Positions 1 through 43,942 of a DNA stretch of 43,942 nucleotides are shown in pieces; positions within the stretch are counted from its first letter, which is position 1, and the number at the start of each line of letters is the position of its first letter. The stretch is from an uncultured Thermoanaerobaculum sp. (GTDB lineage Bacteria; Acidobacteriota; Thermoanaerobaculia; Thermoanaerobaculales; Thermoanaerobaculaceae). The stretch covers positions 1 through 43,942 of the forward strand of contig CALHAH010000018.1 in the NCBI GenBank assembly GCA_937934115.1, read 5' to 3'. The position numbers and the translations under genes were made by a program. The notes beneath the pieces were generated by a model that was not told where the DNA came from, ran no database searches, and saw nothing but the letters and a program-made list of their open reading frames with translations.

Positions 1-508
1 CTGATACCGCGCGAAACGTCCACATAGCCCCCTCCTTGGTCAGCACCTTCACCTCTTTTCCATCAAACAAAACAACCGTCGGCCGACCTGCAATCACTTT
101 CTTGGTTTTGCTCCCATCTGGCCCAGTGACCTCCACCGTGATCCTGTCCACGTCTTTCAGATACGTCCATTTCCCGTTGACGTTGAACCACAAAAGGCCT
201 TTCGGGTCCACCAACGTCAGCGGATTTGCCAGCACATACGCGTACAGGTTAAAGCTTTGCGGTCGCGTTACCTTGCCCCGAAAACGATCCACCGAGAAAA
301 ACCTCCCCAAGGACCCCGTGTAGTACCGCGCATGCATAAAGTCCACATCATCCCAGCTGCGGTCTAAAAGACCCAGGTCCCTTTGATGCGCGGTGAAACG
401 GTGGCGCTCAGAGTCTTGCACGCTGGCAAACCGATCCAAACCCCAGGGGTTGTGATCGAGAAGCTTTACCCGCTGCCGAAAGTTTTCTGGGCCTCGCAAG
501 TAGTGCAC
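1..508 (-). CDS. RHS-core fragment with start of a variable C-terminal tip (partial at window edge)
   Basis: The minus strand is open from just after the immunity gene's stop (512-514) to the window edge. It reads through a clear RHS repeat-associated core: an ERHRFTAHQRDLG segment, then HARYYTGSLGRFFSVD, then SFNLYAYVLANPLTLVDPKGL. About 60 residues of non-core sequence follow and are cut by the edge; in the RHS family this is where the toxin tip begins. There is no room for the large N-terminal RHS shell, and the only nearby start is a GTG at 506-508 without a good ribosome site. I read it as an orphan core-plus-tip module rather than a complete gene. Its core differs in sequence from the copy at 958-1840, so it is not a simple recent duplicate. 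Whether it is ever expressed is unknown. Confidence 0.7.
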   Translation of the reverse strand, partial: MHYLRGPENFRQRVKLLDHNPWGLDRFASVQDSERHRFTAHQRDLGLLDRSWDDVDFMHARYYTGSLGRFFSVDRFRGKVTRPQSFNLYAYVLANPLTLVDPKGLLWFNVNGKWTYLKDVDRITVEVTGPDGSKTKKVIAGRPTVVLFDGKEVKVLTKEGAMWTFRAVS

Positions 509-511
509 TAC

Positions 512-961
512 TCACTGCTCCCTCTCCCTCTTCTTCTTTTTCCTGTTTTCCAAACCACGGTAGACCTTTCCCAACGGCCAAATGAAGGGAAATGTGGGCA
601 CCAACATGCAACCACCAGCGGTAGGGAAAGACCTGGGATCTCGCCGAGCGTCACCCGAAAACACAAGCTCCAGGCACTTAAGAACCGCCTCCTCCATCCC
701 ACCCTGGGGGTAGTCCTCTGGCTCGAAAATAGCAACTTTCTCACCCCATATTACCTGGGCACCGTCGGGGTAAATCCAGATCTCGCATGGGCCTGAGCTG
801 GTAACAAAATGTAGGTTAACAGCAGTCTTAAAAGGATCGGAAACAAGGTCCTCCCCAACGGCCGCAACTAAGAGGGACGAATAGGTCACAGCCATGTTGC
901 TAATCTTTTCAACTAAGTTTTCCTGAAACGGCAGCAGGCCTTCAAATGATAGATCGGTCAT
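512..961 (-). CDS. Candidate immunity protein for the adjacent RHS toxin tip
   Basis: This encodes 149 residues of no family I recognise. It starts at an ATG whose last bases overlap the TGA of the upstream RHS/toxin frame (ATGA at 958-961), with GAGGG four bases before the start. A small gene directly behind an RHS C-terminal tip and coupled to it is the usual place for the cognate immunity protein. No signal peptide or membrane segment is visible, so it should be cytoplasmic. The last ten or so residues are a Lys/Arg/Glu run encoded by a purine-rich tract, and an RHS core fragment begins in the same frame right after the stop. The C-terminus may therefore mark an old recombination junction. 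The immunity role is inferred from position only. Confidence 0.6.
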   Translation of the reverse strand: MTDLSFEGLLPFQENLVEKISNMAVTYSSLLVAAVGEDLVSDPFKTAVNLHFVTSSGPCEIWIYPDGAQVIWGEKVAIFEPEDYPQGGMEEAVLKCLELVFSGDARRDPRSFPTAGGCMLVPTFPFIWPLGKVYRGLENRKKKKREREQ

Positions 962-1641
962 TGGACCCTCGGACCTTTCCAAAGATTGATGTGAGCGTTT
1001 TTCTCGCCCTTAATCCAGTCGATCAAGCGACCAGAAAGCCGGAACGTATAGCGATTTTTCCATTTATTGCTCCACCCAACTCTCAACCACTGGTTTCCCG
1101 TGCTTAGCCCGCGCCCAAGGCCAAAAACCGGGCTGTGACGCGAAAAAAGCCAAGCAAAGGCTTCGTCGGCTGGCCCACCGGCCAACCAAAACAGCTCCGT
1201 CGCAAACACCGATTGCCAATAGTCCATTAAAGGGTCGGTTTTTACTGCAACTTCCTGAAGCACTGCGAGCGTGTGCGGCGAGCTGCTTTCAACCCACAGG
1301 TTTCCTTGCGCAACGCATACAGCACCGGCGTAGCTTTGACAGTCTCCAAGGAATTCCCAGCGGTCGTAGCGTCCTACCGCATGCCGCTCACTTGCCTCCT
1401 CCCAAAACTTTTTGAGCGCTTCCCACGTGTCGCAGTCCATTCCCTTGGGAGCTTCCGGGCACGGGTCCTCCCCGAAAACATCAACCTCATCCGCAAGGTA
1501 CCGAGGCGCAAAACTTTGAGGCATCAGCCCCCACGGATCCACGAAGTTTGTGGGGTTACCCCCAACGTAGGCGAAGAGATTCAAGCTCTGCGGGGAAAAG
1601 ACATTGCCACGCACGGGATCCGGGGAGAGAAACCGCGTCAC
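958..1641 (-). CDS. RHS core end plus C-terminal toxin-like tip (remnant)
   Basis: The frame opens inside an RHS core: TRFLSPDPVRGNVFSPQS, then NLFAYVGGNPTNFVDPWGL (residues about 2-39). About 185 residues unrelated to the core follow. That layout is the signature of polymorphic toxins, where the tip after the DPxGL motif is the effector. The tip holds several Cys and Trp residues and ends with a basic and aromatic stretch containing HINLWKGP near the C-terminus. I cannot assign it to a named nuclease or other toxin family. The listed start (GTG at 1639-1641) is only the first in-frame start codon inside the core. The same frame runs upstream through WHARWYFAP to about 1668, so the protein once continued further. 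The candidate immunity gene follows with an ATGA overlap. Confidence 0.6.
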   Translation of the reverse strand: MTRFLSPDPVRGNVFSPQSLNLFAYVGGNPTNFVDPWGLMPQSFAPRYLADEVDVFGEDPCPEAPKGMDCDTWEALKKFWEEASERHAVGRYDRWEFLGDCQSYAGAVCVAQGNLWVESSSPHTLAVLQEVAVKTDPLMDYWQSVFATELFWLAGGPADEAFAWLFSRHSPVFGLGRGLSTGNQWLRVGWSNKWKNRYTFRLSGRLIDWIKGEKNAHINLWKGPRVQ

Positions 1642-1840
1642 AGGCGCAAAGTACCACCGGGCGTGCCATAAGCACGGGACATCCGCGTAGGTGCTGGCCG
1701 TGTTTGGCGCTCGAACTCGTACCCCGAAAACCAGCTCGCTTGCAAGCCGGTGGTGGCCGCGGGAGTACCATAGGGGTAAAAGTCGTTGCTTGCTACCCCA
1801 CCGCCAGAACTATCGGTGACCCTCCACCGGCTGCCCGGCT
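1642..1840 (-). pseudogene. Upstream part of the RHS core, frameshifted
   Basis: In one minus-strand frame, positions about 1829-1701 encode RHS-core sequence: RWRVTDSSGGGVASNDFYPYG, then FSGYEFERQT. The next core element, WHARWYFAP, lies in a different frame starting at 1668 and joins the toxin-tip frame. Somewhere between about 1700 and 1668 the reading frame is therefore broken. Upstream of about 1840 the homology fades, so the many YD repeats of a full RHS shell are absent. This is a truncated and frameshifted remnant. A single sequencing or assembly indel could explain the frameshift but not the missing N-terminal shell. Confidence 0.6.
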
Positions 1841-2477
1841 GGCCCCAACGCGCGTGCTGCACCCCAAAAGCATACACCGAGGCACCCTTCCCCGGCTTGC
1901 TGCGAGCGGGCATTTTCTCCATTTCCGTGTCATGCTTAAGGCACGGCACGCACCCGTGCGGCGGGAAGCCCGCAGAATGGCTTTTCCACTGGGGTGGTAG
2001 GGAGAAAAGCCACAAGCTCTTTGTTTGGCGGCTGCCAACGAGACTACCGTAGCAGGTTGTCGCTGCAAACGCCGGGAAGATGAGGTCAAAGCGCACTAAA
2101 ACCTTTAAGGGGAGCGGCTAGATGTGCTGGAACGGCGCTGGAACCCACGGCTGAATGCCGCAGAACAGTACTGCACACGAAAGCTCGCAACCCTTGAGAG
2201 CTGCGAGAAAAACTAATTTTTACAAGCATACGGCTTACCTGGATCATGGGCTTTGATCGAAGAATCTTTCCGCGTCTCATAGCGGGCCGGTGGGGGTTTG
2301 TCAGGCCCGCAACTGACCCCAGCCGCCCTCGCGCCCCGCAAGTGCTCCCGTGCTCACGAAAGACGACCGCCGAAATACGGTTTTTTCCCACCGCAAAATT
2401 GCTGCCAGCGCATCCTCTGCTTACAGTGAAGCGTTGAAGGATGTGATTGCTGTTGTCCTCGGTTTTTGCGCAAAAGA
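1841..2477. other. Gene-free stretch between the RHS remnant and speB
   Basis: About 640 bases with only short, overlapping open frames on both strands and none with a recognisable domain. The 5' part could be eroded RHS DNA beyond recognition. I see no tRNA-like, terminator or repeat structure here. Confidence 0.5.
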
Positions 2478-3377
2478 TTAAGAAGACCTCAAGCGAGCAA
2501 AGGCGTAAGCCAGGAGTTTATACACCAGCTTTGCAGCAAAAAAGTCGGGAGCGACGAGCCCGGGTAAGGGGGCAAGCTCGACCACATCGAAGCCCACGAT
2601 ACGCTTGCTTTGCGCCACACCCTTGAGAATCTCCAACGCGCCGTACCAGGTAAGGCCCCCAGGTTCCGGCGTGCCGGTGGCGGGCATGATGGCTGGATCA
2701 AAGGCGTCCAAATCCACGGTGATGTAAACCTCTTCCGGAAGCGCCCCTACGATTTTGGGAAGAAACTGGGAAACCGGCTTGGAAACGGCTTCCGCTGCAA
2801 ACACCGTGGTCACCATTCCCGACTGGATGATTTTGTGCTCGTCGGCGGTGAGGGAACGGATCCCCACTTGCGCTATGGGGATTCCCAGGTTCAAAATGCG
2901 CTTCATCACGCACGCGTGGTTGTACGGGGAGCCCTCAAAGCTTTCACGTAAATCGGCGTGGGCATCCAGCTGCAGTACGCCCATTCGCGGGTGCTTTTCC
3001 CTTAGGGCCTTGACTAGGGGAAAGCTCACCGAGTGTTCGCCCCCCAAGCCCACAAGGAAATCGTGGGTTTTGAGAGCCTCCGAAGCCACAGCGTACATTC
3101 GCTGCATGGTGGCCTCAGGCCCGGATGTTTCCGGTATGACCGGGGCCAGTGTGTCGAGTTGCAACGCCGTGGAGGGGTCCCATTGGAGCTCTTCGTCATA
3201 GGTTTCCAAATGGGTGGAGGCTTCCAGGATGGCAATCGGCCCCCGGCGAGCCCCCGGCTGGTAGGAGGTGGTAAGGTCGTAGGGGAGCGGCAAGATGCCG
3301 ATTTTAGGACCAGAAGTTGGTCTTAGGTCTTCAGGAAGCCCCAAGAAACTCAAGTAAGGAGCATACCGTTCTTCCAT
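2478..3377 (-). CDS. speB: Agmatinase (agmatine ureohydrolase)
   Basis: This hydrolyses agmatine to putrescine and urea, the second step of the arginine route to polyamines. The 299-residue protein has the ureohydrolase manganese motifs in order: GGEHS at 112-116, DAHAD at 138-142 and DLDAFD at 222-227, followed by MPATGTPEPGG. Asn and His in SPYNHA (about 150-155) are also typical. I chose the ATG at 3377 because GAGG lies six bases upstream. A TTG eight codons earlier would overlap the preceding gene and has no ribosome site. It lies 16 bases behind the pyruvoyl-dependent arginine decarboxylase, which makes its substrate, and this pairing argues for agmatine rather than another guanidino compound. 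Confidence 0.93.
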   Translation of the reverse strand: MEERYAPYLSFLGLPEDLRPTSGPKIGILPLPYDLTTSYQPGARRGPIAILEASTHLETYDEELQWDPSTALQLDTLAPVIPETSGPEATMQRMYAVASEALKTHDFLVGLGGEHSVSFPLVKALREKHPRMGVLQLDAHADLRESFEGSPYNHACVMKRILNLGIPIAQVGIRSLTADEHKIIQSGMVTTVFAAEAVSKPVSQFLPKIVGALPEEVYITVDLDAFDPAIMPATGTPEPGGLTWYGALEILKGVAQSKRIVGFDVVELAPLPGLVAPDFFAAKLVYKLLAYAFARLRSS

Positions 3378-3393
3378 GGAAACCTCGCAGTGT

Positions 3394-3951
3394 TCAATCA
3401 AATAGCAAAACCGCGGCAGCTATGACTGTCGTCCAGCGACCGTCAGGCTTGACCACCGCCGATTGGGTGATGTTGCGGGTGACCACGATTTTGCCGGAAA
3501 TACGCCAAATTTGGCGTTTTTCGTCCCAGGATTGATCTTCGTCAAACTCCACACCCAACGTGGAGGCTAGCATGGAGGCTGCCAAATCTTCCGCGTAATC
3601 TCCAGCTTCCTTTGCCGTTTGGCCAAAGGCATGATGTTCCGACAGGTAGCCGTACATGCGTTTGTCGCGTGGTACAGCCACACCTACCGACGCGGCAATC
3701 ATGCGGTGGGGTTCGTTGGATTCCGCGCGGCTCATGACCACAAAGGCTATTTGCCCCGGTTCCAGAAGGGCTTCGCCCTTTTTCCGCGAGATGATCTTGC
3801 ACCCCGGCGGGTAAATGGACGATACCGATACCAGGTTCAACGCGGCAATGCCTGCATCCCGCAGGGCAAGCTCAAAGGACTGCAGCTTTTCCCGGTGGCT
3901 TCCCACCCCCCGGGTAAAAAACAGCTTGGTCGGAACCAGGTGTTTGGGCAT
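3394..3951 (-). CDS. pdaD: Pyruvoyl-dependent arginine decarboxylase
   Basis: This decarboxylates arginine to agmatine using a pyruvoyl group made by self-cleavage of the proenzyme. The 185-residue chain carries the family's processing signature [12 protein letters not shown] at about 39-50. Cleavage is expected between Ser44 and Ser45, giving a short beta chain and a pyruvoyl-capped alpha chain. A GGAGG sits just before the ATG. The gene lies 72 bases behind the larA-like gene and directly before speB, so arginine, agmatine and putrescine form one short pathway here. This enzyme type is common in archaea and some anaerobic or thermophilic bacteria and differs from the PLP enzyme SpeA. Confidence 0.95.
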
Positions 3952-4023
3952 CTTCCCCTCCTTCCCCCTTTAAGCCCCGCGCCCTGCGAGGCGTGCGGAA
4001 AGTACACGCAAATGAAAGCCAAA

Positions 4024-5310
4024 TCAAGAGAGCCACGCGACTTCCTCGTCGGCGCCCCGAGGATACACGGCGGCACCGGCCATCACAGCGACGGTATCGC
4101 CCGGTGCTTCCTCCCGCCAGCGATCAAGAACGTCCTGAGGATGGGCCGCCAAATGAAAGCCCAACTTTTGCGCTACGCTGCGATCAAGATTACTTACCAT
4201 GTGGACCTTGAAGCGCTTGGTTTTGTCCACGATGCGCAAGGTAGTGTGCCCGTACTGCACGTAGCTCTCCCGGAGCTTGGCCACAATAACTTCCGGCCGC
4301 GGGTCCGCAAGAAAGGGTGCCATCGCCGGTGACCCGGGGCCACCCCCCATTTCGGCCACCAGGAGAATCTCCCCACCTTCGGCCACAAAGCGACTGGCAG
4401 CATCAAGTGCTTTATGGGCTTGAATGAGTGTGTGGTCGCTAGGAAAACCACCGGCACTTACCAACATTCGGGCAAAGGGACCAGCGTTCACCTCATACCA
4501 GGCGCGAACGGCACGTATGCCCTCGCGCCACACGGATAGCCACCTGCCTGCCCTTGCCCAGGCTACGTTTCCGCCTTGGTCCAAAACCAAGCCTAAAGCC
4601 CAATCCACCGCTCTTTTTTCCGCAACCTGCAGTATTTCTTGCGCCACCGGATTGCCGGCGAGCACTCCCGGTTGGCAGCGGGGGTGCAGACGCGGAGGTT
4701 CCACCGAAAGGTCCAGGACCCGCGCGTGGTTTTTCTGGATTTCTTCGTAGCCCGCCACCCCTGGGAAGACCATTTTTGGTCCACCACCGAAGCCAGCAAA
4801 GTAGTGGTGTTGCACGGTAAAGATGCTGACAAGTAAAGGTGCTTCCACTGCTAGCCTGGAAAGACGCACCGGCGTGCCGTCAGCCAGCGTCGCCACCTGG
4901 ACCAGTTGCTCTTTGTCTCGGGCGTCGTGCTGGACAACGGTCACGCCCGCAGGCAGGGGCCCCAAATGCTCGCGGAGGGCTTCGTCAGCCACCGGGGGGT
5001 GCGTGCCACAGGCCACCAGCAGCGTCACCCCATGGGGCGGCACCCCTCCCCTTTCCAGCTCTGCCAATACTACCGGCAAGACCAGCGGCAGGTTGGCCTT
5101 GCGGGTAAGGTCCGGCACCAGGACGACAGCCCACGCCTTTCCCACTGCCATTTGCGACAGCGACGGTGCATCCAAGGGCCGTTCAAACGCCTCCCTGACC
5201 ACAGCCACCGGGTTGTACCCTTTGGGCACAGCCGGTTTGAGGTCAAAAACCCGCAACCCCCGCAAGTCACAATTGACCAAACCGCGGCCGAAGGGGAGCT
5301 TGGCGATCAC
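4024..5310 (-). CDS. larA: LarA-family nickel-dependent 2-hydroxyacid racemase
   Basis: This is a 428-residue member of the lactate racemase (DUF2088) family. Members use a nickel-pincer nucleotide bound to a lysine to racemise lactate or related 2-hydroxyacids in the cytoplasm. Visible motifs are DLTR (67-70), GTHPP (102-106) and HHYFAGFGGGPK (168-179). His104, His169, Lys179 and His195 correspond in order and spacing to the His/His/Lys/His active-site set of the Lactobacillus enzyme. The start is a GTG three bases after metG's stop, so it is probably translated by coupling. The cofactor-making genes larB, larC and larE are not in the window. The substrate cannot be read from sequence, because LarA homologues include enzymes acting on other hydroxyacids. 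Confidence 0.85.
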   Translation of the reverse strand: MIAKLPFGRGLVNCDLRGLRVFDLKPAVPKGYNPVAVVREAFERPLDAPSLSQMAVGKAWAVVLVPDLTRKANLPLVLPVVLAELERGGVPPHGVTLLVACGTHPPVADEALREHLGPLPAGVTVVQHDARDKEQLVQVATLADGTPVRLSRLAVEAPLLVSIFTVQHHYFAGFGGGPKMVFPGVAGYEEIQKNHARVLDLSVEPPRLHPRCQPGVLAGNPVAQEILQVAEKRAVDWALGLVLDQGGNVAWARAGRWLSVWREGIRAVRAWYEVNAGPFARMLVSAGGFPSDHTLIQAHKALDAASRFVAEGGEILLVAEMGGGPGSPAMAPFLADPRPEVIVAKLRESYVQYGHTTLRIVDKTKRFKVHMVSNLDRSVAQKLGFHLAAHPQDVLDRWREEAPGDTVAVMAGAAVYPRGADEEVAWLS

Positions 5311-5313
5311 CCT

Positions 5314-7218
5314 TTACCTGACTCCAGAACCCGGAGGTACCTCTTTTTCCGGCGTCAAAAGCACCGGCGAACCATCGGCGAGAGTGGCCGCCAAGAGCAT
5401 CCCGCGTGACTCCACGCCCATGAGGGTTGCCGGTTTGAGGTTGGCCACGACCACAATGAGCTTGCCTACCAGTTCCTCCGGTTGGTACGAACTCCCAATT
5501 CCGGCCACGATTTGCCGCGGTTGTTCCTCTCCTAAATCCACCTCCAAGCGCACAAGCTTTTGGGATTTGGGCACGCGCTCGGCGGTGAGCACCTTGCCCA
5601 CCACCAACTTAATCTTGCCGAACTCCTCGATGGACACTAACGGGTCCTGCTGGCTTTCTTCCTGTCCTTTTTGCCCTTCGCTCACGTTAACCTCCGCAAA
5701 AAAAGCTTTTTCGTCTACCCTGGGGAAAAGCGGTCCCTCGTCGGGACCCAGCGACACCGCCACCGGCAACATGCCCCACACCATTTGCTGGCGGTCGCGG
5801 TCGGTTCGCAAAACCGCCAAAATCTTCTCTGCGGTGGACGGCATTACGGGGTACGTCATAACCGCCACCAACCGCAAACTCTCTAAGCAGTTGTACATGA
5901 TGCGGGAAAGCCGCTGGGATGCGCCTTCCGCCTTGTAAAGACCCCACGGCGCCTTTTCCGTCACGTAACCATCCACCGCTGCCAAAAGTTCCCATACGGC
6001 CTCGAGCGCGCGGTGAAACTCGTACGTTTCCATGCTCTCCAGGTAGCGGGCGGTCACCTCTTCAGCCTTCGTGCGGAGGACACTTTCCCCACAGGCCTCC
6101 GGCGGGGTTTTCCCATCAAAGTAACGACGGGCCATGGCCATCACACGCGCGAAGGTGTTGCCCAAACCGTTGGCGAGATCAGCGTTGTAGCGGGCTAGGA
6201 AGGCCTCGTCCGAGAAGTTGGCGTCCTGGCCAAAGGTCATTTCGCGCAGGAAAAAGTACCGCAAAGGGTCGGCACCAAATTGCCGGATTAAGTAATCGGG
6301 TCGCACCACGTTTCCCAAACTCTTGGACATCTTTTTTTCGTCCTTAAGCCACCACCCATGACCAAAAACTTGCTTAGGAAGCGGCAATCCAGCAGACATC
6401 AAAAACGCTGGCCAGTAAACGCAGTGGAAACGCAGGATGTCCTTGCCAACGAGGTGTAGATCCGCCGGCCAGAAACGCGCAAAGAGGTCTAAGTTTTGCG
6501 AACCAAAACCCAGAGCAGAAACGTAGTTGGTCAGTGCATCTACCCACACGTAGACCACGTGACCATCATCCCCCGGCCATGGGATCCCCCAGCGCAGGGA
6601 AGCCCGGGAAATGGAAAGATCTTTGAGCCCTCCCTCCACAAAGCGCACCACTTCGTTAAAGCGTGAGGTGGGCCGTACGAAGTCTGGATGCTCCCCAAAG
6701 AAAGCTAAAAGTTTTTCTTGATACGCCGACAGGCGGAAAAAGTAAGATTCCTCCCCAAGACGCTCCACCGCATGCCCAAAGTCAGGGCAGCGGCCGTCTT
6801 TCAGTTGCGTTTCCGGGTAAAATGCCTCGCACCCTGCGCAGTACCAGCCCTCATAGCTGGCCTTGTAAATGTCACCAGCTTCGGTCATACGCCGGATGAG
6901 CTCGCGGACCCCCGCTTTATGTCTTTCCTGCGTGGTGCGAATGAAATCGTCGTGGGTTATAGCCAGCTGCCGCCACAGCTGGTGGTAGCGCCCAACCACC
7001 TGGTCGGCAAGCGCTTGCGGCGAAGTGCCCTGGTCGCGGGCTGCGCGCTCGATCTTCTGCCCGTGCTCGTCGGTGCCGGTGAGGAAAAAAACCTCAAAGC
7101 CACGCATGCGCTTGAAGCGGGCGATTACGTCCGCCACCACCGTTGTGTACATGTGGCCAATGTGCGGCAAGTCGTTTACGTAGTAGATAGGCGTGGTGAT
7201 GTAAAAAGTCCGTCCCAC
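5314..7218 (-). CDS. metG: Methionyl-tRNA synthetase
   Basis: This charges tRNA-Met. The 634-residue protein has the class I signatures HIGH (19-22) and KMSKS (296-300), a connective-peptide zinc knuckle, and a C-terminal EMAP/Trbp111-type tRNA-binding domain (about 535-634), here fused as in many bacteria. The start is a GTG with AAGGAGG upstream. In the knuckle, Cys127, Cys130 and Cys144 are present. The fourth position (147), His in the Thermus enzyme and Cys in others, is Phe here, with a His two residues later. Either zinc is held by the shifted His or its binding is weakened. larA follows three bases downstream. Confidence 0.97.
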   Translation of the reverse strand: MGRTFYITTPIYYVNDLPHIGHMYTTVVADVIARFKRMRGFEVFFLTGTDEHGQKIERAARDQGTSPQALADQVVGRYHQLWRQLAITHDDFIRTTQERHKAGVRELIRRMTEAGDIYKASYEGWYCAGCEAFYPETQLKDGRCPDFGHAVERLGEESYFFRLSAYQEKLLAFFGEHPDFVRPTSRFNEVVRFVEGGLKDLSISRASLRWGIPWPGDDGHVVYVWVDALTNYVSALGFGSQNLDLFARFWPADLHLVGKDILRFHCVYWPAFLMSAGLPLPKQVFGHGWWLKDEKKMSKSLGNVVRPDYLIRQFGADPLRYFFLREMTFGQDANFSDEAFLARYNADLANGLGNTFARVMAMARRYFDGKTPPEACGESVLRTKAEEVTARYLESMETYEFHRALEAVWELLAAVDGYVTEKAPWGLYKAEGASQRLSRIMYNCLESLRLVAVMTYPVMPSTAEKILAVLRTDRDRQQMVWGMLPVAVSLGPDEGPLFPRVDEKAFFAEVNVSEGQKGQEESQQDPLVSIEEFGKIKLVVGKVLTAERVPKSQKLVRLEVDLGEEQPRQIVAGIGSSYQPEELVGKLIVVVANLKPATLMGVESRGMLLAATLADGSPVLLTPEKEVPPGSGVR

Positions 7219-7344
7219 ACACCCTCCTTTACGGCTGCTTAAGATACACCCGGCACCGCAGCGGTACCAGAGGCCTATCCCCTGGTGCGGGGTGGTGTTG
7301 GCCGCGAAAGGCTAGGGCAAGGGCAAAAAAGCCAAGCTCGGTTT

Positions 7345-7584
7345 TCAGCGATACCCAGCTTGCTCCATGGCTTCGTCGAGAGCTGCCAGCACCGCGCTCT
7401 CCAAAGCTTGACGGGTTGCGGGTGTCGAACCTTTCCAAAGGGCAAGCGCGTGTCGCACCTTTGCCTCGTCACTGGCAAGGGTTTGCGGCAACCATTCTCT
7501 GGTGAGCCGGCGCCGCCAATCTTCCCCCGCTTCGGCGGCAGCTTGGCAGAGAAGCAGCAACTCTTCCAGCACATCGGCGGGCAT
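7345..7584 (-). CDS. Small hypothetical protein behind cysS
   Basis: This is a 79-residue, Ala/Leu/Glu-rich, probably all-helical soluble protein of unknown function. Its ATG overlaps the cysS stop by one base (TAATG), with GGAGG five bases before, so it is translationally coupled to cysS. It contains no motif I can name. The position suggests co-expression with the aminoacyl-tRNA synthetases, but nothing in the sequence shows a role in charging. A 126-base gap separates it from metG. Confidence 0.65.
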   Translation of the reverse strand: MPADVLEELLLLCQAAAEAGEDWRRRLTREWLPQTLASDEAKVRHALALWKGSTPATRQALESAVLAALDEAMEQAGYR

Positions 7585-8987
7585 TACATCCTCCCCACTC
7601 GTCGCCAAATGGTGCCAGACGGGGTGTCCTCGAGAACAATACCACGGTGGGCGAGTTGCTGGCGGATGGCATCGGCCGTCGCAAAGTCCCGCCGCGCACG
7701 GGCCTCCGCGCGCTTTTGAATGAGCTCCTCCACCTCGGCGTCGGTTTCGTCAGCGGTAACTTCGGGAAACACACCCAAGACGCCGTTGACTAAACGCAAC
7801 GCGGCTTTAACGGCGCTCATGGCTTCAACGCTCAAACCACCGCCGTCCAGCGCCTGGTTCACCTTGGTCAGAAACGTGTGCAGGGCTGCCAGCGCGCGGG
7901 CGGTGTTGAGGTCGTCTGCCAAGGCTTTTTGAAACTCCGCGACGAACTCCGAGGCTGCGGACACCGGCAAATCGCCTTCGCCGCTGGCGGCCGGCGCGTA
8001 GTGGAGGCGCCGGAGGGTGTTGCCAATGCGGTTCACCGCCGCCTCGGCGCCGTGCAGCGCATCGAATGTAAAGTTGAGCTTTTGACGATACGGCACGGAA
8101 ATGAGCAAGTAACGGATGGCCAAGGGATCGTGGCCCCGCTTTAAGAGGTCCCGGAGCGTGAAGAAATTTCCCGCGGATTTGGCCATCTTTTGCCCTTCCA
8201 CCACCAGGTGCTCGGAATGCAGCCAATACGAAACAAAGGGCCTTCCCGTGGCCGCCTCCGACTGAGCAATTTCGTTCTCGTGGTGCGGAAAAATGAGATC
8301 CACCCCGCCGGCGTGGATATCAATGCTTTCACCCAAGAGGGCAATGGCCATGGTGGAGCACTCCAAATGCCAGCCGGGTCTTCCTGGTCCGAACGGCGTC
8401 TCCCAGAAGGGCTCGCCGGGCCGCGCCGCTTTCCAAAGCACAAAGTCCCGCACGTCTTCCTTTTCGTACTCGTCGGCGTCCACCCGTGCCCCGGGCTTGA
8501 TTTGTGAAGGGTCTATCCCTGAAAGCTTGCCGTACCCAGGAAAGGCGGCGATTCGAAAGTAGGTGGAGCCTTCCAGCTCGTAGGTATAACCTTTTTCTCT
8601 GAGCTTGGCGATGAGTTCCACCATTTGTGGTATGAAATCCGTAGCTCGCGGGTAGTACTCCACGCGCTCGCATCGCAGGGTAGCAATATCCTCGAAAAAC
8701 GCCGCAATATAGCGGTCCGTGTACGCGCGCAGGCTCACGCCCTCGGTGTTTGCCCCGCGGATGGTCTTGTCATCAATATCCGTGAGGTTCATGACCTGTC
8801 GCACCTGAAACCCGGCCACTTTGAGCGTGCGACGCAGCACATCCTCGAAGAGAAAGGTACGCAAGTTGCCTATATGCACGTAGTTGTAGACCGTCGGTCC
8901 GCAGGTGTACATGCGCACCTCGCCCGCCTGCAGCGGGGTAAAGCGCTCCAGGGCGCGCGTGGCGGTGTTGGTAAAGGAAAGCTCCAT
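7584..8987 (-). CDS. cysS: Cysteinyl-tRNA synthetase
   Basis: This charges tRNA-Cys. The 467-residue class I enzyme has the HIGH-type motif HIGN (38-41) in the CGPTVYNYVHIG context and a KMSKS-type KMAKS (267-271). The zinc site is complete: Cys29, Cys210, then the His and Glu of FPHHENE (about 235-239). The C-terminal region is the usual helical DALR-like anticodon-binding part. I start at the ATG at 8987, which has GGAGG in front, instead of an in-frame GTG six codons upstream. The gene overlaps the next small gene by one base. Confidence 0.97.
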   Translation of the reverse strand: MELSFTNTATRALERFTPLQAGEVRMYTCGPTVYNYVHIGNLRTFLFEDVLRRTLKVAGFQVRQVMNLTDIDDKTIRGANTEGVSLRAYTDRYIAAFFEDIATLRCERVEYYPRATDFIPQMVELIAKLREKGYTYELEGSTYFRIAAFPGYGKLSGIDPSQIKPGARVDADEYEKEDVRDFVLWKAARPGEPFWETPFGPGRPGWHLECSTMAIALLGESIDIHAGGVDLIFPHHENEIAQSEAATGRPFVSYWLHSEHLVVEGQKMAKSAGNFFTLRDLLKRGHDPLAIRYLLISVPYRQKLNFTFDALHGAEAAVNRIGNTLRRLHYAPAASGEGDLPVSAASEFVAEFQKALADDLNTARALAALHTFLTKVNQALDGGGLSVEAMSAVKAALRLVNGVLGVFPEVTADETDAEVEELIQKRAEARARRDFATADAIRQQLAHRGIVLEDTPSGTIWRRVGRM

Positions 8988-9027
8988 GCCACCTCCCACG
9001 GGCATTCTAAACCGGCTAGCTTTGCGT

Positions 9028-9429
9028 TTAAGGCGTGTACGCGCCGGCGGGGGGGTCCTCTAACCACTCGGTGGCGTAGCTTCCGGTATTGGGAACCACG
9101 CACAAGAACTCCACGGGTTCTTGGCCCCGGTTTTCGTACCAGTGGGGACAGCCAGCAGGAATAAAGATGGCAGCTCCGGGCCCCACCACGCGCTCGTGGC
9201 CGTCCAAAGAAATGGTCATTTCGCCGCGGATGACTACCTGCTCGTGCTCCAAATCGGGATGCCGGTGTTCGGGAATGCGCCCACCGGGAGCCAAGAAGAA
9301 CCGGCGGGTAATGAAGTTGGGTACGCCAATATCCGGCCCCAAAACCACAGCCATGGACGCCCCCCGAGCTCGGGCTACGGGTTTTGCCGCCACATCTCCC
9401 GGAAGAACTACCTTAGCTTCGCCTGGCAT
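9028..9429 (-). CDS. Cupin-domain protein
   Basis: This is a 133-residue single-domain cupin. Cupin motif 1 is PEHRHPDLEHEQ followed by GEMTI, and motif 2 is IPAGCPHWYEN. Together they give the expected metal ligands (two His plus Glu in motif 1, one His in motif 2). The ATG at 9429 has GGAGG eight bases upstream. Small cupins bind ligands or catalyse many different reactions, and the substrate cannot be told from this sequence. It points the same way as cysS, 40 bases away, and is divergent from the PC4-like gene. Confidence 0.85.
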   Translation of the reverse strand: MPGEAKVVLPGDVAAKPVARARGASMAVVLGPDIGVPNFITRRFFLAPGGRIPEHRHPDLEHEQVVIRGEMTISLDGHERVVGPGAAIFIPAGCPHWYENRGQEPVEFLCVVPNTGSYATEWLEDPPAGAYTP

Positions 9430-9502
9430 GTTACGACCCTCCAGCACTAGGATACGTGCACGAAGACAAGGTTGCTACACTGCAAGGGAAGGAGGGTGTG
9501 CA

Positions 9503-9760
9503 GTGCCGGATGAACAAAAAACCGTGGCTAGCTTTCCCCGGAACCCCGAGGAGACCATGCAAATTTCGGTTTCTACCTTTAAAGGCCGAACCTACGTGGA
9601 CATCCGCCTTTACTTTACCGATGCCGACGGCCAGCTCAAGCCCACAAAGAAAGGCGTGACGGTGCCTCCGGAGCTCTGGGACCAGTTTCGAGCTGGTTTA
9701 CAGGCGGCGGAAGCGGAGTTGGTGCGCCGTAACCTCTGGCACCCGGTGGAGGAGGCGTGA
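9503..9760 (+). CDS. PC4/p15-type ssDNA-binding protein
   Basis: An 85-residue protein whose C-terminal 60 residues match the transcriptional coactivator PC4 fold. The beta-strand pattern includes KGRTYVDIRLYF and KPTKKGVTVPPELW, and a helix follows. In eukaryotes and phages this family binds single-stranded DNA. Bacterial members are small and little studied, and a role in transcription or DNA handling is inference. I chose the GTG at 9503 because AAGGAGG lies just upstream; an internal ATG at the domain start is the alternative. A possible -10 (TACACT, 9474-9479) precedes it. Confidence 0.8.
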   Translation: MPDEQKTVASFPRNPEETMQISVSTFKGRTYVDIRLYFTDADGQLKPTKKGVTVPPELWDQFRAGLQAAEAELVRRNLWHPVEEA

Positions 9761-9773
9761 GGCAAAACCTCAC
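9757..9773 (+). other. Small hairpin over the PC4-like gene's stop codon
   Basis: GTGAGG and CCTCAC form a perfect six-base stem with loop CAAAA, overlapping the stop codon. No T-run follows, so it is not a standard intrinsic terminator. It could be chance or a processing site. Confidence 0.3.
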
Positions 9774-9815
9774 CCCAGGGCGAGCGTAGAAGGGACCTGG
9801 GGAGGTCTTGGGGGC

Positions 9816-11138
9816 ATGACCAGCAAACGGCTTTTGGCGTGGGTACTTTTTGCGGCCTCACAAGCAGCGCTTTGGGCCCAAGGGCAAAGCCCGCCGCCAC
9901 CCCCGGATTTTGCAGCCCTAGCAGGGGGTGGCACCACAGCTTATGAACGCTTGAGCTACCTTTGTGACCGCATTGGGCCCCGACCGGCCTGGAGCCCAGC
10001 CTACGCGCGCGCCGCCCAGTGGGCAGCGGAGATCATGAAACAAGACGGCTTGGAAAACGTTCGCCTGCAGCCGGTGGAGGTACCGGTGTGGGAACGGGGT
10101 TCTGCACGGTTACTCATGCTCCAGCCAGCGGAAAGAGAGCTGCCGATTTTGGCGTTGGGCGGCTCGGTGGGCACGCCCGGGATTGAAGCGCCGGTGGTGG
10201 TTGTCAAAAGCCTGGACGAGGTCGGGCCGCAGGTGCATGGCGCCATCGTCCTTTACGCTTTCCCCATGTCCACGCCCCAAGACTACGGTGCGGGATCCAG
10301 AATTCGCTCGCAAGGCGCTTCGCGGGCGGCTGCCTTTGGCGCGAAGGCCATGCTTTTGCGTTCCTTGGCCACCGCAAGCCTGGCGACGCCGCATACTGGC
10401 ATGCTTCATTACGAAGAGGGCAAGCCGCAAATCCCCGCCGCTGCTATTAGCCAAGAGGATGCCGATTGGATCGTGCGTCTTGTAAACTCCGGCGTTACGC
10501 CAGTGGTGCGCCTGGAGCTGGGTTGTAGGACCGGTGGCACGAAGATAGCCCACAACGTCATCGGGGAGATTCGTGGGGAAAAACAACCCGAGGAAATCGT
10601 GCTTTTGGGTGCCCATCTCGACTCTTGGGACGTGGGGCAAGGGGCTCACGATGACGGCGCGGGCTCAGTGCACGTCTTGGAGGCCATGCGTTTGTTAAAG
10701 CTGGCCGGTGTGCGCCCCAACCGCACCGTGCGCGCCGTGCTCTTCACCAACGAGGAGTTTGGCGTTGACGGTGGTAAGGCGTATGCCCGCGAGTTTGGGG
10801 ATGAAAGGCACGTGGCTGCGGTAGAAAGCGATATGGGGGGCTTTCCCCCGGTGGGGTGGAGCGTCAACGCTTCCCCGCAGCTCATGAGCTGGTTGTGGCC
10901 GATTTTGGCCTCCACTTCCCTCCCCGCCCGTCAGGGTTGGGGCGGCGCCGACATCTCGCCTTTAGCGAGCAAAGGAGTCCCCCTTATTGGCTTGGTTACC
11001 GACCCGACCCACTATTTCGATGTCCACCACACTCACGCCGACACCCTGGACAAGGTGAACCCTGAACACCTGCAAGCCGGGGCGGTAGCCATGGCGCGCT
11101 TAGCGTGGGCTTTAGCCAACGCTTGCGAGGTCAAATGA
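9816..11138 (+). CDS. Secreted M28-family zinc aminopeptidase/carboxypeptidase Q-like
   Basis: A 440-residue exported exopeptidase. A signal peptide covers about residues 1-22 (basic start, hydrophobic run, then AQG). A PA-like insert occupies about 110-230, and the M28 catalytic domain follows. The two-zinc site is complete: His267 and Asp269 (HLDSWD), Asp279 (HDDGAG), the Glu pair at 313-314, Asp339 (ESD) and His407 (HHTHAD). The arrangement resembles carboxypeptidase Q/plasma glutamate carboxypeptidase. It probably trims peptides in the periplasm or outside the cell. The next gene starts inside its stop codon (ATGA), so the two are coupled. Confidence 0.92.
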   Translation: MTSKRLLAWVLFAASQAALWAQGQSPPPPPDFAALAGGGTTAYERLSYLCDRIGPRPAWSPAYARAAQWAAEIMKQDGLENVRLQPVEVPVWERGSARLLMLQPAERELPILALGGSVGTPGIEAPVVVVKSLDEVGPQVHGAIVLYAFPMSTPQDYGAGSRIRSQGASRAAAFGAKAMLLRSLATASLATPHTGMLHYEEGKPQIPAAAISQEDADWIVRLVNSGVTPVVRLELGCRTGGTKIAHNVIGEIRGEKQPEEIVLLGAHLDSWDVGQGAHDDGAGSVHVLEAMRLLKLAGVRPNRTVRAVLFTNEEFGVDGGKAYAREFGDERHVAAVESDMGGFPPVGWSVNASPQLMSWLWPILASTSLPARQGWGGADISPLASKGVPLIGLVTDPTHYFDVHHTHADTLDKVNPEHLQAGAVAMARLAWALANACEVK

Positions 11139-11902
11139 CGGGCCTCCTGCTAATTTTGCTCGTGGGCTCTCCCGCCCCCACCCCGGTACAACCCGCTCAG
11201 ATCGTGAAGCTCACAGCAGAACTGCGCGACCGCTCATACGCCCTCGTTACCCTGGAAGCCCAGGGGAAGGTTCCAAAACTCAAGGATTTAGTTGGGCACA
11301 CGCTATTTGTGGCTGCAAACCCCATAACGCTTCCCGACTCGCCGGACGTGAGCGTGAGCAACGACGGTTTTCTTGCCCGCTTTAAGCTACCCTACGCCTC
11401 AGTACCAGAGGCCATTCTAAGCGCGGACCCTCATGCCTTCCCTTTGCGCTGGGAAGCCTGGGATGCTTCCGGCAAGCCAGTGCTTGTGGCGGAAGGCGTG
11501 GTGGACTTGGGAGATCCGGGGCAAGTTTCCTTTTCTCCCAAGCGCGCCTACGAGCTCTTTGCCCGTTTGGACCGACTGCAGCTTGTCCCTGGCTTGACGC
11601 GGGTGGGTTTTTCCGCGCTTCTCTCCCTTTACAACCCGCTGGGCTTTGAGCTGGTGGTGAAGCGGATCGAATATGAGGTAAAAGTTGGGGAAACTACGCT
11701 CTTTTCGGGAAATCGGCCAGGCATGCGCCTGCGACCGGGTCAAGCCAGCGATGTGCTCTTGGAACAAGAGGTGCCGCTGGCTTCCCTGGGTGAGGCCGTG
11801 CAGTCTTTGCTTAGCGATCCCTCTTTTGAGCTTTCCGGAAAGCTGGTACTGCGCACTCCCGCGGGCGACCAGCTCGTTCCCCTGGCGTTTGGGGGCCGGT
11901 AG
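11135..11902 (+). CDS. Exported LEA type 2 (WHy-like) domain protein
   Basis: A 255-residue protein with a short hydrophobic N-terminus that looks like a signal peptide. The N-terminal half is unassigned. The C-terminal half (about 150-250) has the LEA14/WHy pattern: hydrophobic strands around SLYNPLGFELVVKRIEYEV, a Gly/Pro turn, then a strand pair ending ELSGKLVLRTPAG. In other organisms this domain is linked to desiccation and stress, but in bacteria its role is mostly unknown. It starts within the stop codon of the M28 peptidase gene, which suggests the two exported proteins are made together. Confidence 0.75.
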   Translation: MTGLLLILLVGSPAPTPVQPAQIVKLTAELRDRSYALVTLEAQGKVPKLKDLVGHTLFVAANPITLPDSPDVSVSNDGFLARFKLPYASVPEAILSADPHAFPLRWEAWDASGKPVLVAEGVVDLGDPGQVSFSPKRAYELFARLDRLQLVPGLTRVGFSALLSLYNPLGFELVVKRIEYEVKVGETTLFSGNRPGMRLRPGQASDVLLEQEVPLASLGEAVQSLLSDPSFELSGKLVLRTPAGDQLVPLAFGGR

Positions 11903-12008
11903 AGAAACACACCAAGGCGCGCAAACAGCCCTTTCATCCAGAAATCGGTGGGCCCTGGCGAAGGGTGCGCGAGCGCCGTGAACAAGGTGGGGCCGCCGGT
12001 TATCTGCC

Positions 12009-12099
12009 GCGGGGGCCGGCTGCGCTCCTCCCTCCACCCGTGGCCGGCTGGCCCCCGCACCCCCCCGCTCAGCGCGGCTGAGCCGCGCTTCGCTCAGCC
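12009..12099. repeat. Cluster of GC-rich inverted repeats
   Basis: Positions 12009-12020 and 12043-12058 form a long GC-only stem with a small bulge. Next, 12071-12079 and 12081-12089 are perfect 9-base inverted copies. GCTCAGC/GCTGAGC copies at 12067-12083 and 12076-12099 allow alternative stems. The cluster lies downstream of both the LEA-2 gene (plus) and tRNA-Phe (minus). It may act as a two-way transcription barrier, although no T-run is present. Confidence 0.5.
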
Positions 12100-12170
12100 C
12101 GCGCCCCCCTCGTAGAGCTCGGTCCTGAAAATCCCATTTTGCGTTTGCGAGATGAAGGTCCCGGCGGCGG

Positions 12171-12246
12171 TGGTGCCCAGGGACGGAATCGAACCGCCGA
12201 CGCAGGGATTTTCAGTCCCTCGCTCTACCGACTGAGCTACCTGGGC
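12171..12246 (-). tRNA. tRNA-Phe (GAA)
   Basis: The minus strand folds as a full cloverleaf. The acceptor stem GCCCAGG pairs with CCTGGGC, the D arm is GCTC...GAGC, the anticodon stem AGGGA/TCCCT carries loop CTGAAAA (anticodon GAA), and the T loop is TTCGATT. The CCA end is encoded (12171-12173). A good promoter lies just upstream. Length is 76 nt, normal for tRNA-Phe. Confidence 0.97.
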
Positions 12247-12262
12247 CCGCCAGGCGAGGCGA

Positions 12263-12291
12263 AGTATGAACGGGCGGGGAAAGGTTGTCAA
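12263..12291 (-). promoter_or_regulatory. Sigma70-type promoter of tRNA-Phe
   Basis: A consensus -35 TTGACA (12286-12291), a 17-base spacer and a -10 CATACT (12263-12268) read toward the tRNA. The tRNA's 5' end is 16 bases past the -10. The -35 overlaps the last codons of the neighbouring AtuA-C-like gene. Confidence 0.75.
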
Positions 12292-12662
12292 CTGCGGGGT
12301 GAGAGATTGGCCGTTGCGGCGTCTGCAACGCTGGCCAAAACCTCCTCCGGGACCTCTACCTCCACGCGTAAAAGGCCTTGGGCGTGAGTTTTACCTTGGG
12401 CATCGGTGAAAAGGCTTTCGCTGCCACCGCCCCCCAGGGAATCGTGAAGGATAAAGTTGAGCGCCAAAAGGTTCGGAACTTCGTAACGCACCACCGGGCC
12501 CCGCACCACCTGCGCAAACACCTGTTTTACCCACTCCGGGGTGAGGTTTTCTCGCATCCACTGGAAAGCCTCCGGACTTTTGGCAATAAGCCCCACGTTG
12601 GAGGCGCTGCCCTTGTCTCCAGAACGGCCCAAAGCAATGACTTCCAACGGAACTCGCGCCAT
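12288..12662 (-). CDS. AtuA C-terminal-domain-like small protein
   Basis: A 124-residue protein with the opening pattern IALGRSGDKGSASNVGLIAKSP. This resembles the C-terminal domain of acyclic terpene utilisation proteins (the AtuA/DUF1446 family), which often occurs as a separate small protein next to the large domain. The middle segment, LLALNFILHDSLGGGGSESLF, also fits. The large DUF1446 partner is not in this window, so it is an orphan here. Molecular function is unknown; a link to branched acyl-CoA breakdown is only by analogy. I chose the ATG at 12662, preceded by a G-run, over a GTG five codons upstream. Confidence 0.75.
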   Translation of the reverse strand: MARVPLEVIALGRSGDKGSASNVGLIAKSPEAFQWMRENLTPEWVKQVFAQVVRGPVVRYEVPNLLALNFILHDSLGGGGSESLFTDAQGKTHAQGLLRVEVEVPEEVLASVADAATANLSPRS

Positions 12663-12723
12663 AAACCCCCCGGCCACGTAAAGTGTACCCTACCTTCTCT
12701 GCGCCCAAAACCCAAAGTCATCT

Positions 12724-12729
12724 TACAAT
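12724..12729 (+). promoter_or_regulatory. -10 box of a probable leaderless mRNA (YfhO-like gene)
   Basis: TACAAT ends six bases before the GTG at 12736. No ribosome-binding sequence lies between, so transcription should start at about the first base of the start codon. No convincing -35 is visible. Confidence 0.55.
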
Positions 12730-12735
12730 GCGCTG

Positions 12736-14883
12736 GTGACCGCAGCTGACCGCTCGCTTTTGCCCTGCTCGTTGTTATGGCTCGTTTTGGTGGTGTTTTA
12801 TCCCGCTTTTTTTCTAGGCCGGGTGTTGGCGCCGCAGGCGGCCTTTTGGGGTGTCCCACCTTGGAGCGAGCTGGGTGGCCCCAACCCCTCCGTTGGTCAA
12901 CCCACCAACCGCCTAGCTTTTTCTTTGGTTCCGCGCCTGGCCCTGCTGCAAAGGGAAGGCACCAGCGTGGCGCTGTGGAACCCGTTCATTGGCGGGGGAA
13001 GGGTGGGCTGGTTAGGAATGGCCGCGGATAACTACGCTCCGCTTTCGGTGCCGGCTGCGTTTTTCGCTCGGGAATTCCACCACTGGCAGGCTTTAGCCCT
13101 TCTTGTGCTGGTGCTTTCCTACAGCGGCATGTTCCGCCTGGCCCGAAGATACCTAGGCCCATGGCCAGCCGTCGTGAGCGCTCTCGTTTACACGCTTTCC
13201 GGACCTGTGGTGAGTGCTTGGCTGGACGTTCCCGGAACCGTAGCGGCGGTGGTTCCGTGGCTGTTGGCTTTTGCCTTTGACCTGCCGCGCTGGCCGGCCT
13301 TGGTGGGCACCTCCTTGGCTGCTGCTTTGTTGTGGATGAGCGGTGGTCACGGGTGGCCATGGCTTGTGGCACCAGTGCTGGTAGCTCTTTTGCGCCGCTC
13401 ACCGCGGGCATCACACGTTGCTTTCGCCCTTCTGGCCGTCATCGTGGGCTTGGCTTTGGCTTTTCCGAGCCTTTTTCTCGCGTTTTTCGCCGGAGAAACA
13501 CCAAGTGTTTGGTGGCTCCAGGGGCGCCCGCAAACCGCTGCGGCTGTTCGCGACCTTGTCCTGGGGAAGCCCTCAGGGCTTGGCGGAGAAAAGCCGTGGG
13601 TCTTTTTAGGATGGCCGGCCCTCCTTTTAGCGCTTTGGGGTGCAATTTTCAAATCAAGGGTGCGAGCGTTGGCGTTAGGGCTTACGCTCCTGGGTGCTGC
13701 GGCTGCTTTTGGCCCTTCCTCTTTCCTTCCAGCTTTTCTAGGGGCTTTCCGGCCTACTCTCGCCCTCGCTTTGGGCGTGGCCCTGTTGGCTGGAGCGGGC
13801 GGCGAACGGTTGGCGGCTCGCGCACCCGCCAGCTGGCAGCCGTCGATATGGGGGCTTTCGGCATTGGTGGTACTGGTGCGCCTGTTGCCCGCAGCAAGCC
13901 TTTGGCTTCCCTGGCACAGCCAAGAGAGAGCTGACCTGCAGTGGCCGGCTGCTGGCGGTGAGGCTTTCCGGCGGGATCTGGTGCTTCCGCTGGTGACATT
14001 GTTCCCACCGGACTCGTTGGTTTTGGCTGGGCTTGCCGATGTGAGAGCCGGAAGGTTTTTGGGAGAGCCCAAGCTCCGCCAGCTGCTCGGCCCTGGCCCG
14101 GACGGTTCCTTGCCTTTCTCCAGGCTTTCCGACGCCTTCTTAGCGCAACTTGGTGTGCGCTGGCTCCTGGAACCGCAAGAGCTTTCCTTGGTAAGCGGTG
14201 AGCTTTTTTCCCGGCTTTCTTTGGCAAAAAGCAAGGCCCAAGACAAGAGGTTTGCGGTGGTGATACCTAGCGGGGCTACCCGGCTAGGAATCAAAACTCC
14301 CACCGAGCTGGCGTTCGTCCATGTGCTTCAAGGAGACCGACGTTGGGTGCTACAACCTGACAGTGCCCTTTCCCAGGAAGCCGAGGGGTGGTGGTGGTGG
14401 CTGGTGCCTGAAGGGGTGAAGGCCGGAGAAGCGTGGCTGGTGCCGGTCCCGTTGCCTTCCCCTGGGGACAGTGAGCTGCACCTAGCCTGGGACTGTTCGG
14501 GCTGGGAGCTGGCGCAGGAGACTGGCTCGTTGCGCTGGTGGCGCCAGCGATGGGCCCTGCCTCTGGCTTTTTGGGATGGCACGCACGAGGAGCTTGCCTC
14601 GCCGAAGATGGTGCTGGCCACGCCGCAAAAGGTCGTGATCCACACGGAAAGCCCGGTGGCTGCACGGCTGGGAGTACGCTTAAAGTTCAGACCCCGCATC
14701 CAAAAAGCCTTTTTGGATGGACATACCATATCGGTGCGCCAAGGCCCTTTCCCCTGGTGCGCGGTGGAGGTTCCTGCGGGTAGCCACCAGGTAACTGTGG
14801 CCGTGTCCCTGCCCTTGGCTGTTTGGTTTGCCCCGCCCGTTTTCCTGGCTTTATTGGTGAGTTTGCGGAAGGTACAGCGATGA
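12736..14883 (+). CDS. YfhO-like polytopic membrane protein
   Basis: A 715-residue inner-membrane protein. About 10-12 hydrophobic segments lie in the first 400 residues, a soluble, probably extracytoplasmic region spans about 410-690, and a last membrane helix sits near the end. The N-terminus and the C-terminal beta-rich part with PAGSHQVTVAVS resemble the YfhO family. YfhO proteins help glycosylate lipid-linked or teichoic polymers with sugars carried on polyprenyl phosphate. The two genes behind it (GT2 and flippase-like) overlap by ATGA, so the three form one unit for membrane-linked glycosylation. The GTG start has no ribosome site but has a -10 box six bases upstream. Confidence 0.75.
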   Translation: MTAADRSLLPCSLLWLVLVVFYPAFFLGRVLAPQAAFWGVPPWSELGGPNPSVGQPTNRLAFSLVPRLALLQREGTSVALWNPFIGGGRVGWLGMAADNYAPLSVPAAFFAREFHHWQALALLVLVLSYSGMFRLARRYLGPWPAVVSALVYTLSGPVVSAWLDVPGTVAAVVPWLLAFAFDLPRWPALVGTSLAAALLWMSGGHGWPWLVAPVLVALLRRSPRASHVAFALLAVIVGLALAFPSLFLAFFAGETPSVWWLQGRPQTAAAVRDLVLGKPSGLGGEKPWVFLGWPALLLALWGAIFKSRVRALALGLTLLGAAAAFGPSSFLPAFLGAFRPTLALALGVALLAGAGGERLAARAPASWQPSIWGLSALVVLVRLLPAASLWLPWHSQERADLQWPAAGGEAFRRDLVLPLVTLFPPDSLVLAGLADVRAGRFLGEPKLRQLLGPGPDGSLPFSRLSDAFLAQLGVRWLLEPQELSLVSGELFSRLSLAKSKAQDKRFAVVIPSGATRLGIKTPTELAFVHVLQGDRRWVLQPDSALSQEAEGWWWWLVPEGVKAGEAWLVPVPLPSPGDSELHLAWDCSGWELAQETGSLRWWRQRWALPLAFWDGTHEELASPKMVLATPQKVVIHTESPVAARLGVRLKFRPRIQKAFLDGHTISVRQGPFPWCAVEVPAGSHQVTVAVSLPLAVWFAPPVFLALLVSLRKVQR

Positions 14884-15812
14884 AGCTTGTGATCCTTGTC
14901 CCGGCGTTTAACGAAGAGATGTGGCTGCCAGCAGTATTGGCCGCCATGCCCCGGGCCGTGCCTCCTTTTACCGAGGTGGAAACCCTGGTGGTGGATGACG
15001 GCTCCACCGACGGCACCGCGGCGGTGGCCCTGGCAGCAGGAGCCTCGGTGTACCGGTTGCCCCGGCACCGCGGCTTGGCTGCGGCCTTCACCGCCGGGCT
15101 GGAAGAAGCGTTGCGCCGCGGGGCCGATGCCATCGTGAACATAGACGCCGATGGCCAGTACGACCCCAACGAAATTCCAACCTTGCTGGCCCCAATTGTT
15201 TCCGGAGAGGCAGACATGGTTTTGGGGGACCGTGGTGTGGGCACCCTGGCTCACTTTTCCCCTACCAAGCGGCTCCTGCAGCGGCTGGGGGCCTGGGCCG
15301 TGAAGAAGATTTCGGGGCTGCCAGTGACCGATGCCACTACCGGCTTTCGCGCCTTTTCCCGCCGTTGTGCTGCCCGTCTTTCCTGTTTTACGACCTTCAC
15401 CTACACCCTAGAAACCCTCATTCAAGCCGGTATTGCCGGCATGGTCGTGCGCTGGGTGCCCATATGCGCCCGGCCCACACCGCGCCCTTCGCGGCTCTTT
15501 CGCTCAAACACCCGCTACGTGCTGATTTCTTTGGCCACCTTGTTGCGCTTGGTGTTGCTTTACCGTCCTTTGCGAGTTTTGCTTGGCCTTGCTGCGGTAA
15601 GCGGGACTTGCGGCTTGGTGCTTTTTGCCAGGTTCGCTTACTTTTACCTTGCCGGCATTTCTCCCGCCGGCCACGTGCAGTCTCTCATTGCCGGCGCGGT
15701 TTTGCTGCTGGGAGCCTTTCAGCTGGCGGTTTTGGCGGTGGTGGCCGATTTGGTAGCTGTAAATCGAAGGCTCCTCGATGAGCTTCGCAGCCGCGAACGC
15801 GAGAAAAAATGA
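14880..15812 (+). CDS. Family 2 glycosyltransferase, DPM/polyprenyl-phosphate type
   Basis: A 310-residue enzyme with an N-terminal GT-A domain: VPAFNEE (8-14), VVDDGSTDGT for nucleotide-sugar binding and the metal site DADGQY. Two hydrophobic segments follow at the C-terminus (about 225-245 and 260-290). The layout matches dolichyl- or undecaprenyl-phosphate mannose/glucose synthases, which put a sugar on a lipid carrier at the cytoplasmic face. The product would suit the YfhO-like transferase upstream, which is coupled by an ATGA overlap. The exact sugar cannot be read from the sequence. Confidence 0.88.
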   Translation: MKLVILVPAFNEEMWLPAVLAAMPRAVPPFTEVETLVVDDGSTDGTAAVALAAGASVYRLPRHRGLAAAFTAGLEEALRRGADAIVNIDADGQYDPNEIPTLLAPIVSGEADMVLGDRGVGTLAHFSPTKRLLQRLGAWAVKKISGLPVTDATTGFRAFSRRCAARLSCFTTFTYTLETLIQAGIAGMVVRWVPICARPTPRPSRLFRSNTRYVLISLATLLRLVLLYRPLRVLLGLAAVSGTCGLVLFARFAYFYLAGISPAGHVQSLIAGAVLLLGAFQLAVLAVVADLVAVNRRLLDELRSREREKK

Positions 15813-16735
15813 AAGTCGCTGCCTCGCGCTGGCTGCTTCTTCTTGCCGGTACGGTTTTTGCGTGGCTACTTTTCCTTGAGGCGCAACCGAAAACGGTGTT
15901 GCATCTTGTTACGCGAGTTTCGGGACTGACGCTCTTTTTAGCTTTTGTCGTGCACCTGGCTATCGTTGGCACCCGTGCGCTACGACTTTTTTTGCTCAGT
16001 AGCGGTGCCCTTGCGGCGCGTTCGGCTTTTCTTCTCTTTACCGCCTCTCAAGCTGCTTCTGCCCTTTTGCCCTGGCGTTTAGGAGAGATGGTCTTGCCAC
16101 CGTTGGCCAAATGGACGGTGAAAAGCAAGCTTTCGCAGGGAGCTTTCTGGTGGCTGGCCGGGCGCTTTCTCGATCTGTGGTCTTTGGCCTGGGCAGTGGC
16201 TGCGTTAAGCCTTCTTGGGCTCCTCCCCTCACCTCTTTTGTATCCAGCTTTCCTGGTGCTTTCTTTCCTCGCCCTTTCGGCTTGGGTTTCCGTGCGTCGC
16301 CGGATTTGGCACGCGGCCATCCGCTGGCTCCCTAGCCGGCGCTTGCTGCGAGGGGCAGTGCGAGTGCGTCGGCTACTGGCGGGCTTATACCAGCAACCAG
16401 CGCGGGTGGTCGGGAGCGTTGCCCTGTCACTGGCAGCTTGGGCGCTCATTGTGGCGTTCACCAGTGTGCTTTGCCACGGTATGGGTGCACAACTTTCCCT
16501 CCGGCAGGTTTTTGTTTCCGTGCTGGGAGCAAGTCTAGGTGCTGCTGTTCCCATCGCGGGGCTGGGAAACCTGGGACCCCTAGAAGCTGGGTTTGCTTCC
16601 GCCTTGAGCCTGACCGGGGTGCCCGCTGCCCAGGCCCTGTCCTTGGGCTTTGCGCTCCATTTTTGGACTTTGGCTTTCCAACTGCTTTTGGGCTTGCCAG
16701 CGATAGCGGGGCTCGTTTTCACAGCAAGACCCTAA
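15809..16735 (+). CDS. Flippase-like (YbhN/LPG synthase TM region) membrane protein
   Basis: A 308-residue protein with about seven to eight membrane helices of the UPF0104/YbhN type. The family's late Gly-rich motif appears as AGLGNLGPLEAGFA (about residues 249-262). Members are thought to move or hold lipid-linked substrates, and some form the membrane part of lysyl-phosphatidylglycerol synthase. It starts inside the GT2 stop codon (ATGA) and ends the cassette. A role in moving the sugar-lipid made by the GT2 enzyme to the YfhO-like protein is inference from context. Confidence 0.82.
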   Translation: MKVAASRWLLLLAGTVFAWLLFLEAQPKTVLHLVTRVSGLTLFLAFVVHLAIVGTRALRLFLLSSGALAARSAFLLFTASQAASALLPWRLGEMVLPPLAKWTVKSKLSQGAFWWLAGRFLDLWSLAWAVAALSLLGLLPSPLLYPAFLVLSFLALSAWVSVRRRIWHAAIRWLPSRRLLRGAVRVRRLLAGLYQQPARVVGSVALSLAAWALIVAFTSVLCHGMGAQLSLRQVFVSVLGASLGAAVPIAGLGNLGPLEAGFASALSLTGVPAAQALSLGFALHFWTLAFQLLLGLPAIAGLVFTARP

Positions 16736-16799
16736 GATTTAGCGGCTGTACTTGTGGCGGTATACTCCTTTTGGAAACAACGCAGGAAGGAGGTGTGCT

Positions 16800-16979
16800 A
16801 TGCGCAACGTAATTTTGGCCCTCATCGTCCTGGCTGCCTTGGCTTTCGTGGTGGGTACCGTGGCCGCCTTTGGGCAAACCACATTCCTGGCCAAACCACC
16901 GGTGACGTTCTGGCGTGGTGCCGTGGGATTCCTGCTCTTCGCCATTGCTCTGGAGCTTTTACCGCCAGCGAAAGCCTAA
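16800..16979 (+). CDS. Small two-helix membrane protein
   Basis: A 59-residue protein with two hydrophobic segments (about 3-24 and 38-54) joined by a short loop, and no known family. The ATG has a very good AAGGAGG six bases upstream and a TATACT box at 16761-16766, which supports real expression. Its stop overlaps the convergent membrane-protein gene by four bases. The size and context could suit a regulatory subunit or stress peptide, but nothing in the sequence shows which. Confidence 0.7.
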   Translation: MRNVILALIVLAALAFVVGTVAAFGQTTFLAKPPVTFWRGAVGFLLFAIALELLPPAKA

Positions 16980-17833
16980 TTCTCTGTGAGGCCCCAGGCC
17001 TGGGGCCTTAAGGGCAAAAGCGCGCGCAGGAACACCCAAAGGTCAAATACCGCTACGGCGAACGGTAGAAAACCCAGGTAACCCAAGATCGGCATCTCGA
17101 AGACCTTGATGTGGCCTGCAAAGGGGACCGTGTATACCCATCGAGCCCAGGCAAAGTAATTCAAGCTTTCCCAAATCAAGCCGCACAGAGCACCGGCCGC
17201 AAGCAAAGCCAAAAAGCGCGAGCGGTCGCCCCGTTCAAAATCCCGCAGGAGGCAAGGGTTGCCCAACAAGAAGTTAACCCCTTCCAAAAGCAGAGGCCAA
17301 GCAAGCCAAACGTCCGCTGCAAAATATGGTGATGGCCAGGCCAGTGGCAAAAAAGCCAAGGGGAAACCTGCCAAGATCAAAACCCAGGCCACCTCGGCGG
17401 GGATGTGCCCACCCTTCCCCTTTGGCACGTGGCGAAGCGAGCCACGCACCAACTCGGTCAACAAAAGCAAGGCTGGGGTAATGGTGGCAAAGGCCCAAGC
17501 GTACCCCAACCCCCGCTCCGGCCAAGGGGGCAACCCCTGGTAATGCCACCACAGCTCGGGGCCACCAGCGCGCCAAAAGCGAGGTCGGTTGTAAAACTCA
17601 AAGAGAAGCCACGAAGGGATGGAAACGAGGGCTGCCAGGAGGAGTTCCCGGGGTTGACGGACAAGCCACGAGCGTCCCCGGGCGGCAAGCAAGCCATCGG
17701 CGGCGAGGATGACCCCGGTCCAACCCAAAGGCGTCAAGTTGCGGGCAAACCATTCCACCTGGGCAAGAGCCCCCGCGACACCAACGGCTACCGTTGCTAC
17801 CCCCAGCCAAAACCACCAGCCCACGCGTCCCAT
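16976..17833 (-). CDS. Polytopic membrane protein of unrecognised family
   Basis: A 285-residue protein with about eight hydrophobic segments. I cannot name the family. The most distinctive part is near the C-terminus: LIWESLNYFAWARWVYTVP, followed by a FEMPILGYLGFLPF segment. Dense Trp, Tyr, Glu and Asn residues in membrane context look like a conserved functional site. A similar FEFYN pattern earlier (about residue 78) hints at an internal duplication. It faces the small membrane protein gene tail to tail. Confidence 0.7.
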   Translation of the reverse strand: MGRVGWWFWLGVATVAVGVAGALAQVEWFARNLTPLGWTGVILAADGLLAARGRSWLVRQPRELLLAALVSIPSWLLFEFYNRPRFWRAGGPELWWHYQGLPPWPERGLGYAWAFATITPALLLLTELVRGSLRHVPKGKGGHIPAEVAWVLILAGFPLAFLPLAWPSPYFAADVWLAWPLLLEGVNFLLGNPCLLRDFERGDRSRFLALLAAGALCGLIWESLNYFAWARWVYTVPFAGHIKVFEMPILGYLGFLPFAVAVFDLWVFLRALLPLRPQAWGLTEN

Positions 17834-17876
17834 GGCGTTATTTTAATGCCAGGTGTACTCTTTCTTGGGAGGCACC

Positions 17877-18317
17877 ATGTGGTTAGGTGTGTGTGTTCTC
17901 TTCATGCAGGCGCTGCAAACACCACCCTTGGCCGTTGTGGTGCGCAGCGAAGGGGGCATCAACCCCAGCGAGGAAAGGGTCACGTTTTTCCACGACGGCA
18001 GGGTTTTGGTGGAATCGTGGTCTCTGGCGCAAAGGGAAAAGCACCAACGGTCTGGTCGGCTCGACCGGCAGGAGGTTGCCAGGCTTTCCAAGCTTCTCTC
18101 CCAAGCACAACGGGCAGGCTGGCCCCCGACCCTGAACCGGGCCAATGGGCCGCAAGCTGCCTTTGCCGTGACCCTTACCTGGTTGTGGCAAGGGAAGGAA
18201 AAAAGCGTTACCGGGTATACCTTTGGCGAGCCGCCATTACCTTATGAGTTCCAAAAGCTTGCTGAAGGGTTCTTGCAGCTGGCAGGAAAAGCTGTGGAAA
18301 CTGCCCCGCCCCGGTAA
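17877..18317 (+). CDS. Hypothetical exported protein
   Basis: A 146-residue protein with a short hydrophobic N-terminus (about 1-14) that may be a signal peptide. The mature part is mixed alpha/beta with no family I recognise. It starts at an ATG with GGGAGG just upstream. An earlier ATG eight codons away lacks one. The MacA-like gene follows 56 bases on with its own ribosome site, so co-transcription is possible. Confidence 0.65.
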   Translation: MWLGVCVLFMQALQTPPLAVVVRSEGGINPSEERVTFFHDGRVLVESWSLAQREKHQRSGRLDRQEVARLSKLLSQAQRAGWPPTLNRANGPQAAFAVTLTWLWQGKEKSVTGYTFGEPPLPYEFQKLAEGFLQLAGKAVETAPPR

Positions 18318-18373
18318 CCCGTAGCGCATCTCGTCGTAAACTGCTGTGGGCCGCAAGGCCTGGAGGCAGAAAC

Positions 18374-19639
18374 GTGAAAAACAAAACCAAAGTTGCACTC
18401 GGGGTTGTGGCCGTTGGCGTTTTAGCAGCCTTTGCCTGGAGCTTGGCCGGAAACAAAACAGGGGAAGCCGCACGGTTCCTTACAGCGCCGGTGACCCGGG
18501 GAACCGTGATTCAGTCGGTCACCACCACCGGTACGCTGGAAGCCCTGACCACCGTGAAGGTGGGCTCGCAGGTTTCCGGAATCATTGCGGAAATCCACGC
18601 TGACTTCAACGATCGCGTGAAAAAAGGGCAGGTGCTGGCGGTTTTGGATCCCACGCCCTTCGTAGCGGCGGTGAACCAAACCAAAGCGCAACTGGAAAGA
18701 GCCCGCATTCAAGCGCTGGACGCGGAAGCCAAGTACAAGAGGCAGCAAGCCCTCTTCGAGGCCAAGCTGGTGTCTGAAGATCAACTGGAAACTGCCCGCG
18801 CCGCCTATCACCAAGCTTTGGCGCAGGTCACCGAGCTGGAGGCGGCCTTGGAACGGGCGGAAACCAACTACCGCTACTCGGTGATTCGTGCCCCCATTGA
18901 TGGTGTGGTGGTTTCTCGGGATTACGACGTGGGGCAAACCGTAGCAGCCTCTTTTCAAGCTCCCACGCTTTTCACCATTGCTGAGGACCTCACACGCATG
19001 CGCTTGACCTGCGATGTGTCGGAAGCGGACATCGGCCAGGTGAAGGTGGGGCAATTGGTGGTTTTTTCGGTGGACTCGTATCCGGAAAAGCAGTTTACGG
19101 GTCGGGTGGCGCAAATTCGGCTTTCTCCCAAGATTGCCAACAACGTTGTCACCTACCCGGTGGTGGTAGAGGTGGAAAACCAGGAAGGCTTGCTTTTACC
19201 GGGAATGACCGCAGAAGTCCATATTCAGGTGGCAAAGGCCGAAGATGTTTTGCGCGTACCCGCCGCCGCTTTGCGTTTCCGGCCGGAAATGCTGGGGCTT
19301 GCGGTGGGGCCAATGAGGGCCAACGGTAACGCCCCGGGCCGGCGTCGGGAAGGCAGTCGGGGACCAAACCGAGCTTCCGGTTCTTTTGCGGCCCCCATGC
19401 AGCGTGCCGCCGCTCCTGGCGAGGAAAAGCTGGCTACCGTGTACCTGGCCGGGGAAAAACCCACTGATCCACTGCGGCCGGTGCGCTTCGTGCCGGGCCT
19501 TACCGACGGCCAATACGTGGAGGTACGAGGAGGAGAGCTGGGTGAAGGTCTGCGTGTGGTGGTGGGCCGGGCCACGGCACAGGCGGAGGAGGCTGGCGGT
19601 CTTGCTGGCTTCACCCGCATGGGTCCGCCCCGGCGGTAG
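18374..19639 (+). CDS. MacA-like periplasmic adaptor of an ABC efflux system
   Basis: A 421-residue membrane-fusion protein. It has an N-terminal membrane anchor (about 7-24), a split lipoyl domain (VGSQVSGIIAEIH and later RAPIDGVVV), a coiled-coil hairpin of about 90-160 rich in Ala/Glu/Leu, and a beta-barrel domain. A low-complexity Arg/Pro/Gly/Ala stretch lies at about 315-345, unusual for MacA and probably a loop insert. The start is a GTG with GGAGG upstream. It is followed nine bases later by its permease. MacA proteins link an inner-membrane ABC exporter to a TolC-type outer-membrane channel, and no TolC gene is in view. Confidence 0.88.
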   Translation: MKNKTKVALGVVAVGVLAAFAWSLAGNKTGEAARFLTAPVTRGTVIQSVTTTGTLEALTTVKVGSQVSGIIAEIHADFNDRVKKGQVLAVLDPTPFVAAVNQTKAQLERARIQALDAEAKYKRQQALFEAKLVSEDQLETARAAYHQALAQVTELEAALERAETNYRYSVIRAPIDGVVVSRDYDVGQTVAASFQAPTLFTIAEDLTRMRLTCDVSEADIGQVKVGQLVVFSVDSYPEKQFTGRVAQIRLSPKIANNVVTYPVVVEVENQEGLLLPGMTAEVHIQVAKAEDVLRVPAAALRFRPEMLGLAVGPMRANGNAPGRRREGSRGPNRASGSFAAPMQRAAAPGEEKLATVYLAGEKPTDPLRPVRFVPGLTDGQYVEVRGGELGEGLRVVVGRATAQAEEAGGLAGFTRMGPPRR

Positions 19640-19648
19640 GAGAAGACC

Positions 19649-20875
19649 ATGATCAACCCTATAGAGGTCTACAAGGTCGCTTTGGTGGCGCTGCGACGCA
19701 ACCCCATGCGTACGGCGCTTACCATGTTGGGGGTCATCATTGGCGTTGCCTGTGTGGTGGCCATGGTGGCCATCGGTCAAGGGGCTTCCTCAGCCATCCA
19801 AAGCCAAATTGGTGCTCTCGGTACCAACTTTATGATTGTTTTTTCGGGGTCCCGCGCCACAGGTGGGGTGCGTCAAGGGATGGGCTCCGTGCAGTCATTG
19901 ACCGTGGAGGACGCAGAAGCCATAGCCCGGGAGTGTCCATCGGTGGCGTTAGCCGAGCCTTCCGTACGGACGGTGGCGCAAGTGGTTTACGGCAACCAAA
20001 ACTGGTTCACCACTATTCAAGGCTCGGGTCCAAACTACCCCACCATCCGGGCTTGGGCCGTGTACAAGGGGTCTTTTTTTAGCGAGGAAGATATTAAAGC
20101 AGCCACCAAGGTGGCGGTGCTTGGAGCCACGGTAGTGGAAAACCTTTTTGGCTCCGCGCACGCCAACCCCGTGGGCGAAATTGTTCGCATTAAGGGAATC
20201 CCGTTTCGCGTCATTGGCGTACTGGAGAAAAAAGGCGGTTCCGCCGTGGGCCAGGATCAGGACGATGTGGTGGTTGTCCCCTACACCACCGTCCAAAAGC
20301 GACTCATGGGTATCACTCACATCCAAGCCATTATGGTCTCCGCCGTCTCACCCAAGGCCATTGACCGGGCTAGTGATGAGATTACCCAGCTGCTACGGCA
20401 GCGCCACCGTATTGGCAAAGGTCAAGAGGATGATTTTGTGATCCGCAGCCAACAGGACATTGCTTCCGCCGCCACACAAATGAGTAAGGTTTTGACGCTG
20501 CTTTTGGCCGCCATTGCTTCGGTTTCGCTTTTGGTTGGCGGCATTGGCATCATGAACATCATGTTGGTCTCGGTCACCGAACGCACCCGGGAAATTGGTG
20601 TGCGACGGGCCTTAGGTGCTCGCCGTGCGGACATCCGCTGGCAGTTCCTCATTGAAAGCTCCGTGATTTCTGGCCTTGGTGGCGTGGTGGGCATCGGTTT
20701 CGGTATCTTCATAGCCAGGCTTATTTCCCGCATTGGGGGTTGGCCCACCCTGGTGCAGCCACAAGTGGTAGCAGCGGCCTTTTTCTTTGCGGGTGTGGTG
20801 GGCATCTTCTTTGGCCTCTATCCGGCCGCCAAGGCCGCACGCTTGGACCCTATTGAGGCTTTACGTTACGAGTAA
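19649..20875 (+). CDS. MacB/FtsX-type ABC transporter permease
   Basis: A 408-residue permease. It has an N-terminal helix (about 24-44), a periplasmic MacB-like domain (about 45-270), then three C-terminal helices holding the FtsX signature SVTERTREIGVRRALGAR and ending PAAKAARLDPIEALRYE. The ATP-binding domain that MacB carries at its N-terminus, or that sits as a separate gene beside such permeases, is missing. Neither gene next to it encodes one. The ATPase must come from elsewhere if the system works. The permease ends 16 bases from the convergent macro-domain gene. Confidence 0.88.
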   Translation: MINPIEVYKVALVALRRNPMRTALTMLGVIIGVACVVAMVAIGQGASSAIQSQIGALGTNFMIVFSGSRATGGVRQGMGSVQSLTVEDAEAIARECPSVALAEPSVRTVAQVVYGNQNWFTTIQGSGPNYPTIRAWAVYKGSFFSEEDIKAATKVAVLGATVVENLFGSAHANPVGEIVRIKGIPFRVIGVLEKKGGSAVGQDQDDVVVVPYTTVQKRLMGITHIQAIMVSAVSPKAIDRASDEITQLLRQRHRIGKGQEDDFVIRSQQDIASAATQMSKVLTLLLAAIASVSLLVGGIGIMNIMLVSVTERTREIGVRRALGARRADIRWQFLIESSVISGLGGVVGIGFGIFIARLISRIGGWPTLVQPQVVAAAFFFAGVVGIFFGLYPAAKAARLDPIEALRYE

Positions 20876-20891
20876 AGGCAAGTTACATCCC

Positions 20892-21458
20892 TCATCCGTG
20901 GCCCGCCGTGGAACTTTGGGGAAAGAGTTCCCTGCAGGCTTTAAGAAAGTGCTCGGCAGTCTCTTGATCCCAGGCCACGAGGCGCACCTCCCGCACATGG
21001 CTTGCCTCGTTAAGAAACGCGCCGCACTCCGAAACAATGACCCGGCAGCCAGCAGCTTTGGGGTAGCCGAAAATGCCGGTGGATATTGCGGGGAGCGCAA
21101 CCTTTTCCGCCTTGAGCTCCTCCGCCCGCAAAAGTGCCTGGCGCACTGCCGAGCGCAGTTTTCTCTCTTCATCACCTTCCCCCCACACCGGCCCCACCGC
21201 GTGGATAACCCAACGGCAGGGCAACGCACCTGCCGAGGTCGCCACGGCGCCTCCCACCGGCACCGGCGCCAGTCGCTGGGACTCCTCTTGAATGATGGGA
21301 CCGCCTTTGCGAACGATGGCACCCGCCACCCCACCCCCGTGCGCCAGTTGGGAGTTGGCAGCGTTAACGATGGCGTCCACCTGCTCCTCGGTAATATCCC
21401 CTTTCACTACTATCATTTGGCCGTGGCCAACGGATTGTTGCCAAAGGACTTCCGCCAT
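20892..21458 (-). CDS. Macro-domain protein (ADP-ribose binding)
   Basis: A 188-residue single macro domain. The ligand-binding motifs are present: [18 protein letters not shown] (about 25-42) and the phosphate loop [11 protein letters not shown] (about 120-130). Proteins of this class bind ADP-ribose, and many remove ADP-ribose from O-acetyl-ADP-ribose, proteins or nucleic acids. The Asn of NAAN and the Gly-rich loop fit the MacroD/TM0508 type. The ATG at 21458 has GGGAGGAG just before it and is preferred to an in-frame start nine codons upstream. Confidence 0.9.
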
Positions 21459-21509
21459 GGGCTCCTCCCGCGCGATTGTAGCCAAACCCTTGGGAATGGG
21501 GCGGTCGGG

Positions 21510-21515
21510 TAGAAT
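21510..21515 (+). promoter_or_regulatory. -10 box of a probable leaderless mRNA
   Basis: TAGAAT ends exactly six bases before the GTG at 21522, and no ribosome-binding sequence lies between. The spacing equals that in front of the YfhO-like gene and the minimal zincin gene. Confidence 0.5.
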
Positions 21516-21521
21516 CCCCCT

Positions 21522-22283
21522 GTGCTGACCTTGACCCTGTCCGTGACCCTTTTAGCGTGCCCCCTCCACCCGGTTAGCCTTGACGTAGAGTTGGGGAAGC
21601 GAGCTTTGCCCGGGCTTCCTCCCGATTTGGCACGTCAGATTACCAAGTACCCGCAAGCCTTTCGCCAAGGGGCGGAAGCGGCTTTTGCGTACCCCCAAGC
21701 TCTTCACGCCGTGGGACCAGGCAACACCTTGGAAGAGGCGCTCCTGGCCCAGTGCGAGCGCTTGGTGCAAGCTATCCGCAACCACAGTAGTTTTGAGACA
21801 ATTACGGCCGGTTTTGGCGCCTTGGCCCACCTGGTGTGGGACCTTAATTTCCCCGTGGAAGCCTCGTCCCCCACAGAAGCGGCGGCCTTTGTTGCCTTTT
21901 TGCGCTCGCGCCTACCTCGTATTCCCGTGGTCTTTTACTCGGGGTACGAGATGGTGCCGTTTTCTTCCCGGGAAAGTTTGTGGCACTTCATCCTCACGGA
22001 AGCATCGCGAGTGCCACCGCTGCAAAAGGCCCTGATCGAAGACTTCCAAAGAGTTGGGGGTCCGGCCTTTTGGAACCGCTTTGACGATCGTTCCACCGCC
22101 TTTGGCGTGGCTTCGGTTAGCATGAACCGCGCCACGTCCCAGTACGTGGCTTTGGCCTCTTGGATTTGGCACCACGCCGGGGGTTTGGTGGTGCCTTTTC
22201 CCGGTGACGGCCGGCAAATCTTGGTTTGGAAAGGAGAGTTAAAACCTCGTGAAGCGCCTTTGCCTCGTCTCGGTGTCCGATAA
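21522..22283 (+). CDS. Hypothetical exported protein upstream of purH
   Basis: A 253-residue protein with a weak hydrophobic N-terminus (about 1-13) containing a Cys, possibly a signal or lipoprotein leader. The body includes His-rich helical stretches ([14 protein letters not shown] at about 99-112, and WIWHHAGG near the end). They recall zinc-binding helices of phospholipase C/S1-nuclease-like proteins, but I cannot assign it. Its last 35 bases overlap the start of purH in another frame. The GTG start lacks a ribosome site but has TAGAAT six bases before. Confidence 0.65.
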
Positions 22284-23787
22284 AACCGGTATCGTACCCT
22301 TCGTCCAAGGTCTTAAAGGGTTAGGGTTTGACGTGTTGTCCACCGGTGGCACCGCTGAACTTTTGCGCAGCTCAGGCGTGGAAGTCACCGATGTGGCCGC
22401 TTGGACCGGAAGTGCAGAGATTTTGGGTGGTCGCGTCAAGACCCTACACCCCAAGGTGTTTGCGGGCATTCTTGCCAACCTGGAGGACCCGCAGCACCGA
22501 GCAGAACTAGCCCAGGTGGGGGGGGAAGCCTTCGAGCTGGTGGTGGTGAACCTTTACCCTTTCCAGCAAGTAGCCCAAGACCCCGCTGCCACGCTGGCAC
22601 AGGTCATCGAAAACATTGACATCGGCGGCCCTTCCCTGGTGCGAGCCGCAGCCAAAAACCACGCCCGCGTCGCGGTGGTGGTGGACCCGGCCGATTATGC
22701 TGCAATCCTCGCCTACCTCAAAAGCGAAGGGGCAATCCCGCTTTCGGTTCGGCGCGCCCTGGCCGTCAAGGCTTTTCGACACACCGCCGCCTACGATGCG
22801 GCCATTGCCGGTGAGCTTCCCCGCTTTTTAGATTTACCAGTACCGAAGCTGTTTCCGGCTTTAGCACCTTGGCTTCGGGCTGAAGAGGAGGCTCTGCGGT
22901 ACGGGGAAAACCCCCATCAGTGGGCGGTCTTTGCCCGCTCACCGCAAAGGTCAGGGTTTGCCGCCTTTCACCAGCTGCAAGGCAAGGAGCTTTCCTACAA
23001 CAACATCATGGATGCTGACGCGGCCTGGAACGCGGTTTGGGACTTGCCCGCCCCCGGTGTGGTCATCGTCAAGCATGCTAACCCCTGCGGGGCAGGCGTA
23101 GGGCAAAACCCCGCAGAGGCTTACCGTCTGGCCTTTTCCTGCGATCCGGTTTCGGCTTTTGGCGGGGTCATTGCCTTTTCCACACCTGTGGACGGTACGG
23201 CGGCGCAAGCAGTGGCTGAGCAATTTGCCGAAGTTGTCTTGGCACCGGAGTTTGCGCCTGAAGCTTTGCACGTCTTCGCCAAAAAGAAAAACCTCCGGGT
23301 GCTGCAGACCCCGCGGCCGAGAGGCGGCTTTCCCCGCCTTCGCGCCGTGGACGGGGGGCTTTTGGTGCAGCAAGCCGACGAAGGGTTTCCAGAAAGCTTT
23401 CGCGTGGTGAGCCGCCGGCAGCCCAGCCAGGAGGAATCCCAAGCTTTGAAGCTCGCGTGGCGGGTCGTCAAGCACGTGCTCTCCAACGCCATCGTCGTGG
23501 CAAACCACCGGCAAACCATCGGTATTGGTGGTGGGCAGCCATCCCGCGTGGATGCTTGCCGCCTTGCCGTGGCCCGGGCGCAAGCCTTTGGCCATAAGCT
23601 TGTAGGCGCAGTGGCGGCTTCCGACGCCTTTTTCCCTTTTCCTGACGGTGTGCAGGTCCTCGCCGAGGCCGGCATCAGTTGCATTGTCCAGCCGGGAGGT
23701 TCGGTTCGCGATGAGGAAGTGATACAAGCTGCCGACGAGCTGGGCGTGGCCATGGTGTTTACGGGACGCCGTCACTTCAGGCACTGA
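22249..23787 (+). CDS. purH: Bifunctional AICAR transformylase/IMP cyclohydrolase
   Basis: This does the last two steps of purine synthesis: formylation of AICAR and ring closure to IMP. The 512-residue protein has the MGS-like cyclohydrolase domain (1 to about 190; SVSDKTG, STGGTAELL, KTLHPKV) and the transformylase domain (about 200-512). The latter carries RYGENPHQ and the KHANPCG catalytic motif. The length is close to normal. The GTG start has a GGAG-type site and overlaps the previous gene by 35 bases. lolA follows three bases downstream. Confidence 0.97.
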   Translation: MKRLCLVSVSDKTGIVPFVQGLKGLGFDVLSTGGTAELLRSSGVEVTDVAAWTGSAEILGGRVKTLHPKVFAGILANLEDPQHRAELAQVGGEAFELVVVNLYPFQQVAQDPAATLAQVIENIDIGGPSLVRAAAKNHARVAVVVDPADYAAILAYLKSEGAIPLSVRRALAVKAFRHTAAYDAAIAGELPRFLDLPVPKLFPALAPWLRAEEEALRYGENPHQWAVFARSPQRSGFAAFHQLQGKELSYNNIMDADAAWNAVWDLPAPGVVIVKHANPCGAGVGQNPAEAYRLAFSCDPVSAFGGVIAFSTPVDGTAAQAVAEQFAEVVLAPEFAPEALHVFAKKKNLRVLQTPRPRGGFPRLRAVDGGLLVQQADEGFPESFRVVSRRQPSQEESQALKLAWRVVKHVLSNAIVVANHRQTIGIGGGQPSRVDACRLAVARAQAFGHKLVGAVAASDAFFPFPDGVQVLAEAGISCIVQPGGSVRDEEVIQAADELGVAMVFTGRRHFRH

Positions 23788-23790
23788 GCC

Positions 23791-24387
23791 ATGTTGCTGT
23801 CAGTTCTCCTGTTGACCGCAACCTCCTCCCCTTTGCAGCAGCTGGCCGCCAAGCTGCAGGCGGCGCCCGCGTGGCAAGCGAGTTTTGCCCAAATTTTCTT
23901 GCCCGCCGGCTTGAGTCGGGGCAGCGAGGAGCACGGGATCTTTACCTTTGCCCACCCATCGCGCGTGCGCTTCGACTACCACAGCGAGCCCCGACGGGTT
24001 TTTGCCGTGGATGGGGTTTTGGCAAGGATGGTGGATAGTGAGGCCGGCACCTGTCAGGCCGTGGAGCTCAGTGAGGGTTCTTGGGCCAGCTTACCCTTGG
24101 TGGCTCTCACGGACCCCGGGGCTTTGCGCGCGCTTTTTGCCGTGGAAGAGCAAAAGGAAACAATCACGCTCCTGCCTCGCCAGCCCAGCCCTCAGCTTGC
24201 CAGGGTGGTGGTGGGTCTAGGCCAGGAAGGCTTACCGCAAAAGGTCGTGGTGGAAGATGGCAGCGGCAACCGGAATGAATTCCGTTTTTCCCGCTGGCGA
24301 GCACAAGGAAGTTTTGCGAAGGACCTTTTTTCACCGAGCTTACCGGGACACCCTCCGTGCTCGCCCGGTGGTGACAACCCGCGGTAG
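23791..24387 (+). CDS. lolA: LolA-like outer-membrane lipoprotein carrier
   Basis: A 198-residue exported protein with a short N-terminal hydrophobic leader. The LolA pattern follows: WQASFAQIF, a GIFTFAHPSRVRFDY strand pair, then an FAVDG turn. LolA carries lipoproteins across the periplasm from the LolCDE exporter to the outer membrane. This supports a Gram-negative envelope. The C-terminal 15 residues (Pro/Gly-rich) look like an extra tail. It lies three bases after purH, and no functional link to purine synthesis is evident. Confidence 0.8.
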   Translation: MLLSVLLLTATSSPLQQLAAKLQAAPAWQASFAQIFLPAGLSRGSEEHGIFTFAHPSRVRFDYHSEPRRVFAVDGVLARMVDSEAGTCQAVELSEGSWASLPLVALTDPGALRALFAVEEQKETITLLPRQPSPQLARVVVGLGQEGLPQKVVVEDGSGNRNEFRFSRWRAQGSFAKDLFSPSLPGHPPCSPGGDNPR

Positions 24388-24429
24388 CAAAGGTAGGATA
24401 GCCGTGGCCGTAAGGCTTGCGGAGGTGGC

Positions 24430-25437
24430 TTGAGAACGCAATCTCCACAGGGTTCACGCGCAGCGCTCTTGCGTCAGGCGATGGTGTCGGTGGCGCCCCG
24501 CCTGAAGCTGGTGGAGACGTTCATAGCCAAGGAACTGCAGGCTGGACCCGAGCCTATTCAGCAAACTGGTTCGTACGTCTTTTCCGCCGGCGGCAAGCGC
24601 CTGCGGCCAACCCTTCTGCTTTTGGCCTCGCGCCTCGTGGGCTACCAAGGCGAGAAGGATGTGCGCTACGCGGCGCTCATCGAGATGCTCCACACCGCCA
24701 CCCTGGTTCACGATGACATCATTGATCACGCTTCCCTGCGCCGCGGCCGGGCCTCGGCTAACAGCCGGTGGGGCAACCAGCTCACAGTGCTGGTGGGCGA
24801 CTGGCTTTATACCCGTTCCATGGAGCTGGCCTTAGAAGTGGACGACCTAGAGATCATGCGCTTGCTGTCGCGGGCCACCATGCAAATGATTGAGGGTGAG
24901 GTCCTGGGTTTAAGCCTCAAAGGAAGAACGGACATCACGGTGGAGCAGTACCTGGAGATAGCCCGCCGCAAGACCGCTGAGCTTTTTGCTGCGGCGTGTG
25001 CCATCCCTGCCTTGTTTTCCCCGGCGTTTGCCGCTTTCCAGTCCATTCTTGCGGACTACGGTCGTAACCTCGGCTTGTGCTTTCAAATCGTTGACGATCT
25101 TTTAGATCTCACCGGCGACCAAGACCAGCTGGGGAAGCCGGTCTTTTCTGATTTGCGGGAAGGCAAGCTCACCTTGCCGTTGATCCTAGCCCTCCCTAAG
25201 CTCGCTCCCGAACAACGCCGGGCGGTAGCGGAGGTTGCCAGGGAAGGATCCTTTACGGCACTGCGCCCCCAAGAGCTCCAGGAGTGGCTGGTACAAGCCG
25301 GCGCCCTTGCGGAAGCTCGTGACGTGGCGTTGAGCTTTGGGGAAAAGGCGGCAACGCTTGCCAGCCAACTTCCCCCAGGATTTGAGCGCGACGCACTGGC
25401 GGCGGCACCGTGGTTTGTCCTGGAGAGGGATCACTAG
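24430..25437 (+). CDS. Long-chain polyprenyl diphosphate synthase
   Basis: A 335-residue trans-prenyltransferase of the IspB/HepT type. The first Asp-rich motif is DDIID in HTATLVHDDIIDHA, followed by RRG. The second is FQIVDDLLD, followed by GKPVFSDLREGK. The residue five places before the first motif is a small Ala, which in this family allows long products (C35-C50), as for quinone side chains. It adds isopentenyl diphosphate units to farnesyl diphosphate. The start is a TTG four bases after GGAGG. Confidence 0.92.
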   Translation: MRTQSPQGSRAALLRQAMVSVAPRLKLVETFIAKELQAGPEPIQQTGSYVFSAGGKRLRPTLLLLASRLVGYQGEKDVRYAALIEMLHTATLVHDDIIDHASLRRGRASANSRWGNQLTVLVGDWLYTRSMELALEVDDLEIMRLLSRATMQMIEGEVLGLSLKGRTDITVEQYLEIARRKTAELFAAACAIPALFSPAFAAFQSILADYGRNLGLCFQIVDDLLDLTGDQDQLGKPVFSDLREGKLTLPLILALPKLAPEQRRAVAEVAREGSFTALRPQELQEWLVQAGALAEARDVALSFGEKAATLASQLPPGFERDALAAAPWFVLERDH

Positions 25438-25500
25438 GCATACCCTTGGAGAAGGCGACAAGAGCTGAGCCTTTGACGTGTATACTTAACGTTCACGGCT

Positions 25501-25827
25501 ATGAAAGGCCTTCGCGAGCTTCTCTTGGGCAGAAAGCGCCGACAGCAGGTCTGGGCTGCCACGCTCCGGCGGAACTTGGAGCGGGCCTTGGAGGAACGAC
25601 GGTACGCCTTCGCCCTCAAGTACTGCCAAGAGTTGCTGGAAGTGGCTCCCCGTGATGTGGAAGCCTGGCTTTTGCGTGGCCATCTTGCTTGGAAGCACGA
25701 AAAGAACGTGGGTTTGGCTGTGGAGTGCTATCGAAAAGTCCTTATTCTGGGGGGTTACGATAGCTCCAACGCGTCCGTGGCAAAGGCGCGAGCTTGCCTG
25801 GCACAACTCCTGGCGCCCGAGCCCTAA
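25501..25827 (+). CDS. Small TPR-like protein
   Basis: A 108-residue helical protein. Residues about 25-60 and 60-95 fit two tetratricopeptide-like repeats (ERRYAFALKYCQELLEVAP, then AWLLRGHLAW). The N-terminal 15 residues are strongly basic. Such proteins mediate protein contacts, and the partner is unknown. There is no ribosome site. TATACT at 25481-25486 lies 14 bases before the ATG, so the leader would be only about seven bases. The last 86 bases overlap the 3' end of the convergent gene on the other strand. Confidence 0.7.
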   Translation: MKGLRELLLGRKRRQQVWAATLRRNLERALEERRYAFALKYCQELLEVAPRDVEAWLLRGHLAWKHEKNVGLAVECYRKVLILGGYDSSNASVAKARACLAQLLAPEP

Positions 25828-26686
25828 ACGGTTCGGCCACTGGCCAAACTTCCACGTCCCCTGGTGGGGCCGCTGCCACCACCAGTACCTGGCCCACCCA
25901 CCGCGGCTCGGGATCCAGGAAGACCTCCGGGGTTCCTAAAAACGGCTGCAGTCGTTCCTTGAGTTCTTCCAGGCTCTCCCCGCTGGAGCCTATGGCGTAC
26001 CACAACCACCCCCCACCTCGAGGGTACATCACCGTGTACCCGAAAACCGGCGTTGGGAAAAGGTAAAGGTAGCTTTTCGGGGCAATGGGCGTTGGCGGTG
26101 CAGCCACGAGAGGCTCTTCCACCAAAAGCTGATCCAAGGTGCGAGGGCGAGAAAAAGCGCGGGGGTACGCCCAAGGGTAGCGGGGGGGACTCCCCCAAAC
26201 CACCGGCGGCGGCATAAGACCCGCCTTGCTTTCCAAAAGGAAGTCCCTGCCGGTGACTACGGCGTTGGTTGCCTGCTTCGGCAAATCCACCGCCGCCAAA
26301 AGCCCACCCACTGGCGTGGGAGATCGCACCTCGATGCGCAGGCGGTTTTTTCCTGGCCGCAGGAGGTGGCTGATGTCGTACACGTCCAAGCGAAAACCCG
26401 GGCGGGACCACCCACAGGCCGCGGCTACGTCGTTGACCCACGCCACGTATTCGCGATCCGCTGCTACCTTCAAAAGAGCGCCGGGCCCGGGCTCCGCAAC
26501 CGCCAACGTAGCAACAAAAACCGCTCGCGTGGGGTAGGGGCGTTCCAGTTCGGTGGTTACCCAAACCCATTTGGCTTCACCGGTAAGGTTGCCCACCTCC
26601 TTGCGCCAAAAGCCGTGGAGCCACGCCCACCCCAGGATCAGGCATCCCCCCAAAACCACGCGCCGCCAGGAATTGCTGTACCGCAC
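25742..26686 (-). CDS. Membrane-anchored surface-type protein with a galactose-binding-like segment
   Basis: A 314-residue protein. It has an N-terminal membrane anchor or signal (about 9-27) and a beta-rich region (about 35-140) whose order (YPTRAVFVAT..., DREYVAWVNDV, YDISHLLRPGKNRLRIEV) matches the jelly-roll fold found before glycosidase domains. A Pro-rich region and a small alpha/beta part follow. No catalytic domain is visible. It may bind sugars at the cell surface. The GTG start has TAAACT six bases upstream and no ribosome site. Its 3' end overlaps the TPR gene on the opposite strand. Confidence 0.65.
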   Translation of the reverse strand: MRYSNSWRRVVLGGCLILGWAWLHGFWRKEVGNLTGEAKWVWVTTELERPYPTRAVFVATLAVAEPGPGALLKVAADREYVAWVNDVAAACGWSRPGFRLDVYDISHLLRPGKNRLRIEVRSPTPVGGLLAAVDLPKQATNAVVTGRDFLLESKAGLMPPPVVWGSPPRYPWAYPRAFSRPRTLDQLLVEEPLVAAPPTPIAPKSYLYLFPTPVFGYTVMYPRGGGWLWYAIGSSGESLEELKERLQPFLGTPEVFLDPEPRWVGQVLVVAAAPPGDVEVWPVAEPFRARAPGVVPGKLAPLPRTRWSYRNPPE

Positions 26687-26692
26687 CGCGCC

Positions 26693-26698
26693 AGTTTA
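26693..26698 (-). promoter_or_regulatory. -10 box of a probable leaderless mRNA (surface-type protein)
   Basis: On the minus strand TAAACT ends six bases before the GTG at 26686, with no ribosome site between. It forms a divergent pair with the kdsB promoter. Confidence 0.45.
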
Positions 26699-26755
26699 CC
26701 GCGCCCGTGCAGACTCTTTTGCCGAGCTTTACGCGTTACGCAAAGGCTAAAGCGT

Positions 26756-26784
26756 TTGACAAACTGGAGCGCTTCCCGTAGCAT
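26756..26784 (+). promoter_or_regulatory. Sigma70-type promoter of the kdsB operon
   Basis: A perfect -35 TTGACA (26756-26761), a 17-base spacer and TAGCAT (26779-26784). The kdsB GTG is only eight bases past the -10. The transcript should start within about two bases of the start codon, which means a leaderless mRNA. Confidence 0.75.
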
Positions 26785-26792
26785 GCCGCCAC

Positions 26793-30045
<3,253 letters not shown>

Positions 30046-30060
30046 AACGGAGGTTTTCGC

Positions 30061-30618
30061 GTGTTGACCCCTGAGGATCTTCTGCCCGAGTTTTTAGGAA
30101 CGAAGAAAACGTACCCTCCCACGGAAGCTTTGGAGGGCGTGCGTGTTTTTCCCCTTCGCCGGTTCGTGGACGATCGCGGCTTGTTTTTCGAGCTTTACCG
30201 CACCCAAGCCACCCACCCTGGAAGCGAAGAGCTCGCCCGCTTTTTTGCCGGTGTGGAGGTAGCTCAGCTCAACTACTCCTTGGTTACCGTGGGCCAGCAC
30301 ATCAAAGGGCTGCACTACCACTTAAAGCAAGCGGACGTGTGGTTTTGCCCTCCGCCCTTTAAACTCAAGGTTGTGCTCTTGGACTTACGTCGCCACTCCC
30401 CTACCGCGGGCAAAACCCAAGTGGTGGTCTTGGGTGAGGGGAAAGACGCCTGGGTGCACATCCCTCCGGGCGTGGCTCACGGCTACCGGCCACTGACCAA
30501 CCCCTGTGGGCTTTTTTACCTGGTCACCCGTTGCTTCGACCTGGCTGATCCTGACGAGTACCGTATCCCCTGGGACCACCCGGCGGTGAAGGATCTTTGG
30601 GACGTGAAAAACGAGTAA
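30061..30618 (+). CDS. rfbC: dTDP-4-dehydrorhamnose 3,5-epimerase-like protein
   Basis: A 185-residue RmlC-fold cupin. Visible family elements are FVDDRGLFFELYR (about 35-47), QLNYSLVTVGQHIKGLHYH with the catalytic His, IPPGVAHGYRPLT, and the end motif DPDEYRIPWDHP, where the usual WDDP reads WDHP. RmlC epimerises a dTDP-sugar on the route to dTDP-rhamnose. The other rml genes are absent here, so a different nucleotide-sugar is possible. The GTG start has GGAGG upstream. It is the last gene of the Kdo/CTP operon, 15 bases behind kdsA. Confidence 0.78.
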   Translation: MLTPEDLLPEFLGTKKTYPPTEALEGVRVFPLRRFVDDRGLFFELYRTQATHPGSEELARFFAGVEVAQLNYSLVTVGQHIKGLHYHLKQADVWFCPPPFKLKVVLLDLRRHSPTAGKTQVVVLGEGKDAWVHIPPGVAHGYRPLTNPCGLFYLVTRCFDLADPDEYRIPWDHPAVKDLWDVKNE

Positions 30619-30663
30619 AGCCGCCGCTCAATAAAAGTGAAAACGGCGCCGTCCCAAAAGCGC

Positions 30664-31977
30664 TTACTGTGGCCGGAAGGCATCCACAGGCACCGGCGGC
30701 CCCCAGTTCTCCCCTTCTTTTCTGGAGACGTAAATATCCCAATCCAGCTCGTAAGGCGTGTACCGCGGCAAACGGTAAAAGAGCAGCGCGCCGTCGGCAG
30801 TGGGAGCGGCTTCCAGTAAGGGCAAGCGCTGGTTTCCTGGCAGCCGCACTTCGGATACGGTTTGCTTTGCGAAGAGAAGCTGCCGATCCCCCCGACAAAA
30901 GTAAAGGGTGGTGTTGGGACCTAACCTCGGTGCCCACTCCGCCCCTAAGGTGTTGATCCTGGGCTCCAAAGGTTGTCCATCCTGGTCCTGAAACTTAAGC
31001 CAAAGGTCCGACGACCCAAACTCGTAAACGGTCCAAACCATGGCACCCAACTGCGTACCGAAGCGTTGGCCATCGCCTGCCGCCTTACCCGCGGCATCGG
31101 CAACGGCCTCCAGGGGCCCCCAGCTCCCTTTGCCTTGCCGTGTGCTTTGCACCAACTGCGGTTCCTTTTCAGGAAGGCGCAGCTCGGCAAGAAGCGCGGT
31201 TTCGTCTTCGCTCACCCACGTGACGCGTAGCGAAGCCTCATCCGCAAGGTTGGGGAAAACCAGCTCTTGCGGTGGTGTCCATGCACCGTTGACAAACTGC
31301 GTGCGGTACGGTCGTAACCCGCCTTTCTCCGCCCAGGGCAAGAGCTTGTCGCCACGGGCCATCCCCGGGCGAACGGCACCACGCGGGGCCTCCCCCTCGT
31401 GCAACGGGGGCACGAGGCCCGCGGAAAAGTAAAGGACCTTGCCAGACTTCAATGGAATCGGCGACACCTCCCTGCCCGAAGAGTTCACCTTGCCAGGGTC
31501 CTGGCGCTCGTTCACCCAAGCAGGAACTTCCTCCAAGGACTTGGTCAAGAAACGCACCTGGTACGAGCGAAAGTCGTAAACCTCCGCCGCATCCGCCAAT
31601 AGCGTCTTGGTACCCACCATGGCGCAGCTGCCGGAGACCGGCACCGCCACCACCTCTTGGCCCACCCGCAGACGGCTCACGTCACCAGGAACCCCCTCCA
31701 CCACGCATACGGTGGAGCGGTCTACCCGCACCTTGGCCACCGTTTGCTCTTGCGATTCCACTATGGGGCGCCCTTCCTTCCGCATGACCGGCTTGAGGCT
31801 ATCAGGAACCGCCATGCGGACCTCCAAAGTGACCACACCTGGTTCTTGCGGCGACTCACTGGCAGAAAGGAGCCGCCCCACCACCAGCACGTCGTCCTGC
31901 GGAACGGGGGTTTTTGTGATATCTTTCGGGCACGCTGAAAGCCCCAGCACGCACACAAGCCAAAACCATCGCCGCAT
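30664..31977 (-). CDS. Predicted lipoprotein with a beta-propeller-like C-terminal half
   Basis: A 437-residue protein with a lipoprotein signal peptide ending LSAC (Cys16 is the likely lipidation site). Residues about 25-150 form an unassigned beta-rich region. The second half has repeated short strands with SGKVLYFSAG, NTTLYFCRGD, ADGALLFYRL and the terminal DWDIYVSRKEGENWGPP. This pattern is typical of WD40/PD40-like (TolB-type) propeller blades. Function is unknown. It lies nine bases behind the CNT transporter gene on the same strand, so they may share a transcript. Confidence 0.65.
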   Translation of the reverse strand: MRRWFWLVCVLGLSACPKDITKTPVPQDDVLVVGRLLSASESPQEPGVVTLEVRMAVPDSLKPVMRKEGRPIVESQEQTVAKVRVDRSTVCVVEGVPGDVSRLRVGQEVVAVPVSGSCAMVGTKTLLADAAEVYDFRSYQVRFLTKSLEEVPAWVNERQDPGKVNSSGREVSPIPLKSGKVLYFSAGLVPPLHEGEAPRGAVRPGMARGDKLLPWAEKGGLRPYRTQFVNGAWTPPQELVFPNLADEASLRVTWVSEDETALLAELRLPEKEPQLVQSTRQGKGSWGPLEAVADAAGKAAGDGQRFGTQLGAMVWTVYEFGSSDLWLKFQDQDGQPLEPRINTLGAEWAPRLGPNTTLYFCRGDRQLLFAKQTVSEVRLPGNQRLPLLEAAPTADGALLFYRLPRYTPYELDWDIYVSRKEGENWGPPVPVDAFRPQ

Positions 31978-31986
31978 ACCTGCCTC

Positions 31987-33213
31987 CTAAAGTAGGATAC
32001 CTGCAATGGCCGCATTGGCCAGGTTTGCCAAGGTGCCGGCCGCCAAGGCCCGCACACCTAACCGCGCCAAGTCCCCCTGACGGTTGGGAGCCAGGGCGCC
32101 AATCCCGCCAATTTGAATAGCTACCGAACCAATGTTGGCAAAGCCGCAAAGGGCGTACGTGGCAATGGCCACGGTTTTTGGCCTCAGCCCGCCACCCACC
32201 ATTGGGCTTCCGTTTTGCAAAATTGCCTGCAAATCTAAGTACGCAATGAACTCGTTAAGAACCGTCTTTTTTCCCAAAAGCACGCCTACCTGTGCACATT
32301 CGCTCCAAGGTACACCCAAAAGCCACGCTGCCGGGGCAAAGAGGTACGAGAAGATGAGCTCCAAGGAAAGCCCGGGAAGGCCAACGGCTCGCCCCACAAG
32401 GCCGAGAACGCCGTTGAGCAATGCAAGGAGAGCCAAGAAGGCAATAAGCATGGCAGCCACGTTGAGAGCCAACTTTAAACCGTCGGTGGCACCGGCAGCG
32501 GCTGCGTCCACAGGATTTACCCACGTACGCTCAATAGCACTCTTGGCCTTGCCCCGGGTTTCCGGCTCCTCCGTTTCGGGGAACAGGAGCTTCGACATAA
32601 CGAGGCCGGCCGGCGCGCCCATGACCGAGGCCGCCAGTAAGTGCTCGGCGGGGATGCCGAAGCCGATGTAGACCGCCAACACCCCTGCCGCCATGGTAGC
32701 AAAGCCCGTCACCATCACCGCGTGGAGCTCGGAGTTGGTAAGCCGCGGCACGTAAGGGCGAATAAACAGGGGTGCTTCGGTTTGTCCCACGAAGATGTTT
32801 GCCGCCCCGCACAAGGACTCAGCACCAGACGTACGCATGGTCCGCATCATGAGCCAGCCAATGCCTTCCACCACCCGCTGCAAAACCCCGTAGTAGTACA
32901 AGAGCGTCATGGTGCTGGAAACAAAAATAATGGTGGGAAGCACCTTAAAAGCAAAAAAATGCTCAGTGAAGGCATCACCGAAAACGAAGCGTGAACCGGC
33001 ATCGGAAAACTCCAGGAACTTGCGAGCGATTTTGGCGAGAAAGGAAAAGAAGGCAAAGCCAGCCGGCACCTTCATGATGAGCACCGCTACCGCCACCTGG
33101 AGAGCCAGCCCCCAAAGCACGGTACGCCAGGAAACGGCTTTGCGGTTGACCGAAAAAAAGTACGCTAGCGCCAAAAAAACGACCAGTCCCAACGCTGCCA
33201 CCAACCGCTCCAT
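31987..33213 (-). CDS. Concentrative nucleoside transporter (CNT/NupC family)
   Basis: A 408-residue inner-membrane symporter with about ten hydrophobic segments. The CNT signatures are present: GQTEAPLFIRPY (about 135-146) in the first half, and CGFANIGSVAIQIGGIG with the preceding LNEFIAYL in the second half. It should import nucleosides using a sodium or proton gradient; which ones cannot be told. I start at the ATG at 33213, which has GGAGGAGGG just upstream, and not at an earlier in-frame start 25 codons away. It is divergent from the minimal zincin gene. Confidence 0.9.
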   Translation of the reverse strand: MERLVAALGLVVFLALAYFFSVNRKAVSWRTVLWGLALQVAVAVLIMKVPAGFAFFSFLAKIARKFLEFSDAGSRFVFGDAFTEHFFAFKVLPTIIFVSSTMTLLYYYGVLQRVVEGIGWLMMRTMRTSGAESLCGAANIFVGQTEAPLFIRPYVPRLTNSELHAVMVTGFATMAAGVLAVYIGFGIPAEHLLAASVMGAPAGLVMSKLLFPETEEPETRGKAKSAIERTWVNPVDAAAAGATDGLKLALNVAAMLIAFLALLALLNGVLGLVGRAVGLPGLSLELIFSYLFAPAAWLLGVPWSECAQVGVLLGKKTVLNEFIAYLDLQAILQNGSPMVGGGLRPKTVAIATYALCGFANIGSVAIQIGGIGALAPNRQGDLARLGVRALAAGTLANLANAAIAGILL

Positions 33214-33301
33214 GTTCCCTCCTCCCGCTTCCCCGTGGGGGAAAGCACCGGCCGTAGAGCTTACAAGAAAAAGTAGCTTTCCCAGCAAGGCGCGGCAAAG
33301 C

Positions 33302-33307
33302 TATGAT
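33302..33307 (+). promoter_or_regulatory. -10 box of a probable leaderless mRNA (minimal zincin)
   Basis: TATGAT ends exactly six bases before the GTG at 33314 and no ribosome-binding sequence lies between. It has the same spacing as the boxes before the genes at 12736, 21522 and 26686. Confidence 0.55.
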
Positions 33308-33313
33308 GCACCC

Positions 33314-33676
33314 GTGACCTGGCTGAGCCCTGCGGAGTTTGATGCGTTGGTGGAAGAAGCCATAAGCACCCTCCCGGCGGAGTTTTTGGCGCTGGTGGAC
33401 AACGTGGCCATCATGGTGGAGGAGGAACCGTCGGCCGAGGACTTGGCCAGCGTGGATTCGGAGGAGGGGGACGAGCTCTTCGGGCTTTACCAAGGTCAAA
33501 GCCTCCCCGAGCGGGGCGCGTTTTACAGCAATGTCCTCCCCGACCGCATCGTGCTTTACCGCGGACCGCTGCTGCGCCACTGCCAAAACCGCCGGCAACT
33601 GAAGGAGGAAATCCAAGCCACCGTCATCCACGAGCTGGGTCATTACTTCGGTCTGGACGAGGACGTTCTCCCGTAA
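33314..33676 (+). CDS. Minimal zinc metallopeptidase-family protein
   Basis: A 120-residue cytoplasmic protein of the short zincin family often annotated just as 'metallopeptidase family protein'. The zinc motif HELGHYFGLDE is at about 106-116 (HExxH plus a downstream Glu/Asp). The central part has the usual acidic loop and the conserved LPDRIVLYRGP strand. Substrate and role are not established for the family. The GTG start follows a -10 box by six bases. It ends one base from the convergent NCS2 permease gene. Confidence 0.85.
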   Translation: MTWLSPAEFDALVEEAISTLPAEFLALVDNVAIMVEEEPSAEDLASVDSEEGDELFGLYQGQSLPERGAFYSNVLPDRIVLYRGPLLRHCQNRRQLKEEIQATVIHELGHYFGLDEDVLP

Positions 33677-33677
33677 C

Positions 33678-35297
33678 TCATTCCCGGTCGGGGTGGCCAA
33701 AGTCCGTCTCCGGGGGTTCTTGCGCTGCTTTGGTGGACCCCAACACCAGCACTACCACGGCCAAAACCGCGTAGGCAGCCGTGAACTGATACGCCAACGT
33801 TTGTTGCATGGCGTCTGCAAGCTTCCAAGGCAGGTACATCACCCCTTCCGGTGAAGCGGAGTGAATCGCACCAAAAAATGTCATTACCGCCAGCACCCCT
33901 AGGTACAAGGACGCCACCTGGAAGCGGCGGTCAATGAGCTCCGCAAGAAACCCACCCCAAAGCATGGCGGTGAGGATGAAGCCGTTACCCAAGGCCACCG
34001 TTACCAAAACCTCCGGTAGCTCCTTGCCTGGAGCTTCAAGCAGGGCGGAAAACTGCGCCGCCGGCACGATTTGGGGGTTGGAAAGCTTAATGGCGAGTAG
34101 CCTGGCCAAGGTGGGGAAATAGGCAAAAGCTACCGCTGGGGCGTGCTTGGCGGGGCAAGCCAAAAACGCCTGCACCATGATATCCAGCGCCACGAAAATC
34201 AAAATCGGCGCGAGAACAGCGCGCGGGATGAGCTCCACAATGTACCCGATGTACCCGAGAATGCCACCCAAACCAATGAAAATGCCGGTCATGAGCGTGT
34301 AGCCTGCCCGCGCCCCCATCCCTTTGTAGGCGGGCTGCCCAATGTAAGGCGTGGACTGGGCCACACCACCGCAAACCCCGGCGAGCAGCGTGGCAAAAGC
34401 TTCGGTGAGCAGGATATCTCTCGTGTTGAAATCGTCGCCCGCCACCCGCGCACTCTCGGTGACGTTAATGCCACCCACCACGGTGAGGAGCGCAAAGGGA
34501 ATGGCAATGGGCAGGTACGTTAAGGCGGGGACAAAGCCCTTAAGAAAATCGAGGGTAGGGATGGGAAACCCACCGTGAAACTCCGCTGCCGGCAGGGGCT
34601 GAAACGTGCCCCCTACCCAACCCAGGGGGCCAAGGGTGTAGTAAAGGGCCGTTCCCAAAGCAATGGCTACCAAAACCCCAGGGGCGTGCCCCGGCAAACG
34701 CACCCTTGCCACCAAGTTGTAAAGGATGAGTCCTAAAGACACCAACCCCACCAGCGGCATGCCAAAGATGTCCACCAACGGAATAAAGCCAATGAGCGCC
34801 AAGCCAATACCCGCGAGAGAGCCCAAAAGCCCAGCCTGTGGCACTACCTTTTGTACCCAGCGGCCAGCAAAGGAAAGGGCGGTCTTTACCAGACCAATCA
34901 TCACCATGGTGGCCATGCCGATGTACCAGGTCATCATGGCCGCTTCCCGTTCCGGCATCCCTTGCGCTTTCAAAGAAAGGAAAGCTGGGCCCAAAACCAC
35001 CAAGGCAATGCCTATGGTGGAGGGCGTGTCTAACCCCAAAGGCATGGCCGTGACGTTGGGGTTGCCGGTTTTCTTGGCCAAGCGAAAGGCCATCCAGGTG
35101 TACACTAAGTCACCGAAGAGCACACCCAACGCCGTGCCGGGGAACATCTTCTGGTACACGATGTCGGCCGGAAAGCCAAAACCAAAAACCAAAATTCCCG
35201 CTAAAAAGGAAAGCACGGTCATGTTGTCAAACATCAGTCCAAAAAAGCCGTTAAGATCACCTAAGGCAAACCAACGGTAGCGAGATTGGTCCCTCAC
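33678..35297 (-). CDS. NCS2-family nucleobase permease
   Basis: A 539-residue inner-membrane protein with about 12-14 hydrophobic segments. It is longer than typical uracil or xanthine permeases of about 430-460. NCS2-like segments include NVTAMPLGLDTPST, VGGINVTESARVAGDDFNTRDIL and GGVAQSTPYIGQPAYKGMGARAGYTLM. It probably moves a purine, pyrimidine or similar solute by proton or sodium symport, and the substrate is not readable. The GTG at 35297 has GGAGG six bases upstream; the open frame upstream of it has no gene-like content. Confidence 0.82.
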   Translation of the reverse strand: MRDQSRYRWFALGDLNGFFGLMFDNMTVLSFLAGILVFGFGFPADIVYQKMFPGTALGVLFGDLVYTWMAFRLAKKTGNPNVTAMPLGLDTPSTIGIALVVLGPAFLSLKAQGMPEREAAMMTWYIGMATMVMIGLVKTALSFAGRWVQKVVPQAGLLGSLAGIGLALIGFIPLVDIFGMPLVGLVSLGLILYNLVARVRLPGHAPGVLVAIALGTALYYTLGPLGWVGGTFQPLPAAEFHGGFPIPTLDFLKGFVPALTYLPIAIPFALLTVVGGINVTESARVAGDDFNTRDILLTEAFATLLAGVCGGVAQSTPYIGQPAYKGMGARAGYTLMTGIFIGLGGILGYIGYIVELIPRAVLAPILIFVALDIMVQAFLACPAKHAPAVAFAYFPTLARLLAIKLSNPQIVPAAQFSALLEAPGKELPEVLVTVALGNGFILTAMLWGGFLAELIDRRFQVASLYLGVLAVMTFFGAIHSASPEGVMYLPWKLADAMQQTLAYQFTAAYAVLAVVVLVLGSTKAAQEPPETDFGHPDRE

Positions 35298-35453
35298 AGT
35301 TTTCCTCCAATTCTCTTTTGGTTTAGGTGCAGATCCTCCAAGACCGGCAAAGAGCCTGAAAGGTAAAAACCCACGACCAGAGCCCTGGCCACCCCCGCAA
35401 CCATGGGCAAATGCTAGCAAACGCCTGGAAAAAAATCCGCGGTCACGGCGCTT

Positions 35454-36152
35454 TCAGGTTAGGAGAGGTGCCGTGGCGTAGCGGGTGGGGTCGGGAACGC
35501 CCGCTTCCGCAAAACCTTGGCGCCGCAAGCGGCAGGCATCGCAGGCCCCGCAATGGATGCCCTCCTGCGGCGGATCGTAGCAGGAAAACGTAAGCTCAAA
35601 TGGGAGGTTAAGCCTTAAGCCCAGCCGCACAATGCCGGCCTTGGTGAGGTGCAGGAGCGGGGCATGAACTTCAAAGCCCATGCCTTCCCGCCCTGCCTTG
35701 GTGCCCAGGTTGGCTACCCGCTGAAAGGCGCGCAGGAAATCGGGACGGCAGTCGGGATAACCGGAAAAGTCCAGGACGTTGGCGCCCAGGACCAAGTGTT
35801 GCGCCCCGCGCGTTTCCGCATACGCCAAAAGCAAAGCCAAAAGTACCGTGTTGCGCGCCGGTACATAGGTCACCGGGATACTTTCCCCGATGTTTTCTCG
35901 ATTTTTGGGAACCTCAACCGCATCCGTGAGTGCTGAGCCTCCAAAGGCACGCAGATCCACCCGCAACACACGGTGCTCCGCCAGCTCGAGGTACGTTGCC
36001 ACCCGCGCTGCGGCTTTGAGCTCAAAGGCGTGCCTTTGGCCGTAATCCACACTCAAGGCCCCCACCCAAAGCCATCGCGCCCGCGCCCACGCGGCAGCGG
36101 TGGCGGAGTCCATGCCTCCGGAAAGAAGCACCACCGCCCTCTCCTCACTCAT
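35454..36152 (-). CDS. queC: 7-cyano-7-deazaguanine (preQ0) synthase
   Basis: This converts 7-carboxy-7-deazaguanine to preQ0 with ATP and ammonia, a step toward the tRNA base queuosine. The 232-residue protein has the PP-loop SGGMDS (11-16), the YGQRH and VPARN segments, and the C-terminal zinc site CYDPPQEGIHCGACDAC with four Cys. Its ATG overlaps the nagZ stop (ATGA), and GGAGG lies five bases upstream. The other queuosine genes (queD, queE, folE-type) are not in the window. Confidence 0.96.
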   Translation of the reverse strand: MSEERAVVLLSGGMDSATAAAWARARWLWVGALSVDYGQRHAFELKAAARVATYLELAEHRVLRVDLRAFGGSALTDAVEVPKNRENIGESIPVTYVPARNTVLLALLLAYAETRGAQHLVLGANVLDFSGYPDCRPDFLRAFQRVANLGTKAGREGMGFEVHAPLLHLTKAGIVRLGLRLNLPFELTFSCYDPPQEGIHCGACDACRLRRQGFAEAGVPDPTRYATAPLLT

Positions 36153-37153
36153 GCGTGCCTCCAAAGCTTTTGCACCTCCCGAACCCTTTCCAAGGCTTCG
36201 CCCCAACTCACCTCGCGCACGCTACGGCCAGCAAAACCCCGCACTCGTGCCGCCGTACGCGCTAACGTGGCGGCAAGCTCCTGGTCCTGCTGGGCCCAGA
36301 ACTCCACGTAGTTGACCACCGCACGGCGCGCCTCCAAGGCGTTGCAAACGAGCACTTGGTCACAGCCTGCCATAAGCGCCGCTGTCGTCCTTTCCTCCAA
36401 GCCGCCCCAGCCAGAAAGCGCTCCCATTTCCACGTCGTCGGCCAGCACCAAGCCAGCTGCCTTCGGCACCATCGCCACCAAGCGCCGGGACAAAGAAGCC
36501 GGCGCCAGCGCTTCGCCTAAAGCCGGTGCCAAAGCGTGAGCTACCATCACCGCCCGCTGACCCGCTGCCAGCTGGGAAAAGGCAGCAACATGCTGCCTTA
36601 CCTCGTCCCCCAAAAGCGGCAGCTCCCGGTGGGAATCTACCTGCCCACTTCCCAACCCCGGAAAATGCTTGAGGCAACCGAGCACGCCAAAGCTTTCCAG
36701 CCCCTCAAGGAATGCACCGGCGAGGCGAGTGACTTCCTCCACGCTTGTTCCCCAACACCGCCCCTCTTCCGCCAAAAAAGAAGACGTTCCTGCCACATCC
36801 ACCACCGGTGCCAAATCCACGTTAATTCCCAACGCCGCACACACCGCCCCGCAGGCCTCCCCCAGCGCCCGTGCTGCCCCCTCGCCGTACTTTGCAAGAC
36901 TTACGGGCGCGGGAAGCTCGCCAATCAAGGCTCGCAAGCGGTTTACCCGCCCACCCTCCAGGTCCACGGCCACATAAGGACTTCCCGGCAGCGCGCGCAA
37001 GTTGGCCACCAGCTCTTGCACCTGTTTGGGGGAGAAGACGTTGCGGGCAAAAAGGATAACCCCACCGGGCTGCAACTCTGCCAATAGCGCGCGTTCCTCT
37101 GCTTCTAAGCTTAAGCCTGCCACACCACACACCAACCAGGGATGCCCCGTCAA
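36149..37153 (-). CDS. nagZ: Glycoside hydrolase family 3 beta-N-acetylhexosaminidase
   Basis: A 334-residue single-domain GH3 enzyme of NagZ type. It probably frees N-acetylglucosamine from cell-wall fragments during peptidoglycan recycling. KHFPG is at 162-166, then the DSH catalytic dyad at 173-175. The nucleophile is Asp239 in LADDVEMGAL. No signal peptide is seen, which fits a cytoplasmic recycling role. The start is a TTG overlapping the mutS stop by four bases, so it depends on coupling from mutS, and queC is coupled behind it. Confidence 0.9.
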   Translation of the reverse strand: MTGHPWLVCGVAGLSLEAEERALLAELQPGGVILFARNVFSPKQVQELVANLRALPGSPYVAVDLEGGRVNRLRALIGELPAPVSLAKYGEGAARALGEACGAVCAALGINVDLAPVVDVAGTSSFLAEEGRCWGTSVEEVTRLAGAFLEGLESFGVLGCLKHFPGLGSGQVDSHRELPLLGDEVRQHVAAFSQLAAGQRAVMVAHALAPALGEALAPASLSRRLVAMVPKAAGLVLADDVEMGALSGWGGLEERTTAALMAGCDQVLVCNALEARRAVVNYVEFWAQQDQELAATLARTAARVRGFAGRSVREVSWGEALERVREVQKLWRHA

Positions 37154-39711
37154 GAGCCAACCTCCTTTTTAAGCTCTGCTAAAACGTTGAGAGCTTCCAG
37201 CGGTGTCAACCGGTTCACATCCAGCTGCCGTATCCGCTCCGCCAGCCACTGGTAGTCGCTGGTAAAAAGGGAAAGCTGCTGGGGTTCCCCCGGCGGTCTG
37301 TGGGGCACCGTGCCGTTGGCGGCGGAAATCTCCGCCAAGATGGCATCAGCCCGTTGACACACCGCTTCCGGTACTCCAGCTAGGCGCGCCACGTGAATCC
37401 CATAGGAGCGATCCGCCGGGCCGGGAATCACGCGATGCAGGAAAAACACCTTTCCCTGCCACTCCTTGACCGCCATGGCAGCGTTAAAAACCCGCGGCAA
37501 ACGGGTGGCCAGCTCGGTGAGCTCGTGGTAGTGGGTGGCAAAGAGCACCAACGGACCACCGCCGGGGAGGTCGTGGAGATGCTCCACCACGGCCCACGCC
37601 AGGGAAAGGCCGTCGTACGTGGCGGTTCCTCGCCCCACTTCGTCGAGCACCACCAAGGAGCGGTTGGTGGCGTGGCGCAGGATATGCGCCACCTCGCTCA
37701 TCTCCACCATAAACGTGGACTCCCCGCGGGCAATGTCGTCCGAGGCCCCCACCCGCGTGAAGATGCGGTCGAAGGGACCAATTTCCGCTGCATCAGCGGC
37801 CACAAAGGAACCAGCCCTGGCCATCAACACGGCCAGTGCCACCTGGCGAAGAAACGTGGACTTTCCACCCATGTTAGGGCCGGTAAGGATGAGGATTTGC
37901 TTGTCTTGCGCCTCCAGGGCAAGGTCGTTGGGAACAAAGGCCTCGTTGGAAATGGCCTCCACCACCGGGTGGCGAGAAGCTTCCAGCTTGAGTACGGGCT
38001 CGGAAACCAGCCGTGGCCGGCAGTACCGCTGCTCCCGCGCCCGATGGGCAAAGGCCGCCAGCACATCCACCGTCGCCAGAAGGCGCGCGGTGGTGGCTAC
38101 CCGTTTCGCCTGGGCAGCCAAACGCTGCAGGAGCGCGGCAAAAAGCTCACGCTCCCGTTCCTCCGCCCTCTTTTCCGCCGTGAGGATTTGCTCTTCCAGC
38201 TGGGAAAGCTCCTCGGTGACAAAACGCTCGGCCTGGGTTAGGGTTTGCCGTCGCACCCAATGTGCGGGCACCTTGTCCAAATTGGCCTTGGAAACCTCAA
38301 AGGCGTAGCCAAAAAAGGAGTTGTAGCGAATCTTCAACGACGAAATTCCAGTGCGCTCGCGCTCCCTTGCCTCCAGCTCCGCCAGCACTTCTTTAGCGCC
38401 GTGGGCTAACCGCCGGGCGGCATCCAGCTCGGGGTCTACGCCGGCAGCGATGGTCCCCGGTCCCAAAACCGCCGGCGGGCTTGTCGCCAGCGTCTTCTCC
38501 AAATCGGCACCCACATCGCACAAGGGGTCCAGCCGTTGCCCGATTTCCAACAAAAGCTCGCTGTTAGCGGAAAGCAACAGCTCACGCAGTCGAGGCACAA
38601 CCGGCAAAGCCTGACGCAAACCGGAAAGCTCGGCAGGACGTGCTTGCGCAAACCCCAAACGCGCCGCTGCTCGCTCCAAGTCCCCCACCGCGGGAAGATG
38701 AGAGCGGAGCTGATGGTGGAACTCCAGATTGTCAAAAAGCTCCGCCACCGCTTCCAAGCGCCTCTCCGCTTCGGCGGCCGACGGGGGACGCACCAACCAC
38801 TCTCGCAGCAACCGCGACCCCATGGGGGTGCAGGTGGCGTCCAAAATGGTTGCCAGGCACGCTTTCCTGCCCCCGCTGCTGTCCTTCAGGATCTCCAGAT
38901 TACGCACGGTGGCGGCATCCAGCACCAGCCCGTGACCCACCCCAAGACGGGTAAAGCCCGCAAAATGCTCGGGAAGGCGCCCTTGGGTTTCCTCCAGGTA
39001 AAAAAGCAACGCTCCCAAGGGCCCCAACACCTCCTCGCCCGCCTCCAAACCTAAGGCCCGCACGGAACCCACACCAAAGGCTTTTTTGACCTTTTCTTCC
39101 CCGCGTTCCGTCTGAAACCAGGCCCGGCTCCTCTTGCTCACCACCGGGCGTGCCAGCTCCGGAGGCCACACCTGCGCCAGATCCACACCGTCCTCAGGCA
39201 GCAGCACCTCTTTCGGTTGAAGTTGCGCCAAAATCTCCCGAACTTCCTCGGCCATTGCTGGAGCCATTCCGGAAAGCGTACCGCCCGCCACGTCAGCCAC
39301 CGCTATGGCGAAGGACCCCTTCCCCACCAGCGCCACCAAGAAACGTCGTTCGCCTCCCGGGAGGAGCTCGGGCTCCGTCACGGTGGAAGGCGTGAGAACG
39401 CGGACAACCTCCCGCCGCACCAAGCGCTGGCCCTGAGGTTCCTCCACCTGCTCCGCGATAGCGACCTTAAACCCCGCCTCCAAAAGCTTGCCCACGTAAC
39501 TTGTAAGCGCGTGGTGGGGGATCCCGCACATGGGCGACTCCACCTCCTCGTTGTGGCGTCGGCGGGTAAGAACCACACCCAAAACCGGTGCAGCTTTTTC
39601 CGCATCTTCAAAGAAGAGCTCGTAGAAATCTCCCAGCCTGTAGAGGAGGAGCGCATCGGGGTTCTGCTGCTTCAGCTCCAAGTACTGTTGGAGCATGGGG
39701 GTCTTCTTCAT
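37150..39711 (-). CDS. mutS: DNA mismatch repair protein
   Basis: An 853-residue MutS. The mismatch-reading Phe-x-Glu lies in GDFYELFFEDA near the N-terminus, followed by the connector, lever and clamp regions. The ATPase at about 590-780 has Walker A GPNMGGKST, Walker B LVVLDEVGRGT and the FATHYHEL segment. A helix-turn-helix and a short tail close the protein. It recognises mispairs and recruits MutL, which is not in the window. I start at the ATG at 39711 because the MutS N-terminal sequence begins there. It has no ribosome site, but TACAAT lies nine bases upstream. Confidence 0.97.
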   Translation of the reverse strand: MKKTPMLQQYLELKQQNPDALLLYRLGDFYELFFEDAEKAAPVLGVVLTRRRHNEEVESPMCGIPHHALTSYVGKLLEAGFKVAIAEQVEEPQGQRLVRREVVRVLTPSTVTEPELLPGGERRFLVALVGKGSFAIAVADVAGGTLSGMAPAMAEEVREILAQLQPKEVLLPEDGVDLAQVWPPELARPVVSKRSRAWFQTERGEEKVKKAFGVGSVRALGLEAGEEVLGPLGALLFYLEETQGRLPEHFAGFTRLGVGHGLVLDAATVRNLEILKDSSGGRKACLATILDATCTPMGSRLLREWLVRPPSAAEAERRLEAVAELFDNLEFHHQLRSHLPAVGDLERAAARLGFAQARPAELSGLRQALPVVPRLRELLLSANSELLLEIGQRLDPLCDVGADLEKTLATSPPAVLGPGTIAAGVDPELDAARRLAHGAKEVLAELEARERERTGISSLKIRYNSFFGYAFEVSKANLDKVPAHWVRRQTLTQAERFVTEELSQLEEQILTAEKRAEERERELFAALLQRLAAQAKRVATTARLLATVDVLAAFAHRAREQRYCRPRLVSEPVLKLEASRHPVVEAISNEAFVPNDLALEAQDKQILILTGPNMGGKSTFLRQVALAVLMARAGSFVAADAAEIGPFDRIFTRVGASDDIARGESTFMVEMSEVAHILRHATNRSLVVLDEVGRGTATYDGLSLAWAVVEHLHDLPGGGPLVLFATHYHELTELATRLPRVFNAAMAVKEWQGKVFFLHRVIPGPADRSYGIHVARLAGVPEAVCQRADAILAEISAANGTVPHRPPGEPQQLSLFTSDYQWLAERIRQLDVNRLTPLEALNVLAELKKEVGS

Positions 39712-39720
39712 ACGCCGTGC

Positions 39721-39726
39721 ATTGTA
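39721..39726 (-). promoter_or_regulatory. -10 box just before mutS
   Basis: On the minus strand TACAAT ends nine bases before the mutS ATG. The predicted leader is two to three bases, so mutS is probably leaderless or nearly so. No clear -35 is seen. Confidence 0.45.
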
Positions 39727-39802
39727 GTGGACGGGAAAAGCACCGCCCACAGCTCCCTCTACCCCCGCACCACGCTGTGGTCGCCTCGTGGGAGTGTGTT
39801 AG

Positions 39803-40636
39803 TTAGCCAAAAACCGCAGGTTCGCTTCCAAACCAGCGGGCAAGGCGCTGGGAAGCCTCCACCACCAAAGGCGAGTACTCGAAAAGTGCCATTTCCAGCT
39901 CATTGAAAGCTTCCCTAACCTCGTCCGGCCTTCCTCCACGCACCGCCGAAAGGCCCCGGTGAAGCCCTGCCCGGGCCCCGGGGGAAAGATCCGCCCTGGC
40001 CATTTCTTTCACCAGCACGGTTTCTAGATAGGCCAACAGGTTGGCCCACGTTTGCACTGCCGGTTCCTGGGAAGGCGGCGGTGCTTGCCAAGCCTCTTTT
40101 TCCGCGGCAACGGTGGCGGCCTCCTCCACCGGGAACTCCTCCGGAGCTGCCGGTAGGGCCTCCACACCACCCTTGGCAGCGAGCTCCACCGCCGCTTCCT
40201 TACCTGTGGGGCTCAAGCCCTGCGGAAGAGCTTGCAGTTGCTGGGAAAACCGCCCCAAAAGCAAGTAAAGCTCCTTTTCCGAGGCAAAATTCCCCACCAA
40301 GCGGGCAGTTCTATCCAGCTCCAGTTGCTCTGAATCGCGGATTACAATAAAAGCCTGCGCCCCTTTTTCCAGCACCACCCGCCGTGCCTTCACGTGCCAC
40401 GCGGTCAAGGAGCCCGCAATAAAGCACGTATCGGCCACCTGCACCGTCACCGCATCCACCTTCACATTGGGATCAATGCGCAGCGAGCCGGAGGTAGAAA
40501 CGATATGCGAGTAGTTTCCTGGGTTTTGGATAATCAAGTTTCCCGGCGTGCGAATGGCCAACTGCCCGGCATCGTTCACCGTAATTTCGGTCCCCTGGGG
40601 GATGATCATCGTGGGTAACGCTTGGTTTTCAGCCAT
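39803..40636 (-). CDS. Bactofilin-like protein with a long C-terminal extension
   Basis: A 277-residue protein. Residues about 10-130 form regular short beta-strands (IPQGTEITVNDAGQLAIRTPG, NLIIQNPG, VDAVTVQVADTCFIAGSLTA), the beta-helix style of bactofilins, which polymerise at the membrane. The C-terminal half is Ala/Glu-rich with a Pro-rich linker and a helical end, and is longer than in simple bactofilins. The ATG at 40636 has GGAGGAG upstream and lies inside the 3' end of the M23 peptidase gene. Bactofilins often work with M23 peptidases in cell shape, which supports the call. Confidence 0.72.
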   Translation of the reverse strand: MAENQALPTMIIPQGTEITVNDAGQLAIRTPGNLIIQNPGNYSHIVSTSGSLRIDPNVKVDAVTVQVADTCFIAGSLTAWHVKARRVVLEKGAQAFIVIRDSEQLELDRTARLVGNFASEKELYLLLGRFSQQLQALPQGLSPTGKEAAVELAAKGGVEALPAAPEEFPVEEAATVAAEKEAWQAPPPSQEPAVQTWANLLAYLETVLVKEMARADLSPGARAGLHRGLSAVRGGRPDEVREAFNELEMALFEYSPLVVEASQRLARWFGSEPAVFG

Positions 40637-41580
40637 GGCCAAGACTCCTCCTCCGGCAGCAAATCCAGCGGCGTGTCCACCTCCCCTCCCACCGCCTTTG
40701 CTCCCTCCCTCACAGGATAATCCAACATGAAGAAAAATGGGTCGGTAGGCACAAGCACATCCTGCCCCACCTTGCGCCGCACCTCGTAATGCAAGTGCGG
40801 CGCCGTGGACCATCCTGTGCTCCCCACAGAGCCTACCACCTCACCGCGATGAACCTGCTGCCCTGGGCGTACAAGCACCTCTTTTAAGTGAGCAAAAATG
40901 GTCACGAACCACTCGCCGTGTTCCACCACTACCACGTTGCCAAGGCGCGCCCACGATGGATTTTCTGGCCCTACCCTACCGGCGAAGACCACCACGCCCT
41001 TGCCCGTGGCCTTGACGGGCAACCCCGCTGGGGCTGCCAAATCCACCCCTTTGTGTCGTTCGTAAGTGCCGGTGAACGGCGAAACCCGCACGCCAAAAGG
41101 AGAGCTCACCTCAAAGCTTCCCGGCGGCAACGGGCAAATGGACGGCAGGGATTCCACCAATTGCCGGTGGGCGTGGGCAAAACCCACCAGCTCCTCGGCG
41201 CGAACCACCAGCGCATGAGCTTTTTCCAGCAACTCATCACCGGCCAAAAGGTCATCGCTAGCCGCCGGCGAAAACCCCAAAATCAGCCCCAGTCGCCGCA
41301 GCTCCCTAGCAGCTGCCGTTATTTGCTGGTCCAAAACCTGCTGCTTTTCCAAAAGTGCCCGGTGCTGCTCCCTTAGGTTGGCATTAACACGACGGCTTTC
41401 CTGCAACTTGGCCCAAAGGATCAGGGATTGCACCCCCCGGGGCATTTGCCAAAGCCCTGCCACCACCACTCCCAAAGCCATCGCCACCAGCCCCGCCGCA
41501 CACCAAAGTTGCCGTCTCGTTAAAAAGTAATAACGAGCCGATCGCGACACATCCGCCGGGTGGATTTGGACCTCAACCAT
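40606..41580 (-). CDS. Membrane-anchored M23 peptidase (LytM type)
   Basis: A 324-residue envelope enzyme. It has an N-terminal cytoplasmic stretch, one membrane helix (about 26-45), a coiled-coil (about 55-105), then an M23 domain (about 160-290). The zinc site is complete: HKGVDLAAPAG gives His and Asp, and the late HLHYEVR gives the HxH pair. It should cut peptidoglycan cross-bridges in the periplasm or activate amidases. Its last 31 bases overlap the bactofilin gene, which suggests the two are co-expressed in wall shaping. The ATG at 41580 is preferred to an upstream start that lies before the anchor. Confidence 0.9.
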   Translation of the reverse strand: MVEVQIHPADVSRSARYYFLTRRQLWCAAGLVAMALGVVVAGLWQMPRGVQSLILWAKLQESRRVNANLREQHRALLEKQQVLDQQITAAARELRRLGLILGFSPAASDDLLAGDELLEKAHALVVRAEELVGFAHAHRQLVESLPSICPLPPGSFEVSSPFGVRVSPFTGTYERHKGVDLAAPAGLPVKATGKGVVVFAGRVGPENPSWARLGNVVVVEHGEWFVTIFAHLKEVLVRPGQQVHRGEVVGSVGSTGWSTAPHLHYEVRRKVGQDVLVPTDPFFFMLDYPVREGAKAVGGEVDTPLDLLPEEESWPWLKTKRYPR

Positions 41581-42372
41581 ACACCACCTCGTTTTAGGGT
41601 AACACGATCCTTTGCCAATTCCCCCTCGGACCTCCAAGCCTCCCCCAGCCCTCGCCCCTATCTACCCTTAAATGAAAGCTCATCTCTTCTTCAGATTCGC
41701 CCCGAAACCCCCTGCCACAGGTAACCTGCGCCGCCGCAGGTCCCCCTTCCCGCCCTTCTGCGAACGCCAAAACTATCTGTGGCATTCGCGAACACACTCC
41801 CTAGCACAATCACGTTCTGCATAACCAATGAACAAAATGGGGCCCATTGTTCCCCGCTGTTGCTCCCCAAACCCTTTGCGGCTCTTAAGAGGGGATTTGG
41901 ACTTCTCCGCTGCCACAAGGCTTTAAAGGCATATGGCCTCGGACACCTTCGGGCTTCTACCCACTGTCGGAACAAAGTGTTTCCACGCCTTTTTTTTTTT
42001 GGCCCCGGCAGCAACAAGCCTGCACTCTCTTAAGATACACTCCGTCACGAGGCCAATTGGTTTTCTCCCAAAAACGTACGCCACGCCGCTTTGCCCAAGT
42101 CCTATTTTGCACCGAAAAACGCGCGATCTTCCTCGTTTTCACCGCCAGGAGCTTCTCACCCCGCGCACGTCCCCTTCGCCCCCAAATGCGGCCACCGTGC
42201 CCTTTTTCGCACATTTTTCCCAAAGGGCCGGAAAGCTCCGTCGTTGCTTAGCGCCGCCAACCATCCCCGCTTCGGGTTTTGCCCCACGAAGATTTGCTCC
42301 CCCTCAAAAAACCCGCCGGCAAAAAACCTCCCTCAGAGCACCTCTTCCTGCCCCCTCTGCCCTTTCGCCTCC
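41581..42372. other. Gene-free stretch with several inverted repeats and a T11 run
   Basis: Nearly 800 bases with no gene I can support. The plus strand is pyrimidine-rich, so several frames stay open by chance. Structure is visible at 41714-41788: GCCACAG and CTGTGGC (41714-41720, 41777-41783) enclose a perfect 7-base stem ACCTGCG/CGCAGGT (41724-41741). A third stem, GCGAAxGCC/GGCxTTCGC, lies at 41760-41788. Further elements are GAACAA/TTGTTC at 41830-41852, the palindrome CTCTTAAGAG at 41882-41891 and eleven T at 41990-42000. A structured RNA is possible. I found no RNase P, tmRNA or SRP signature. Confidence 0.5.
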
Positions 42373-43395
42373 TTACCCCTTCCTCTCAGCGTAGCGTTCC
42401 CGCAATCCCAAAAGCAGTCGCGCCAGAAGCAGCAGCATGGGCAGCTCCACCACAGGGCCCAAAATGATCGCCAGATAGACAAGCGGACGGCCGGGAAAAG
42501 CCGCGACCGCCACGCCAATTACGGCCTCCGAGTTTCTGGCAGTGGTAGTAAAAGCCATCGTCACCGTGTCTTCATAACCCAAGCGGAACACCTTGCCCAA
42601 AACTAACGCCAGCAAAAACAACACTGAGAAAAAAATGATCAAAAACACGATTAAAAGCCCGACCTTCTGAACGTCTTCCAGGTGAATGGGCTTCTGTGAC
42701 AAGAACACGCTCATGATCACGATTACCAGTGCCCATAACTTCACCTCCCCCATCGCCGACGTAAAGCGACCGAAAAAGTACTCGCGCCCTTTTTTTCGTA
42801 TCACACTTCTTTGCACAATATATGCCAACACAAAAGGCGCGACAAGAAACAAAACCACGCTCCTTACAAGTGTTGCAAGCTCAACGGGAATCACCTTCCC
42901 AACGAGGATGTAGAGGTAAAGCGGCATCAAAAGCACCTGCAGTGTTATGTTCCACGGTAAAAGAGCTATGCCCCATGCTACGTTGCCCCTTGCAATGTCC
43001 GTAAAAATCAGATACCACCCGATACACGGTGTAAGCGTGTATAGAATCGCACCCGCCCAGAAATCAGGGTACTTCTCTAGTATCAAACGCCCGCTTGTCC
43101 ACGCAAACGCCGGAATAAAGATGAAGTTCACAAACAAAGCTATCGCCGTTGGTTTTGTTTTTCTAAACGCTTCAGCCACATCCCTGATCTCTACCGGAAG
43201 CATAAACGCCATAATCACGAAGAAAATCCCAATTTCTGTGACATAGCTGAGCTCAGGAATCTCCCCGCCCGTAAGTCTTTGGATAACCACGCTCAAGAAT
43301 ACGGCACCGATGAGGATAAAGGGCTTTTCTTTGTCTTTTGTGGAAACCTGTGCCGTGGCTGCACCTCCGAACGCACTCCGTTTACCATAGCACAC
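42373..43395 (-). CDS. BASS/ACR3-type transporter (bile acid:sodium symporter or arsenite exporter family)
   Basis: A 340-residue inner-membrane protein with about ten hydrophobic segments. It matches the bile-acid:sodium symporter/ACR3 superfamily: TPCIGWYLIFTDIARGN in the first half and TTTARNSEAVIGVAVAAFPG in the second. The Thr-Pro-Cys motif resembles the conserved Cys region of arsenite exporters, but the match is not close enough to name arsenite as substrate. No arsR or arsC gene is near. The GTG start at 43395 is the only one in frame; GGAGG lies downstream of it with no usable start after it, so the exact start is uncertain. Confidence 0.72.
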   Translation of the reverse strand: MCYGKRSAFGGAATAQVSTKDKEKPFILIGAVFLSVVIQRLTGGEIPELSYVTEIGIFFVIMAFMLPVEIRDVAEAFRKTKPTAIALFVNFIFIPAFAWTSGRLILEKYPDFWAGAILYTLTPCIGWYLIFTDIARGNVAWGIALLPWNITLQVLLMPLYLYILVGKVIPVELATLVRSVVLFLVAPFVLAYIVQRSVIRKKGREYFFGRFTSAMGEVKLWALVIVIMSVFLSQKPIHLEDVQKVGLLIVFLIIFFSVLFLLALVLGKVFRLGYEDTVTMAFTTTARNSEAVIGVAVAAFPGRPLVYLAIILGPVVELPMLLLLARLLLGLRERYAERKG

Positions 43396-43617
43396 AACTC
43401 AGCTGCTGGCCCACGCTACAGCCCTGTCATTTAAGTAGCTCTTCACCGACATAGTGTGCGAATAAAGCCCTCCCTGTGAACCCTTTCGCCCCGACAGCTT
43501 CCCGCGGTTGCAACCTCCTTGCCAAGGCATCAATCTTGCTCGTGCCTCCTTTGAAGCCACGGTGTTACCGTCCCAGCCATTGTTGTGTGCATTCGGTCTT
43601 CACGTTTCCGCAGCATG

Positions 43618-43942
43618 GTTGTAACCCTCTTTTAAGCGAGGCGGTGATTTCTACCTTCTACGACGTACTAGCACATGGCACACCGTCCGAAGTCGTAATC
43701 CTCTTTTAAGCGAGGCGGTGATTTCTACCGATCACACAGCCAACAAAGTGGGCTGTCCACGGAAATGTCGTAATCCTCTTTTAAGCGAGGCGGTGATTTC
43801 TACCCGTTGTGGCGCTCCTGGAGGAAGCTGAGGCGCGTGACGTCGTAATCCTCTTTTAAGCGAGGCGGTGATTTCTACTGCCCCGCGCCGTTTGGCGCGG
43901 GGCTTTTTTTTTGACGTCGTAATCCTCTTTTAAGCGAGGCGG
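43618..43942 (-). CRISPR. CRISPR array, four full repeats plus one cut by the window edge
   Basis: Repeats of 37 nt start at 43618, 43692, 43767, 43842 and 43916 (the last cut at 27 nt). Four unique spacers of 37, 38, 38 and 37 nt lie between. On the plus strand the repeat begins GTCGTAAT and ends ATTTCTAC, with CCTC/GAGG able to pair. On the minus strand the CCTC/GAGG stem is followed directly by ATTACGAC, which looks like the 8-nt crRNA handle of type I/III systems (compare ATTGCGAC). Transcription from right to left is therefore likely, with the leader outside the window. The first repeat (43618) has two changes in its first eight bases, as expected at the old, distal end. Possible decayed copies lie at about 43507 and 43537-43572. 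No cas gene is visible, so the subtype is open. Confidence 0.95.
43880..43912 (+). terminator. Intrinsic terminator inside CRISPR spacer 4
   Basis: A perfect 10-base stem (43880-43889 with 43894-43903), loop GTTT, then nine T (43904-43912). It fills almost the whole 37-nt spacer. By shape it is one of the best rho-independent terminators in the window, and it reads on the plus strand, opposite to the predicted array transcription. Confidence 0.8.

What the first reader, a model, noticed from the sequence alone, without database searches (positions are those of the whole stretch)
43879..43915. A CRISPR spacer that is itself an intrinsic terminator
Spacer 4 is almost entirely a GC-only 10-bp hairpin, a 4-base loop and nine T. 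The flanking repeats are intact, so this is a true spacer and not the array's end. The donor DNA was probably the terminator of a phage, plasmid or the host. The guide RNA would fold on itself and might not target well. If the array were read on the plus strand, this spacer would stop transcription. Either way, it is a natural case of a spacer whose structure may affect its own array.
Basis: partly seen in the sequence, partly recalled or inferred. Interest (0 to 1): 0.8.

Follow-up and report, generated by a model that had tools for sequence, protein, structure and literature searches.

The report
CRISPR spacer captured from a terminator
One unit of a bacterial immune-memory array is a captured transcription stop signal, but it faces the wrong way to stop its own array, so it is an ordinary if eye-catching piece of foreign DNA that probably makes a poor guide.

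Summary
Bases 43879-43915 are a 37-nt spacer: T, a 10-bp all-GC hairpin with loop GTTT, nine T and GAC. It lies between one full repeat and a repeat cut by the contig end (27 of 27 bases present match). Chance cannot explain the hairpin plus T9, so the donor was almost certainly a functional intrinsic terminator. No donor was found; the spacer matches nothing else in its own genome.

The self-termination idea is not supported. A congener (G001) has an array of the same repeat beside a complete type III-B operon, and its cas genes face the array on the minus strand. The altered end repeat and a sub-threshold Rfam match agree. Read that way, spacer 4 is A9 followed by a hairpin, which is not a terminator.

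The likely consequence is a weak guide (inferred). The spacer folds on itself at -25.6 kcal/mol, and transcripts that stop at the donor terminator would lack the bases pairing with guide nucleotides 1-3 or more, the region that activates Cas10.

In two phage sequences, about 1 in 450-800 possible 37-nt spacers would contain a whole terminator, so the draw is uncommon but ordinary. The type III genes are absent from this assembly.

The parts
43879..43915 (-). Spacer 4 (37 nt). In guide sense (minus strand): GTCAAAAAAAAAGCCCCGCGCCAAACGGCGCGGGGCA. On the + strand it is an intrinsic terminator: 10-bp all-GC stem 43880-43903, loop GTTT, T9 43904-43912.
43618..43654 (-). Repeat 1, leader-distal end, two bases different from the other repeats (GTTGTAACCC... 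on the + strand)
43655..43691 (-). Spacer 1 (37 nt), no donor found
43692..43728 (-). Repeat 2; guide sense GTAGAAATCACCGCCTCGCTTAAAAGAGGATTACGAC (4-bp stem, then the last 8 nt ATTACGAC as presumed 5' tag)
43729..43766 (-). Spacer 2 (38 nt), no donor found
43767..43803 (-). Repeat 3
43804..43841 (-). Spacer 3 (38 nt), no donor found
43842..43878 (-). Repeat 4, full length
43916..43942 (-). Repeat 5, cut by the contig end (27 of 37 bases, all matching)
42373..43395 (-). Neighbouring gene: bile-acid:sodium symporter family transporter, lying downstream of the array in the direction of array transcription

Best explanation
Spacer 4 is an ordinary spacer of a type III-B-associated array that happens to have been cut from a GC-rich intrinsic terminator of an unidentified invader. 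The array is transcribed on the minus strand, so the terminator is inverted with respect to array transcription and does not stop it. The guide made from it is antisense to the donor transcript's terminator. It would carry a 10-bp hairpin of its own, face an equally stable hairpin in the target, and find no partner for at least its first 3 nucleotides in transcripts that actually terminated there, so it is predicted to be a weak guide. Shown: sequence, structure, strand of the cas operon in the congener. Inferred: transcription in this strain, donor identity, weak targeting.
For: Congener G001 carries the same repeat (1 mismatch in 30) at the start of contig C35. Its right flank holds, all on the minus strand and facing the array, cas2 (741-1034), cas1, PrimPol, Csx1, CARF-ADA, Cmr1, Cmr6, Cmr5, Cmr4, Cmr3 and Cas10, then Cas6. 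The altered end repeat in the window is at the far end from that leader side. All four full repeats match Rfam CRISPR-DR32 over 37/37 positions on the minus strand only, though below the gathering score. In that sense the spacer folds at -25.6 kcal/mol with A9 before the stem and A-GTAGAAAT after it, so no U-tract. Terminator donor: hairpin and T9 are far beyond chance, and two IMG/VR contigs carry the identical 10-bp stem with another loop followed by five T. Frequency: 0.12% (Brevundimonas phage, 50 kb) and 0.22% (lambda) of 37-mers wholly contain a terminator. Weak targeting: in the III-B VmeCmr complex a target mismatch at +1 or +3 nearly abolishes Cas10 activity, and target secondary structure lowers sensitivity by up to two orders of magnitude (PMC8682760). 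RNA ending after 6-9 U leaves spacer nt 1-3 to 1-6 unpaired.
Against: The strand is inferred from a congener; this assembly stops inside the array and holds neither leader nor type III cas genes. No donor sequence was found, so 'invader terminator' is not proved. No RNA data were available. If the host is a thermophile, structure would matter less.
Confidence: 0.85

Rival explanations
1. The array is read on the + strand and spacer 4 is a working terminator that cuts off expression of everything to its right.
For: On the + strand it has every feature of a strong intrinsic terminator.
Against: The cas operon beside the same repeat in G001 faces the array from the other side. The altered end repeat and the CRISPR-DR32 match also point to the minus strand. 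No sigma-70-like promoter was found on the + strand in 42300-43942, and every large Pfam-matched gene left of the array back to 31987 is on the minus strand.
Confidence: 0.05
2. The inverted terminator is kept because it blocks antisense (+ strand) transcription into the array, a useful insulator.
For: Its orientation would allow it: antisense RNA entering from the left would meet the terminator after spacers 1-3.
Against: It lies inside the array, not at its edge, so three spacers stay exposed. No + strand transcription unit was found to the left. No comparable element is seen in a relative: the stem plus T5 pattern occurs nowhere else in 149 genomes of the class.
Confidence: 0.03
3. The spacer was taken from the host's own chromosome (self-targeting).
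For: Terminators occur in host genomes, and the assembly is estimated at 96.7% complete.
Against: No second copy of the stem within 1 mismatch in the 2.42-Mb assembly; the nearest (2 mismatches, C36) lack the T-run directly after the stem. The array region finds only itself. No match in G001, G002 or the rest of the class.
Confidence: 0.05
4. Assembly artefact at the contig end.
For: The contig ends 27 bases past the spacer; hairpins and homopolymers are error-prone and the T count could be off by one or more.
Against: 27 of 27 bases of the next repeat are present and exact, and the spacer length (37) fits the others (37, 38, 38).
Confidence: 0.03

Closest known systems
Type III-B (Cmr) CRISPR arrays with a separate Cas1-Cas2 and a CRISPR-associated primase-polymerase (CAPP; PMC8211822)
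   Same: Same repeat as the G001 array that lies beside cas10, cmr1, cmr3-6, cas1, cas2, PrimPol and cas6
   Different: In this assembly the type III cas genes are not present; only the leader-distal end of the array was assembled
Native F. novicida Cas12a array spacer S7 with a predicted 10-bp hairpin (PMC6610086)
   Same: A natural spacer with a long self-hairpin expected to hinder guide processing
   Different: Class 2 system; [quoted passage not shown]
Rho-independent terminators upstream of type II-C arrays (PMC12080349)
   Same: An intrinsic terminator linked to a CRISPR array
   Different: Those lie upstream of the array in the direction that limits an unwanted guide; here the terminator is inside a spacer and inverted relative to the array

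Membership tests
CRISPR array (true spacer) | Near-identical repeats at regular spacing separated by unrelated sequences of uniform length | tested here: met
   Four full and one cut repeat of 37 bp, spacers 37/38/38/37 nt
Type III-B CRISPR-Cas | Same repeat next to cas10 plus cmr1, cmr3-cmr6 | tested here: met
   In congener G001:C35 only
Type III-B CRISPR-Cas | Type III effector genes in the same genome as the window | tested here: not met
   No RAMP family match, no Cas10, no type III Cas6 and no leader or cas1-2 DNA match in G000; the assembly is 96.7% complete and broken inside this array, so they may be unassembled
Intrinsic terminator (on the + strand) | GC-rich stem followed at once by a T-run | tested here: met
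   10 GC pairs then T9
Intrinsic terminator acting on its own array | Terminator orientation equal to the direction of array transcription | tested here: not met
   cas operon beside the same repeat faces the array on the minus strand; minus strand has A9 before the stem and no T-run after. Inferred from a congener, not from RNA
Intrinsic terminator acting on its own array | Measured loss of transcription at the T-run | not testable with these tools
   No RNA data
Self-targeting spacer | Matching protospacer in the host chromosome | tested here: not met
Phage- or plasmid-derived spacer | Matching protospacer in a phage or plasmid | tested here: inconclusive
   No exact match in IMG/VR and no match near identity over the whole spacer in INPHARED or PLSDB; best is 89.5% to an intergenic stretch of a Brevundimonas phage, typical of look-alike terminators

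The most novel reading that the evidence does not exclude
A terminator-derived spacer retained as a directional element inside an array, stopping antisense transcription through it, or giving a structured guide with a distinct role in a type III-B system.
Probability: 0.03. Interest if true: 0.5.

Novelty: new member of a known kind. Interest (0 to 1): 0.22.

Why it matters
It is a clean natural example of a spacer that is expected to be a bad guide for three separate reasons: it folds on itself, its target folds, and terminated target RNAs lack the bases that pair with the guide's 5' end. It could serve as a test case for how type III systems carry useless memories. It does not show that a spacer controls its own array.

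Tried and rejected
Exact and near matches of the hairpin were sought in IMG/VR, GTDB genome contigs, phages, plasmids, the own genome and 149 genomes of the class: no donor. Spacers 1-3 gave nothing in IMG/VR, phages or plasmids. The repeat gave nothing in GTDB contigs or IMG/VR. The Brevundimonas phage hit (89.5%, intergenic) was rejected as a convergent terminator, and the Rctr16k hit (inside a coding sequence) as a chance look-alike. The type I-G system on G000:C17 was rejected as owner of this array: its repeat is different. Literature searches for spacers that are terminators, or palindromic spacers, found no direct precedent.

Full report
What is there. The window is the whole of contig G000:C18 and stops inside a CRISPR array. 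The array has repeats at 43618-43654, 43692-43728, 43767-43803 and 43842-43878, plus a fifth cut at 27 of 37 bases by the contig end, with spacers of 37, 38, 38 and 37 nt. It is the only all-GC 10-bp hairpin in the window and the only terminator-like site in 42300-43942.

Is it more than chance. In random 37-mers with the window's dinucleotide make-up, a perfect 10-bp hairpin has probability 1.2e-4 and a T9 run 3.6e-4. The spacer folds with z = -5.5 (+ strand) and -6.2 (- strand), with no shuffle as stable. The donor was therefore almost certainly a working intrinsic terminator. How often should a spacer be one? With a modest definition of terminator, 0.12% of 37-mers of a 50-kb stretch of Brevundimonas phage Gurke and 0.22% of phage lambda wholly contain one (0.02% in a 16.7-kb phage fragment, 0.07% in host loci). 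So roughly one phage-derived spacer in several hundred will look like this. Public arrays hold far more spacers than that (own knowledge), so the case is expected somewhere.

Which strand is transcribed. A genome of the same genus (G001) carries the same repeat with one change at the start of contig C35. Next to it, about 580 bp away, come genes all on the minus strand and facing the array: Cas2, Cas1, a CRISPR-associated PrimPol, Csx1, a CARF-adenosine deaminase protein, Cmr1, Cmr6, Cmr5, Cmr4, Cmr3 and Cas10, with Cas6 beyond. This is a complete type III-B locus, and by the usual cas-leader-array order the array is read on the minus strand. Three further points agree: the altered end repeat lies at the opposite end from that leader side, where old repeats decay; all four full repeats match Rfam CRISPR-DR32 end to end on the minus strand only, though below the gathering score; and the 8 nt after the repeat stem on that strand, ATTACGAC, are the length of the usual type III 5' tag (tag length from own knowledge).

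Consequence for termination. In guide sense spacer 4 is GTC-A9-hairpin-A followed by GTAGAAAT. There is no T-run after the stem, so it is not a terminator for its own array. All large Pfam-matched genes to the left back to 31987 are on the minus strand, and no + strand sigma-70-like promoter was found in 42300-43942, so the forward terminator probably never meets RNA polymerase.

Consequence for the guide (inferred). The mature guide would hold a hairpin of -25.6 kcal/mol at 37 C and still -17.9 at 60 C. The intended target, a transcript read on the + strand, holds the same hairpin. RNA that terminates after 6-9 U leaves guide nucleotides 1-3 to 1-6 with no partner. In the type III-B complex VmeCmr, mismatches at +1 or +3 almost abolish Cas10 activity, and target secondary structure lowers sensitivity by up to two orders of magnitude (PMC8682760); another complex, TmaCmr, is more tolerant, as the same paper notes. 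In FnCas12a arrays, structure lowers guide abundance, and a native spacer with a predicted 10-bp hairpin has been pointed out (PMC6610086). So a weak guide is the most likely outcome, and only read-through RNA would be a full target. The orientation antisense to the donor transcript is the one type III needs, but without selection type III spacers come from both strands (PMC7515739), so this has an even chance of being coincidence.

Donor. No exact match was found in IMG/VR or GTDB genome contigs, and no near-identical full-length match in phages or plasmids. Two IMG/VR contigs hold the identical 10-bp stem with other loops and five T, which shows that viruses do carry such terminators but does not identify the donor. 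The own genome, two congeners and the rest of the class have no other copy.

Limits. The own assembly (2.42 Mb, 96.7% complete, 52 contigs) has no type III effector gene, no Cas10, no type III Cas6 and no leader match. Since the contig breaks inside the array, the adjoining operon may simply be unassembled, or the array may be an orphan; this could not be decided. No RNA data exist here.

Verdict. The sequence observation is right, the donor guess is probably right in kind, and the idea that the spacer affects its own array by termination is not supported. Interest is modest.

Noticed in passing
L026 (G000:C17:1-8146): The same genome has a complete type I-G operon (Cas3g, Csb3, Csb1, Csb2/Cas5-6, Cas4-Cas1 fusion) with a different repeat (GCTTCAATGGGGCCATCCTTTTTTGAGGATGGAAAT) at the contig start.
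   Followed up: partly
L029 (G001:C35:741-17588): Complete type III-B locus in a congener with two CARF proteins (Csx1-like and CARF-adenosine deaminase) and a CRISPR-associated primase-polymerase beside Cas1-Cas2.
   Followed up: partly
L029:510-660 and about 28 places in G000: A dispersed GC-rich palindromic element (around GCCGCGGAGCGGCGGCCCCACA) recurs through the genus, including the stretch between cas2 and the array in G001; it looks like a REP-type element.
   Followed up: no
window 38006-43640: The MutS/M23 block is conserved in G001 (79% identity, C25), but the stretch holding the SBF transporter and the CRISPR array gives no DNA match there.
   Followed up: partly
window 43396-43617: No terminator-like site was found between the array and the SBF transporter gene on the minus strand, so the array transcript may run into that gene.
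   Followed up: no
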